Origin: Clostridiales bacterium
Lineage (GTDB): Bacteria > Bacillota > Clostridia > Christensenellales > Aristaeellaceae
DNA: 43,473 bases
Reading direction: 5' to 3'
Assembly (NCBI GenBank): GCA_012520375.1
Contig: JAAYOH010000029.1
Location: 1 to 43,473, forward strand
Below are positions 1 to 43,473 of the stretch, in pieces. Made by a program: the position numbers and the translations under genes. The notes beneath the pieces are model-generated. The model was not told the DNA's origin. It worked only from the letters and a program-made list of their open reading frames with translations, and did no database searches. Within the stretch, counting starts at the first letter, position 1; each line of letters begins with the position of its first letter.

Positions 1-172
1 AAATAATATATGATCCGTATTCTTGCTCATCCATAAAAAGCTTATCCCTGTCAAAATGAATGGCACCTGCATGATTTGCCACATCATATACAAATACCAC
101 ACATGCCGCAAGTTCTTTGCTGTTATCCTTATAATTATAATCAAAGTATCTTTCCTCTAAATGGTTACAGCT
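1..172 (-). pseudogene. Partial AT-rich reading frame at left edge, unidentified
   Basis: Reading leftwards on the minus strand, an open frame continues directly after the TAA of the 173-562 gene, in the same frame, and runs off the edge. It reads as plausible protein (for example FDYNYKDNSKEL, ACVVFVYDV, FDRDKLFMDEQEYG) but has no ATG and no convincing start behind a ribosome binding site; a GTG lies about 25 codons in. It could be a 5'-truncated second immunity-type gene or a remnant. A second frame is also open here, so even the frame is uncertain. No family recognised. Confidence 0.3.
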
Positions 173-562
173 TTATTCTACCGAAATAGACTTACATAAC
201 ACGCACAAGACATCTCCGGAAATGAATTGCATTTTCGTTTCAATACCATCCGCAAGTTCACTGATAAAAGATTCTTCGAAGGCTTCACGCGCAATGGTTT
301 GAACCAGCTGGTTATACAAAAACCCGCTTTGCTTCTCCACTACCTCTAAACCGTAGATCCGCGGCGAAGGTCCCCAGAAATCACAGCTCACCATCTGATG
401 CGCATACACGCCGCGATAGATCATTCTGCGCTTCTTGCCATCATCAGATTGAAAGAACAGCATAAGTTCTTTATGCCCATAGTCGAAAGACCATTTTTCA
501 CAAACGGCATCATGAAGTATTGCCATCAAGTCGCCGATGGACGTCGGAACATTGTTTCCCAT
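173..562 (-). CDS. Hypothetical protein downstream of RHS gene, possible immunity protein
   Basis: A 129-residue protein with no signal peptide or membrane segment, so probably cytosolic. Its ATG has a good Shine-Dalgarno (GAGGTGA, 7 nt upstream), and it starts 11 nt after the TGA that closes the reading frame extending past the RHS gene. Visible features are an acidic N-terminal half (IGDLMAILHDAVCEKWSFDYG), a central MVSCDFWGPSPRIYGLE stretch and an acidic C-terminus. Small acidic cytosolic proteins directly after an RHS C-terminal tip are usually immunity proteins; that role is inferred from position only. The base composition is AT-richer than the metabolic genes to the right, as expected of exchanged toxin/immunity cassettes. 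No named family recognised. Confidence 0.6.
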   Translation of the reverse strand: MGNNVPTSIGDLMAILHDAVCEKWSFDYGHKELMLFFQSDDGKKRRMIYRGVYAHQMVSCDFWGPSPRIYGLEVVEKQSGFLYNQLVQTIAREAFEESFISELADGIETKMQFISGDVLCVLCKSISVE

Positions 563-573
563 AAATCATCACC

Positions 574-774
574 TCATTCTAAGTACTTCCATGGTTCGCT
601 GCTCATATTGCCGAAGAACAGAGAATTCGACGGTTCGGGTACGGCGTCTCCCGGCCAGTAGTGTCCTCCTTCAAGATGGCTGTTATTCATTGATGGAAGC
701 ATTACATGGTAATGAGAGCTATTTTTAGTATCGTAATCCCATTCAAAAATAGAAGTCTTCGTGAATGGGATATT
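574..774 (-). pseudogene. C-terminal tip of RHS protein, cut off by amber codon
   Basis: After the TAG at 775-777 the RHS frame stays open for 66 more codons and ends at TGA 574-576, 11 nt before the next gene. The peptide looks like real protein: an IFEWDYD stretch, then SSHYHVMLP, then HYWPGDAVPEP and a final SEPWKYLE. The His- and aromatic-rich pattern following the proline-rich linker is where RHS proteins carry their variable toxin domain. In the seen state this part would not be translated unless the TAG is suppressed. A TGG to TAG change would restore a Trp and give one continuous 3' end. The toxin role is inferred. Confidence 0.55.
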
Positions 775-2277
775 CTATTTGATCACTATTGGACTGTTCG
801 CTCCAATGGGATAGACATTAGCGATCAATCCAAAAGGATGAAAGTCAAATGGACTTACAGGGAAGTATTCCTGTTGTGGTTGCGGCGTAGGCGAAGGCGA
901 AACAGTCGGAGTTGGTGACGGTGCGGTTGTCGTCTCGGCTTGGGTTTTCGTCTTTGTTTTTGTTTTGTTTCTCGATTTGTTGATATGTTTGAGAATCTCA
1001 CCGTATGCCAATATGCCTAACGCACCAATGATACAGATAATATCTCCAACCGCATACGGGCCATCTGCCTGAGCAGCTCTCAAATAAAAGTCATATGCGT
1101 CAGTAGGAGTGTTACCAGAGGCATCGCTTCGACAAATTGGATCACTTAGGCAATACCTATAGAGATTATGCGTTTTTAAGCCAGCAAACTCCCCAATTAT
1201 GCTATCCGCATTCACGAACCGCCCGACCAGAGGGTTGTAATAGCGGCTGCGCAGGTAGTACAGCTCCGTTTCCTCATCGTAGACGTAGCCACGATAGCGG
1301 AACGGGTTGCGATTGCCCAGTGTCGCTGCCAACGATCCAGTAGTGGCAATTGGCTTGCCCCATGCATCATACTTGTATTCTACCACGAGACTACTGGCAT
1401 TATCAACGATTCCGACGATATCTCCCTGTAAATTGTGCAAGTAAGTATACATCATGCCATTATACTGAACCTTCACAGGCCTGCACTGTGCATCATAGAA
1501 GAAGTGGAGGCTGTCGCTACCGCAGGTCAGATGGGTAACAAGTTTGCCATGCAGCGTGTAATCGACCGTGGTAGTCCCGCCGTTCTCGGTCACAGTCTTC
1601 TGCGTGCGCAGACCGTCATGATTATACTTGAACTGCACAATCATACCTGACTTACTCATCTGCCTTAGCTGCCTGAGCTGCCTGCCGGCGCCCCAGGTAT
1701 ACGTCCACGTACCGTCGTTGATCGGGTTGCCAATGGCGTCGTAGGTAATGGTCTGGCCGTTGTAGGCGGTCAGCTTGTCCTTCCAGTTCGTATCGCCGTA
1801 GCCATATGGGATGGTATCCAGGGCCGTACCGGGATCCGCGTTTGTGGTGAACGCGTGCTTCACCTTGCTCAGGATGTTCCCGCAGCGGTCGTAGTTGTGC
1901 ACCCATGTGGTTTCGGAACTGCCGGCGGCCTCGTCATGCGGGTCGTTTACGCGGGTAAGCTGACCCAGCTTGTCATATTCATAAGTGGCAGTCAGCCCAT
2001 CCCTCGTCTCGCTTACGATGTTCCCGCAGTCGTCATAGGCATAGCCAAAGGTCATGACGGGAGCCGCTGCAGGCCCGTGCGTGATGCCCTCCACCAGCGA
2101 AGTGGTCGCGCCCGCGCCGTAGTTGGTATCGCCTTGCACGAAGGTATAGGCCGTGCCCAGCGCCGGGATCTCCGTCACCGCGATCTCCCTGTCCTTCTTT
2201 CCCGCAACCTTGGTGATCGTCGCCGTGCCCCGCTTCACGCTGGCTACACGGTTCACGCTGTCGTAGACGTATTCCAC
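775..2277 (-). CDS. RHS-repeat core domain protein, 5'-truncated and amber-terminated
   Basis: About 500 codons of RHS/YD-repeat protein. Successive YD-type repeats (YAYDDCGNIVSE, YEYDKLGQLTRV, YDAIGNPIND) lead into the conserved RHS core (ELYYLRSRYYNPLVGRFVNAD near residue 355). After the core come a hydrophobic stretch (VGDIICIIGALGILAYG), a Lys-Thr repeat and a Pro/Ser/Thr linker, the normal passage to a variable toxin tip. Intact Gram-positive RHS/WapA proteins are usually well over 1000 residues with a secretion signal, so this is only the 3' part. The GTG at 2277 is merely the first usable start after an in-frame TAG (2311-2313) and lacks a ribosome binding site. The frame ends at TAG 775-777, with coding-like sequence beyond. 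Probably a degraded or orphan RHS cassette; the family call is certain, function doubtful. Confidence 0.8.
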   Translation of the reverse strand: MEYVYDSVNRVASVKRGTATITKVAGKKDREIAVTEIPALGTAYTFVQGDTNYGAGATTSLVEGITHGPAAAPVMTFGYAYDDCGNIVSETRDGLTATYEYDKLGQLTRVNDPHDEAAGSSETTWVHNYDRCGNILSKVKHAFTTNADPGTALDTIPYGYGDTNWKDKLTAYNGQTITYDAIGNPINDGTWTYTWGAGRQLRQLRQMSKSGMIVQFKYNHDGLRTQKTVTENGGTTTVDYTLHGKLVTHLTCGSDSLHFFYDAQCRPVKVQYNGMMYTYLHNLQGDIVGIVDNASSLVVEYKYDAWGKPIATTGSLAATLGNRNPFRYRGYVYDEETELYYLRSRYYNPLVGRFVNADSIIGEFAGLKTHNLYRYCLSDPICRSDASGNTPTDAYDFYLRAAQADGPYAVGDIICIIGALGILAYGEILKHINKSRNKTKTKTKTQAETTTAPSPTPTVSPSPTPQPQQEYFPVSPFDFHPFGLIANVYPIGANSPIVIK

Positions 2278-2313
2278 GCCGTGGATCCAGCTGCCCGGTT
2301 CGTACGCGATCTA

Positions 2314-2424
2314 CGCGGCGCGGTCGACCCTGCCGTAGTTGTGTTCGGCGGAATAGAGAGTGCTTCCCTGGAAACAAAGCATGCGTTCTCCTTTGCCGTT
2401 GTCGTGGAGGATGGGTCCGCTGCA
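2314..2424 (-). pseudogene. 5' remnant of the RHS reading frame
   Basis: Upstream of the TAG at 2311-2313 the RHS frame is open back to another TAG at 2425-2427. It encodes RHS-like text such as STLYSAEHNYGRVDRAA, which reads straight into IAYEPGSWIHGVEYVYD after the amber codon. An ATG at 2382 is preceded by AAAGGAGAA and could start a peptide of about 23 residues. This is most simply the decayed start of a truncated RHS gene. The divergent iorA promoter lies just beyond it. Confidence 0.5.
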
Positions 2425-2474
2425 CTATTTCACACAGTTTTTTCAATAGATGCGGGCATTTCAAAGCCTTTATT

Positions 2475-2483
2475 TGGTATACT
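2475..2483 (+). promoter_or_regulatory. Extended -10 promoter of iorAB-paaK
   Basis: TGG followed directly by TATACT (2478-2483) makes an extended -10 element. No good -35 hexamer stands 16-18 nt upstream, as is common for extended -10 promoters. It lies about 50 nt before the iorA ATG, which has an AAGGAAGTGAAGG ribosome binding site. Confidence 0.55.
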
Positions 2484-2532
2484 GATTGGATACAAAGGAA
2501 GTTTGCCACGGCGTGGAAGGAAGTGAAGGAAC

Positions 2533-4269
2533 ATGAACAAAAAATTGATGTTGGGCAACGAAGCCATCGCCCGGGGCGCGTGGGAAGCGGGGGTCAATGT
2601 GGTGTCCTCTTACCCCGGGACGCCCTCCACCGAAATCACCGAGTATTGTGCAAGGTATCCCGAGATCCATACCGAATGGGCCACAAATGAAAAGGTGGCC
2701 ACGGAAGTATGCGCCGGCGCCAGCGTGGCGGGGGCCCGGGCCATGTGCTGCATGAAGCACGTGGGGGTCAACGTGGCGGCGGATCCCCTGTATACTGCAG
2801 CCTACACCGGGGTGAACGGCGCCCTTGTGCTGGCGTGCGCCGACGACCCCGGGATGCATTCCTCCCAGAACGAGCAGGACAGCCGCTATCATGCCCTGGC
2901 ATCCCAGGTGTTGATGCTGGAACCTTCAGACAGCCTGGAGTGCAAAGAATTTACCAAAGCGGCGTTTGAATTGTCCGAGCGCTTTGACACCCCGGTCATG
3001 GTGCGCACCACAACCCGGGTGGCCCATGCCAGGAGCCTGGTGCCCTTGGAGCCCCGCCGGGAGGCGCCCATCAAACCCTACGAAAAAAATGCGAAAAAAT
3101 ATGTTATGATGCCTGCCATGGCGCGGTCCCGCCACATCGCGGTAGAAGAGCGCATGAAGGCTGCCGCCGCCTACGCCGAGGAATGCGAACTGAACAAGGT
3201 GATCAAAGGGGATAAAAAGCTGGGGGTGATCTGCTCCGGCATTTCTTTCCAGTACGTGCGGGAAGCGCTGCCCGAGGCGACCGTGCTGAAACTGGGCATG
3301 GTCAATCCCCTGCCCAGGGGGCTGATTACCGACTTTGCGCAGACAGTGGATCGCCTGGTGGTCATCGAAGAGCTGGAGCCTTTTCTGGAAAATGCCATCG
3401 CCGCATGGGGCATACGGGTAGAGGGAAAAAACCTCACCGGCCTGCAGGGGGAATTGTCGGTGAACAAAGTCCGCCGCATCTTCGGAAGGGAGGTTCCCGA
3501 ATGCACCCTGCCCGGGCAGATCCCGGGCCGTCCCCCGGTGATGTGCGCCGGTTGTCCCCACAGGGGGCCCTACACGGTGCTCAGCCGTTTGGGGTACCGT
3601 GTGACCGGCGACATCGGCTGCTATACCCTGGGGGCCCTGCCCCCCATGAGCGCTCTGGACACGACCCTGTGCATGGGGGCGTCCATCGGCATGGCCCACG
3701 GTTTTTATCTGGCCCGGGGCGAGGAGTTTGCCAGTCATACCGTGGCGGTGATCGGCGACAGCACCTTCCTGCACTCCGGCATACCCTCTTTGCTCAGCGC
3801 CGTGTACAACAAAAGCCGGCTGACCCTGTTGATCCTGGACAATACCATCACCGCCATGACGGGGCACCAGCCCAACCCCAATACCGGTTTGGATATCCAC
3901 GGCCAGGAGGCGCCCCGTGTGGACCTGGCCGAATTGTGCGGCGCCCTGGGGGTAAAAAGGGTGCGCAAGGTGGACGCCTTTGACCTGAAGGGCATCGAAA
4001 AAGCCCTGAAAGAAGAGAGCGCTGCCCAAGAGGTGTCGGTCATCATCGCCCACAGGCCCTGCGTTCTGTTGAACAAAGTGCGGGAGAAGCCCTTTGCCGT
4101 CGATCCGGAAAAGTGCAGGGGCTGCCTGGCCTGCATGAAGCTTTCCTGCCCGGCCCTGGTCAGGGGAGAGGGGCGCAAAGTGCGCATCGACGCCGTCCAG
4201 TGTGTGGGATGCGGCCTGTGTGTAGACAGCTGCAGATTTGGCGCCATCGGAAGGGAGAAGGAGAAATGA
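2533..4269 (+). CDS. iorA: Indolepyruvate ferredoxin oxidoreductase, alpha subunit
   Basis: With IorB it oxidises arylpyruvates (indole-, phenyl-, hydroxyphenylpyruvate) to arylacetyl-CoA and CO2, reducing ferredoxin, in the cytosol. The 578 residues match the family. An N-terminal pyruvate-binding domain carries SYPGTPSTEI near residue 30. The thiamine-diphosphate domain has CAGCPHRGPY near 337, GDIGCYTLG near 359 and a GDST motif near 410. The C-terminal ferredoxin domain has two [4Fe-4S] cysteine sets: CxxCxxCx4CP near 528 and CxxCxxCx3C near 557. Its TGA overlaps the iorB ATG, so the subunits are translationally coupled. It is first in an operon with paaK, which makes or uses the same arylacetyl-CoA products. 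Confidence 0.95.
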   Translation: MNKKLMLGNEAIARGAWEAGVNVVSSYPGTPSTEITEYCARYPEIHTEWATNEKVATEVCAGASVAGARAMCCMKHVGVNVAADPLYTAAYTGVNGALVLACADDPGMHSSQNEQDSRYHALASQVLMLEPSDSLECKEFTKAAFELSERFDTPVMVRTTTRVAHARSLVPLEPRREAPIKPYEKNAKKYVMMPAMARSRHIAVEERMKAAAAYAEECELNKVIKGDKKLGVICSGISFQYVREALPEATVLKLGMVNPLPRGLITDFAQTVDRLVVIEELEPFLENAIAAWGIRVEGKNLTGLQGELSVNKVRRIFGREVPECTLPGQIPGRPPVMCAGCPHRGPYTVLSRLGYRVTGDIGCYTLGALPPMSALDTTLCMGASIGMAHGFYLARGEEFASHTVAVIGDSTFLHSGIPSLLSAVYNKSRLTLLILDNTITAMTGHQPNPNTGLDIHGQEAPRVDLAELCGALGVKRVRKVDAFDLKGIEKALKEESAAQEVSVIIAHRPCVLLNKVREKPFAVDPEKCRGCLACMKLSCPALVRGEGRKVRIDAVQCVGCGLCVDSCRFGAIGREKEK

Positions 4270-4853
4270 AGGCAGATATCGTGATCATCGGTGTGGGCGG
4301 CCAGGGGACCCTGTTGGCCAGCCGCATTTTGGGCGCCTTGGCCATGGAAATGGGGCATGACGTGAAGGTCAGCGAGGTGCACGGCATGAGCCAGCGGGGC
4401 GGAAGCGTGACCACCTATGTGCGCATCGGCGATGATATCCCATCCCCCATGGTGGATACCGGGTCGGCGGATTATGTGGTGGCCTTTGAACAGCTGGAGG
4501 CGGTCCGGGCCCTGCCCTACCTCAAAAAGGGAGGCACCTTGATTGCCAGTACCCAAAAGATCGATCCCATGCCCGTGATCAGCGGCGCCTGTACCTATCC
4601 GGAGGGCCTGCTGGACCTGCTGAAAGAGCGGTCCGGCCGCTTGATCGCGGTGGATGCCCTGGCCCTGGCCCGCCAGGCAGGGAGCGAACGGAGCGTAAAC
4701 CTGGTGCTGCTGGGGGCTTTGAAGCAGGTGCTGGGGGGAGATGAGGAAGCCTGGCAAAAGGCCATTGCCGCCTGCGTAAAGGAAAGTTTTCTTGCCATGA
4801 ATCTAAAGGCATTCGCCCTGGGCGCGGCATGCCAGAAGGAGAAGAGAGCGTGA
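4266..4853 (+). CDS. iorB: Indolepyruvate ferredoxin oxidoreductase, beta subunit
   Basis: The 195-residue gamma-type subunit of the 2-oxoacid:ferredoxin oxidoreductase, partner of IorA. The Rossmann-like start IGVGGQGTLLASRILG (residues 8-22) and the EVHGMSQRGGSV motif near residue 39 are diagnostic. The ATG at 4266 overlaps the iorA stop (ATGA), which decides the start against longer in-frame extensions inside iorA. Its own TGA overlaps a GTG start for paaK. Function is read from family and pairing; substrate preference among aromatic 2-oxoacids is not visible. Confidence 0.93.
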   Translation: MKADIVIIGVGGQGTLLASRILGALAMEMGHDVKVSEVHGMSQRGGSVTTYVRIGDDIPSPMVDTGSADYVVAFEQLEAVRALPYLKKGGTLIASTQKIDPMPVISGACTYPEGLLDLLKERSGRLIAVDALALARQAGSERSVNLVLLGALKQVLGGDEEAWQKAIAACVKESFLAMNLKAFALGAACQKEKRA

Positions 4854-6166
4854 GAATGCGGGAATGCCGGATCTGGGACCGGGAACGGGAATGCATGGAC
4901 CGGGAGGCGCTCCGGGCGCTGCAGGGTGAACGGCTATGTCAGACGGTGAAGCGCGTGTATGACAACGTGCCCATGTATCGAAAGAGGATGCAGGAAAAAG
5001 GCATCCTCCCGGATGACATCCAAAGCGTGGAGGACATCAGGTACCTGCCTTTCACCGACAAGCCGGACCTGAGGGATGAGTTTCCCTACGGCCTCTTTGC
5101 GGCGCCCAAACACGACATCGTGCGGATCCAGGGTTCTTCCGGCACTACGGGCATGCCCATCGTGGTGGGTTACACCCAAAACGACGTGGATGTGTGGACC
5201 GAGATGGCTGCCCGATCACTGACCATGGCGGGTTGCGGCGTCGATGACATCGTCCAGGTGTGCTACGGATATGGCCTTTTCACCGGGGGCCTGGGTATGC
5301 ACCAGGGCGCCAGCAGGATCGGCTCCATGGTCATCCCCATGTCCAGCGGGAACACCAGCCGCCAGATCGACATTCTGAGAAGCCTGGGCACCACCGTCCT
5401 GTGCTGTACCCCCTCCTATGGGTTGTTGATCGCCGAGACCATCCTGGAAAAGGGCATCGACCCCAAAACGCTGAAACTGAAGGCAGGCACCTTTGGCGCC
5501 GAGCCCTGGAGCGAGAAAATCCGGGAACGGATCGAAACGCTGCTGGACATCGACGCCCTGGACATCTACGGTTTGACGGAAATGGGGGGGCCCGGGGTGT
5601 CCTGCGAATGCCTGTTCAAGCAGGGCATGCACGTAAACGAAGACCACGTGATCCCGGAGATCATCGATCCCGAGACAGAGGAGCCCCTGCCCTATGGGGA
5701 GAAGGGGGAACTGGTGTTCTCCACCATCACCAAAGAAGGGACGCCCCTTTTGCGCTACCGCACACATGATCTGTGCCGCCTGACCGATGCACAATGCGAA
5801 TGCGGGCGCACCACGGTGCGCATGGACCGCATCATGGGCCGGACCGACGACATGCTGGTGATCCGGGGCGTGAACGTGTTCCCCAGCCAGATCGAGAACA
5901 TCCTGATGAGCATCCCGGGGGCGACGCCCCATTTCCTGCTCACCGTGGACCGGGTGGGCCCCACAGATACCATGGAGATCCAGGTGGAGGTGACCAACGA
6001 GATCTTCGGAGATACGGTGGCTTCCCTGCAGAACTTCAGCAAGGTGATCAAAGAACGGGTGAAGTCCACTTTGGGTCTTTCCGCCGTGATCAAACTGGTG
6101 CCTCCCAAGTCCATACCTCGCTTTGAAGGCAAGGCCAGACGGGTGACCGACCTAAGGAAATTGTGA
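4850..6166 (+). CDS. paaK: Phenylacetate-CoA ligase
   Basis: An adenylate-forming ligase of the PaaK type: arylacetate + CoA + ATP gives arylacetyl-CoA + AMP + PPi. The GTG at 4850 gives 438 residues, typical for PaaK. The phosphate loop GSSGTTGMP lies near residue 95, YGLTEMGGPG near 243, and the C-terminal hinge DRIMGRTDDML near 325 is followed by the small lid domain. Start choice: GTG 4850 overlaps the iorB stop (GTGA) and sits 8 nt after GAAGGAGA; ATG 4856 is an alternative, ATG 4829 lies inside iorB. With IorAB it links aromatic amino-acid oxidation (or, in reverse, reductive synthesis of arylpyruvates from arylacetates) to an activated thioester. Confidence 0.92.
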   Translation: MRMRECRIWDRERECMDREALRALQGERLCQTVKRVYDNVPMYRKRMQEKGILPDDIQSVEDIRYLPFTDKPDLRDEFPYGLFAAPKHDIVRIQGSSGTTGMPIVVGYTQNDVDVWTEMAARSLTMAGCGVDDIVQVCYGYGLFTGGLGMHQGASRIGSMVIPMSSGNTSRQIDILRSLGTTVLCCTPSYGLLIAETILEKGIDPKTLKLKAGTFGAEPWSEKIRERIETLLDIDALDIYGLTEMGGPGVSCECLFKQGMHVNEDHVIPEIIDPETEEPLPYGEKGELVFSTITKEGTPLLRYRTHDLCRLTDAQCECGRTTVRMDRIMGRTDDMLVIRGVNVFPSQIENILMSIPGATPHFLLTVDRVGPTDTMEIQVEVTNEIFGDTVASLQNFSKVIKERVKSTLGLSAVIKLVPPKSIPRFEGKARRVTDLRKL

Positions 6167-6190
6167 CCGAAGGAGCGCTTGTGGTATACT
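6161..6190 (+). promoter_or_regulatory. Promoter before the ACT-domain gene and alr
   Basis: TTGTGA (6161-6166), 18 nt, then TATACT (6185-6190) preceded by TGG, an extended -10. The -35 overlaps the end of paaK. It would start transcription about 20 nt before the ACT gene, so the downstream genes need not depend on the ior promoter. Confidence 0.5.
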
Positions 6191-6216
6191 ATGCATGAGA
6201 ACGGGGGGCGTATACG

Positions 6217-6648
6217 ATGTACATACGGCAGGTCTCGGTATTTCTTGAAAATGCCAGGGGCGCTTTGGCCAAACTGACCCGGTTGTTTGCGGACAACGGC
6301 CTGGATATGATTGCCCTGTCCATTGCGGAAACGGAGCACTACGGCATCGTCCGCTGCATCGTTTCGGATACGGACAGGTGCATGAACGCATTGCGGGACG
6401 CCGGCTACACGGCAAGGCTCACAGAGGTGCTGGCGGTCTGCGTACCCGACCGGCCCGGCGGCCTGTGCCATGTGCTGGAACTGTTCAGCGAGAACAACAT
6501 TTCGGTGGAATACCTGTATTCCATGGTGCGTTCCAACGGCGACCATGCCCTTTTGATCTTCCACCTGGACGATCTGGAAAAGGGGACCGGTCTTTTGCTG
6601 GAACACGGAATCAAGATCATCATACAGGCGGAAATTGAAACCCTATGA
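6217..6648 (+). CDS. Tandem ACT-domain protein
   Basis: A 143-residue protein made of two ACT domains, about residues 1-68 (VSVFLENARGALAKLTRLFADNG) and 71-143 (AVCVPDRPGGLCHVLELFSENN). Each has the GxL/GGL turn where ACT domains bind amino acids at their dimer interface. There is no catalytic domain, so it is a stand-alone ligand-binding protein. Stand-alone ACT pairs are often found beside IorAB and PaaK, which suggests an aromatic amino acid as ligand; this is inference. It has a GGGGGG Shine-Dalgarno and its TGA overlaps the alr ATG. Confidence 0.85.
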   Translation: MYIRQVSVFLENARGALAKLTRLFADNGLDMIALSIAETEHYGIVRCIVSDTDRCMNALRDAGYTARLTEVLAVCVPDRPGGLCHVLELFSENNISVEYLYSMVRSNGDHALLIFHLDDLEKGTGLLLEHGIKIIIQAEIETL

Positions 6649-7763
6649 TGTATCGACCGACGCGGATGGAGGTCTCCTGCGGGCAACTCCGGAACAATTT
6701 CCGGGCCATACTGCGGTACCTGGATGGCCGGGCCCGCATGATGGCGGTGGTGAAAGCAGACGCCTACGGGCACGGCGCCGTGACGACTGCCCGCATCGCC
6801 CTTCAGGAGGGCGCGGACCATCTGGCGGTGGCGCTGGTGGAAGAGGGCATTGAACTGCGCCATGCGGGGATCCGGGCGCCCATCCTGGTGCTGGGGGGCG
6901 CGTCCCCCGAGGGCATCCCGGCAGCCCTGGACAACGACCTGACCCTGGCCCTGTACGACAGAGAACTCCTGGACCTGTTGCAAGCCCATGCCGCCGGGAA
7001 GGACACCTTCGCCAAGGTGCACCTCAAGATCGATACGGGGATGAATCGGGTAGGGCTGCTGCCCGGCGAGCCGCTCCAGGCGATGCTGAAGGCCCTTGAA
7101 AGCTGCCCCAACGTGCGCCTCGACGGGGTATTCACCCATTTTTGCGCCGCGGACAGCGATGCCGGGTTTACCGCCTTGCAGAACCAGCGTTTCCTGGAAG
7201 CCCTGGACATGGTGCGGGCTGCGGGGCACGATCCCATCGCCCATGCGGCGGCCAGCGCGGCAATGCTTGGCGACAGCGCCCTGTGGCACGACATGGTGCG
7301 TCCGGGCATCGTTCAGTACGGCTGCCAGGGAGATGCCTTGCTCCCGGAGGTCAAACCCGCCCAGCGACTGGTGACAAGGCCCATGCGCCTCATGTGGATC
7401 GAACCGGGGGATACCGTAGGGTACGGCAGGACGTTCACTGCGAAGCGGCCGACCCTTGTGGCTACCCTGCCCATCGGCTATGGGGACGGGTATCCGAGGC
7501 TTTTGTCCAACAAGGCATGCGCCCTGGTCCATGGCAGGCGGGTTCCCGTGATCGGCCGGGTGTGTATGGACCTGATGATGATCGACGTGAGCGATGTGCC
7601 CGGTGTGGCCCTTCGCGATGAAGTGGTCTTGATGGGGGAACAGGGGAGCGAACGCATCACCCCGGATGAATTGGCCGGTCTTGCAGGGACCATCCCCTAC
7701 GAGATCATCCTGGGTTTCAGTGCCCGGGTACCCAGAATTTATCCGGATCTCGAAAAGGCGTAA
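6645..7763 (+). CDS. alr: Alanine racemase
   Basis: PLP-dependent interconversion of L- and D-alanine, supplying D-Ala for peptidoglycan. The 372 residues fit the family. The PLP lysine is in VVKADAYGHG (Lys37), the substrate-face KIDTGMNRVG segment is near residue 128, and the catalytic tyrosine is in VGYGRTF near residue 260, followed by LPIGYGDGYPR. Start is ATG 6645 or the next codon, ATG 6648. It is coupled to the ACT gene upstream, which is a less usual partner. The D-Ala-D-Ala ligase and a Mur ligase lie about 9 kb downstream on the same strand. Confidence 0.95.
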   Translation: MMYRPTRMEVSCGQLRNNFRAILRYLDGRARMMAVVKADAYGHGAVTTARIALQEGADHLAVALVEEGIELRHAGIRAPILVLGGASPEGIPAALDNDLTLALYDRELLDLLQAHAAGKDTFAKVHLKIDTGMNRVGLLPGEPLQAMLKALESCPNVRLDGVFTHFCAADSDAGFTALQNQRFLEALDMVRAAGHDPIAHAAASAAMLGDSALWHDMVRPGIVQYGCQGDALLPEVKPAQRLVTRPMRLMWIEPGDTVGYGRTFTAKRPTLVATLPIGYGDGYPRLLSNKACALVHGRRVPVIGRVCMDLMMIDVSDVPGVALRDEVVLMGEQGSERITPDELAGLAGTIPYEIILGFSARVPRIYPDLEKA

Positions 7764-7784
7764 AGCAAAGGAGTGTTTTGATTC

Positions 7785-8534
7785 GTGATCAAGCAGGGGC
7801 TTAAACTTGGGGCCGGCGCCCTGGTGACCTATTTCATCTCGGCTGTCTTATGCATGACGCTGTTGGTCGAAATGTCAGGGAAATGGTACGCGCTGCAAGT
7901 CATCCTGAACCTGGTGTTCTTCGGTCTGATGGCCCTGCTGATGTTCCAGAGCGGCGGCAATGCGGGGGAGAAGGCATGCACCGTAACGGCTACCGTAGAG
8001 CGGATAAGGCAAGGGGGCCGCGAGCCCGACCACAAGGTCCTGGAAGGCCGCTTTGACAAAAGAGTGGCGCTGATCGCGTTTTTGACCTGTGCTTTGCCCC
8101 TGCTCATCGTCGCCGGGGTCAACCTTGCGGTGGAACCTTATTATCCGCCGGTCCTGGTGGACCCGAACGCCCCAACCGTGGAAGAGATCGCCCAGCAGTA
8201 CATCGAAATGAACGATGAAGAGCGGGCGGCTTTCGATGCCCGGATCGCCGGCGAGCAAACCCCCACCAACTGGGTGAACGTGGTAGCCCGTGTGGCGAAC
8301 ATGCCCTATATCAGCGTATTTTCCCCCATGGGCATGAACCCCCACGGCCTGAACTTGCTGTTCCTCCTCTTTGCCGTTGTCAGCGCGCTGCCCGCACCCA
8401 TCGGGTATTTGTGCGGCCCGGCGCTGCGGAAAAGGAAGCTGATCAGCATCGAGAAGGGCAAGAAGCGCAAGATGAAAAAGCTCAAGGTACACCAAAAACC
8501 AAGACAACCCCAACCCCCCAAGATGGAGGTTTGA
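7785..8534 (+). CDS. Membrane protein of unknown function
   Basis: 249 residues starting at GTG behind AAAGGAG. Four hydrophobic segments are visible: about 9-30, 36-54, 93-115 and 188-214. A polar acidic loop (near 120-180) lies between segments three and four, and a strongly basic C-terminal tail (KGKKRKMKKLK) follows. It lies 22 nt after alr and probably belongs to that operon. No domain family recognised; the shape suggests an integral membrane protein with the basic tail in the cytosol. Confidence 0.75.
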   Translation: MIKQGLKLGAGALVTYFISAVLCMTLLVEMSGKWYALQVILNLVFFGLMALLMFQSGGNAGEKACTVTATVERIRQGGREPDHKVLEGRFDKRVALIAFLTCALPLLIVAGVNLAVEPYYPPVLVDPNAPTVEEIAQQYIEMNDEERAAFDARIAGEQTPTNWVNVVARVANMPYISVFSPMGMNPHGLNLLFLLFAVVSALPAPIGYLCGPALRKRKLISIEKGKKRKMKKLKVHQKPRQPQPPKMEV

Positions 8535-8560
8535 TCCCGTATTTTGATCTGTTCCGGGAC

Positions 8561-8589
8561 TTGTGCCGTGGACGAAGATATGATAGAAT
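8561..8589 (+). promoter_or_regulatory. Promoter of rsmD-coaD
   Basis: TTGTGC (8561-8566), 17 nt, TAGAAT (8584-8589), ending shortly before the rsmD ribosome binding site GGGAGGG at about 8597-8603. A moderate match to the housekeeping consensus. Confidence 0.5.
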
Positions 8590-8612
8590 AAACGATGGGA
8601 GGGTCATGTGCC

Positions 8613-9173
8613 TTGCGGATCATTGCCGGAGAGGCGAAGGGGCGTAGGCTCTTTGCCCCTGAGGGGCGGGATACACGGCCCACCGCCGACCGGGTGCGGG
8701 AATCCCTCTTTGGGATCCTGTCGCCCCGGTTGGAGGAAGCCAGGGTGCTGGACCTCTTTGCCGGGTCCGGTGCGCTGGGCCTGGAAGCATTGAGCCGGGG
8801 CGCAAAGAGCGCGGTCCTGTGCGACCGGGCCGAAGCTGCGGGGCGGGCGATCCTGCGAAATGTTTCCCTCACCGGTTGTACCGAAAAGGTGCAGCACCTG
8901 CGCTGTGATTGGCGCGCGGCACTGCGGCGACTGAGGGGGCAGAAATTTGACCTCGTATTTCTGGATCCGCCTTACGATGAGCCGGGTTTGTATGCCCAAG
9001 CCCTGGAAATGCTGGGTCAAATGGATCTGCTGGGAGAGGATGCCCTCATCGTCCTGGAGCGAACAGTCCGGAAAGCCCCACGGATGCCCGACGGTTTCCG
9101 AGTCTGTGATAGCCGGAGGTACGGGGATACGGCGATCGACTTCGTTCAGAGGGAGGGCAAACCGTGCGCTTGA
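8613..9173 (+). CDS. rsmD: 16S rRNA (guanine(966)-N(2))-methyltransferase
   Basis: SAM-dependent methyltransferase acting on G966 of 16S rRNA during 30S assembly. The N-terminus RIIAGEAKGRRL and DTRPTADRVRESLFGIL are RsmD signatures. The SAM motif DLFAGSGALGLEALSRG follows, and FLDPPYDEP is the NPPY-type catalytic motif. Start: TTG 8613 stands 9 nt after GGGAGGG and yields the usual M-RIIAG start with 186 residues. The ATG at 8595 would add six residues but has no ribosome binding site. It overlaps coaD, the common rsmD-coaD pair of Bacillota. Confidence 0.92.
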   Translation: MRIIAGEAKGRRLFAPEGRDTRPTADRVRESLFGILSPRLEEARVLDLFAGSGALGLEALSRGAKSAVLCDRAEAAGRAILRNVSLTGCTEKVQHLRCDWRAALRRLRGQKFDLVFLDPPYDEPGLYAQALEMLGQMDLLGEDALIVLERTVRKAPRMPDGFRVCDSRRYGDTAIDFVQREGKPCA

Positions 9174-9664
9174 TCTATCCCGGCTCCTTCGATCCGCCCA
9201 CGAAGGGACATATCCACATCGCCCGGCGGGCTGCCGCCTTGTGCGGCGACCTGGTGGTGCTGGTGATGCGAAACCCGGGCAAACCGCTGCGCCTTGAAAC
9301 GGAGCAGCGGGCCGCCCTGCTCGAGCGGTGCCTCGTTGGCACGCCGGGGATACGGGTGGAATGTGGAAGCGGCCTCTTGGCGGATGAAGTGAGGCGCCTT
9401 AAAGGGCAAGCCATCCTCCGGGGCCTCCGGGATCAGGGGGATTACGCCGCGGAGAAACGGGTGGCGGACGCCTTTCGGGCGGTGTTCGATATCGAGACCT
9501 TGTTCATGCAGTGTGACGCTTCTTTGAGCCACATATCCAGCAGCCTGGTCCGGGAACTGCTTGGGCTGAAGGGGCCGGCGCAGGCGCTGGTGCCCGAAGA
9601 AATCTTTGACGATGTTTGGAAAGCATATTGCCCCGAGGGGCAGTTGAAAGGGGAATTACGATGA
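9164..9664 (+). CDS. coaD: Phosphopantetheine adenylyltransferase
   Basis: Penultimate step of CoA synthesis: 4'-phosphopantetheine + ATP to dephospho-CoA. 166 residues starting at GTG 9164 inside the end of rsmD, with GAGGGAGGG upstream. The nucleotidyltransferase motif is GSFDPPTKGHIHI (T-x-G-H present), and ISSSLVRELLG near residue 125 is the second nucleotide-binding signature. RGLRDQGDY matches the family's R-x-L-R...DY segment. The HIHI and PPTK variants are mild departures from the usual GSFDPxTxGH. It ends in an ATGA overlap with the next gene. Confidence 0.93.
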   Translation: MRLIYPGSFDPPTKGHIHIARRAAALCGDLVVLVMRNPGKPLRLETEQRAALLERCLVGTPGIRVECGSGLLADEVRRLKGQAILRGLRDQGDYAAEKRVADAFRAVFDIETLFMQCDASLSHISSSLVRELLGLKGPAQALVPEEIFDDVWKAYCPEGQLKGELR

Positions 9665-10317
9665 ATCACGAACAGGAGCATGGCTTTCATATGGATCCCC
9701 GGCAGGAAGCGCCGGCGAACCCTGAGGAGCAGAACGACCCTTCCTATCAGCAGATCCCGGAGGACGACCATACCCACCTGATGACCCTGCTGGGCTATCT
9801 GGAGGATGCGTTCCAACACGGCAGCGTCATGCCTTTGACCGGCAAGCGCCTGGTGGACACCCAGATGTGCATGGAGATTCTCGATGACGTCCGCGGCAAT
9901 CTGCCCCTGGCCATTCAGTACTCTGAGCAGGTATTGCGGGATCGGGAGAATATCCTGGAGAGCGCCGAGCGTACGGCGGCCAACAAGCTGAAGGCCGCAA
10001 ACGTGCGGGCGGATGCCGCCATCAATGATGCGGAGAAGCGCAGCCAGACCATCATGGAAGAGGCGCAGGCCAGGGCGGAGAAGATCATCGGGGACGCGGA
10101 GATCAGGGCCCGGGCCATGATCGACCAGAACGCCATCAAGATCGCTGCACAGAACGAGGGCAGGGCCATCATCAACGAAGCCCGGGCAGAAGCCAACGAG
10201 CGCCGGCTCGCTGCCAGCGCCTACGGCGAAAGCCTGCTGATCAATGTGGAAAAAGAACTGCAGCGGGTAGCCGAGATGGTACGCCAGCGCCGTCAATCCA
10301 TGAACAACGAACAATGA
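9661..10317 (+). CDS. Coiled-coil protein, DivIVA/ATPase-stalk-like
   Basis: 218 residues, soluble, highly charged. The first third is acidic and disordered-looking. Residues about 95-200 form a long Ala/Glu/Arg-rich helix (AEKRSQTIMEEAQARAEKII) of the sort annotated as DivIVA-like or V-type-ATPase subunit-H-like. The ATG at 9661 overlaps the coaD stop and has GAAAGGGG upstream. Similar coiled-coil genes sit near coaD in many Clostridia; their role is unproven, with cell division or envelope scaffolding the usual guess. The helix is suitable for dimerisation. Confidence 0.75.
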   Translation: MNHEQEHGFHMDPRQEAPANPEEQNDPSYQQIPEDDHTHLMTLLGYLEDAFQHGSVMPLTGKRLVDTQMCMEILDDVRGNLPLAIQYSEQVLRDRENILESAERTAANKLKAANVRADAAINDAEKRSQTIMEEAQARAEKIIGDAEIRARAMIDQNAIKIAAQNEGRAIINEARAEANERRLAASAYGESLLINVEKELQRVAEMVRQRRQSMNNEQ

Positions 10318-10333
10318 CCGGAGGTTATGGGAC

Positions 10334-11032
10334 ATGACGATCCGTGAACTGAAAGAACAGGTTTATGAAGCCAATATGCTGCTTCCCGCCTATGGGCTGG
10401 TGACCTTCACCTGGGGCAACGTGTCCGCCATCGACCGGGACAGCGGCCTGGTAGCCATCAAACCCAGCGGCGTGCCCTACGAGGGCATGCGCGCCGACCA
10501 GATGGTCGTGCTGGACCTGGAGGGGAAAAAGGTAGAGGGCACCTTGAATCCCTCCTCGGATACGCCCACACACCTGGTGCTGTACCGAGCCTTCCCCGAA
10601 CTGGGCGGCATCGTGCACACCCATTCCACCTTTGCCACCTCTTTTGCCCAGGCCGAGTTCGATCTGGATTGCTTCGGGACCACCCATGCGGACTACTTCT
10701 ACGGCGCGGTGCCCTGTACCCGCATGATGACGGCCCAGGAGATCGATGCGGACTACGAGAGCCATACGGGCCATGTGATCGTAGAGACCTTCAAAGAGCG
10801 CGGCATCGAACCCCTGGCTACCCCGGCAGTGCTGGTACGCAAGCACGGCCCCTTCACCTGGGGCACAACCCCGGCCAAGGCGGTGGAAAACGCCGCCGTG
10901 CTGGAGGTATGCGCTCAGATGGCCCAGCTGATGTACAGCGTCAATCCCCATACGGAGCGGGCGCCCCAGTGCCTGATGGATAAGCACTATTTCCGAAAAC
11001 ACGGCGCGAACGCCTATTATGGGCAAGGCTGA
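10334..11032 (+). CDS. araD: L-ribulose-5-phosphate 4-epimerase
   Basis: Class II aldolase-fold zinc enzyme converting L-ribulose 5-phosphate to D-xylulose 5-phosphate. The 232 residues match AraD almost exactly in length. Seen: the phosphate-binding TWGNVSA near 27, KPSGVPYE near 44, zinc ligands in VHTHST near 95-97 and KHGPFTWG near 171, and HADYFYGAVPCTR. RBS is GGAGG. No arabinose kinase or isomerase lies in the window, so it may serve pentose salvage or catabolism encoded elsewhere. The following PHP gene starts inside its 3' end. Confidence 0.93.
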   Translation: MTIRELKEQVYEANMLLPAYGLVTFTWGNVSAIDRDSGLVAIKPSGVPYEGMRADQMVVLDLEGKKVEGTLNPSSDTPTHLVLYRAFPELGGIVHTHSTFATSFAQAEFDLDCFGTTHADYFYGAVPCTRMMTAQEIDADYESHTGHVIVETFKERGIEPLATPAVLVRKHGPFTWGTTPAKAVENAAVLEVCAQMAQLMYSVNPHTERAPQCLMDKHYFRKHGANAYYGQG

Positions 11033-11882
11033 CAGACCCTTTGTCGATCTGCACGTCCACACATGGTACTCTGATTCCTCGCTATCGCCCCGGCAGGTGG
11101 TGGAGGAGGCAATCCGTAGCAGGGTGGGCGTGTTTGCTGTCGCCGACCACGAAGGCTTTGAAGGCAGCGTCCAGGCGGGGCGGCTGGCGAAGGATGCCGG
11201 GCTTTTGTGCATCCCCGCAGCCGAACTGGAGTGCACCTGGGAGGGCGTGCAGCTGCACATTCTTTCCTATGGAGCGGATCCATCGGACCCGAGGCTGATG
11301 GGGCTTGCTGCCCGGAACCGGGAGATCCTGGACGGAATGAGCGACACCTTGATCGAGCGCATGATCCCGGAGCATCCAAAGCTTTCCCTGGAGGGGTTCC
11401 GCGCGTTTTCCCACGACAGGAGCCTTGGGGGCTGGAAGGGGTTGCATTATCTGCACAGCATGGGGGTGACCCGTACCCCAAAGGAAGGGGCGCACCTATA
11501 TGCAAGGTACGACGTACTGTATGAAAATGCAGGGTTCCCCGACTTATCCACCCTGCTGGACGCCATCCATGGAGCGGGAGGGAAAGCCGTCCTGGCCCAT
11601 CCCGGCTACACCCTGAAGGCCTTGGATGAAGATGAAATGGAACACAGAGTCCGGGAACTGATCGACTGGGGGCTGGACGGGCTGGAGTGTTATTACCCGC
11701 TGCACGACGCCAAAATGACCCGCTCCTTCCGCTCCCTTTGCCTGGAGAAGGATCTGCTCATTACTGCGGGCAGCGACTGCCACGGCTCTTTTGGGCGCAC
11801 CCGGGTCGGGGAGATGGATATCACCCTGGATCAAATCAGGCTGGAGGGCCTGCCAAATTGGCCATCGGGGAAAGGCGGCTGA
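11019..11882 (+). CDS. PHP-domain phosphoesterase
   Basis: 287 residues of the PHP metal-dependent phosphoesterase fold, similar to YciV/RNase AM-type 3',5'-nucleotide phosphatases. Metal-binding motifs visible: DLHVHTWYSDSSLSP (residues 10-24), VADHEG near 41, an ELE acid motif near 67, LAHPG near 193 and GSDCHG near 250. The second motif is usually TDHD/N; here it reads ADHE. The ATG at 11019 overlaps the end of araD, so expression may depend on coupled translation, as no clear Shine-Dalgarno is seen. Substrate unknown. Confidence 0.85.
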   Translation: MGKADRPFVDLHVHTWYSDSSLSPRQVVEEAIRSRVGVFAVADHEGFEGSVQAGRLAKDAGLLCIPAAELECTWEGVQLHILSYGADPSDPRLMGLAARNREILDGMSDTLIERMIPEHPKLSLEGFRAFSHDRSLGGWKGLHYLHSMGVTRTPKEGAHLYARYDVLYENAGFPDLSTLLDAIHGAGGKAVLAHPGYTLKALDEDEMEHRVRELIDWGLDGLECYYPLHDAKMTRSFRSLCLEKDLLITAGSDCHGSFGRTRVGEMDITLDQIRLEGLPNWPSGKGG

Positions 11883-11977
11883 TGATTGGCTGCCAGGGGG
11901 CTGTTTGGGCTCCAGGGATCCAGCATGCGTGTAAGCAGTTGCCGGGCACTATGGCAGAAGGGAGGAATGGCTGAATC
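11883..11977. other. Intergenic region before dnaX with paired ends
   Basis: About 95 nt between the PHP gene and dnaX. CTGCCA at 11891-11896 can pair with TGGCAG at 11952-11957 and enclose the middle of the gap. The dnaX Shine-Dalgarno (AAGGGAGG) follows at about 11959. Small SRP RNA is often encoded just upstream of dnaX in Bacillota, but its conserved GGAA tetraloop core is not present. Confidence 0.3.
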
Positions 11978-13579
11978 ATGGGATATCAGGCCTTGTACAG
12001 GACGTGGCGTCCCACTTGTTTCGGGGATGTGGTGGGGCAGGAACCCATCGTGAGCACCCTGGCCCATCAAATCGAAAGCGGGCGCATTTCTCACGCCTAT
12101 CTGTTTTGCGGCACCCGGGGGACGGGAAAAACCACCACGGCCAAGGTATTCGCCCGGTCGATCAACTGCAGCAACAGGGGAAAGGGGGCAGAGGCCTGTG
12201 GAGCCTGTCCTGCCTGCCTGGCCTTCGAGGACGAAGGGAACCTGGATATCCAGGAGATCGACGCTGCCAGCAACACCGGCGTGGACAATGTCCGCAGCCT
12301 GATCGAGTCCATCCGCTTCCCGCCCGCGGTGGGCGCATACAAGGTGTACATCATCGACGAGGTTCACATGCTCTCCGCGGCAGCCTTCAATGCCCTGCTG
12401 AAGACATTGGAGGAGCCTCCCGAGCACGCCGTCTTTATCCTGGCCACCACGGAGCCCCATAAATTGCCGATGACCGTGCTGTCCCGCTGCCAGCGCTTTG
12501 ATTTCAAGCGCATTTCCGCCGAAGTGATCATTCATCGGCTGAAAGTCATCCTGAAGGGCATTGACCGCAGGATGGAGGAAGAAGGGCTCGCCATGATCGC
12601 CCGTGCCGCAGAGGGCGGCATGCGGGACGCCATTTCCCTGATGGATCTCTGCCTGTCCTCCCGGGAGGGGGAACTGAGCGGGGAACATGTGCGGGAAGTG
12701 CTGGGGATATCGGACGGAAGGTTTGTGTTCGATTTCGTCCAGGCCCTGCTGGATGACCGGGGAGCCCAGGCCCTTGAGATGGTGGGCAACATGATGGAGA
12801 GCGGCCAGGATCCCGCCGTCTTCACAAAAGAGGTGATCGCCCACCTGCGGGCCCTTTTGCTTGCCCAGTTTGAAAAAGAACCCGGCACACTGCTGGAGAC
12901 CACGGTGGAGGATGCCCGCAGGTACCGGGAACAGAGCCAGGGCGTGCCCAGGGAGGCCATCCTGCGCAGGCTGGACATCTTCCTGTCTGCCCAGGGAGAA
13001 ATGCGCCTGGCATCCCAGCCCAGGACCATGCTGGAATTGGCCGCCGTCCGGGCCTGTCATCCCGAACGGGAGGACACGACCGACGCCTTGATCGAGCGGT
13101 TGGACAAGGTGGAAAAGGCGCTCCGGGAGGGTGCGGTCGCCATCCGGCCTTCTCCTCCCAAAGACCCGAAGGGAAAAAAGGAGAAAAAAGAGGATCCCCC
13201 GCCAAAGCCCGCTGAAAAGCCCAAGATCCAGGGATCCCCGGAACTGGAAAGGCTCTGGCAAAAGGCCATGGAGCGCGTGAAAGAACGGGAGATGTCCCTG
13301 TATAGCCTCCTGATGAAGGGGGAAGTGCGGTTGATGGCCCTGTCCGATGGAATCGCACGGCTCCAGCTCGCCCTGAACAAAAAAATGTTCCTCGCCCTGA
13401 TCGAAAAAGAAGAAAAAAAGGCGATCGTGGAACGGGCCCTCTCGGAACTGGTGGAAGCACCTGTGACGGTACGGTTCGTGGTGGAGGGGGCTGTTCCCGC
13501 AAATGCCCATAAAGCGCAGGATCACAGCATGGTATACGAGACCTTCGGAAGGGATAAAGTGGTCCTGGTGGACGAATAG
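11978..13579 (+). CDS. dnaX: DNA polymerase III subunit gamma/tau
   Basis: Clamp-loader ATPase that loads the sliding clamp and couples polymerases at the fork. 533 residues. Start YQALYRTWRPTCFGDVVGQE; Walker A GTRGTGKT at 45-52; zinc cysteines between about 63 and 79 (CGACPAC); Walker B/DEVH near 127; the SRC arginine finger near 168. A Lys/Pro-rich linker (about 385-415) precedes a tau-type C-terminal domain. The linker holds an in-register A AAA AAG heptamer, so a short gamma form is possible. Ends in TAG. The usual ybaB-recR neighbours are absent; a NUDIX gene follows 13 nt later. Confidence 0.96.
   Translation: MGYQALYRTWRPTCFGDVVGQEPIVSTLAHQIESGRISHAYLFCGTRGTGKTTTAKVFARSINCSNRGKGAEACGACPACLAFEDEGNLDIQEIDAASNTGVDNVRSLIESIRFPPAVGAYKVYIIDEVHMLSAAAFNALLKTLEEPPEHAVFILATTEPHKLPMTVLSRCQRFDFKRISAEVIIHRLKVILKGIDRRMEEEGLAMIARAAEGGMRDAISLMDLCLSSREGELSGEHVREVLGISDGRFVFDFVQALLDDRGAQALEMVGNMMESGQDPAVFTKEVIAHLRALLLAQFEKEPGTLLETTVEDARRYREQSQGVPREAILRRLDIFLSAQGEMRLASQPRTMLELAAVRACHPEREDTTDALIERLDKVEKALREGAVAIRPSPPKDPKGKKEKKEDPPPKPAEKPKIQGSPELERLWQKAMERVKEREMSLYSLLMKGEVRLMALSDGIARLQLALNKKMFLALIEKEEKKAIVERALSELVEAPVTVRFVVEGAVPANAHKAQDHSMVYETFGRDKVVLVDE
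13174..13237 (+). promoter_or_regulatory. Candidate -1 ribosomal frameshift site in dnaX
   Basis: The heptamer A AAA AAG at 13174-13180 is in the slip-prone register (its first A is the third base of codon 399). A -1 shift would add about 11 codons and stop at a TGA near 13214, giving a gamma form of roughly 410 residues. A 7-bp stem, GGATCCC (13192-13198) with GGGATCC (13231-13237), lies 11 nt downstream. The heptamer type is the one used in E. coli dnaX. Another in-register copy at 13414-13420 has no nearby shifted-frame stop, so Lys codon use alone could explain the sequence. Confidence 0.4.
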
Positions 13580-13592
13580 CGGAGGATGCAGG

Positions 13593-14009
13593 ATGCCAAA
13601 AGTTGTGACCGCAGCGATCGTCGTGCGGAACGGACGGGTGCTATTGACCCGGCGCGCTTCCGGCCAAGCCCAGGAAGGGTACTGGGAATTTCCCGGCGGC
13701 AAGCTGGAGACTGGGGAAAGTGAGAGGGCCTGCCTGGAGCGGGAACTTTTCGAGGAGTTGGGCATCGAGGGGGTTGCGGGGGAACACCTGGTGGACAGCC
13801 TGCACCGCTATGCAAGTGGAGAGATCCTGCTGAAGGCTTATCTTTTTCGTTGGACGAAGGGCGAGATATGCCTGACGGTGCATGACAAGGTTGCCTGGGT
13901 GCACCCCGAAGACCTTGAGGTGTACACCCTGGCGCCGGCGGACCTGCCCATTGCCCGGGCCGTGGCTGCCCGCTTTGGCAACACGTCTTCCGAAGAGCGT
14001 TCTCCATGA
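13593..14009 (+). CDS. NUDIX hydrolase, MutT-like 8-oxo-dGTP diphosphatase type
   Basis: 138 residues with a complete Nudix box at 36-58 (G-x5-E-x7-REL-x-EE-x-GI). The preceding WEFPGGK is typical of MutT-type enzymes that hydrolyse oxidised nucleoside triphosphates. ATG 13593 has GCGGAGG upstream. Starts farther upstream in this frame lie inside dnaX and have no ribosome binding site. It is 13 nt after dnaX, probably in the same operon, which fits a nucleotide-pool sanitising role. Exact substrate is inferred from the family. Confidence 0.88.
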   Translation: MPKVVTAAIVVRNGRVLLTRRASGQAQEGYWEFPGGKLETGESERACLERELFEELGIEGVAGEHLVDSLHRYASGEILLKAYLFRWTKGEICLTVHDKVAWVHPEDLEVYTLAPADLPIARAVAARFGNTSSEERSP

Positions 14010-14050
14010 TCCCCTGGCCGATCCGGGAGGCTTTTGTTTTTACATGAATC

Positions 14051-14059
14051 TGGTATAAT
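14051..14059 (+). promoter_or_regulatory. Extended -10 promoter before the alpha/beta hydrolase gene
   Basis: TGG directly followed by TATAAT (14054-14059), with only a weak -35 (CTTTTG 14031-14036, 17 nt upstream). It would drive the hydrolase, Mur ligase, ddl and RNase Z genes. Confidence 0.55.
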
Positions 14060-14091
14060 GGCAAAAATCTTCCGGAAGGGGGGATGATCCG

Positions 14092-14868
14092 ATGGTGAAA
14101 GCTTGCGGCGCCGATGTGTACGTCCAGCAGCAGGGCACGGGAAAAAACCTGTTGCTGCTGCACGGATGGGGCGGAAAATGCGAGAGCTGGGCCCATGTTT
14201 TGCGGGACCTGCAGCAAGATTTCGCCATGACAGCCCTGGATTTCCCGGGTCAGGGCGGAAGATCCTCGGATCCCCCTGAGCCCTGGGATGTCAGCGCTTA
14301 TGCGGAGATGACATTCCAGGTCCTGAAAGAGCTTGGGATTGCCCGTACAAGCATCGTGGCCCACTCCTTCGGAGGGCGGGTTTCCCTGGTGTTGGCGGCA
14401 GAGCACCCGGAACTTGTGGACAAAATGGTTCTGACCGGCGTCCCCGGACTTCGGGTCCCGCCTACGCCAAAGCAAAAGCTCCGGTCCTGCCTGTACAAAG
14501 GCTTGAAGGCCCTGGCGGAGTGCGGGATGACCCGGAAGCTCTTGGGGGAGGAGCGGGCGCACTCCTTCAGATGCAGGCTGCAAGAGCGCTTCGGCTCCCG
14601 GGATTACCGCGCTCTGTCTCCGGAGATGCGAAAGACCTTCTCCAAGGTGGTCAGCCAGGACCTGAGCGGATATCTGGAGCGGATCGCCGCGCCCACCCTG
14701 CTTTTTTGGGGCACCAAGGACACGGCGGCACCCCTGTGGATGGGCCAGGAGATGGCGCGCCGCATTCCGGATGCGGGGCTGGTGGTACGGGAAGCAGGGC
14801 ATTTCGCCCACGAGGAATGGTACACGGACTTCCTGGCGGTGCTGAAGTATTTTTTATCCTTGTCGTGA
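14092..14868 (+). CDS. Alpha/beta-fold hydrolase
   Basis: 258 residues with a full catalytic triad: the oxyanion strand LLLHGWGG (21-28), the nucleophile elbow AHSFGG (Ser92), Asp210 in GTKDTA and His237 in AGHFAHEE. The lid region (about 125-195) is helical and basic. It resembles small esterases/acyl hydrolases, but substrate cannot be read. It heads a run of cell-wall precursor genes (Mur ligase, ddl), so a role with an envelope ester is conceivable but unproven. RBS GGGGGG before ATG 14092. Confidence 0.85.
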   Translation: MVKACGADVYVQQQGTGKNLLLLHGWGGKCESWAHVLRDLQQDFAMTALDFPGQGGRSSDPPEPWDVSAYAEMTFQVLKELGIARTSIVAHSFGGRVSLVLAAEHPELVDKMVLTGVPGLRVPPTPKQKLRSCLYKGLKALAECGMTRKLLGEERAHSFRCRLQERFGSRDYRALSPEMRKTFSKVVSQDLSGYLERIAAPTLLFWGTKDTAAPLWMGQEMARRIPDAGLVVREAGHFAHEEWYTDFLAVLKYFLSLS

Positions 14869-14881
14869 TTCTGTGTGAAAG

Positions 14882-16492
14882 ATGGGGGCTTGCATGGGGT
14901 TCATTGATGTAGGGGCTGCGCTGGTCGTGGCTTTTGTATGTACGTCATACAGCAGATACTACCTGCACATGCTGCAGCTGGAAAGCTATCAGCTGGATGG
15001 TTATCGGCGCTGGATGGCCAAACACAGAGAGAAAATGCTGGGCTGGACCCTGAACGTAGGGGTACTGGCCAGCGTAGCCAATGTGGCCCTATGGCTGATT
15101 TTGAGCATGTTCTTGGGCACGGACGCCGCGGAGGGCGTAGCGACCGTCATCACCTTGATCGTCTTTTCCGCCGTAGCCATGCGCCTGTTTGTGATCCAGT
15201 ACAAAGTACCGGAAAAGAAGCCTTTTGTGCTGACGGCCCGCATGAAGCGCCTGTACAGCGCTCTGGCCTTGATCGCTTTGGCTGTGAGCCTGATGCTTGC
15301 GTACCTGGGGCTCCCTCCCTTCCTGCTGTTCATCGGGGTGCCATACCTGGCCTTGGTGGCCGGCTTTGTGATGGGGCCCATCGAAAGGCGGGTGAATGAA
15401 TATTATTTGAACGACGCCAAACGCAAGCTTGAGGGTCGGGCCGATCTCATCAGGATCGGCATCACGGGCTCCTACGGCAAGACCTCCACCAAGTTTATCC
15501 TGCAGGCCATCCTGTCGGAAAAATTCGATGTGCTGGCGACTCCCTCCAGTTTCAATACCCCCATGGGTTTGACCAGGGTGATCCGGGAAAGGCTGGAAGA
15601 TCACCATCAGGTCTTTCTGGCGGAAATGGGCGCCCGGCATGCAGGGGACATCGCCGAGTTGATCGACCTGGTGCATCCGACGTACGGGGTGCTCACCAGC
15701 GTGGGGGAACAGCACCTGGAGACCTTCGGGGATATCGAGACCGTTGCAAATACCAAGTATGAGCTGTTGGAAGGACTGCCCGCCGATGGCGTCGCCTTTT
15801 TCGCTGCCGACGGCGGGTGGTGCGATAAACTGTTCGCCCGGTACGAGGGGGAAAAGTATCGCGCCGGCCTGAGCGGCGGGTACCTGTCCATGTACGCGGA
15901 AGAGATCCAGGTGGGCAGCTTTGGAAGCCGGTTCATCCTGTGCGATGGGGAGGGGAACCGCGTGCACTGCCAGACCAGGCTTCTGGGGCGGCACAACATC
16001 CAAAACATCGCGCTGTGCGCCGCGGTGGCCAGGCGCCTGGGCCTGGGCATGGAAGAGATCGCCCGGGGGATTTCCAAGGCCCAACCCGTGGAGCACAGGC
16101 TGCAGTTGATCCCCGGCGCAAGGGACATCACCATCATCGATGACGCCTTCAATTCCAATCCGGTGGGAGCCAGCGCAGCCCTGGAGGTACTGAACGCTTT
16201 CCCGGGCCGCCATCTGATCGTTACCCCCGGCATGGTGGAGCAGGGGAAGAAGGAATGGGACATCAACTATCGCTTTGGCGTTCAGCTGGCTTCGGTGTGC
16301 GACCTTGCGATCCTGGTTGGGCCAAAGCGCACAGAACCCATCCGCCAGGGAGCGCTGCATGGAGGCATGGCCAGGGAAGACGTGATCTCCGTGGCCGACC
16401 TCAGCGAAGCCACCGCGGTGCTGGGCAGGGTGGGCAGGAGCGGAGACGTCGTCCTGTTTGAGAACGACTTGCCCGACAACTACAGCGAATAA
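14882..16492 (+). CDS. Mur ligase family protein with membrane N-terminus (MurF-like)
   Basis: 536 residues. The first ~165 hold several hydrophobic segments (ALVVAFVCTSYS, LASVANVALWLILSMF, VATVITLIVFSAVAM, LYSALALIALAVSLML, FLLFIGVPYLALVAGF). Then comes a Mur ligase: ATP loop GITGSYGKTSTK near 193, EMGARHAGDI near 246, GRHNIQN near 370, and DDAFNSNP near 420. Motifs match MurF (UDP-MurNAc-tripeptide:D-Ala-D-Ala ligase), and ddl, which makes D-Ala-D-Ala, follows directly. Canonical MurF is soluble, so the membrane domain is unusual, though known in Bacillota homologues. Start is ATG 14882 or ATG 14894. It could instead amidate or extend another wall precursor. Confidence 0.82.
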   Translation: MGACMGFIDVGAALVVAFVCTSYSRYYLHMLQLESYQLDGYRRWMAKHREKMLGWTLNVGVLASVANVALWLILSMFLGTDAAEGVATVITLIVFSAVAMRLFVIQYKVPEKKPFVLTARMKRLYSALALIALAVSLMLAYLGLPPFLLFIGVPYLALVAGFVMGPIERRVNEYYLNDAKRKLEGRADLIRIGITGSYGKTSTKFILQAILSEKFDVLATPSSFNTPMGLTRVIRERLEDHHQVFLAEMGARHAGDIAELIDLVHPTYGVLTSVGEQHLETFGDIETVANTKYELLEGLPADGVAFFAADGGWCDKLFARYEGEKYRAGLSGGYLSMYAEEIQVGSFGSRFILCDGEGNRVHCQTRLLGRHNIQNIALCAAVARRLGLGMEEIARGISKAQPVEHRLQLIPGARDITIIDDAFNSNPVGASAALEVLNAFPGRHLIVTPGMVEQGKKEWDINYRFGVQLASVCDLAILVGPKRTEPIRQGALHGGMAREDVISVADLSEATAVLGRVGRSGDVVLFENDLPDNYSE

Positions 16493-16514
16493 TCAGGATC
16501 CGGAGGAGAAAGAC

Positions 16515-17711
16515 ATGAACGCATTGAACGTAGCCGTCCTGTTCGGCGGCCGCAGCTGTGAGCACGACGTATCCATTATTTCGGGCATGCAGGCTGCCCA
16601 GGCCTGTGAAAAGGCGGGCTATGGGGTGGTACGGGTATACATCGACCGGGAAGGACGCTCGCAGGCCGGCGAAGCCCTGAAGGACATGGCCTTTTACAGG
16701 GAGTATGACCCGGAAAAAACATGCCGCGTGCTGCCCTTGGAGGAAAAGGGCAAGCTGTTGCTGGCCAAATACCCCTCGAGGAAAAAGAGCCTGCTGGGGG
16801 CGGGGCTGGTGGAAGTGGCGTTGTGCGATGTAGCTTTCCCCGTCATGCATGGCATGCACGGAGAGGACGGGACCCTGCAGGGGCTGCTGGAAATGCTGAA
16901 TGTGCCCTATACCTCCGCCGGCGTGCTGGGCAGCGCGGTGGGCATGGACAAAATTGCCATGAAAATGCTGTTTACGGGCTGCGGTTTTCCCGTGCTGCCC
17001 TCCCTGTGGGTGGAGCGGGACGAATGGGAAGAGGATCAGGCGGCCGTCCTGCAAAAACTGGAAGAAACGCTGCCCTATCCCATGTATGTGAAACCCGCGA
17101 ACCTGGGCTCGTCCATTGGCATCAACCGGGCGGATGACCGGGAGAAACTGATCCATGCCCTGAACGTGGCGGCCTCCTATGACCGGCGCATTCTGGTGGA
17201 AAGGGGCGCCAAGGACTTCAAAGAGGTAAACTGCGCCGTGCTGGGTTACGCGGGAGACGTGAAGGCCTCCATCCTGGAAATGCCGGCCCACTGGGACGAA
17301 ATGCTCACCTTTGAAGGGAAATATCTGCAGCAGGGCAAAGGAAGCGGCAAGGCGGGCATGGCGGCTCTTGCCCGGCAGATCCCCGCGCCCATCCCGGAGG
17401 AACTGACGGAGCGCATCCGGGATTTGTCCTGCAAGGTGTTCCGGGCCATGGACCTGAAGGGCGTTGTGCGGATCGATTACATTCTGGAAGGGGACCAGCT
17501 GTTCCTGAATGAGGTCAATACGATCCCTGGTTCCCTGGCATTTTACCTGTGGGAACCCGTAGGGATCTCCTTTGCGAAGTTGATGGAGATCATGGTGGAA
17601 AAAGCTTTCGTCGCCTATGCCGACAAACAAAGGAACGTATTTTCCTTTGATTCCAATATCCTGCAAGCGCAGCTGAAGGGGAGCAAAGGCGCGAAAGGCG
17701 CGAAAGTCTGA
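16515..17711 (+). CDS. ddl: D-alanine--D-alanine ligase
   Basis: ATP-grasp enzyme joining two D-alanines for peptidoglycan. Using ATG 16515 (GGAGGAGAAAG upstream) it has 398 residues. Signatures: VLFGGRSCEHDVSI near the N-terminus, HGMHGEDGTLQG near 112, YVKPANLGSSIGI near 193, and the C-terminal NEVNTIPGSL near 333 with the metal-binding Glu/Asn. A frame opening at 16458 lies inside the Mur ligase gene and is not the start. The C-terminus carries an extra Lys/Gly repeat (KGSKGAKGAKV). Adjacent to the Mur ligase, its likely consumer. Confidence 0.93.
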   Translation: MNALNVAVLFGGRSCEHDVSIISGMQAAQACEKAGYGVVRVYIDREGRSQAGEALKDMAFYREYDPEKTCRVLPLEEKGKLLLAKYPSRKKSLLGAGLVEVALCDVAFPVMHGMHGEDGTLQGLLEMLNVPYTSAGVLGSAVGMDKIAMKMLFTGCGFPVLPSLWVERDEWEEDQAAVLQKLEETLPYPMYVKPANLGSSIGINRADDREKLIHALNVAASYDRRILVERGAKDFKEVNCAVLGYAGDVKASILEMPAHWDEMLTFEGKYLQQGKGSGKAGMAALARQIPAPIPEELTERIRDLSCKVFRAMDLKGVVRIDYILEGDQLFLNEVNTIPGSLAFYLWEPVGISFAKLMEIMVEKAFVAYADKQRNVFSFDSNILQAQLKGSKGAKGAKV

Positions 17712-17735
17712 TGACATAAGGGGGGGAGGATGCCG

Positions 17736-18635
17736 ATGCTGAACGCCTGCTTGCTGGGCTGCGGCGGCAGTATCCCTCTGCCCGAAAGGCCCTTGACCGC
17801 TCTTTCTTTGACCACCTGCGGGCGCTCCGTGCTGATCGACTGCGGAGAGGGGACCCAAGTACAACTGCGGGCTTACAGGCGGAGCCTGTACGACATCGAG
17901 ACCATTTGCCTGACCCACTACCATGCAGACCACGTGGCGGGCCTTCCCGGCTTGCTCTTGTCCATGGGCATGTGCGGCCGCAGCGAGCCCGTTACCCTGA
18001 TCGGCCCGGAAGGGTTGGAGAGGACGGTGGCGGGCCTGAGGGTGGTGGCGCCGGAATTGCCTTTCCCCTTGCGCCTTTTCACCTTGAAGGGGGAGCTGGA
18101 GGAGGTTGACATGGAAGGCTACCGCATTGGAGCCTTCGCCGTGAACCACCGGGTACCCTGCTATGGCTATACCTTGACCATCCCCCGCCGGGGCCGCTTT
18201 GACGCAGAGCGCGCCCGGCGCCTGGGCATCCCCCTTCCATACTGGCGTCGGCTCCAGCAAGGGGAGAATGTGGAAGGATTTGCTCCGGAAGATGTGTTGG
18301 GCCCGCCGCGAAAGGGCATCAAGGTGTGTTACTGCACCGACACAAGGCCCTGCCAGGCCATTGTGGAGCAGGGCAAAGGGGCGGATCTGATGGTGCTGGA
18401 AGGGCTGTACGGCGCGGAAGATAAGGCAGCTTCCGCGGCGCAAAAGATGCACATGACCATGTCCGAAGCCGTCGATCTCGCGGCCCAGGCGCAGCCCTCC
18501 ATGCTGTGGCTTACCCATTTCAGCGTGGCCATGCGGGACCCGGCGCAGTACCTACCCGGACTCAGGCAGATTTTTCCCCACACCGTGGCGGGAGAAGCGG
18601 GGATGGAAGTCCATTTCACCTTCCAGGATGATTAA
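17736..18635 (+). CDS. rnz: Ribonuclease Z / metallo-beta-lactamase fold hydrolase
   Basis: RNase Z trims the 3' trailer of tRNA precursors. 299 residues from ATG 17736; ATG 17730 abuts the GGGGGAGG ribosome binding site, so the second ATG is better placed. The zinc motif THYHADHVAG (H61, H63, D65, H66), further His in VNHRVPCYGY near 135, the acid YCTDTRP near 200 and LTHFS near 252 follow the RNase Z order. The PPRKGIKVCY segment preceding the Asp motif is typical of bacterial RNase Z. A hairpin terminator follows directly. Confidence 0.88.
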   Translation: MLNACLLGCGGSIPLPERPLTALSLTTCGRSVLIDCGEGTQVQLRAYRRSLYDIETICLTHYHADHVAGLPGLLLSMGMCGRSEPVTLIGPEGLERTVAGLRVVAPELPFPLRLFTLKGELEEVDMEGYRIGAFAVNHRVPCYGYTLTIPRRGRFDAERARRLGIPLPYWRRLQQGENVEGFAPEDVLGPPRKGIKVCYCTDTRPCQAIVEQGKGADLMVLEGLYGAEDKAASAAQKMHMTMSEAVDLAAQAQPSMLWLTHFSVAMRDPAQYLPGLRQIFPHTVAGEAGMEVHFTFQDD

Positions 18636-18636
18636 A

Positions 18637-18674
18637 GCCCCGGGCGCCAGTGAGAGCGGCGTCCGGGGCCTTTC
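18637..18674. terminator. Hairpin terminator between convergent rnz and L,D-transpeptidase genes
   Basis: A 12-bp stem (GCCCCGGGCGCC, 18637-18648, with 18658-18669, one G-U pair) and a 9-nt loop, followed by CTTTC. The other strand follows the stem with TTTAAT. It lies between two convergent genes and can serve both directions; the T-tracts are short. Confidence 0.7.
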
Positions 18675-18683
18675 AATTGGATA

Positions 18684-20543
18684 TCAATACACGATGATTT
18701 TCGTGTGCATGGGACAATTGGTATAGACCCACTTCGCGTCTGCTACCGACAAGCGAACACAGCCGTGGGAAGCCCTTCGCCCCAGGTTGCGCACACTGGA
18801 GGAGGTCACCCTTCCCCCCCGGGATCCGTACAGCACCGAGTGGAACATGATATCTCCCTGGATGTAGAAGGCGTACTGGGCCCAGCAGTGGAAGTCCTTG
18901 AAGTAATGCCACCGGGCGCCGGGACCGGTGCTGGCCTGGTAGGTGCCCTTGGGGGTCGGCGTGCCTTTGGCCCCGGTAGAGCATTTCATGGTGCGCACCA
19001 GCCGGGTATAGTTTTCTTCCGCATCCGGGGCATAGGCATAGACCCGCTGGTCCTTGGTGCTGACCTTCAGCACATAGGGCTTCAGGGCGGGCCGGGCATT
19101 GCCAGAGAAGAGCAGGGACAGGGTCTCCGACCCTGCGACGCCATCCGACGACAGGCCGTTTCGCTGTTGGAAGGTCCGCACCGCTTCTTCGGTTCCGTTT
19201 CCGTAGGAGCCGTCCGGGGGGACGAAAAGGTATTCCAGGCTCTGGAGCCTGCGCTGGATCCGCTTCACGTCCGGGCCCGCATCCCCATGGCGCTTGGGGG
19301 CAGGCACTGCGGGGAAGCCCGGACCAAAGAAGTCGTCCAGCAGGATGGGATCCGCGATCCCGTTCTGGGAAATGGTATCGTCCCCCGCCGGGGCCGTAGA
19401 TCCCTCGGCTTCATCCTCCCCGATATCCGGGGGAGCCGTCGTTACGGACGAGGGAGTTTTTACGACGCCTATCTCCTGTACGTAGGCCTGCAGTTCCTTT
19501 ACTGCCGTATGGGTTGCGTTTCCGTAGTCCCCGTCCGGACTCCCCTTCATGAAGCCAAGCAGGATCAGGCGCTGCTGCAATTCCCATACCGTATCCCCGG
19601 CGTCTCCCTTTTTCATCAGGGGGCGATCCGGGGATTTGGCGGTTTCTGAAAACAGGACGCGTTGGGTAGCTTCATCGGCAATGCCGTTTTCTTCCAGCCC
19701 GTTGTAGTACTGGAAGATGGTGACGCCCCGCCGGGTATCCGCGCCGTAGTCCCCGTCGATATTGCCAGGCAGGCAGCCCAGGGCATCCAGGCGGTTTTGC
19801 AACCGGGTGACGGCGGCCTTGTCCGAGCCCTTGCCCAAGGTCCTTGGGATCAGGGGGAATTCATCGGAATACAGCCGGATGAGCAGGGGCAGGTCGGCTA
19901 TGCCATCGATGGGGGATGTGGGGGGCGCCGGTGTGCCGGCAGGTTCCTTCCCCTCTGCAGGCTGTGGGGGCGTATACAGATCCTTTTTGACTGCCTCCAC
20001 CGCGGCAGCGGTGATCTTGCCGTACTGTCCGTCCGCCTCTCCCGCCAGGTATCCCAGCAGGATCAGGCGCTCCTGCAGTTTGGTCACTGCCGCGCTGCGG
20101 CTGCCCCTTGTGCTTTCCTCATAATAGGGGGCGGTGACTTCCAGCAGGGTCAGGGTGCAGGAAGGCTTTTGCGTTAAGGCTTCATATGCGGCCAAGAGAG
20201 ACTTTGCCATCCCGTCGGTATCCGATACATCGGTCGTGGCGCGGGCCAACAGGTCTTCCAGCATGTGTCCCACGGCATTCCAGTCCTCATCGCCCAGGGG
20301 CTCGGGGGCGGAAAATGAAAAGAGGACCCTGGCGGACAGCCCCTCGGCATATGCGCTGGTGTATGAGAAATCCTTTGTGTTTTCTCCCGCGGCATCAGCC
20401 AGGACGATCCTGGTGCGCACCGGCGCCGTGTATCCCTCCACATGGGTGTGCTGGGGAAGGGGCTCGGCAAAAGCGGGAAGGGAAAGGAGGATCAACAAGA
20501 GAAAGAGGAACAACCGAAGGGAGACCCGTTTGAACACGTACAA
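18684..20543 (-). CDS. Exported L,D-transpeptidase (YkuD) with peptidoglycan-binding repeats
   Basis: 619 residues. An N-terminal signal peptide (FLFLLLILLSLPAFA) is followed by about four PG_binding_1 repeats (LQERLILLGYLAGEADGQYG, LQNRLDALGCLPGNIDGDYG, LQQRLILLGFMKGSPDGDYG, IQRRLQSLEYLFVPPDGSYG). A C-terminal YkuD domain carries His568 and SHGC (Cys595). It forms 3-3 cross-links or anchors protein in the wall, outside the membrane. The start is TTG 20543 or GTG 20537 with only a weak ribosome binding site, so initiation may be limited. It is a single gene, convergent with rnz. YkuD enzymes with this many binding repeats suggest wall anchoring. Confidence 0.9.
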   Translation of the reverse strand: MYVFKRVSLRLFLFLLLILLSLPAFAEPLPQHTHVEGYTAPVRTRIVLADAAGENTKDFSYTSAYAEGLSARVLFSFSAPEPLGDEDWNAVGHMLEDLLARATTDVSDTDGMAKSLLAAYEALTQKPSCTLTLLEVTAPYYEESTRGSRSAAVTKLQERLILLGYLAGEADGQYGKITAAAVEAVKKDLYTPPQPAEGKEPAGTPAPPTSPIDGIADLPLLIRLYSDEFPLIPRTLGKGSDKAAVTRLQNRLDALGCLPGNIDGDYGADTRRGVTIFQYYNGLEENGIADEATQRVLFSETAKSPDRPLMKKGDAGDTVWELQQRLILLGFMKGSPDGDYGNATHTAVKELQAYVQEIGVVKTPSSVTTAPPDIGEDEAEGSTAPAGDDTISQNGIADPILLDDFFGPGFPAVPAPKRHGDAGPDVKRIQRRLQSLEYLFVPPDGSYGNGTEEAVRTFQQRNGLSSDGVAGSETLSLLFSGNARPALKPYVLKVSTKDQRVYAYAPDAEENYTRLVRTMKCSTGAKGTPTPKGTYQASTGPGARWHYFKDFHCWAQYAFYIQGDIMFHSVLYGSRGGRVTSSSVRNLGRRASHGCVRLSVADAKWVYTNCPMHTKIIVY

Positions 20544-20724
20544 TCACATCACTTTCTTTACAATGAGGCAACAGCCTTTAGACGACTTTTGGCCGCTCCG
20601 GGTTGCGGTTGCCGTGATAAGGCTGTGTGAAAGATAGGGACAGAGGGGATGTCGGTGAGGGGCAAAAGAGTATGGAACTTCAAGCCAGGTACGGGATGCG
20701 ACAGATCGCGGCCGACAAAATACA

Positions 20725-20761
20725 GCACGGGACCCATGCCGTATGGGCATCGGTCCCGTGC
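20725..20761 (-). terminator. Terminator of the acyl-CoA synthetase operon
   Basis: A 10-bp stem (GCACGGGACC, 20725-20734, with 20752-20761) with an inner 5-bp stem (ATGCC/GGCAT). On the minus strand it is followed by TGTATTTTG. It lies about 18 nt beyond the TAG of the synthetase gene. Confidence 0.7.
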
Positions 20762-20778
20762 CCTATGGATAGAAAGCC

Positions 20779-22437
20779 CTATTTTTCCGCGTCCCGTTGC
20801 CGCAATTCCACCCGGCGGATCTTGCCGGAGATGGTTTTGGGCAGCTCTTCCACAAATTCCACGATGCGGGGGTACTTGTAGGGGGCCGTGGTGTGTTTGA
20901 CGTGATCTTGCAATTCCTTCTTCAGCGCCTCCGTGGGTTCATAGCCCCTGGCCAGTACGATGGTGGCCTTGACCACCTGGCCCCGCACCGGGTCGGGTAC
21001 GGCGGTGATGGCCGTCTCTACGACGGCGGGATGCTCCATCAGGGCGCTCTCCACCTCGAAGGGACCGATGCGGTAGCCACTGGATTTGATGACGTCGTCG
21101 GCGCGGCCCACATACCAGAAGTAGCCCCACTCATCCCGCCACGCCAGGTCCAGGGTGTGGTACAGGCCGTCGTACCAGACGCTCCTGGTCCTTTCCTCAT
21201 CCCGGTAATAGCCCATGTACATGCCGATGGGCCGTTCTTTCCGCACCCGGATCACGATCTCGCCCACCTCGCCGGGCTGGCAGCTGTTGCCTTCCTCGTC
21301 GATCAAGTCCACGTCGAACAGGGGGGAAGGCTTGCCCATGGAGCCGGGGCAGATCTTCATCCAGGGGAAGTTGCCGATGGTGACGCACAGCTCGGTTTGA
21401 CCGTAGATCTCCCGCAGGGCGTGGCCGGTGAGTTCCAGCCACTTGTTGTACACCTCGGGGTTCAAGGGTTCGCCGGCGATGGAGCAGTGTTTGATGTTCG
21501 ACAGGTCGTATTGTGACAAGTCCTGCTGGATGAAAAAACGATAGATGGTCGGGGGGGCGCAGAAGGTGGTGACCTTGTACTGTTCGATGATCTTCAGCAG
21601 GTCGTCCGGTACGAACTTGTCGTAGTCGTAGGCCATGACGGCGCTGCCCGCCATCCACTGGCCGTACAATTTGCCCCACACAGATTTGGCCCAGCCCGTT
21701 TCGCTGACGGTGAGGTTCAGGCCCCCGTCCGGGCATCCCTGCCAGTACACCGCGGTCTGGATATGGCCCAGGGGATAGGTGTAGTCGTGGATCGCCATCT
21801 TGGGCATGCCGGAGGTGCCGGAAGTGAAATACAGCAGCATGGGGTCTGTGTTTTCGTTCAGGGGTTGGGGCCGGGGGAATTCGGGGGACTGGGCGGCCAG
21901 TGCGGCGTCGTAATCGGCCCACCCTTCCCGGGCGCCCCGCACGATGAGGGTATGTTTAAGGGTGGGGCATTTGGGCCGGGCGTCATCCGCGCAGGAAGTG
22001 AAATCGCTCTCTGCGGTGGCCAGGATCAATTTGATGTCCGCCGCCTGGACCCGGTACACGATGTCTTTTTCCGTAAGCAGGTGGGTGGCGGGCACGGCGA
22101 TGGCGCCGATGCGGTGCAGGCCAATGATGGCGGGCCAGAACTGGTGATGCCTTTTCAGGACCAGCATGACGGTATCGCCCTTTTGGATGCCCAGGGAGGT
22201 GAAAAGGTTTGCGGCCTGCATGGAGAGCCTGCTGATCCGGGCAAAGGTGAAATCCTCCTGTTCCCCCTGGGGGTTGCACCAGCGCAGGGCCATGGCTTCC
22301 GGCGTCTCGGCAGCGAGCCGGTCCACCACGTCATAGGCAAAGTTGAAATGGGGCGGAGCTACGATGCGAAAGTTTTTTAGAAAATCCTCGTAGGAGCCGA
22401 ATTCGTCCTGTTCCAGGTATTCCTTGTATAGTTGCAT
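20779..22437 (-). CDS. AMP-forming acyl-CoA synthetase (medium-chain/ACSM-like)
   Basis: 552 residues of the adenylate-forming superfamily: acid + ATP + CoA to acyl-CoA. Motifs: YFTSGTSGMPKMA near 205, REIYGQTELC near 338, the hinge GRADDVIKSSGYRIGP near 455, and the catalytic lysine in PKTISGKIRR near 537. The FNFAYDVVDR N-terminus and ETGWAKSVWGKLYGQW are typical of ACSM/medium-chain or benzoate-type synthetases. It follows the XRE-cupin gene in one transcript, with GGGAGGG before its ATG and a strong terminator after. Substrate (fatty, branched-chain or aryl acid) cannot be fixed; it may complement PaaK. Ends in TAG. Confidence 0.88.
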   Translation of the reverse strand: MQLYKEYLEQDEFGSYEDFLKNFRIVAPPHFNFAYDVVDRLAAETPEAMALRWCNPQGEQEDFTFARISRLSMQAANLFTSLGIQKGDTVMLVLKRHHQFWPAIIGLHRIGAIAVPATHLLTEKDIVYRVQAADIKLILATAESDFTSCADDARPKCPTLKHTLIVRGAREGWADYDAALAAQSPEFPRPQPLNENTDPMLLYFTSGTSGMPKMAIHDYTYPLGHIQTAVYWQGCPDGGLNLTVSETGWAKSVWGKLYGQWMAGSAVMAYDYDKFVPDDLLKIIEQYKVTTFCAPPTIYRFFIQQDLSQYDLSNIKHCSIAGEPLNPEVYNKWLELTGHALREIYGQTELCVTIGNFPWMKICPGSMGKPSPLFDVDLIDEEGNSCQPGEVGEIVIRVRKERPIGMYMGYYRDEERTRSVWYDGLYHTLDLAWRDEWGYFWYVGRADDVIKSSGYRIGPFEVESALMEHPAVVETAITAVPDPVRGQVVKATIVLARGYEPTEALKKELQDHVKHTTAPYKYPRIVEFVEELPKTISGKIRRVELRQRDAEK

Positions 22438-22451
22438 GCTGCGTCCCTCCT

Positions 22452-23006
22452 CTATTTGATGACCACGGCGATGAAACGGGCATCCCCTTCAATGCCATAC
22501 ATGGCATGGGGGAGAGACGAATCATAGTAGATGGAATCCCCGGGGCCCAGGTATACGTCGTTGCCTCCCAGTTCGATCTTCAGGTGCCCCTCCAGGACAT
22601 AGTCCAGTTCCTGTCCCTCGTGGCTGTGGGCCGTCTTGCCGCTGGTGATTCCGTCGTCTTCCACCGTGACGATAAAGGGCTCCGCCTTTTTGTTTTTGAA
22701 GTTGTAGGCCAGGTGCTGGTAGCGGTAGGCCTTGCGCCGTTCGAAGGCCAGGCCTTTGCCGCTGCGGGTGAGCACATAGCCCTTGAGCTTGGGGCTTTCC
22801 CCGGTGAGAAGATCCGAGATGTCCACACCCAGGGTACCTGCGATGTTGAAGAGATGACTGAAAGAAAAACTCTTTTCGCCCCGTTCGTACGCCATGTATT
22901 CCTCCAGGGGAATACCGCTCCTTTGGGCCACTTCTTCTTGACTCAGCTCATGGATCTCCCGGAGGTCTACGATACGGGTAGCGACATTTTGAATGTTGTC
23001 ATACAT
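22452..23006 (-). CDS. XRE-family regulator with C-terminal cupin domain
   Basis: 184 residues: an N-terminal helix-turn-helix (about 10-65; LSQEEVAQRSGIPLEEYMAYE) and a C-terminal cupin (about 115-182; HSHEGQELDYVLEG, GPGDSIYYDSSLPHAM). This fusion type senses a small ligand through the cupin and usually regulates its own operon. Next is an acyl-CoA synthetase gene (14 nt gap), a pair seen widely in Clostridia, so the ligand may be an acid or its CoA ester; this is inference. GAGGAGG stands before the ATG. Ends in TAG. Confidence 0.9.
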   Translation of the reverse strand: MYDNIQNVATRIVDLREIHELSQEEVAQRSGIPLEEYMAYERGEKSFSFSHLFNIAGTLGVDISDLLTGESPKLKGYVLTRSGKGLAFERRKAYRYQHLAYNFKNKKAEPFIVTVEDDGITSGKTAHSHEGQELDYVLEGHLKIELGGNDVYLGPGDSIYYDSSLPHAMYGIEGDARFIAVVIK

Positions 23007-23032
23007 GGTGTGAGCCTCCTCTCAAACAATTT

Positions 23033-23066
23033 TATCGATAGTATATGCTTTGCCCTTTTCTGTCAA
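23033..23066 (-). promoter_or_regulatory. Promoter and possible operator of the XRE-cupin operon
   Basis: On the minus strand, TTGACA (23061-23066) and TACTAT (23038-23043) with 17-nt spacing; TATACT (23040-23045, 15 nt) is an alternative. The palindrome TATCGATA (23033-23040) overlaps the -10 and is a candidate binding site for the regulator itself. Confidence 0.6.
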
Positions 23067-23139
23067 GCATAGCGCGGTAAATTATGAAGCGGCGGCAGAT
23101 CATGCCGGGGCAAAGGGTGAAAACCTTAACGAATCACCG

Positions 23140-23168
23140 TTGCAATTGCTACCCCATGGTTGTATAAT
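23140..23168 (+). promoter_or_regulatory. Promoter of the LCP gene
   Basis: TTGCAA (23140-23145), 17 nt, TATAAT (23163-23168). It places the start of transcription about 25-30 nt before the GTG at 23202, which excludes in-frame ATG starts at or before the -10. Confidence 0.7.
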
Positions 23169-23201
23169 AGGATCATCAATATACCTGTAAGGAGAATGTA
23201 C

Positions 23202-24455
23202 GTGAGCAACAGGGGATATAGCAATCATAGGCGCCGCCGCCTGCGGGTGACGGGCAGGTTTTATGCGTTCCTGACCATGCTGGTCGTCGTCGTGGTCTTT
23301 GTCGGGGTCCTGATCAGCCGGGGCGGCTCCAACAAGGTGGATCCCCAGGCTCCCTCCATCCAGCCCATCACCATGACAACGCCCACGATCCTCACCGCGC
23401 CCACTCCGGCGCCCGCTGCACCCGCAACGGTGCCGGATCCTACTTCTCCCGAGATCGCGCCGGCGCCCGTCACCGACTACCCCATGACAGCCGAACCCGG
23501 GGCGGCGGAAAGCGCCATCGGCGCCTATGACGCCTCGGAAGAGGACGAATACGAGTTGATCTCCGAGGAGGACAAGGTCAAGATCAAGGATCTTTCCGTG
23601 ACCCAGGGCCTGGATCCCGCCTGGTACAACATCCTGCTGCTGGGCTCCGACTCCCGGAACATCAACAATGTCAAGCGCACGGACACCATTATGATCGCCT
23701 CCATCAATGCCAATACCGGCAGGGTGAAGCTGGTTTCCATCATGCGGGACCTGGTGGTGCAGGCAGAAACCAAGAACGGCAGCAAAAAAGACGTCAAGAT
23801 CAACGCCCTGGTGAACCTCGGCGGGGTCAACCTGCTGATGAAGACCATCAACGAATTGTTCGGGCTGAACATCACCGAGTACGCCCTGGTGAACTTTGCC
23901 AGTTTCCAGAAAGTGGTGGATATTCTGGGCGGCGTGGAGATCGACATCACCGCAGAGGAAATGGAGCAAATCAACATTTCCCTGGGCGAGATGGCCAAAG
24001 CGGCGGGGTACGATCAGGACTACTACCTGGCCAACCGGGATGCCCTTTCCCTGAAGGTGTACGGCCCCAAGACCAAACTCACGGGCATTCAGGCCCTGGG
24101 CTATGCCCGGATCCGCCACGTGGGCGCCGGAGACTACCAGCGAACCGAACGGCAGCGGAACCTGCTGGACGCCATCCTGCGCAAAGTGCAAAGCGATGCG
24201 GGGTTTGTCCAGGTTTCTCAGCTTGCCTACTCCATGTGGGGCGAGTTGAATACTAACATCGACATCACAAAAGCCATCGGCCTGGGTTTTTCGGTCATCA
24301 AAAACGGCGCAGTAAAGCTGGACCAGACCTGGCGCATCCCGGGCACCAGCACATCCTTTAAAAGCGAGAAGCGCGCGAGCCTTGGCTCCGCCCTGTACGA
24401 TTGCGATTTCGAGCACAATAAGCAGATCCTGTACAACTTTATCTATGAGACGTGA
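23202..24455 (+). CDS. LytR-CpsA-Psr (LCP) family protein
   Basis: 417 residues. A basic cytoplasmic N-terminus (NHRRRRLRVTGRF), one membrane anchor (FLTMLVVVVVFVGVLI), a Pro/Thr/Ala-rich and then acidic linker, and an extracellular LCP domain: NILLLGSDSR, RTDTIMIASIN, VSIMRDLVV, KINALVNLGG, and the final ARIRHVGAGDYQRTERQR. LCP enzymes transfer lipid-linked polymers (teichoic acid, capsule) onto peptidoglycan. Start: AAGGAG fits GTG 23202 (6-nt spacing); ATG 23196 is too close to it. It has its own promoter. It probably serves surface glycopolymers such as those of the cluster at the right end, an inference. Confidence 0.92.
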   Translation: MSNRGYSNHRRRRLRVTGRFYAFLTMLVVVVVFVGVLISRGGSNKVDPQAPSIQPITMTTPTILTAPTPAPAAPATVPDPTSPEIAPAPVTDYPMTAEPGAAESAIGAYDASEEDEYELISEEDKVKIKDLSVTQGLDPAWYNILLLGSDSRNINNVKRTDTIMIASINANTGRVKLVSIMRDLVVQAETKNGSKKDVKINALVNLGGVNLLMKTINELFGLNITEYALVNFASFQKVVDILGGVEIDITAEEMEQINISLGEMAKAAGYDQDYYLANRDALSLKVYGPKTKLTGIQALGYARIRHVGAGDYQRTERQRNLLDAILRKVQSDAGFVQVSQLAYSMWGELNTNIDITKAIGLGFSVIKNGAVKLDQTWRIPGTSTSFKSEKRASLGSALYDCDFEHNKQILYNFIYET

Positions 24456-24494
24456 GGCCTGACTGCACCATAGCGCATGGAAAGGAGCATCATC

Positions 24495-25565
24495 ATGGAC
24501 GTACCCAAGACAATGAAAGCCCTGGTGGCACACAGTGCGAACAACTATTCCTTGGACGAGATCCCGGTGCCGGTCCCCGGCGACGGGGAAATGCTCATCA
24601 GGATGGAGGTCTGCGGCATATGCGCCGGGGACGTGAAGGCCACCCATGGAACGGCCCGCTTCTGGGGCGGCGAGGGCAATCCACCCTACTGTGAGGTTCC
24701 CTTCACCCCGGGCCATGAGTTCGTAGGCCGGGTAGTCGCTATGGGGAAAAACGTAGCCGGGAATTTCAAAGTGGGTGACCGGGTGGTGTCCGAACAGATC
24801 GTGCCCTGCGGCGAATGCTATTATTGCAGGCGCGGCTGGTACTGGCTCTGTGGTCCCCACAATGTGTACGGCTTCAAGTACTACCTGAACGGCGGCATGG
24901 CGGAGTATGTGATCCTGCCCGCGGGGTCGCGGAATTACCATGTGCCGGATTCTTTCACCACCGAGCAGGCGGCCCTGATCGAGCCCTTTGCCTGCTCCCT
25001 GCACGGGGTCCGCCGGGCCAACGTTACCGTAGACGACGTGGTGGTGGTGGCGGGCGCCGGGACCCTGGGCCTGGGCATGGTGGGGGCCCTGCGGCTGCGA
25101 AACCCAAAGAAGCTCGTTGTGCTTGATTTGAACGACATGCGCCTGGCCAAGGCCAAGGAATTCGGCGCGGACGTACTCCTCAACCCCAGCAAGTGCGATT
25201 TGATCCGGGAGATCAACAAACTCACCGACGGCGTGGGCTGCGATGTGTACATCGAAGTCACCGGACACCCCGACGCGGTCCAGCAAGGCCTCGACATCAT
25301 CCGCAAGGGCGGCACCTTTGTGGAGTTCTCTGTGATGAGCGGTTCCTCTACCGTAGACTGGTCCATTATCGGGGACAGCAAGGAACTCACCATCGTGGGC
25401 AGCCAGCTGAGCCCCTACTGCTACGAAACCGTCATTTCGGACATCGAAAGCGGCCGGATGCCCACGGCGGGCGTGGTCACCCATGTGTACCCCCTGGAGA
25501 AATGGGCTGAAGGTTTCCGCATGGCCCAGACCCAGGAATCCATCAAAGTGGTGCTTACCCCCTAA
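24495..25565 (+). CDS. Zinc-dependent polyol/alcohol dehydrogenase (MDR family)
   Basis: 356 residues. Catalytic zinc ligands are in EVCGICAGD and PGHEF. The structural zinc set is C-x2-C-x2-C-x7-C in PCGECYYCRRGWYWLCG. The Rossmann loop is GAGTLGLGMVG near 188, and VVLDLNDMRLAKAKEFGAD suggests NAD as cofactor because the acidic Asp follows the second strand. The pattern is close to threonine/sorbitol/threitol-type dehydrogenases. ATG 24495 with GGAAAGGAGC decides the start over ATG 24477. Possible substrates are polyols or L-threonine-like alcohols; not determinable here. Confidence 0.85.
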   Translation: MDVPKTMKALVAHSANNYSLDEIPVPVPGDGEMLIRMEVCGICAGDVKATHGTARFWGGEGNPPYCEVPFTPGHEFVGRVVAMGKNVAGNFKVGDRVVSEQIVPCGECYYCRRGWYWLCGPHNVYGFKYYLNGGMAEYVILPAGSRNYHVPDSFTTEQAALIEPFACSLHGVRRANVTVDDVVVVAGAGTLGLGMVGALRLRNPKKLVVLDLNDMRLAKAKEFGADVLLNPSKCDLIREINKLTDGVGCDVYIEVTGHPDAVQQGLDIIRKGGTFVEFSVMSGSSTVDWSIIGDSKELTIVGSQLSPYCYETVISDIESGRMPTAGVVTHVYPLEKWAEGFRMAQTQESIKVVLTP

Positions 25566-25585
25566 GGCCCCGGGATCAGTTCTGT

Positions 25586-25609
25586 CCCGCATCCCCTAAA
25601 GGATGCGGG
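25586..25609. terminator. Intergenic hairpin after the dehydrogenase gene
   Basis: A perfect 9-bp stem (CCCGCATCC, 25586-25594, with GGATGCGGG, 25601-25609) and a CCTAAA loop, followed by ATTTCC. The T-tract is weak, so it may attenuate rather than fully stop read-through into the AAA ATPase gene. Confidence 0.5.
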
Positions 25610-25641
25610 ATTTCCATGAATCCAGTTCAGGAGGGATGCCG

Positions 25642-26694
25642 ATGGACGAGAAGGACAAGATTATTTTTCAGCAGCTGGATGTGATCCGGCAGATGTCCGA
25701 GCATAATATCCGGCGGATCAGCGATGATTTCTGGAGCGTGCCCAAGGAAAGGGAGCCATCAAATTCTTCTGAAACAAAATCCCCCGCAAGGCCTGGGGTC
25801 TGCAACGCCCCGGTGGCGTCAACGGAAGAACGGGAACCGCCGGAACGTATCGAGGATCTGAAAAGCGAACTGGATGGTTACATTGGACTTGCCCGCATCA
25901 AGCGCGAGGTCAACAACCTGATCAACCTGGTGACGGTGTACAAGCTGCGGGAAGAGAACCAACTGCCCAGTCCCGAGCTCTCCCTGCATATGGTTTTTTC
26001 AGGGAACCCGGGCACGGGCAAGACCATGATCGCCCGGCTGATGGCCAGGATATACAAAGCCCTGGGCATCCTCTCCGAAGGACAGCTGGTGGAAGTGGAC
26101 CGCAGCGGGTTGGTGGCGGGTTATGTGGGACAGACCGCCATCAAGACCAGGGAAGTCGTGGAGAAGGCCAAGGGCGGCGTGCTCTTCATCGACGAGGCCT
26201 ATGCCTTAACCCAAAACCGGGGAGAAAATGATTTCGGGCAGGAGGCGGTGGACACCCTGCTCAAGGCGATGGAAGATTATCGGGACGATCTCGTGGTGGT
26301 GGTAGCGGGTTACGACAATCTGATGGATCGCTTCATTCATTCAAACCCCGGCCTGGAATCCCGTTTCAACCGTTTTTTGTATTTCGATGACTACAGCCCC
26401 GAGGAGATGCTCGCCATTTTCCGGATGCAGTGTGAAAAGGGATGTTACAGGCTGGGCCAGGAAGCAGAAGAAGCCGTAGCGCGGTACATTGAAGAGCAAA
26501 ACACGGACCCGGTGTCATTTGGCAACGCACGGGGCGTCCGGAACCTGTTCGAGCGCGTCCTGGTGGAACAATCCAACCGCCTGGCTGGCCTGGAGGCCCC
26601 CGACCGGGAGCAATTGATGGAAATAACCAAAGAAGATGTGGAGGGCGCCAGACAGCAGGACCGCCTTGAAGACGCCCGCCCATCCAAAAGATGA
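25642..26694 (+). CDS. AAA+ ATPase, CbbX/SpoVK-like
   Basis: 350 residues. After a ~75-residue hydrophilic N-terminus comes one AAA+ module: ELDGYIGLARIKREV, Walker A GNPGTGKT near 121-128, the pore-loop-like SGLVAGYVGQTA, Walker B GVLFIDEAYAL near 179, sensor VVVAGY, and NPGLESRF with the arginine finger. This is the CbbX/SpoVK (stage V sporulation K) type, hexameric remodelling ATPases. ATG 25642 is 6 nt after GGAGGG; ATG 25636 touches it. No RuBisCO or sporulation gene is nearby. Next is the DUF1846 gene, 31 nt away, so the client may be linked to it (inference). Confidence 0.87.
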   Translation: MDEKDKIIFQQLDVIRQMSEHNIRRISDDFWSVPKEREPSNSSETKSPARPGVCNAPVASTEEREPPERIEDLKSELDGYIGLARIKREVNNLINLVTVYKLREENQLPSPELSLHMVFSGNPGTGKTMIARLMARIYKALGILSEGQLVEVDRSGLVAGYVGQTAIKTREVVEKAKGGVLFIDEAYALTQNRGENDFGQEAVDTLLKAMEDYRDDLVVVVAGYDNLMDRFIHSNPGLESRFNRFLYFDDYSPEEMLAIFRMQCEKGCYRLGQEAEEAVARYIEEQNTDPVSFGNARGVRNLFERVLVEQSNRLAGLEAPDREQLMEITKEDVEGARQQDRLEDARPSKR

Positions 26695-26725
26695 GACAAT
26701 TCCAGCGGATCGGAAGGAGAAAAAC

Positions 26726-28213
26726 ATGCAGCGCACAGGATTTGACAATGCCCGGTATCTCGAGACCCAGTCGGCACATATACGTGAGCGCATTGAAAAG
26801 TTCGGCGGCAAACTGTATCTGGAGTTTGGCGGCAAACTGTTTGACGACCACCATGCGGCCCGGGTACTCCCTGGTTTCAACCCCGACAGCAAGGTAAACA
26901 TGCTGGCCCAGCTGCAGCATGACGTGGAAATCGTCATCGTGGTGAACGCCGATGACATCGAGAAAAACAAGATACGGGGCGATCTGGGGATCACCTACGA
27001 CCTGGACGTGCTGCGCTTGATCGACGCGTTTCGGGACAAAGGACTATTTGTGGGCAGCGTGGTGCTGACCCGGTTTGCCGACCAGCCATCCGCGATCCTG
27101 TTCCAGGAGCGGCTGCGGGAGCTTGGAGTCCGGTCCTATCGCCACTTCACGATTGACGGATACCCCTCTGACATAGACCACATCCTGTCCCCCCAGGGGT
27201 ACGGACGAAATGATTTTATCGAAACCACCCACTCCCTGGTGGTGGTCACTGCTCCGGGCCCCGGGAGCGGCAAGATGGCCACCTGCCTCAGCCAGCTGTA
27301 TCACGAGCATATCCGGGGCACAAGGGCGGGCTTTGCCAAGTTCGAGACCTTCCCCATCTGGAACCTGCCCTTGAAGCATCCGGTAAACTTAGCCTATGAG
27401 GCGGCCACTGCGGATCTCCACGATGTGACCATGCTGGATCCCTTCCACCTGGAGGCCTACGGGGAGCGGACGGTGAATTACAACCGGGACGTAGAGATCT
27501 TTCCCGTACTGGACGCCATGTTCCAGCGCATATGGGACACATCTCCCTACAAGTCCCCCACGGATATGGGGGTCAACATGGCGGGAAGCTGCATTCACGA
27601 CGACAAAGTGGTGAGCGAGGCTGCCAACCAGGAGATCATCCGCCGTTATTATGCCGCCCGCTGCGCCAAAAAGCAAGGGCTGACCCTGGGGAACGGAGAG
27701 ATCGACAAGCTCAAGCTGGTGATGAGCAAAGCGGGCATCAGCGAGGCGGACAGGCCCGTCGTGGCGGCTGCGCTGACCAAGGAACGGGAAACCGGACTGC
27801 CTGCGGTGGCGCTGCAACTGCCAAACGGCCAGATCATCACCGGGCGAACCAACGAGCTTATGGGCCCTTCGGCGTCGGTATTGCTGAATGCCCTCAAAGC
27901 CTGTGCCCGCATCGACGACAGTCACAAGCTGATTTCCTCCGAGGTCATCGTGCCTATCCAGGACCTCAAGGTAAACCATCTGGGCAATCATAACCCCAGG
28001 CTGCACACCGATGAAATCCTGCTGGCCCTGTCCATCTGTGCGGTGACCGATCCCGTGGCGGAACTGGCCATGGAGCACATGTTCGACCTGAAGGGATGCG
28101 AGGCTCACGCCTCGGTCATCCTCTCCCAGGTGGATATGCGGGTCTTTAAGTCCTTGGGCGTGAACATCACCTGTGAGCCCAAGTACCAGTTCCATCGGCT
28201 GTACCACAAGTAA
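26726..28213 (+). CDS. DUF1846 domain-containing protein
   Basis: 495 residues, the usual length of this family of conserved cytosolic proteins of unknown biochemical role. Recognisable by RTGFDNARYLETQS at the start, KLYLEFGGKLFDDHHAARVLPGF, VVVTAPGPGSGKMATCLSQ with a phosphate-loop-like GPGSGK, and NMAGSCIHDD. Structures of the family suggest a nucleotide-binding, kinase-like N-terminal part, but no reaction is established. ATG 26726 has GGAAGGAG upstream. It sits between an AAA+ ATPase and tsaE-tsaB-rimI. Confidence 0.9.
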   Translation: MQRTGFDNARYLETQSAHIRERIEKFGGKLYLEFGGKLFDDHHAARVLPGFNPDSKVNMLAQLQHDVEIVIVVNADDIEKNKIRGDLGITYDLDVLRLIDAFRDKGLFVGSVVLTRFADQPSAILFQERLRELGVRSYRHFTIDGYPSDIDHILSPQGYGRNDFIETTHSLVVVTAPGPGSGKMATCLSQLYHEHIRGTRAGFAKFETFPIWNLPLKHPVNLAYEAATADLHDVTMLDPFHLEAYGERTVNYNRDVEIFPVLDAMFQRIWDTSPYKSPTDMGVNMAGSCIHDDKVVSEAANQEIIRRYYAARCAKKQGLTLGNGEIDKLKLVMSKAGISEADRPVVAAALTKERETGLPAVALQLPNGQIITGRTNELMGPSASVLLNALKACARIDDSHKLISSEVIVPIQDLKVNHLGNHNPRLHTDEILLALSICAVTDPVAELAMEHMFDLKGCEAHASVILSQVDMRVFKSLGVNITCEPKYQFHRLYHK

Positions 28214-28288
28214 GTGGCGGTCAAATACGACAGGAGCGCAAACGCACAAGCGCCGATCGCCCATCCTGAATGGGAAGAAAGGAGTTTG

Positions 28289-28756
28289 ATGAGGTTTTAT
28301 CTTGCATCCGAATCGGATACCCTGGCCTTGGCGGATCAAATCAGCACCCTGCTGCAGCCCGGGGACACGGTGCTTTTGAAGGGCGACCTGGGCACGGGGA
28401 AGAGCGTGTTCGTGCGCCGGGCAGCCCGGGGACTGGGGGTGAAAGGGCCCATGCCCAGCCCTACCTTCACCCTGATGCAGTGCTACAAAGGGAAGATGCC
28501 CTTGTGCCACTTTGACCTGTACCGGCTGGAGGACGCGGAGGAATTCTTTGAAGCGGGGCTGGACGAACCCTTGGGACGGGATCTGTGCTTTATCGAATGG
28601 CCCATGGATGAAGTGGACATACCAGCACCCTGGATCCAGCTGGAACTGGCGCACATGAACGGGCCGACGGAGCGGAGCCTCGAGGTTCAATGGAACGGAC
28701 TAACGGAGCAGCGGGCACGAAAACTGCGGGAAATGCTCCGGGCGTGGGAGATGTGA
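28289..28756 (+). CDS. tsaE: tRNA threonylcarbamoyladenosine biosynthesis ATPase
   Basis: 155-residue P-loop protein that drives turnover in t6A37 tRNA modification together with TsaB and TsaD. Walker A GDLGTGKSVFVR near 32, SPTFTLMQCY near 60, and HFDLYRLEDAEEF near 78 are TsaE hallmarks; FIEWP follows. ATG 28289 has GAAAGGAG upstream; an in-frame GTG directly after the DUF1846 gene would add 25 unlike residues. The stop is one nucleotide before the tsaB start. Confidence 0.93.
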   Translation: MRFYLASESDTLALADQISTLLQPGDTVLLKGDLGTGKSVFVRRAARGLGVKGPMPSPTFTLMQCYKGKMPLCHFDLYRLEDAEEFFEAGLDEPLGRDLCFIEWPMDEVDIPAPWIQLELAHMNGPTERSLEVQWNGLTEQRARKLREMLRAWEM

Positions 28757-28757
28757 C

Positions 28758-29459
28758 ATGATTATCCTTGCGGTGGACAGTTCGGGCCCCGTGGTCAGCG
28801 CGGCGGTATCCAAAGAGGACAAAATATTATATGAGGCGGCGGCCAACTGCGGATTGACCCATTCCGAGACCATGCAGCCCATGATTGAGCAGGTGGTACG
28901 GGGCGCGGGGATATCTCCCGGTGAAGTGGACCTTTTTGCCTGTGTGACCGGGCCGGGCTCCTTTACAGGGGTGCGGATCGGCGTGTGTGCGGTGAAGGCC
29001 ATGGCACAGGCCTTGGACAGGCCCTGTGTGGCTTTGAATGCGCTGGAGGTGCTGGCGGCGGGGAAGTACGGATTTATCGGAACCATTTGCCCCATCCTGG
29101 ACGCCAGGCGGGAACAGGTATATGCGGCAGCTTACAGCTTTTCCGAGGGCGAAGTGCCGAGGATTGTCCTGGAAGAAGATGCGCTGCCCCTGCTACGCTA
29201 TCTGGAGAAGATCCCGGAGGGAAGACTGCTCTTTGTGGGGGACGGGGTGCCTGTGCACAAGGAAAAGATCCGAGGGATCCTCGGCGAGCGGGCCCTGTTC
29301 AGCCCGGACTGCACCGGGCAGCTGCGCTGTGGGGTCGCTTGCTATTTGGCAGCGCGGAAACCAACCTGCGATGCCATGGCCCTGGCGCCCCTGTATCTTC
29401 GAAGGCCCCAGGCAGAACGGGAGCGGGAGGCGCGCCTCCACGGCGGGAAAAATGTCTGA
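28758..29459 (+). CDS. tsaB: tRNA threonylcarbamoyladenosine biosynthesis scaffold protein
   Basis: 233-residue ASKHA-fold pseudo-enzyme that dimerises with TsaD. The N-terminus ILAVDSSGPVVSAAV, THSETMQPMIEQV and CVTGPGSFTGVRIGV are family signatures, followed by PILDARREQVYAA. The C-terminal half is variable, as usual. It sits between tsaE and rimI, the standard order, but no tsaD follows in this window. Confidence 0.93.
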   Translation: MIILAVDSSGPVVSAAVSKEDKILYEAAANCGLTHSETMQPMIEQVVRGAGISPGEVDLFACVTGPGSFTGVRIGVCAVKAMAQALDRPCVALNALEVLAAGKYGFIGTICPILDARREQVYAAAYSFSEGEVPRIVLEEDALPLLRYLEKIPEGRLLFVGDGVPVHKEKIRGILGERALFSPDCTGQLRCGVACYLAARKPTCDAMALAPLYLRRPQAEREREARLHGGKNV

Positions 29460-29946
29460 ATTGAAGACGGCCGTCATGGCCCCGGAGGACGTGGATGCGG
29501 TCCACGAAATCGAAAAGGTGAGCCTCCGCGAGGCTTGGACGAAAGAGGCGCTGTTCAAGGACCTGACAGAAAATCCATGCGCCCGGTATCTGGTCCTGAA
29601 GGAGGACGGGGTGCCGGTCGCCTATGCGGGGGCCTGGTTCGTCATCGACGAGGGGCATATCACCAATGTCGCCGTGCGCCCTGACAAGCGCAGGATGGGA
29701 TACGGTCAGAAGATTGTCAGCGCCATGATGCAACTGGCGGCGGATACGGGCATGGGTTACCTGACCCTGGAAGTGCGGGCGAGCAATCAGGCGGCCCGGG
29801 GGCTGTATCGCAAGCTGGGCTTCACCGAGCTGGGCAAGCGAAAGCGCTATTACGAGGACAACGGCGAGGACGCCCTGATCCTGGTGTGTGACAAGCTGCC
29901 GGAAGCAAACCCGGAGAATGACCCCTTTTTACACCACGAAACGTAA
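29452..29946 (+). CDS. rimI: Ribosomal protein S18-alanine N-acetyltransferase
   Basis: GNAT-fold acetyltransferase of 164 residues. DVDAVHEIEKVSLREAWT at the N-terminus, the acetyl-CoA loop VRPDKRRMGYGQKI near 78, LEVRASNQAARGLYRKLGF near 104 and RKRYYEDNGEDAL near 130 are the RimI pattern. ATG 29452 overlaps the end of tsaB. The final ~20 residues are polar and extended. It converges on the glutamine synthetase gene with only 6 nt between the two stop codons. Confidence 0.92.
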   Translation: MSELKTAVMAPEDVDAVHEIEKVSLREAWTKEALFKDLTENPCARYLVLKEDGVPVAYAGAWFVIDEGHITNVAVRPDKRRMGYGQKIVSAMMQLAADTGMGYLTLEVRASNQAARGLYRKLGFTELGKRKRYYEDNGEDALILVCDKLPEANPENDPFLHHET

Positions 29947-29952
29947 CCCGGC

Positions 29953-32019
29953 TCACTCGCTGACGCTGAAAAGCAGACTGCCGTAATTGGGATAGGGCCA
30001 CAGCTTTGTGGGTATGAGGGGTTCGGCGCAGTCCACAAGATCCCGGAGCGTTTGCATGGCGGGCCATACGCGGGCACGATACTCCGCCGCCGTCCGGGCG
30101 TCGGATAACGCCTCTCGAAGCCTGCTGGCGGCCACGTCGATCCGTTCTGCCAGGTCGGACAATTTTTCGCACAGGGCGCTTTCCACGCTGCTTTTCACGC
30201 CGATCTCTCTTTTGACGTGGACATCTCCTGCCAGCTTGGCGGAGTAGGTCAGAATGGCGGGCAGGATGTCCCGGTGCACCATATCCAGCATGGTGAGGGC
30301 TTCGATGTTCATCACCTTGGCATAATGCCCCAGATATGTCTCCTGGCGACTGTTCAGCTCGGCCCGGGTGAACACCTTGTGGCGCTCGAACAGGGCCACA
30401 TAGGCCTCGTCGTTCATATGGGACAGGGCTTCGGCGGAGCTGGGCCAGTTGATCAGGCCCCGGCTCTCTGCTTCCCGGGTCCATTCTTCCGTGTAGTTGT
30501 TGCCGTTGAAGATGATCCGCTTGTGGGCGCGGATGGTCTCCCGGATCAGGGTGTTCAGAGCGCCTGTGAAGTTCTTGGCTTTTTCCAGTTCGTCCGCAAA
30601 ATCTTTCAGTACGTCCGCCACCGCGGTATTCAGCACGATGTTGGGGCCGGCTACGGAGAAGGAGGAACCCAGCATCCGCAGTTCGAACTTGTTCCCGGTA
30701 AAGGCAAAGGGGGAGGTTCGGTTGCGGTCGGCGGTATCCCGGGGGAAGCGCGGCATGCAGTTGACCCCAATATTCATCTCCATCCGGGGTACGCTGTTAT
30801 AGGTCAGCTCGGATTCCAGCGCAGAAAGGATGGCGGTGAGTTCTTCTCCCAGGGACATGCTCATGATGGCGGGGGGCGCCTCGTATCCACCCAGGCGATG
30901 GTCGTTGCCTGCGCTGGCGGTGCTGATGCGCAAAAGGCCCTGGTACAGGTCTACCGCTTGGATCACCGCGCACAAAAAGAGCAGGAACTGGGCATTGTCG
31001 ATGGGGGATGCGCCGCTTTCCAGCAGATTGATGCCGGTGTCGGTGGCCATGGACCAGTTGTTGTGCTTGCCCGAGCCGTTGACCCATTCAAAGGGCTTTT
31101 CGTGGAGCAGACAAGCCATGCCGTGCCGGGCTGCGATCTTTTTCATCAGTTCCATGATGAGCTGATTGTGGTCCGTGGTGACGTTGGCAGAAGCGTACAC
31201 CGAGGCCAATTCATGCTGGGAGGGTGCGGTCTCGTTGTGCTCGGTCTTGGCGGGCACACCCAGTTTCCAAAGTTCTTCGTCCAGTTCCCGCATGAAAGCG
31301 GCGACCCGGGGTTTCAGCACCCCGGAATAGTGGTCGTCCAAATCCTGTCCTTTGGGGGGACGGGCGCCGAACAGGGTGCGGCCGGTGTAGATCAGATCGG
31401 GACGCCGGCGGAACATCTCCTGGTCGATGAGAAAGTATTCCTGCTCGCTCCCCACGGTGGCGGTGACCCGGTGCACATCGCTTTTTCCGAACAGCCGGAG
31501 GATGCGCAAGGCCTGTACGTTCAGGGCTTCCATGGATTTGAGCAGGGGCGTCTTTTTGTCCAGGGCCTCCCCGGTGTAGGCGCAAAATGCCGTTGGGATA
31601 CACAGGGTCTTGTCCTTGATAAAGGCATAGGAAGTGGGGTCCCAGGCGGTGTAACCCCTTGCTTCGAAGGTGGCCCTTAGCCCGCCGGAGGGGAAACTGG
31701 AGGCATCGGGCTCGCCGCTGATCAGCTCTTTGCCCGAAAATTCCATGACCACCCCATCTCCCTGGGGATGGATGAAAGCCTCGTGCTTTTCCGCCGTGAT
31801 GCCGGTCATGGGCTGGAACCAGTGGGTGTAATGGGTAGCGCCCTGTTCCACCGCCCAGTCCTTCATGGCAGAGGCGATGATATCCGCAAGCTCCCGGGTA
31901 AGGCTTTGCCCGGCAGCCAAGGTGCGTTTAAAAGCCTTATAGGTTTCATGGGGCAGGCGATTTTGCATGACGGAGTCATTGAAGACCCTGGAACCAAAGA
32001 TGTCCGGCATTTTGTTCAT
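29953..32019 (-). CDS. glnN: Glutamine synthetase, type III
   Basis: Makes glutamine from glutamate, ammonia and ATP. The 688 residues fit the large GSIII type of anaerobes. The N-terminal [16 protein letters not shown] and [16 protein letters not shown], the glutamate-binding [14 protein letters not shown] near 210, [24 protein letters not shown] near 335 and the C-terminal helical region are characteristic. ATG 32019 is preceded by AAGGGAG; ATG 32010 is possible. An in-frame ATG at 32079 overlaps the -35 and is not usable. Expression comes from a near-perfect promoter. No PII or other nitrogen regulator is in the window. Confidence 0.95.
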
Positions 32020-32050
32020 GAGAATATCTCCCTTGACAAACGATAGAACC

Positions 32051-32079
32051 ATTATAGAGAGAAGGAATTTGCCTGTCAA
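32051..32079 (-). promoter_or_regulatory. Consensus promoter of glnN
   Basis: On the minus strand, TTGACA (32074-32079), 17 nt, TATAAT (32051-32056): both hexamers match consensus exactly. Transcription would start about 20 nt before the glnN ATG. Confidence 0.8.
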
Positions 32080-32135
32080 GCATCCCTCGCGTCGAATATA
32101 ACCCGATTTTACTTTACTTTGTGTAAATCGTGGCT

Positions 32136-32141
32136 TATACT
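32136..32141 (+). promoter_or_regulatory. -10 element before asnS
   Basis: TATACT at 32136-32141, about 30 nt before the asnS start, with a poor -35 (TTTACT, 32113-32118, 17 nt). The short leader leaves no room for a T-box. Confidence 0.4.
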
Positions 32142-32172
32142 ATGCATATAGCAAGGGAAGGAGCGCAACAAA

Positions 32173-33570
<1,398 letters not shown>

Positions 33571-33590
33571 AAGGATCACACGACCCATAA

Positions 33591-33630
33591 CCGACAGTTC
33601 GAAGCCCTCCTGTCGCTAAACAAAACCAGG
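33591..33630 (+). promoter_or_regulatory. preQ1-I-type riboswitch aptamer upstream of queT
   Basis: P1 is CGACAG (33592-33597) with CTGTCG (33610-33615). The 12-nt loop (33598-33609) contains CCT, which can pair with AGG at 33628-33630 as the pseudoknot. Between them is the A-rich strand CTAAACAAAACC, closely like the tail of known preQ1-I aptamers. The aptamer stands between asnS and a queuosine-precursor transporter gene, followed 12 nt later by an intrinsic terminator. Loop bases GCCCTC (33604-33609) could instead pair with GGGGGC of the terminator's 5' arm, giving a ligand-off antiterminator; ligand would then turn queT off. Confidence 0.72.
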
Positions 33631-33642
33631 TTCCGTCTGACT

Positions 33643-33670
33643 GCGGGGGCACGATGCTCCCGCTTTTTTT
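33643..33670 (+). terminator. Intrinsic terminator of the preQ1 riboswitch
   Basis: A 9-bp stem (33643-33651 with 33655-33663), loop of 3, followed by seven T (33664-33670). It lies before the queT ribosome binding site GGAGG (33673-33677), so it controls entry into queT. Confidence 0.85.
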
Positions 33671-33682
33671 CTGGAGGTATTT

Positions 33683-34168
33683 ATGAAAAACACTACGCGG
33701 CTCACCCGTGCCGCCTTGGTTGCCGCCTTGTACATCGCCATCACCCTCCTGTTTCAGCCCATCAGCGGCTTTTCCGGACAGTTTCAACTGCGGATATCCG
33801 AAGCCTTGACCCTTCTCCCTGTCCTCATGGAGGAGGCTGTGCCCGGGCTCTTTGTGGGGTGTCTGCTGGCCAACTTGTTGGGGGGCGGGACCCTGCTGGA
33901 TATCCTCTTCGGCTCCCTGGCCACCCTGGCTGCTGCCGTATGGACGCGGAAACTACAGGGGAGGCCTGTGATGGCGGCATTGCCTCCGGTACTCGTGAAT
34001 ATGCTGGTGGTGGGCACGGTGCTGGCCTTTACCCTGAAACTGCCCTGGCTTCCCAGCGTACTGTGGGTGGGCCTAGGACAAGCAGCGGCTTGTTATGGGC
34101 TGGGCCTGCCCCTCGTCCTCTTGATCCTGAAGCGAAAACCGCCCATCCAAGACACATACTTGAAATAA
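33683..34168 (+). CDS. queT: QueT-family queuosine precursor (preQ1) transporter substrate-binding subunit
   Basis: 161-residue integral membrane protein of the ECF-type S-component family QueT. About five to six hydrophobic helices are visible. The RAALVAALYIAITLLFQPIS start and QLRISEALTLLPVL are typical, as is VGCLLANLLGG. It takes up preQ1/queuosine precursors with a shared energising module (EcfAA'T) not in this window. It has a GGAGG ribosome binding site 6 nt upstream. The preQ1-type leader in front strongly supports the substrate. Confidence 0.88.
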   Translation: MKNTTRLTRAALVAALYIAITLLFQPISGFSGQFQLRISEALTLLPVLMEEAVPGLFVGCLLANLLGGGTLLDILFGSLATLAAAVWTRKLQGRPVMAALPPVLVNMLVVGTVLAFTLKLPWLPSVLWVGLGQAAACYGLGLPLVLLILKRKPPIQDTYLK

Positions 34169-34192
34169 ATTAAATAAATAAGTCAAAAACCA

Positions 34193-34221
34193 TTGACAAC
34201 GAAATAGATTTGTAATATAAT
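34193..34221 (+). promoter_or_regulatory. Consensus promoter of the SH3b/PG-binding exoprotein gene
   Basis: TTGACA (34193-34198), 17 nt, TATAAT (34216-34221): a perfect housekeeping consensus in an AT-rich gap after queT. Confidence 0.82.
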
Positions 34222-34255
34222 CAGCCTAAGAGAAATTTCCTTAGGAGGGCTGATT
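34219..34255 (+). promoter_or_regulatory. Inverted repeat over the start region and ribosome binding site
   Basis: AATCAGCC (34219-34226) is the exact inverse of GGCTGATT (34248-34255). Inside it, CCTAAG (34225-34230) mirrors CTTAGG (34240-34245). The repeat begins in the -10 hexamer, includes the GGAGG ribosome binding site and ends at the ATG. It could be an operator for a dimeric regulator; in RNA the inner arm could mask the ribosome binding site. Confidence 0.55.
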
Positions 34256-35179
34256 ATGGACTGCGATCCTGTTTATAAGGGAAAAAAGACCTTTCTGTCC
34301 CTTTTCATCATCCTGATGCTTCTTCTTTGGCTTCCCTTGACGGCTACCGCAGCTATGTACAAAGTTGCCAAAGGATGCAGGATTTATACTTCCGTCGGCA
34401 AAGGCAGCAAGGTGTTTGCCACGCTGAAAAAAGGCGACACCATCACGGTGGAAGCTGTAAAGGGAAAATGGGCACAGGTGAAGAAAAGCGGGAAGACAGG
34501 CTATGTGCAAAAAGTTTTCCTGAAAAAAACCAGGCAAAAGGTCGCGTCCAAGAAAAGTGCCTCAGGCACACGGAGATCGTCCATGCGCAGTATCCAGAAC
34601 CGATTGAACGAAAAGGGATACCTGGACGCCTCTGCCGTGACCGGAAAGAACAATGCCTCTACCATGAAGGCCCTACGCATATTCCAGATGATGAACGGCC
34701 TTCGAGCCACGGGAAAGGCCAACAGCATAACGGTGCGAAAGCTCATGAGCCCTTCCGCCAAAAAACGGGGGCGCGTGAACTACGACAGCTGGTCCAAATG
34801 CGGCATCAGCCGCCACCTGAAAGACGGAAGCTGCGCCACAGTGGTAGACATGGCCACAGGGCGACGCTTCGCAATCCGCCGGGTAGGGGGCAGCGAACAC
34901 CTGGATGTGGAGCCCAAACGGGCCTCGGATACCGCGATCCTGAAGAAACTGTACGGCGGCAACTGGAGCTGGGACAGCCGGGCAATCCTTTTGATCGCCG
35001 GCGGCCGGTACTATGCAGCGGCCATGAACTCCATGCCCCACGGCACCCAGATCAGCAGAAGCAACAACTATCCCGGGCATTTGTGCATCCACCTGAAGGA
35101 TAGCCGTACCCACGGGACCAACCTGACAAACACGGCACACCAGGCCAATATCAGAAAGGTCATTCAGTATTTTACATGA
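34256..35179 (+). CDS. Secreted SH3b and peptidoglycan-binding protein with conserved C-terminal domain
   Basis: 307 residues. A signal peptide (FLSLFIILMLLLWLPLTATAA) ends near 32. A bacterial SH3 domain follows at about 34-88 (CRIYTSVGKGSKVFATLKKGD), then a PG_binding_1-like domain at 108-165 (SIQNRLNEKGYLDASAVTGK). The C-terminal domain, about 170-307, has HLDVEPKRASDTAILKKLYG, WSWDSRAILLIAGG and the motif GHLCIHLKDSRTHGT. That last domain recurs in clostridial wall-associated proteins without known activity; its conserved His, Cys and Ser suggest but do not prove catalysis. Basic overall, likely wall-bound. It is monocistronic, with a very strong promoter. Confidence 0.82.
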   Translation: MDCDPVYKGKKTFLSLFIILMLLLWLPLTATAAMYKVAKGCRIYTSVGKGSKVFATLKKGDTITVEAVKGKWAQVKKSGKTGYVQKVFLKKTRQKVASKKSASGTRRSSMRSIQNRLNEKGYLDASAVTGKNNASTMKALRIFQMMNGLRATGKANSITVRKLMSPSAKKRGRVNYDSWSKCGISRHLKDGSCATVVDMATGRRFAIRRVGGSEHLDVEPKRASDTAILKKLYGGNWSWDSRAILLIAGGRYYAAAMNSMPHGTQISRSNNYPGHLCIHLKDSRTHGTNLTNTAHQANIRKVIQYFT

Positions 35180-35400
35180 CAGGTCCTTGATTCAGGACAG
35201 GGTGGCTCGTGCCGACAAGGCGCGGGCCGCTTCTTTCGACATAAGAAGCCGTCGATGCATGGGATTTGCCAGTAGAAAGGGTGCTTATGGGGCCGAGGCA
35301 GGATGGAGAATGGCTGTGACGGGGCCTCCGTGATCCTCATATAACGAACGCCCTGCCAGATTGCCCTTGTTCTTTCCGTGCCGGATTGAAGCTACTTTGC
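35180..35400. other. Gap between convergent genes, no gene seen
   Basis: 221 nt between the SH3b gene and the end of cobS. It contains small hairpins (GTCCT/AGGAC just after the SH3b gene; GCTTCTT/AAGAAGC near 35230-35255) but no T-rich terminator, no RNA gene signature and no credible reading frame. Confidence 0.4.
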
Positions 35401-36168
35401 TCATGAAATGCATGCCCCGTGAAAGAACAGGGCGGCGGCGCAGACCAGCTCAAACCCCTGGAGGAAATACCCTGCCAGGTCTCCGGTTATACCGCCAAAT
35501 TGCTTCCGCGCCATCCGCCGGAACCACAGGGTGAAAAGAGCGCCCGTTCCCAGGAGGATCGTACCGCCCGCCCGGGCACAGAAGAGAATGAGCAGGGCGT
35601 ACAGTATCGCCTGAAGGAGCAAACCGATCCGGACGCGCTTTTGATGAGAAGAGCGGATCAGGTCGTCCGCCATGCCGCCCGACCGGGCGCTGGGCAGGGT
35701 GAGCAGGTTGAGGGCGCTGAGACAGCGGGACAAGGCATAGGCCGGCACCAGGGCCCAGAGGGAACTCGCCTCAATACCGGACAAAAAGGCCGCGTCCAGC
35801 AGCAAGTAGGCGCAAACGCCCATCACGGCAAAAGCCCCGGTGTGGCTGTCCTTCAGGATGTCCAGACGCCGCTCCACCCCCTGGTTGCAGGCCAGGGCAT
35901 CAAGGGTATCCATCATGCCGTCCATGTGGATGCCGCCGCTGACCAGCAAGGGGATCAGGGAGCCAACGGCCCCCACAGGGAAAGCGCCGAGGGAAAAATG
36001 GGCGGCGAACCGCAGCCAGGCCGAAAGGAGCGTTCCCGCGATCAGGCCCACGATGGGGAAAAAGCACAGGGCATAGCGCTTGTTCTCCCCGATGTATGCC
36101 ACCTGGGGACACGGCAGTTTGGAATAGGTGGACAGGGCGATGCAAAGGGAGGCAAAAACGCTTTTCAT
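35401..36168 (-). CDS. cobS: Adenosylcobinamide-GDP ribazoletransferase
   Basis: Cobalamin synthase, the membrane enzyme joining adenosylcobinamide-GDP to alpha-ribazole(-phosphate). 255 residues with about five to six hydrophobic segments. ALSTYSKLPCP at the N-terminus and the metal-binding DGMMDTLDALAC near 80 and DSHTGAFAVMG near 105 are CobS signatures. Its ATG overlaps the cobT stop. Last gene of the minus-strand run. No cobU/cobC or corrin-ring genes are present, so this is a lower-ligand/nucleotide-loop salvage pair. Confidence 0.93.
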   Translation of the reverse strand: MKSVFASLCIALSTYSKLPCPQVAYIGENKRYALCFFPIVGLIAGTLLSAWLRFAAHFSLGAFPVGAVGSLIPLLVSGGIHMDGMMDTLDALACNQGVERRLDILKDSHTGAFAVMGVCAYLLLDAAFLSGIEASSLWALVPAYALSRCLSALNLLTLPSARSGGMADDLIRSSHQKRVRIGLLLQAILYALLILFCARAGGTILLGTGALFTLWFRRMARKQFGGITGDLAGYFLQGFELVCAAALFFHGACIS

Positions 36169-37226
36169 GATCCCTCCGAAAACCTTTTGTAGGCGCTTAT
36201 TTGGATATCCTTGAAAGTACTGCCGCTTTTGTACACGGCCAGGGCCATGTCAAGCATGGGCATCACCGTCACAGCCCCTGTGCCTTCCCCCAGGGCCATG
36301 TCGGCATACACAAGAGGCCTGAGCCCCAGGGCGTCCAAAACCAGGCGGCCCGCAGGCTCCCGGCTGACATGGGTGGCAAAGAGGGCATGTTTGGCTCCGG
36401 GGCATACCAATAGCGCGACCAGGGCGGCTACCCCCGAGATGAAGCCGTCCAACAGGATCGGGACGCCATACCGGGCGCCCCCAAGGCAAACGCCCGCCAT
36501 GGCCGCGATGTCGCAGCCCCCCAACTTGTGGAGCACGTCCAGGGGATCGTTGGGATCCAGATCGTTTACCCGGATGGCCTCGTCAATCACCCGGATCTTG
36601 TGCCGCAGCTTTTCCGGGGGGAGCCCAGCCCCCCGCCCGGTCATCCGTTGGGGTGGCATGCCCAGAAGGACCGAGGCCATGGCGCTGGAGGTCGTGGTGT
36701 TGCCGATCCCCATTTCCCCGGTGGCGATCAATCGATCCCCCAATTCTTTTCGTTCCCGTACCAATTCCATCCCTGCACGGATGAGCGCAAGGGCCTGGCT
36801 TTTCTCCATGGCAGGGCCGCGGGAAATGTCCCGGGTGCCCCGCATGATCTTTCGGACCAGGATCCCGGGATGATCAACCTCGGCCTCCATGCCCACGTCC
36901 ACCGGGATTACCCGGGCGCCGGCGACCTCCGCCATGCGGCACACGTTGCCCCTGCCCATGGCGATGCTGCGGGCCACCGCCGCCGTCACCGAAGCGTCCG
37001 ACTGGGTCACCCCCCGGGCCACCACGCCGTTGTCGGCGCACAGCACCAGCACGCTTTTGGGGTCCAGGCACACTTCGTCCGTTCCCGTCAGGCCTGCCAT
37101 CCGGCAAATGATGTCCTCCAGCTGACCCAAACCGTTCAGGGGTTTGGCCACCCCGTCCCACCGGGCCCTGCATCGGGCCATGGCGGCTTCGTCGGGGATC
37201 CTGGGCGTACACAGCGTTTCGTACAC
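36165..37226 (-). CDS. cobT: Nicotinate-nucleotide--dimethylbenzimidazole phosphoribosyltransferase
   Basis: Activates the cobamide lower-ligand base: NaMN + base to alpha-riboside phosphate + nicotinate. 353 residues from GTG 37226, which stands 9 nt after GGAGG; upstream frame opens into the neighbouring gene and lacks similarity. Signatures: KPLNGLGQLEDI near 30, LCADNGVVARGVTQ near 62, TGEMGIGNTTTSSAM near 170, and the catalytic glutamate in LGEGTGAV near 317. Overlaps cobS by 4 nt. Lies 47 nt behind an SDR gene on the same strand, an unusual partner. Confidence 0.94.
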   Translation of the reverse strand: MYETLCTPRIPDEAAMARCRARWDGVAKPLNGLGQLEDIICRMAGLTGTDEVCLDPKSVLVLCADNGVVARGVTQSDASVTAAVARSIAMGRGNVCRMAEVAGARVIPVDVGMEAEVDHPGILVRKIMRGTRDISRGPAMEKSQALALIRAGMELVRERKELGDRLIATGEMGIGNTTTSSAMASVLLGMPPQRMTGRGAGLPPEKLRHKIRVIDEAIRVNDLDPNDPLDVLHKLGGCDIAAMAGVCLGGARYGVPILLDGFISGVAALVALLVCPGAKHALFATHVSREPAGRLVLDALGLRPLVYADMALGEGTGAVTVMPMLDMALAVYKSGSTFKDIQISAYKRFSEGS

Positions 37227-37273
37227 GGGGCAAGGCCTCCTGTTTCCATGGTAATGTCCCTTTGAATTTGCTC

Positions 37274-38290
37274 TCAGTATCGGGGCAGCGTTTCCACCGC
37301 CCTGCCCCAGGCTTCGATCACTTTGTCGCACCAGGCGTCGAAGACGGGATCCGGGATCTGGCGGTCCAGGTGGGAATAAATATAGTCGATACAGCCCCGG
37401 ACCCCCTCTGCAAAGCGGATGGTGGCGCAGTATTCGGGGACGGCGCGTTTGATCTTGCTGTTGTCAAAGATCACCGTGTTGGATTTGTCCCCGACCAGGG
37501 AACCCCGCTTGTCGGGCCACAGGAGGCCAAGGGTTTCGCTTGCGATGTGCACCATTTGAACTTCTTTCTTCAGGGCGCGCCCCACGCATCCGTAAATCTG
37601 GTTCCAGGTGAGGCTCTCGTCGGAAGTGATGTGGAAGGTCTCGCCCAGGGCGTAGCAGTTGCCCATGAGCCCTACAAAGGCCACGGCGAAATCCCGGCTG
37701 TGGGTCAGGGTCCACAGGGTGGTGCCGTCTCCCGGCACGATGACGGGCTTGCCCTGGCGAATGCGCTCCAGGTTTTGGAAACTGCCCTTGGTTCCGTTGA
37801 AAGCCAGGGGGACGCCGCGTTCGCAGTAGGTGTGGCTGGGGCGGATGATGGTGATGGGGAAACCGGCGTCGTCGTAGGCTTCCCGCAGCAGCTTTTCGCA
37901 AGCAGCTTTGTTGCTGCTGTACAGCCAGTAGGGGTTGTGCAGGGGGGTACCCTCGGTGATCCAGGGGGAAGAGAGGGGCTTCTGGTAGGCAGAGGCCGAT
38001 GAAATGAAGAAGTACTGGGCGGTTCTGCCGGAAAACAGGCGGATGTCCCGGGCGACGTCTTCAGGGGTATAGGCGATAAAATCCGCCACCACGTCGTAGC
38101 ATTCATGGCCCAAAAGGGCGCGAACCGCCGCCTCGTCGTGGATATCGCCCCGGATCACCTTTGCGCCTTCGGGCACGAAACTCGAGGAGTTGCCGCGGTT
38201 GAACAGGGTCAGGTCCCAGCCCCGCTTAATGCAGAGTTGGGAAATCTCTGTGGATATGGTGCCGGTGCCGCCAATGAACAGTGCTTTCAT
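37274..38290 (-). CDS. NAD-dependent epimerase/dehydratase (SDR family)
   Basis: 338 residues, extended/atypical SDR fold. The nucleotide loop GGTGTIS is at 8-14, FNRGNSS near 31, RGDIHD near 48, and SSASAYQ with YSSNK (YxxxK) supplies the active-site Tyr and Lys. The RPSHTYCERGVPLAFNG segment and C-terminal half are substrate-binding and do not match a named sugar epimerase I can identify; the early part resembles CSP41-like SDRs. Placed between an MFS transporter gene and cobT. RBS GAAGGAGG. Confidence 0.83.
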   Translation of the reverse strand: MKALFIGGTGTISTEISQLCIKRGWDLTLFNRGNSSSFVPEGAKVIRGDIHDEAAVRALLGHECYDVVADFIAYTPEDVARDIRLFSGRTAQYFFISSASAYQKPLSSPWITEGTPLHNPYWLYSSNKAACEKLLREAYDDAGFPITIIRPSHTYCERGVPLAFNGTKGSFQNLERIRQGKPVIVPGDGTTLWTLTHSRDFAVAFVGLMGNCYALGETFHITSDESLTWNQIYGCVGRALKKEVQMVHIASETLGLLWPDKRGSLVGDKSNTVIFDNSKIKRAVPEYCATIRFAEGVRGCIDYIYSHLDRQIPDPVFDAWCDKVIEAWGRAVETLPRY

Positions 38291-38308
38291 GGAAAAGTCC
38301 TCCTTCTC

Positions 38309-39496
38309 TTATGCTTTTTTCGTTTTGATGGTGGCTGCATAGGCGCTGTTGATCAGGCCCAGCAGGGCAGAGAGCATGAACAGGGTCTCGATGCCCAGGG
38401 TCTGCCAGATCCACCCCCCGAAGAGGGCGATGAGGATGGTAATCATATGGTTGACCGAAATGCCTGTGGAGAGGGTGGCGCGCACCTCGTCCGGGTCGTC
38501 GGAGATATCCTGCACATATACGCTGGAGGCCATTGCGGCCAGGGAGATGACAGAGTCCAGGATGTAGTTGATGCAGCATACGATGTAAGCAACATTCCTG
38601 GGAAAGAGATGATGGGCGAAACCGTAAAAAAAGCACACCACCACCAGGATCAGGGTGTCTGCCACCATGACGGTCTTGTAGCCGATGCGGTCGATGATGC
38701 GGCCCACCACCGGGGCCAGCAGGAAGCCTGCCACGGCAGCCAGGGCCAAGAGAAAGCTGATGGCGGCGGTGCGGGCCCCGTAGAACAAGATGAGCACATA
38801 GGGACCGAAGGTGAAAAATACCTGCTTGCGGGCGCCGTAAAAGATCTCCAGCATGTAATACTTGGTGTACTTTTTGCGAAAATAGAAGCGTTTTCGGTGG
38901 GGATCCGTCCGGCTGCTGCCCTTGAGGCGCATGGCAGTGGCCACGCTGCCCAGGGTGATGAGGGAAGCGATCCAGAAAAAAATGCGGAAGGAAGAACCTT
39001 CGGGCACAAAGAGGAAGGCCACGATGATGACGATGAGTCCCGCCAGGGAGCCGATCTGGTTCACGGCGCTTTGGACGCCCAGGGCTTCGCCGCCCCGCCC
39101 GGGCAGGGCGTATCCCAGGGTCAGGGTGCTTTTCATGCCCAACTGGATGTGCTCGCCCAGGGAGTACAAGCTGACGGCCATGGTGACCAGGGCCTTTTCC
39201 GGGGGGACGGCGGAGATCATAACCATGCCCCCCAGCATGATGAGGGAGCCGATTTTGTACAGTCGCTCTGCAGAGAATGTGTACAGCGCCGCCAGGATGA
39301 ACACCAGGAGAAGGCCCGGCATCTCCCGGAAAAACTCGGTGAGCCCCCGGTCGAATTCGTTCATGGTGACGATCTGCGCCAAATAGTTATCCAGGATCCC
39401 CTTGTACAGGCCATAGCCCAGGCTGGTGGCCAGGATGGATACCAGGAGCGCTTTATACCCCGACCCGGCCTTGAAAACAACCCCTAAGTTTCTCAT
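38309..39496 (-). CDS. MFS transporter
   Basis: 395 residues with about 11-12 hydrophobic helices in two halves separated by a basic loop (KGSSRTDPHRKRFYFRKKYTK near 190). Motifs such as GRIIDRIGYK (the typical loop after helix 8) support the major facilitator superfamily. First gene of the minus-strand run with the SDR and cobT-cobS. Substrate unknown; genes around it permit, but do not prove, a sugar derivative or a cobamide precursor. RBS AAGGGACAAGG. Confidence 0.85.
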   Translation of the reverse strand: MRNLGVVFKAGSGYKALLVSILATSLGYGLYKGILDNYLAQIVTMNEFDRGLTEFFREMPGLLLVFILAALYTFSAERLYKIGSLIMLGGMVMISAVPPEKALVTMAVSLYSLGEHIQLGMKSTLTLGYALPGRGGEALGVQSAVNQIGSLAGLIVIIVAFLFVPEGSSFRIFFWIASLITLGSVATAMRLKGSSRTDPHRKRFYFRKKYTKYYMLEIFYGARKQVFFTFGPYVLILFYGARTAAISFLLALAAVAGFLLAPVVGRIIDRIGYKTVMVADTLILVVVCFFYGFAHHLFPRNVAYIVCCINYILDSVISLAAMASSVYVQDISDDPDEVRATLSTGISVNHMITILIALFGGWIWQTLGIETLFMLSALLGLINSAYAATIKTKKA

Positions 39497-39541
39497 ATCC
39501 TTGTCCCTTCACGCATTGCCGACGGCATTTTGAAGCATAGA

Positions 39542-39581
39542 CATGTGAACAAAAGGTATCACATGAGGGGGGCAAAGTCAA
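39542..39581 (-). promoter_or_regulatory. Promoter and inverted-repeat operator of the MFS-SDR-cobT-cobS run
   Basis: On the minus strand, TTGACT (39576-39581), 17 nt, TACCTT (39553-39558). The -10 lies inside a perfect inverted repeat, CATGTGA (39542-39548), 10 nt, TCACATG (39559-39565). The centres are 17 nt apart, nearly two helical turns, as for a dimeric repressor. The spacing differs from a CRP/FNR site (6 and 4 nt). Confidence 0.6.
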
Positions 39582-39618
39582 GCACTTTTCCATGGATTCC
39601 GTGGCGCAACACCCGGGA

Positions 39619-39647
39619 TTGACAAGAGAAGAAGGCTTTGGTAAAAT
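39619..39647 (+). promoter_or_regulatory. Promoter of the MATE gene
   Basis: TTGACA (39619-39624), 17 nt, TAAAAT (39642-39647). It rules out translation starts at 39646-39648 and supports GTG 39675 as the true start. Confidence 0.75.
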
Positions 39648-39674
39648 GTGCTGGGCGAATACAAGGGGATATCT

Positions 39675-41066
39675 GTGAGGGTTCTTGTGAAGGTTCGGAA
39701 CATGACGGCGGGCAGCCCGCTGAAACATATCCTTGGCATTGCGATGCCCCTGATGCTGGGCAATATCTGTCAACAACTGTATACCGTGGTGGATGCCAGC
39801 ATCGTGGGCAAGGGCATCGGCGTGGAAGCCTTAGCGGCCCTGGGCGCCTCTGACTGGTTCCACTGGCTTTTTCTCGGCATTGTCCAGGGCTTTGCCCAGG
39901 GTTTTGCCATCCCCATGGCCCAGGCCTTTGGAGCGGAGGATCATGGGGAACTGCGCCGGTACCTGGGCAGTTCCATTCTGCTGGCAGCGGCCAGCGCCGC
40001 CTTCGTTACAGGGGTTGCGCTCCTCTCGATCCGCCCCGTGCTGGAATTGTTGTCTACACCCATGGATATCCGGCCTATGACGATCTCCTACCTCACGGTG
40101 CTCTTTTCCGGAATCCCCATGGTGATGGCTTACAACCTGATGGCAAGCCTGCTCAGGGCCCTGGGGGACGGGCGGACGCCCTTGTTCGCTATCCTGATGG
40201 CAGCCTGTATCAACATCGGGCTGGACATCCTGTTTGTGATCGGATTGGGTTGGGGTGTCGCCAGCGCCGCAGCCGCCACCCTGATCGCCCAGGGATGCTC
40301 CTCTTTTTTCTGCCTGGCGCGGCTGAAAAGAATCAGTTTCCTCCGGCTCTCGAAGGAGGATATGAAGCCCGAGGCGGCCCGCTGCCGGAGGATGATGGGG
40401 ATCGGCCTTCCCATTTCCCTGCAAAACACCGTCATTGCCGTCGGGGGCATGATCCTGCAGCGCTTCGCCAACCCCATGGGGGTGTCCTTCATCGCAGGGT
40501 ACACCGCCACCAACAAACTGTACGGGCTGTTGGAGGTGGCATCCCTCTCCTACGGCTATGCCATGAGCACCTATGTGGGACAAAACCTGGGCGCCCGCAA
40601 GATCCACCGGATCCGGCACGGCGTACGGACGGGGGCGATCCTTGGGGTGCTCACCTCCCTCGCAATCGCCCTGTGCATGATCCTCTTTGGGCGAAACATC
40701 GTGAGCCTGTTCATAGACCTGAAAGCGCCGGGGGCGGAGGAGGCCGTACGCATCGCCTGCGAATACCTGACCATCATGGCCTCCTTTCTGCCCATCCTCT
40801 ATTTGTTGTTCAATTACAGATCCAGCCTGCAGGGCATGGGGCACACGTTCATCCCCATGCTGTCCGGGGTGGCGGAGTTCATCATGCGGGTCGGCACCGT
40901 GCTGTGGCTGACCCGCTGGCTGGACTACCGCGCCCTGTTCTGGGCCGAGGTGTTTTGCTGGGCGGGCGCGGTGGCTATTTTATATCCCGGGTATTTGAAT
41001 GTCATGCGGCGGATGTGGTATAATCCCGGGGAAGCGCCGGAGGAGTCAGCGAGGAACGAGACATGA
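39675..41066 (+). CDS. MATE family multidrug/flippase-type transporter
   Basis: 463 residues and about 12 hydrophobic helices. LKHILGIAMPLMLGNICQQL and VDASIVGKGIG mark the first MATE domain, and GLPISLQNTVIAVGG and TYVGQNLGARK the second. Start GTG 39675 stands after AAGGGGAT and just downstream of the promoter; ATG 39702 is possible. MATE proteins export cationic drugs or flip lipid-linked molecules. The genes behind it, coupled by overlaps, are for polysaccharide synthesis, so a flippase-like role is possible, although its sequence is of the ordinary NorM/DinF sort. Confidence 0.87.
   Translation: MRVLVKVRNMTAGSPLKHILGIAMPLMLGNICQQLYTVVDASIVGKGIGVEALAALGASDWFHWLFLGIVQGFAQGFAIPMAQAFGAEDHGELRRYLGSSILLAAASAAFVTGVALLSIRPVLELLSTPMDIRPMTISYLTVLFSGIPMVMAYNLMASLLRALGDGRTPLFAILMAACINIGLDILFVIGLGWGVASAAAATLIAQGCSSFFCLARLKRISFLRLSKEDMKPEAARCRRMMGIGLPISLQNTVIAVGGMILQRFANPMGVSFIAGYTATNKLYGLLEVASLSYGYAMSTYVGQNLGARKIHRIRHGVRTGAILGVLTSLAIALCMILFGRNIVSLFIDLKAPGAEEAVRIACEYLTIMASFLPILYLLFNYRSSLQGMGHTFIPMLSGVAEFIMRVGTVLWLTRWLDYRALFWAEVFCWAGAVAILYPGYLNVMRRMWYNPGEAPEESARNET
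40995..41024 (+). promoter_or_regulatory. Internal promoter before the polysaccharide genes
   Basis: TTGAAT (40995-41000), 18 nt, TATAAT (41019-41024) preceded by TGG (extended -10), inside the 3' end of the MATE gene. It would give the SDR-glycosyltransferase-acyltransferase genes their own transcript. Confidence 0.55.
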
Positions 41067-41917
41067 AAAAGATCATCATCGCGGGGGCGGGCAGCTATAT
41101 TGGGGACAAACTGGCCGCGCACCTTGAGAAGACGGGGGGATACCGGCTCACAGTGGTAGATCTGCAGCGTGCGGGCTGGCAGGACGAAATCGGGTTCTGC
41201 GACGCCCTGGTGCAGGTGGCCGGGATCGCCCACGCCCGGGAAACAAAAGAGAACGCCGCATTGTATTACAAGGTGAACCGGGACATGGCCTACGAGTGCG
41301 CCAAGCTGGCAAAGGCCAAAGGCGCAGTGCAGTTCATCTACATGAGTTCCATGAGCGTGTACGGCAGGACCACCGGGCATATCACGGAAGATACGCCCCT
41401 TCAGCCCGTGAGCCATTACGGCAAGAGCAAAGCCGCCGCCGAGGCGCTGCTGGGCGCCCTGGAGGATGAGGACTTCCGGGTAGCCGTCCTTCGGCCGCCC
41501 ATGGTGTACGGGCCCGGCTGTCGGGGCAATTACCCACGGCTCAGCGCTCTGGCCCGGCGCCTGCCCCTGTTCCCGGCACTCGACCAGCAGCGCTCCATGG
41601 TGTACATCGGCAATTTGTGCGAGGCGATGCGGCTCTTGATCGACACGGGACAAGGCGGCCTCTTTTTTCCCCAGGACGCGGCTTACCACAATGTGCCCAA
41701 GCTGATGGTCCAGATCGCCGGCGCCCATGGAAAAAACCTGCGCCTTGTGCCTGGTTTTGGCGGGATCCTGGGGGTCCTGGCAGGACGGATCGACCTTTTT
41801 GGCAAGGTGTTCGGCTCCCTTACCTACGATATGGACCTCCCCGGTGCGCCGGGGGATTACCAGCTCTTTTCGAATGAAGAAGCTGTCCTTGAAAGCGAAA
41901 GGGGCGTCATGCCATGA
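41063..41917 (+). CDS. NAD-dependent nucleotide-sugar epimerase (SDR family)
   Basis: 284 residues, extended SDR: Rossmann start IIIAGAGSYIGDKLAAHL, VQVAGIAHA near 52, active-site Ser in MSSMSVYG near 95 and YGKSK (YxxxK) near 119, and RPPMVYGPGCRGNYPRL near 150, the typical GalE/WbpP-like substrate loop. The chain is shorter than GalE (about 330) but close to epimerases in capsule clusters that set the hydroxyl configuration of undecaprenyl- or UDP-linked sugars. Coupled by ATGA to the MATE gene upstream and to the glycosyltransferase downstream. Confidence 0.86.
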   Translation: MKKIIIAGAGSYIGDKLAAHLEKTGGYRLTVVDLQRAGWQDEIGFCDALVQVAGIAHARETKENAALYYKVNRDMAYECAKLAKAKGAVQFIYMSSMSVYGRTTGHITEDTPLQPVSHYGKSKAAAEALLGALEDEDFRVAVLRPPMVYGPGCRGNYPRLSALARRLPLFPALDQQRSMVYIGNLCEAMRLLIDTGQGGLFFPQDAAYHNVPKLMVQIAGAHGKNLRLVPGFGGILGVLAGRIDLFGKVFGSLTYDMDLPGAPGDYQLFSNEEAVLESERGVMP

Positions 41918-43113
41918 ATGTCCTGATGGTGCTCAGCCTGGGCTTTGACCGGCCCGGCCCTTCCCTGCACCTTTTGAGCGCGGTGATGAGGGGGCTGGCA
42001 GCCCGTGGAGACCGGGTGCACGTCATCCAGAAATTGAGCGGGGGAGACGGGCCGGGCATCCCGCCGGACGTCCTCGATACGGGCCTCGTCACCACGGTGG
42101 GCATTGACATGCCCGTAGTGGGGAAAAACAACTTTGTCGGGCGCTATGCCCAATCCTTGGCCTATGTGCGCCGGGCGGCCAAGGCCATGGCCGGCAGGTA
42201 CGATCTGGTGTATATCCACTCCTGCCAGACCCTTGCGCCCCTGGTGCGGGCGGCCCGGCGGCGCTGCCCGGGGGCTAAAGTTTTGGTGAACGTACAGGAT
42301 ATCTTTCCCCTGAACGCGGCAGCCATCGGGGTGATGAAAAAGGACGGCCTTCCCTACAGGCTGTTTGCCGGCGCCCAGGCCCGGGCATACCGCCGGGCGG
42401 ACGGGATCATCACCCTGTCCCGCGACATGCAGGAAGTGCTGGCAGGGGAGGGGGGCCGGGCGATCGAGGTCATCCCGCCCTGGACCTATGACGACGACCT
42501 GCGGGCCGTGCCGGAGGCGGAGAACCGATTCCTTCGGGAGCATCCGGAGCTGACGGGCTTTTTTCGGGTGGTATACGCAGGGAACATCGGCCAAATGCAA
42601 AATGTGGAGATCGTGCTGGAGGCCGCCGGACACCTTCGGGAACGGGAGGATATCTGCTTCGTGATCGTGGGCGGAGGGGCGCGGACGGAAAAACTGCGGC
42701 AGAAGGCAGAGGATATGGGACTACCGAATGTGCGTTTCTATCCCATGCAAAACGCGGACCGGGCGGTGGAAGTGTATTCCATGGCCCATGTCAACCTGAT
42801 CACCCTGGCCCCCGGCGTGACCCGGACCGCGTTTCCCAGCAAGACGGCCATATGCTGTGCGGTGGCCCGCCCCATCCTGGCCGCTGTGGATCCCGGCTCC
42901 CACTATGCATCCATGATCCGCGGCATCCCGGGTACCAGGAGCGTGCCTGCGGGGGACGCCAGAGCCTTTGCGGAGGCGGTCACAGACCTGGAAGCAAAGA
43001 AGCGGGATTTCTGCCCCGAGGCCCGGGAACTGTATGCCCGGGAACTGGGCATGAAGAACGGCGTAGCCCGGCACCTTGCCTTTTTCGATCAACTGAAGGG
43101 GGATACGACATGA
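41914..43113 (+). CDS. Glycosyltransferase family 4
   Basis: 399 residues with the GT-B fold. The N-terminal domain begins VLMVLSLGFDRPGPSLHLLS. The C-terminal nucleotide-sugar domain has VVYAGNIGQMQNVEIVLEA near 215, VIVGGGARTEKL near 250 and an FPSKT loop near 308 in place of the usual E-x7-E region. It resembles WbuB/WcaI-like fucosaminyl- or colanic-acid-type transferases that act on lipid-linked surface sugars; donor and acceptor are not readable. It has ATGA overlaps at both ends. Confidence 0.88.
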   Translation: MNVLMVLSLGFDRPGPSLHLLSAVMRGLAARGDRVHVIQKLSGGDGPGIPPDVLDTGLVTTVGIDMPVVGKNNFVGRYAQSLAYVRRAAKAMAGRYDLVYIHSCQTLAPLVRAARRRCPGAKVLVNVQDIFPLNAAAIGVMKKDGLPYRLFAGAQARAYRRADGIITLSRDMQEVLAGEGGRAIEVIPPWTYDDDLRAVPEAENRFLREHPELTGFFRVVYAGNIGQMQNVEIVLEAAGHLREREDICFVIVGGGARTEKLRQKAEDMGLPNVRFYPMQNADRAVEVYSMAHVNLITLAPGVTRTAFPSKTAICCAVARPILAAVDPGSHYASMIRGIPGTRSVPAGDARAFAEAVTDLEAKKRDFCPEARELYARELGMKNGVARHLAFFDQLKGDTT

Positions 43114-43473
43114 ACATTCGCCATGGACTGCTGGCGCTATGGGAACGGTTGCGGCCCAGCGATATCCATCAATCCACCGTCCACAAGACCGCCCGGGTCA
43201 TGGGAGGATGCCGGTTGGAGCGATCCACCATCGGGCGCTACAGCTATGCCGGCAGCGACGTGCGCCTGATCTGGGCGGATGTGGGCGCCTTTTGCTCCAT
43301 CGCCGGGGGCGTGCGGGTGGGGGGCGGCAGCCATGCCATGCAGTATGCGGGCACCTCCCCCGTGTTCACCAAGGGACGAAACCTCTTGGGGATCAGGTTT
43401 GCGGACCTGCCCCACGAACCCTACGCCCGTACCCGCATCGGAAACGACGTATGGATCGGGCAGAACGCCCTCA
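43110..43473 (+). CDS. Hexapeptide-repeat acyltransferase (CatB/XAT-like), partial
   Basis: The first 121 codons only; the gene runs past the right edge. Left-handed beta-helix hexapeptide turns are visible (TARVMGGCRLERSTIGRYSY, VGAFCSIAGGVRVGGGSHAM). TRIGNDVWIGQNAL near the edge is the acetyl-CoA-binding turn of the CatB/xenobiotic-acyltransferase group. In this setting it probably acetylates a sugar of the surface polysaccharide. ATG 43110 overlaps the glycosyltransferase stop. Confidence 0.85.
   Translation, partial: MNIRHGLLALWERLRPSDIHQSTVHKTARVMGGCRLERSTIGRYSYAGSDVRLIWADVGAFCSIAGGVRVGGGSHAMQYAGTSPVFTKGRNLLGIRFADLPHEPYARTRIGNDVWIGQNAL

Follow-up and report, generated by a model that had tools for sequence, protein, structure and literature searches.

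The locus upstream of queT

The window, by which we mean the whole stretch of 43,473 nucleotides that was analysed, encodes on its forward strand an asparagine--tRNA ligase (asnS) and, directly downstream, queT. The latter matches the Pfam QueT family, in agreement with an earlier note on this DNA that had named a transporter gene fitting the element described here; at an E value of 0.001 its product has no NCBIfam match. QueT is described in the literature as the S component of an ECF transporter. Between the two genes lie a compact hairpin with an A-rich tail, a terminator and a Shine-Dalgarno sequence, as follows:

32173..33570, + strand: asnS, asparagine--tRNA ligase (NCBIfam PRK03932, E 4.6e-194)
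33592..33597, + strand: P1 5' strand, CGACAG (sequence; alignment of 29 aptamers)
33598..33609, + strand: loop of twelve bases, U6 to C17, with U6 and U7 at 33598-33599, C8 at 33600, G12 at 33604, U16 at 33608 and C17 at 33609 (alignment A1, position counts; numbering of the Can riboswitch after PMC8752633)
33604..33610, + strand: 5' arm of the proposed antiterminator, sharing bases with the ligand-binding loop (transcript folding)
33610..33615, + strand: P1 3' strand, CTGTCG (sequence, covariation)
33616..33625, + strand: A-rich L3, with A30 at 33625 (sequence, alignment A1)
33626..33630, + strand: 3' tail, C31 C32 A33 G34 G35; proposed ceiling pair of C32 (33627) with G12 (33604), from 12-32 covariation
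33643..33650, + strand: proposed antiterminator 3' arm, GGGGGC at 33645-33650 plus 33643, overlapping the terminator 5' arm (transcript folding)
33643..33663, + strand: intrinsic terminator hairpin, 9 bp, GC-rich, loop CGA (-15.6 kcal/mol; terminator scan)
33664..33670, + strand: T7 tract of the terminator (sequence)
33673..33677, + strand: Shine-Dalgarno sequence GGAGG, 3' of the terminator (sequence)
33683..34168, + strand: queT, preQ1 transporter, ATG at 33683 (Pfam PF06177, 139.5 bits, E 1.2e-40)

Only 21 bases separate the end of asnS from the aptamer, and a promoter scan of 33400-34400 found no consensus promoter between them. Further downstream, a perfect sigma-70 consensus promoter (TTGACA and TATAAT, spacing 17) lies 3' of queT at 34193-34221, where it precedes a gene for an SH3/peptidoglycan-binding protein.

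Assignment to the class I preQ1 riboswitches

Judged from its sequence, the stretch 33592-33630 represents a class I preQ1 aptamer, downstream of which lie the terminator (33643-33670) and then queT; the P1 hairpin and the A-rich 3' tail could together form an H-type pseudoknot. At their gathering thresholds, none of the Rfam families matched anywhere in the window. A permissive Rfam scan of 161 bases gave seven matches, among which PreQ1 (RF00522) ranked second with 13.3 bits, against a gathering cut-off of 39 that is an annotation threshold and represents no structural feature; the best alignment spans the whole aptamer in the expected register. The Rfam covariance check proposed in the earlier note thus found the right register and fell short on score. 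The match ranked first, sroE (17.4 bits, opposite strand), was rejected as a chance-level match because its score is far below its own cut-off of 51.

Covariance models were, therefore, built from relatives. QueT loci were collected as the best 30 matches from the window's family and 80 from named genomes, yielding, with the window's own two copies, 112 upstream regions; 51 of these rows, two of them the window, passed a scan for a hairpin plus tail. Model R1 comprises 29 aptamers, the window among them. Model R3 comprises 12 aptamers from genomes whose titles name other families, presumably distinct from the window's (Lachnospiraceae, Eubacteriaceae or genera such as Blautia, Roseburia, Acetatifactor, Falcatimonas and Alkalibaculum); model R2 comprises 16 aptamers from named genomes, namely, the 12 of R3 with L056, L060, L079 and L108, whose family is uncertain. 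Both match 33592-33632, R3 with 45.4 bits (E 2e-10 over 43 kb) and R2 with 43.6 bits (E 4.5e-10), the runner-up matches in the window scoring 14.7 or 14.8 bits. A covariance match in relatives, the absence of which the earlier note would have counted against its proposal, is, therefore, present with models that exclude the window's genus.

Within alignment A1 (29 aptamers), every P1 cell that holds letters forms a standard pair (100%); four of the six pairs have changed on both sides, with 47 cells carrying two-sided changes, and as a control, sliding the P1 partners by one to three columns lowers the pairing to 26-41%. Together with the R2 and R3 scores, this covariation bears out the preQ1-I-type aptamer that had been proposed at 33591-33677, and the A-rich tail attributed to it is found at 33616-33630. 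In the pseudoknot helix P2, covariation was examined for contact 12-32 only. In several relatives, a possible longer P2 can be made out by eye, to which the loop would contribute CC and the tail GG; this helix and contact 12-32 could not be nested.

A strict descriptor (UUC, UC before the P1 3' strand, P1 of at least 5 bp and an AAAAC[CU]A tail) has a single match in the window and two in 200 order-2 Markov copies searched on both strands, a chance rate of ~0.01 per window. Folding of the complete leader is no better than that of its shuffles (z -0.51). An alternative reading is that the hairpins are merely the 3' terminator of asnS and that the aptamer is a look-alike arising by chance. Although asnS ends at 33570 with no consensus promoter found in between, the aptamer is conserved and covarying upstream of queT in places lacking asnS: that gene is the immediate upstream neighbour in just six of 129 queT rows, two of these being the window itself and the others a genus mate (L020), L106, L131 and L135, of which the last two share a genus code. 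Moreover, the low expectation for the descriptor, the covariation in P1 and the matches to R2 and R3 all contradict a chance resemblance, and we regard this explanation as scarcely credible. Since tRNA-Asn carries queuosine (PMC11477304), the asnS-queT neighbourhood makes sense, and a switch at this position may permit transcription of asnS while that of queT is halted.

Type I signature and the ceiling of the binding pocket

Type I is the largest group of preQ1 riboswitches and the one with two stacked ligands. Its published signature is UU after P1, UC before the P1 3' strand and a conserved C in the tail, whereas type II has AC before the P1 3' strand (PMC11625349, PMC8752633). The window carries UU at 33598-33599, UC rather than AC at 33608-33609, and C31 at 33626; moreover, it keeps six out of six bases through which type I aptamers read two stacked preQ1 molecules, namely, U6, U7, U16, C17, A30 and C31 (PMC8752633). 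By the published signature, its sequence makes the aptamer type I. The window RNA would presumably bind preQ1, and the number of ligand molecules is likewise an inference.

The departure from the known type I aptamers lies in the ceiling of the pocket. In type I, this is formed by C8-A12-U32, with U32 preferred, although the published text presents this as a preference rather than a requirement (PMC8752633). The window has G12 and C32 in place of A12-U32, such that its tail reads CCA and departs from the CUA preference; this is the main respect in which the loop proves to be a variant, as the earlier note had thought it might be on finding it unlike the best known aptamers. On the sequence, therefore, the element appears to be a member of a known riboswitch family with one base pair of the pocket swapped.

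The same swap recurs in relatives. A scan that demanded G5, UUC, UC, C18 and AAAAC, and that left positions 12 and 32 free except for refusing AA at 32-33, gave 159 distinct stretches. Among the 130 with twelve-base loops, 106 have A12/U32 and 23 have G12/C32, the sole exception (L186) combining G12 with a shifted tail. The thirteen-base loops comprise seven A/U, two G/C and one A/C, and those of 11, 14 and 15 bases do not clearly follow the 12-32 rule. Position 12 shares 0.69 bits of mutual information with position 32, compared with 0.56 for position 15. The latter is C in all 24 twelve-base G12 loops, yet C15 also occurs in four A12/U32 loops, and both thirteen-base G/C loops have A at the equivalent position; base 12, therefore, explains base 32 better than base 15 does. 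Indeed, two aptamers that share one genus code (L178 and L184) are identical from P1 to G35 except for the changes A12 to G and U32 to C. When base 12 alone is labelled on a quick QueT protein tree with many weak forks (104 of 110 rows, namely, those whose loop has 12 or 13 bases and whose QueT is no shorter than 110 residues), it needs seven changes, and at least four of these changes are forced by well-supported branches.

A study of 2013 reported that preQ1 switches may have either G or A as the purine of their ceiling, A being accompanied by U16 and G by A16, with exceptions among those with A (PMC3764141). The window differs in that its G occurs together with U16 and C32. Literature searches for the contact brought up no description of such a combination, and the terms G12 and C32 are absent from the accessible text of PMC8752633; it may nonetheless have been seen before.

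The closest known system is the Can riboswitch of Carnobacterium antarcticus (class I type I; PDB 8fb3 according to PMC11625349), which shares with the window the H-type pseudoknot, UU after P1, UC before the P1 3' strand, the A-rich L3, C31 in the tail, G9 and the use of 12-32 as the ceiling contact (PMC8752633). It differs in having A12-U32 as its ceiling, and in carrying a Shine-Dalgarno sequence in the aptamer tail where the window has a terminator. The C7+-G11-C30 ceiling of the type II switch from T. tengcongensis resembles the C-G-C ceiling of the window (PMC11625349), but type II aptamers have AC instead of UC before the P1 3' strand and the bases of one ligand site only. It is conceivable, though we would hold the idea tentatively, that C8-G12-C32 in place of C8-A12-U32, with U16 and all ligand-reading bases kept, defines a natural and recurrent form of type I that would link the two-ligand type to the one-ligand type as an intermediate, with a changed stoichiometry or cooperativity.

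Alternatively, the fold might have come to recognise a different ligand (preQ0, queuine or guanine), with the ceiling swap as the mark of that change. Changes in the pocket can alter the ligand of a riboswitch, and the ceiling here does depart from the type I preference; however, C17 and C31, the readers of the two ligands, are retained. Moreover, copies with G/C and with A/U ceilings precede the same gene, queT, and no synthesis of preQ1 by QueC and QueF was found in the window's own genome (see below). A change of ligand is accordingly improbable, and we retain preQ1 as the presumed ligand.

Expression platform

An intrinsic terminator is present in the sequence between the aptamer and the start codon, just as had been claimed: a hairpin at 33643-33663 followed by T7. 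Taken by itself, the terminator scan is not above chance, with two sites found against 1.4 expected. The earlier note had also pointed to an alternative pairing of GCCCTC with GGGGGC as a mutually exclusive switch. In predicted folds of the growing transcript, P1 persists up to 33642, a small second hairpin appears from 33639, and other pairings displace P1 from 33645; for transcripts ending at 33650-33657, the best fold includes 33604-33609 paired with 33645-33650 (-15.0 to -16.5 kcal/mol). For those ending at 33651-33654, this antiterminator fold has -16.3 kcal/mol versus -6.2 kcal/mol for P1 alone, and once the terminator is complete, P1 plus the terminator win at -24.6 kcal/mol, all of these energies excluding the pseudoknot and the ligand. 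The proposed pairing, therefore, stands as a predicted fold, but its strength does not set it apart: the duplex energy in the window is within the expectation from dinucleotide shuffles (p 0.125). The same test over all 110 QueT-linked rows gave a mean z of +0.29 for the terminator class (51 loci including the window, one at p 0.05), +0.39 for the control class with a close start codon (41 loci, none at p 0.05) and -0.29 for the remaining class (18 loci, two at p 0.05). As the pairing is no stronger than in shuffled platforms, we treat the antiterminator as a plausible, reasonable model and no more.

Very probably, the element is a riboswitch of the preQ1-I kind (class I, type I) through which transcription termination shuts off queT. 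At low preQ1, loop bases 33604-33609 of the nascent hairpin would pair with 33645-33650 in the 5' arm of the terminator, allowing RNA polymerase to continue into queT. When preQ1 is plentiful, the ligand would lock the H-type pseudoknot between the loop and the tail (33626-33630), in a pocket that offers, beneath a G12-C32 ceiling, the bases needed by both of the stacked preQ1 molecules; with the loop thus unavailable, the terminator (33643-33670) would form and queT would be left untranscribed. The point of decision would lie at about 33650. Both the sign of this response and control through ligand-induced termination are presumptive.

Within class I type II, the Bacillus subtilis switch acts on transcription and that of T. 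tengcongensis on translation (PMC11625349); the window would share its terminator mechanism with the former. The type I switches with functional data, namely, those of Can and of Listeria monocytogenes queT, act on translation, and in 41 of 110 queT-linked aptamers, the start codon is 25 bases or fewer from the aptamer tail (twelve-base A/U loops in 36 of these, 13- or 14-base loops in five). The L. monocytogenes switch resembles the window in being a type I aptamer before queT, and is reported to bind two preQ1, but it is translational and has a different expression platform (PMC12519234). By analogy, preQ1 binding in the window might act mainly by hiding the ribosome-binding site; against this, 42 bases lie between the aptamer and GGAGG, and they contain the 9-bp hairpin and T7. 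We consider translational control unlikely here, and favour termination.

The start codon is close in 36 of 77 A/U rows versus none of 24 G rows (Fisher 4.5e-6, on raw counts). We do not claim that the G-C ceiling goes with terminators, as just four independent pairs are left on the QueT tree; the rows were sorted into terminator classes by a simple script, and some class calls are weak.

Genes controlled and queuosine metabolism

The 220 loci contain 131 aptamers distinct from one another over the first 75 bases, and 110 of these have a QueT match downstream, a linkage that is partly by design because many loci were fetched through QueT. Among the 81 in loci fetched by the aptamer model, QueT lies downstream of 60 and genes read as queuosine genes downstream of a further 19, with too little DNA for the remaining two. 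By eye, the translations next to the 19 aptamers without a QueT match are QueT-like or YhhQ-like transporters, QueF or QueC; Pfam agrees for the five proteins scanned from four such loci (QueT, Vut_1 twice, QueC and QueF).

The window's own genome encodes queA and two TGT-family genes; besides the tgt adjoining queA, the second TGT-family protein (308 bits) is at C54:243-1298 (L119). Neither a match for QueF nor a true QueC was found in this genome, the sole QueC-like stretch being ThiI; with the genome 95% complete, this absence is strong, albeit short of proof. The organism apparently lacks the usual route to preQ1 and would then depend on its import, as expected for a queT switch.

Distribution and implications

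Model R1 matches 161 of 308 genomes of the family at E 0.05, some of the matches being weak, and 55 of 398 genomes phylum-wide at E 0.001, the window's genome included. Among the places listed in the family genomes, 119 have E < 1e-6 and 17 span the hairpin only; nine of the 13 hairpin-only places that were fetched belong to aptamers with an insert before the A-rich tail. Other model matches in the window's own genome score low; one of them, a preQ1-type hairpin of 22 bits that lacks an A-rich tail (C94:8996-9019; L251 1501-1524), would be a chance match or a remnant. Two pairs of R1 matches lie ~300-500 bases apart on one strand (G440:C1 1044518 and 1044834; G520:C103 982 and 1480), and are perhaps tandem or neighbouring switches.

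Two structural variants were also seen. In 23 of 159 aptamers (24 rows minus L039, which looks spurious), an additional hairpin, of several unlike sequences, separates P1 from the A-rich L3: L045, L046, L048, L051, L053, L054, L069, L089, L208, L209, L211, L212, L215, L216 and L217, all of which have G12-C32, and L075, L087, L097, L099, L103, L201, L202 and L207. The aptamers with 15-base loops (L188, L190, L193, L196-L200, L203-L205, L218 and L219) have UUC, then mostly AUU or GUU, and end in CC[AU]UC, the 12-32 rule being inapplicable to them in simple numbering; the 12 of these 13 that were read lie upstream of YhhQ-like transporters or queC.

RF00522 exceeds its cut-off in none of the 308 family genomes and gives a weaker match in 63; in 17 loci from relatives, it gave three matches at E 1, none above the cut-off. 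The preQ1 switches of this bacterial family, therefore, go unannotated at Rfam's cut-off. Moreover, a ceiling contact that has been swapped several times in evolution lends sequence-based support to the 12-32 contact of the crystal structure, and the G12-C32 and A12-U32 aptamers constitute a natural series for asking what effect the ceiling has on two-ligand binding.
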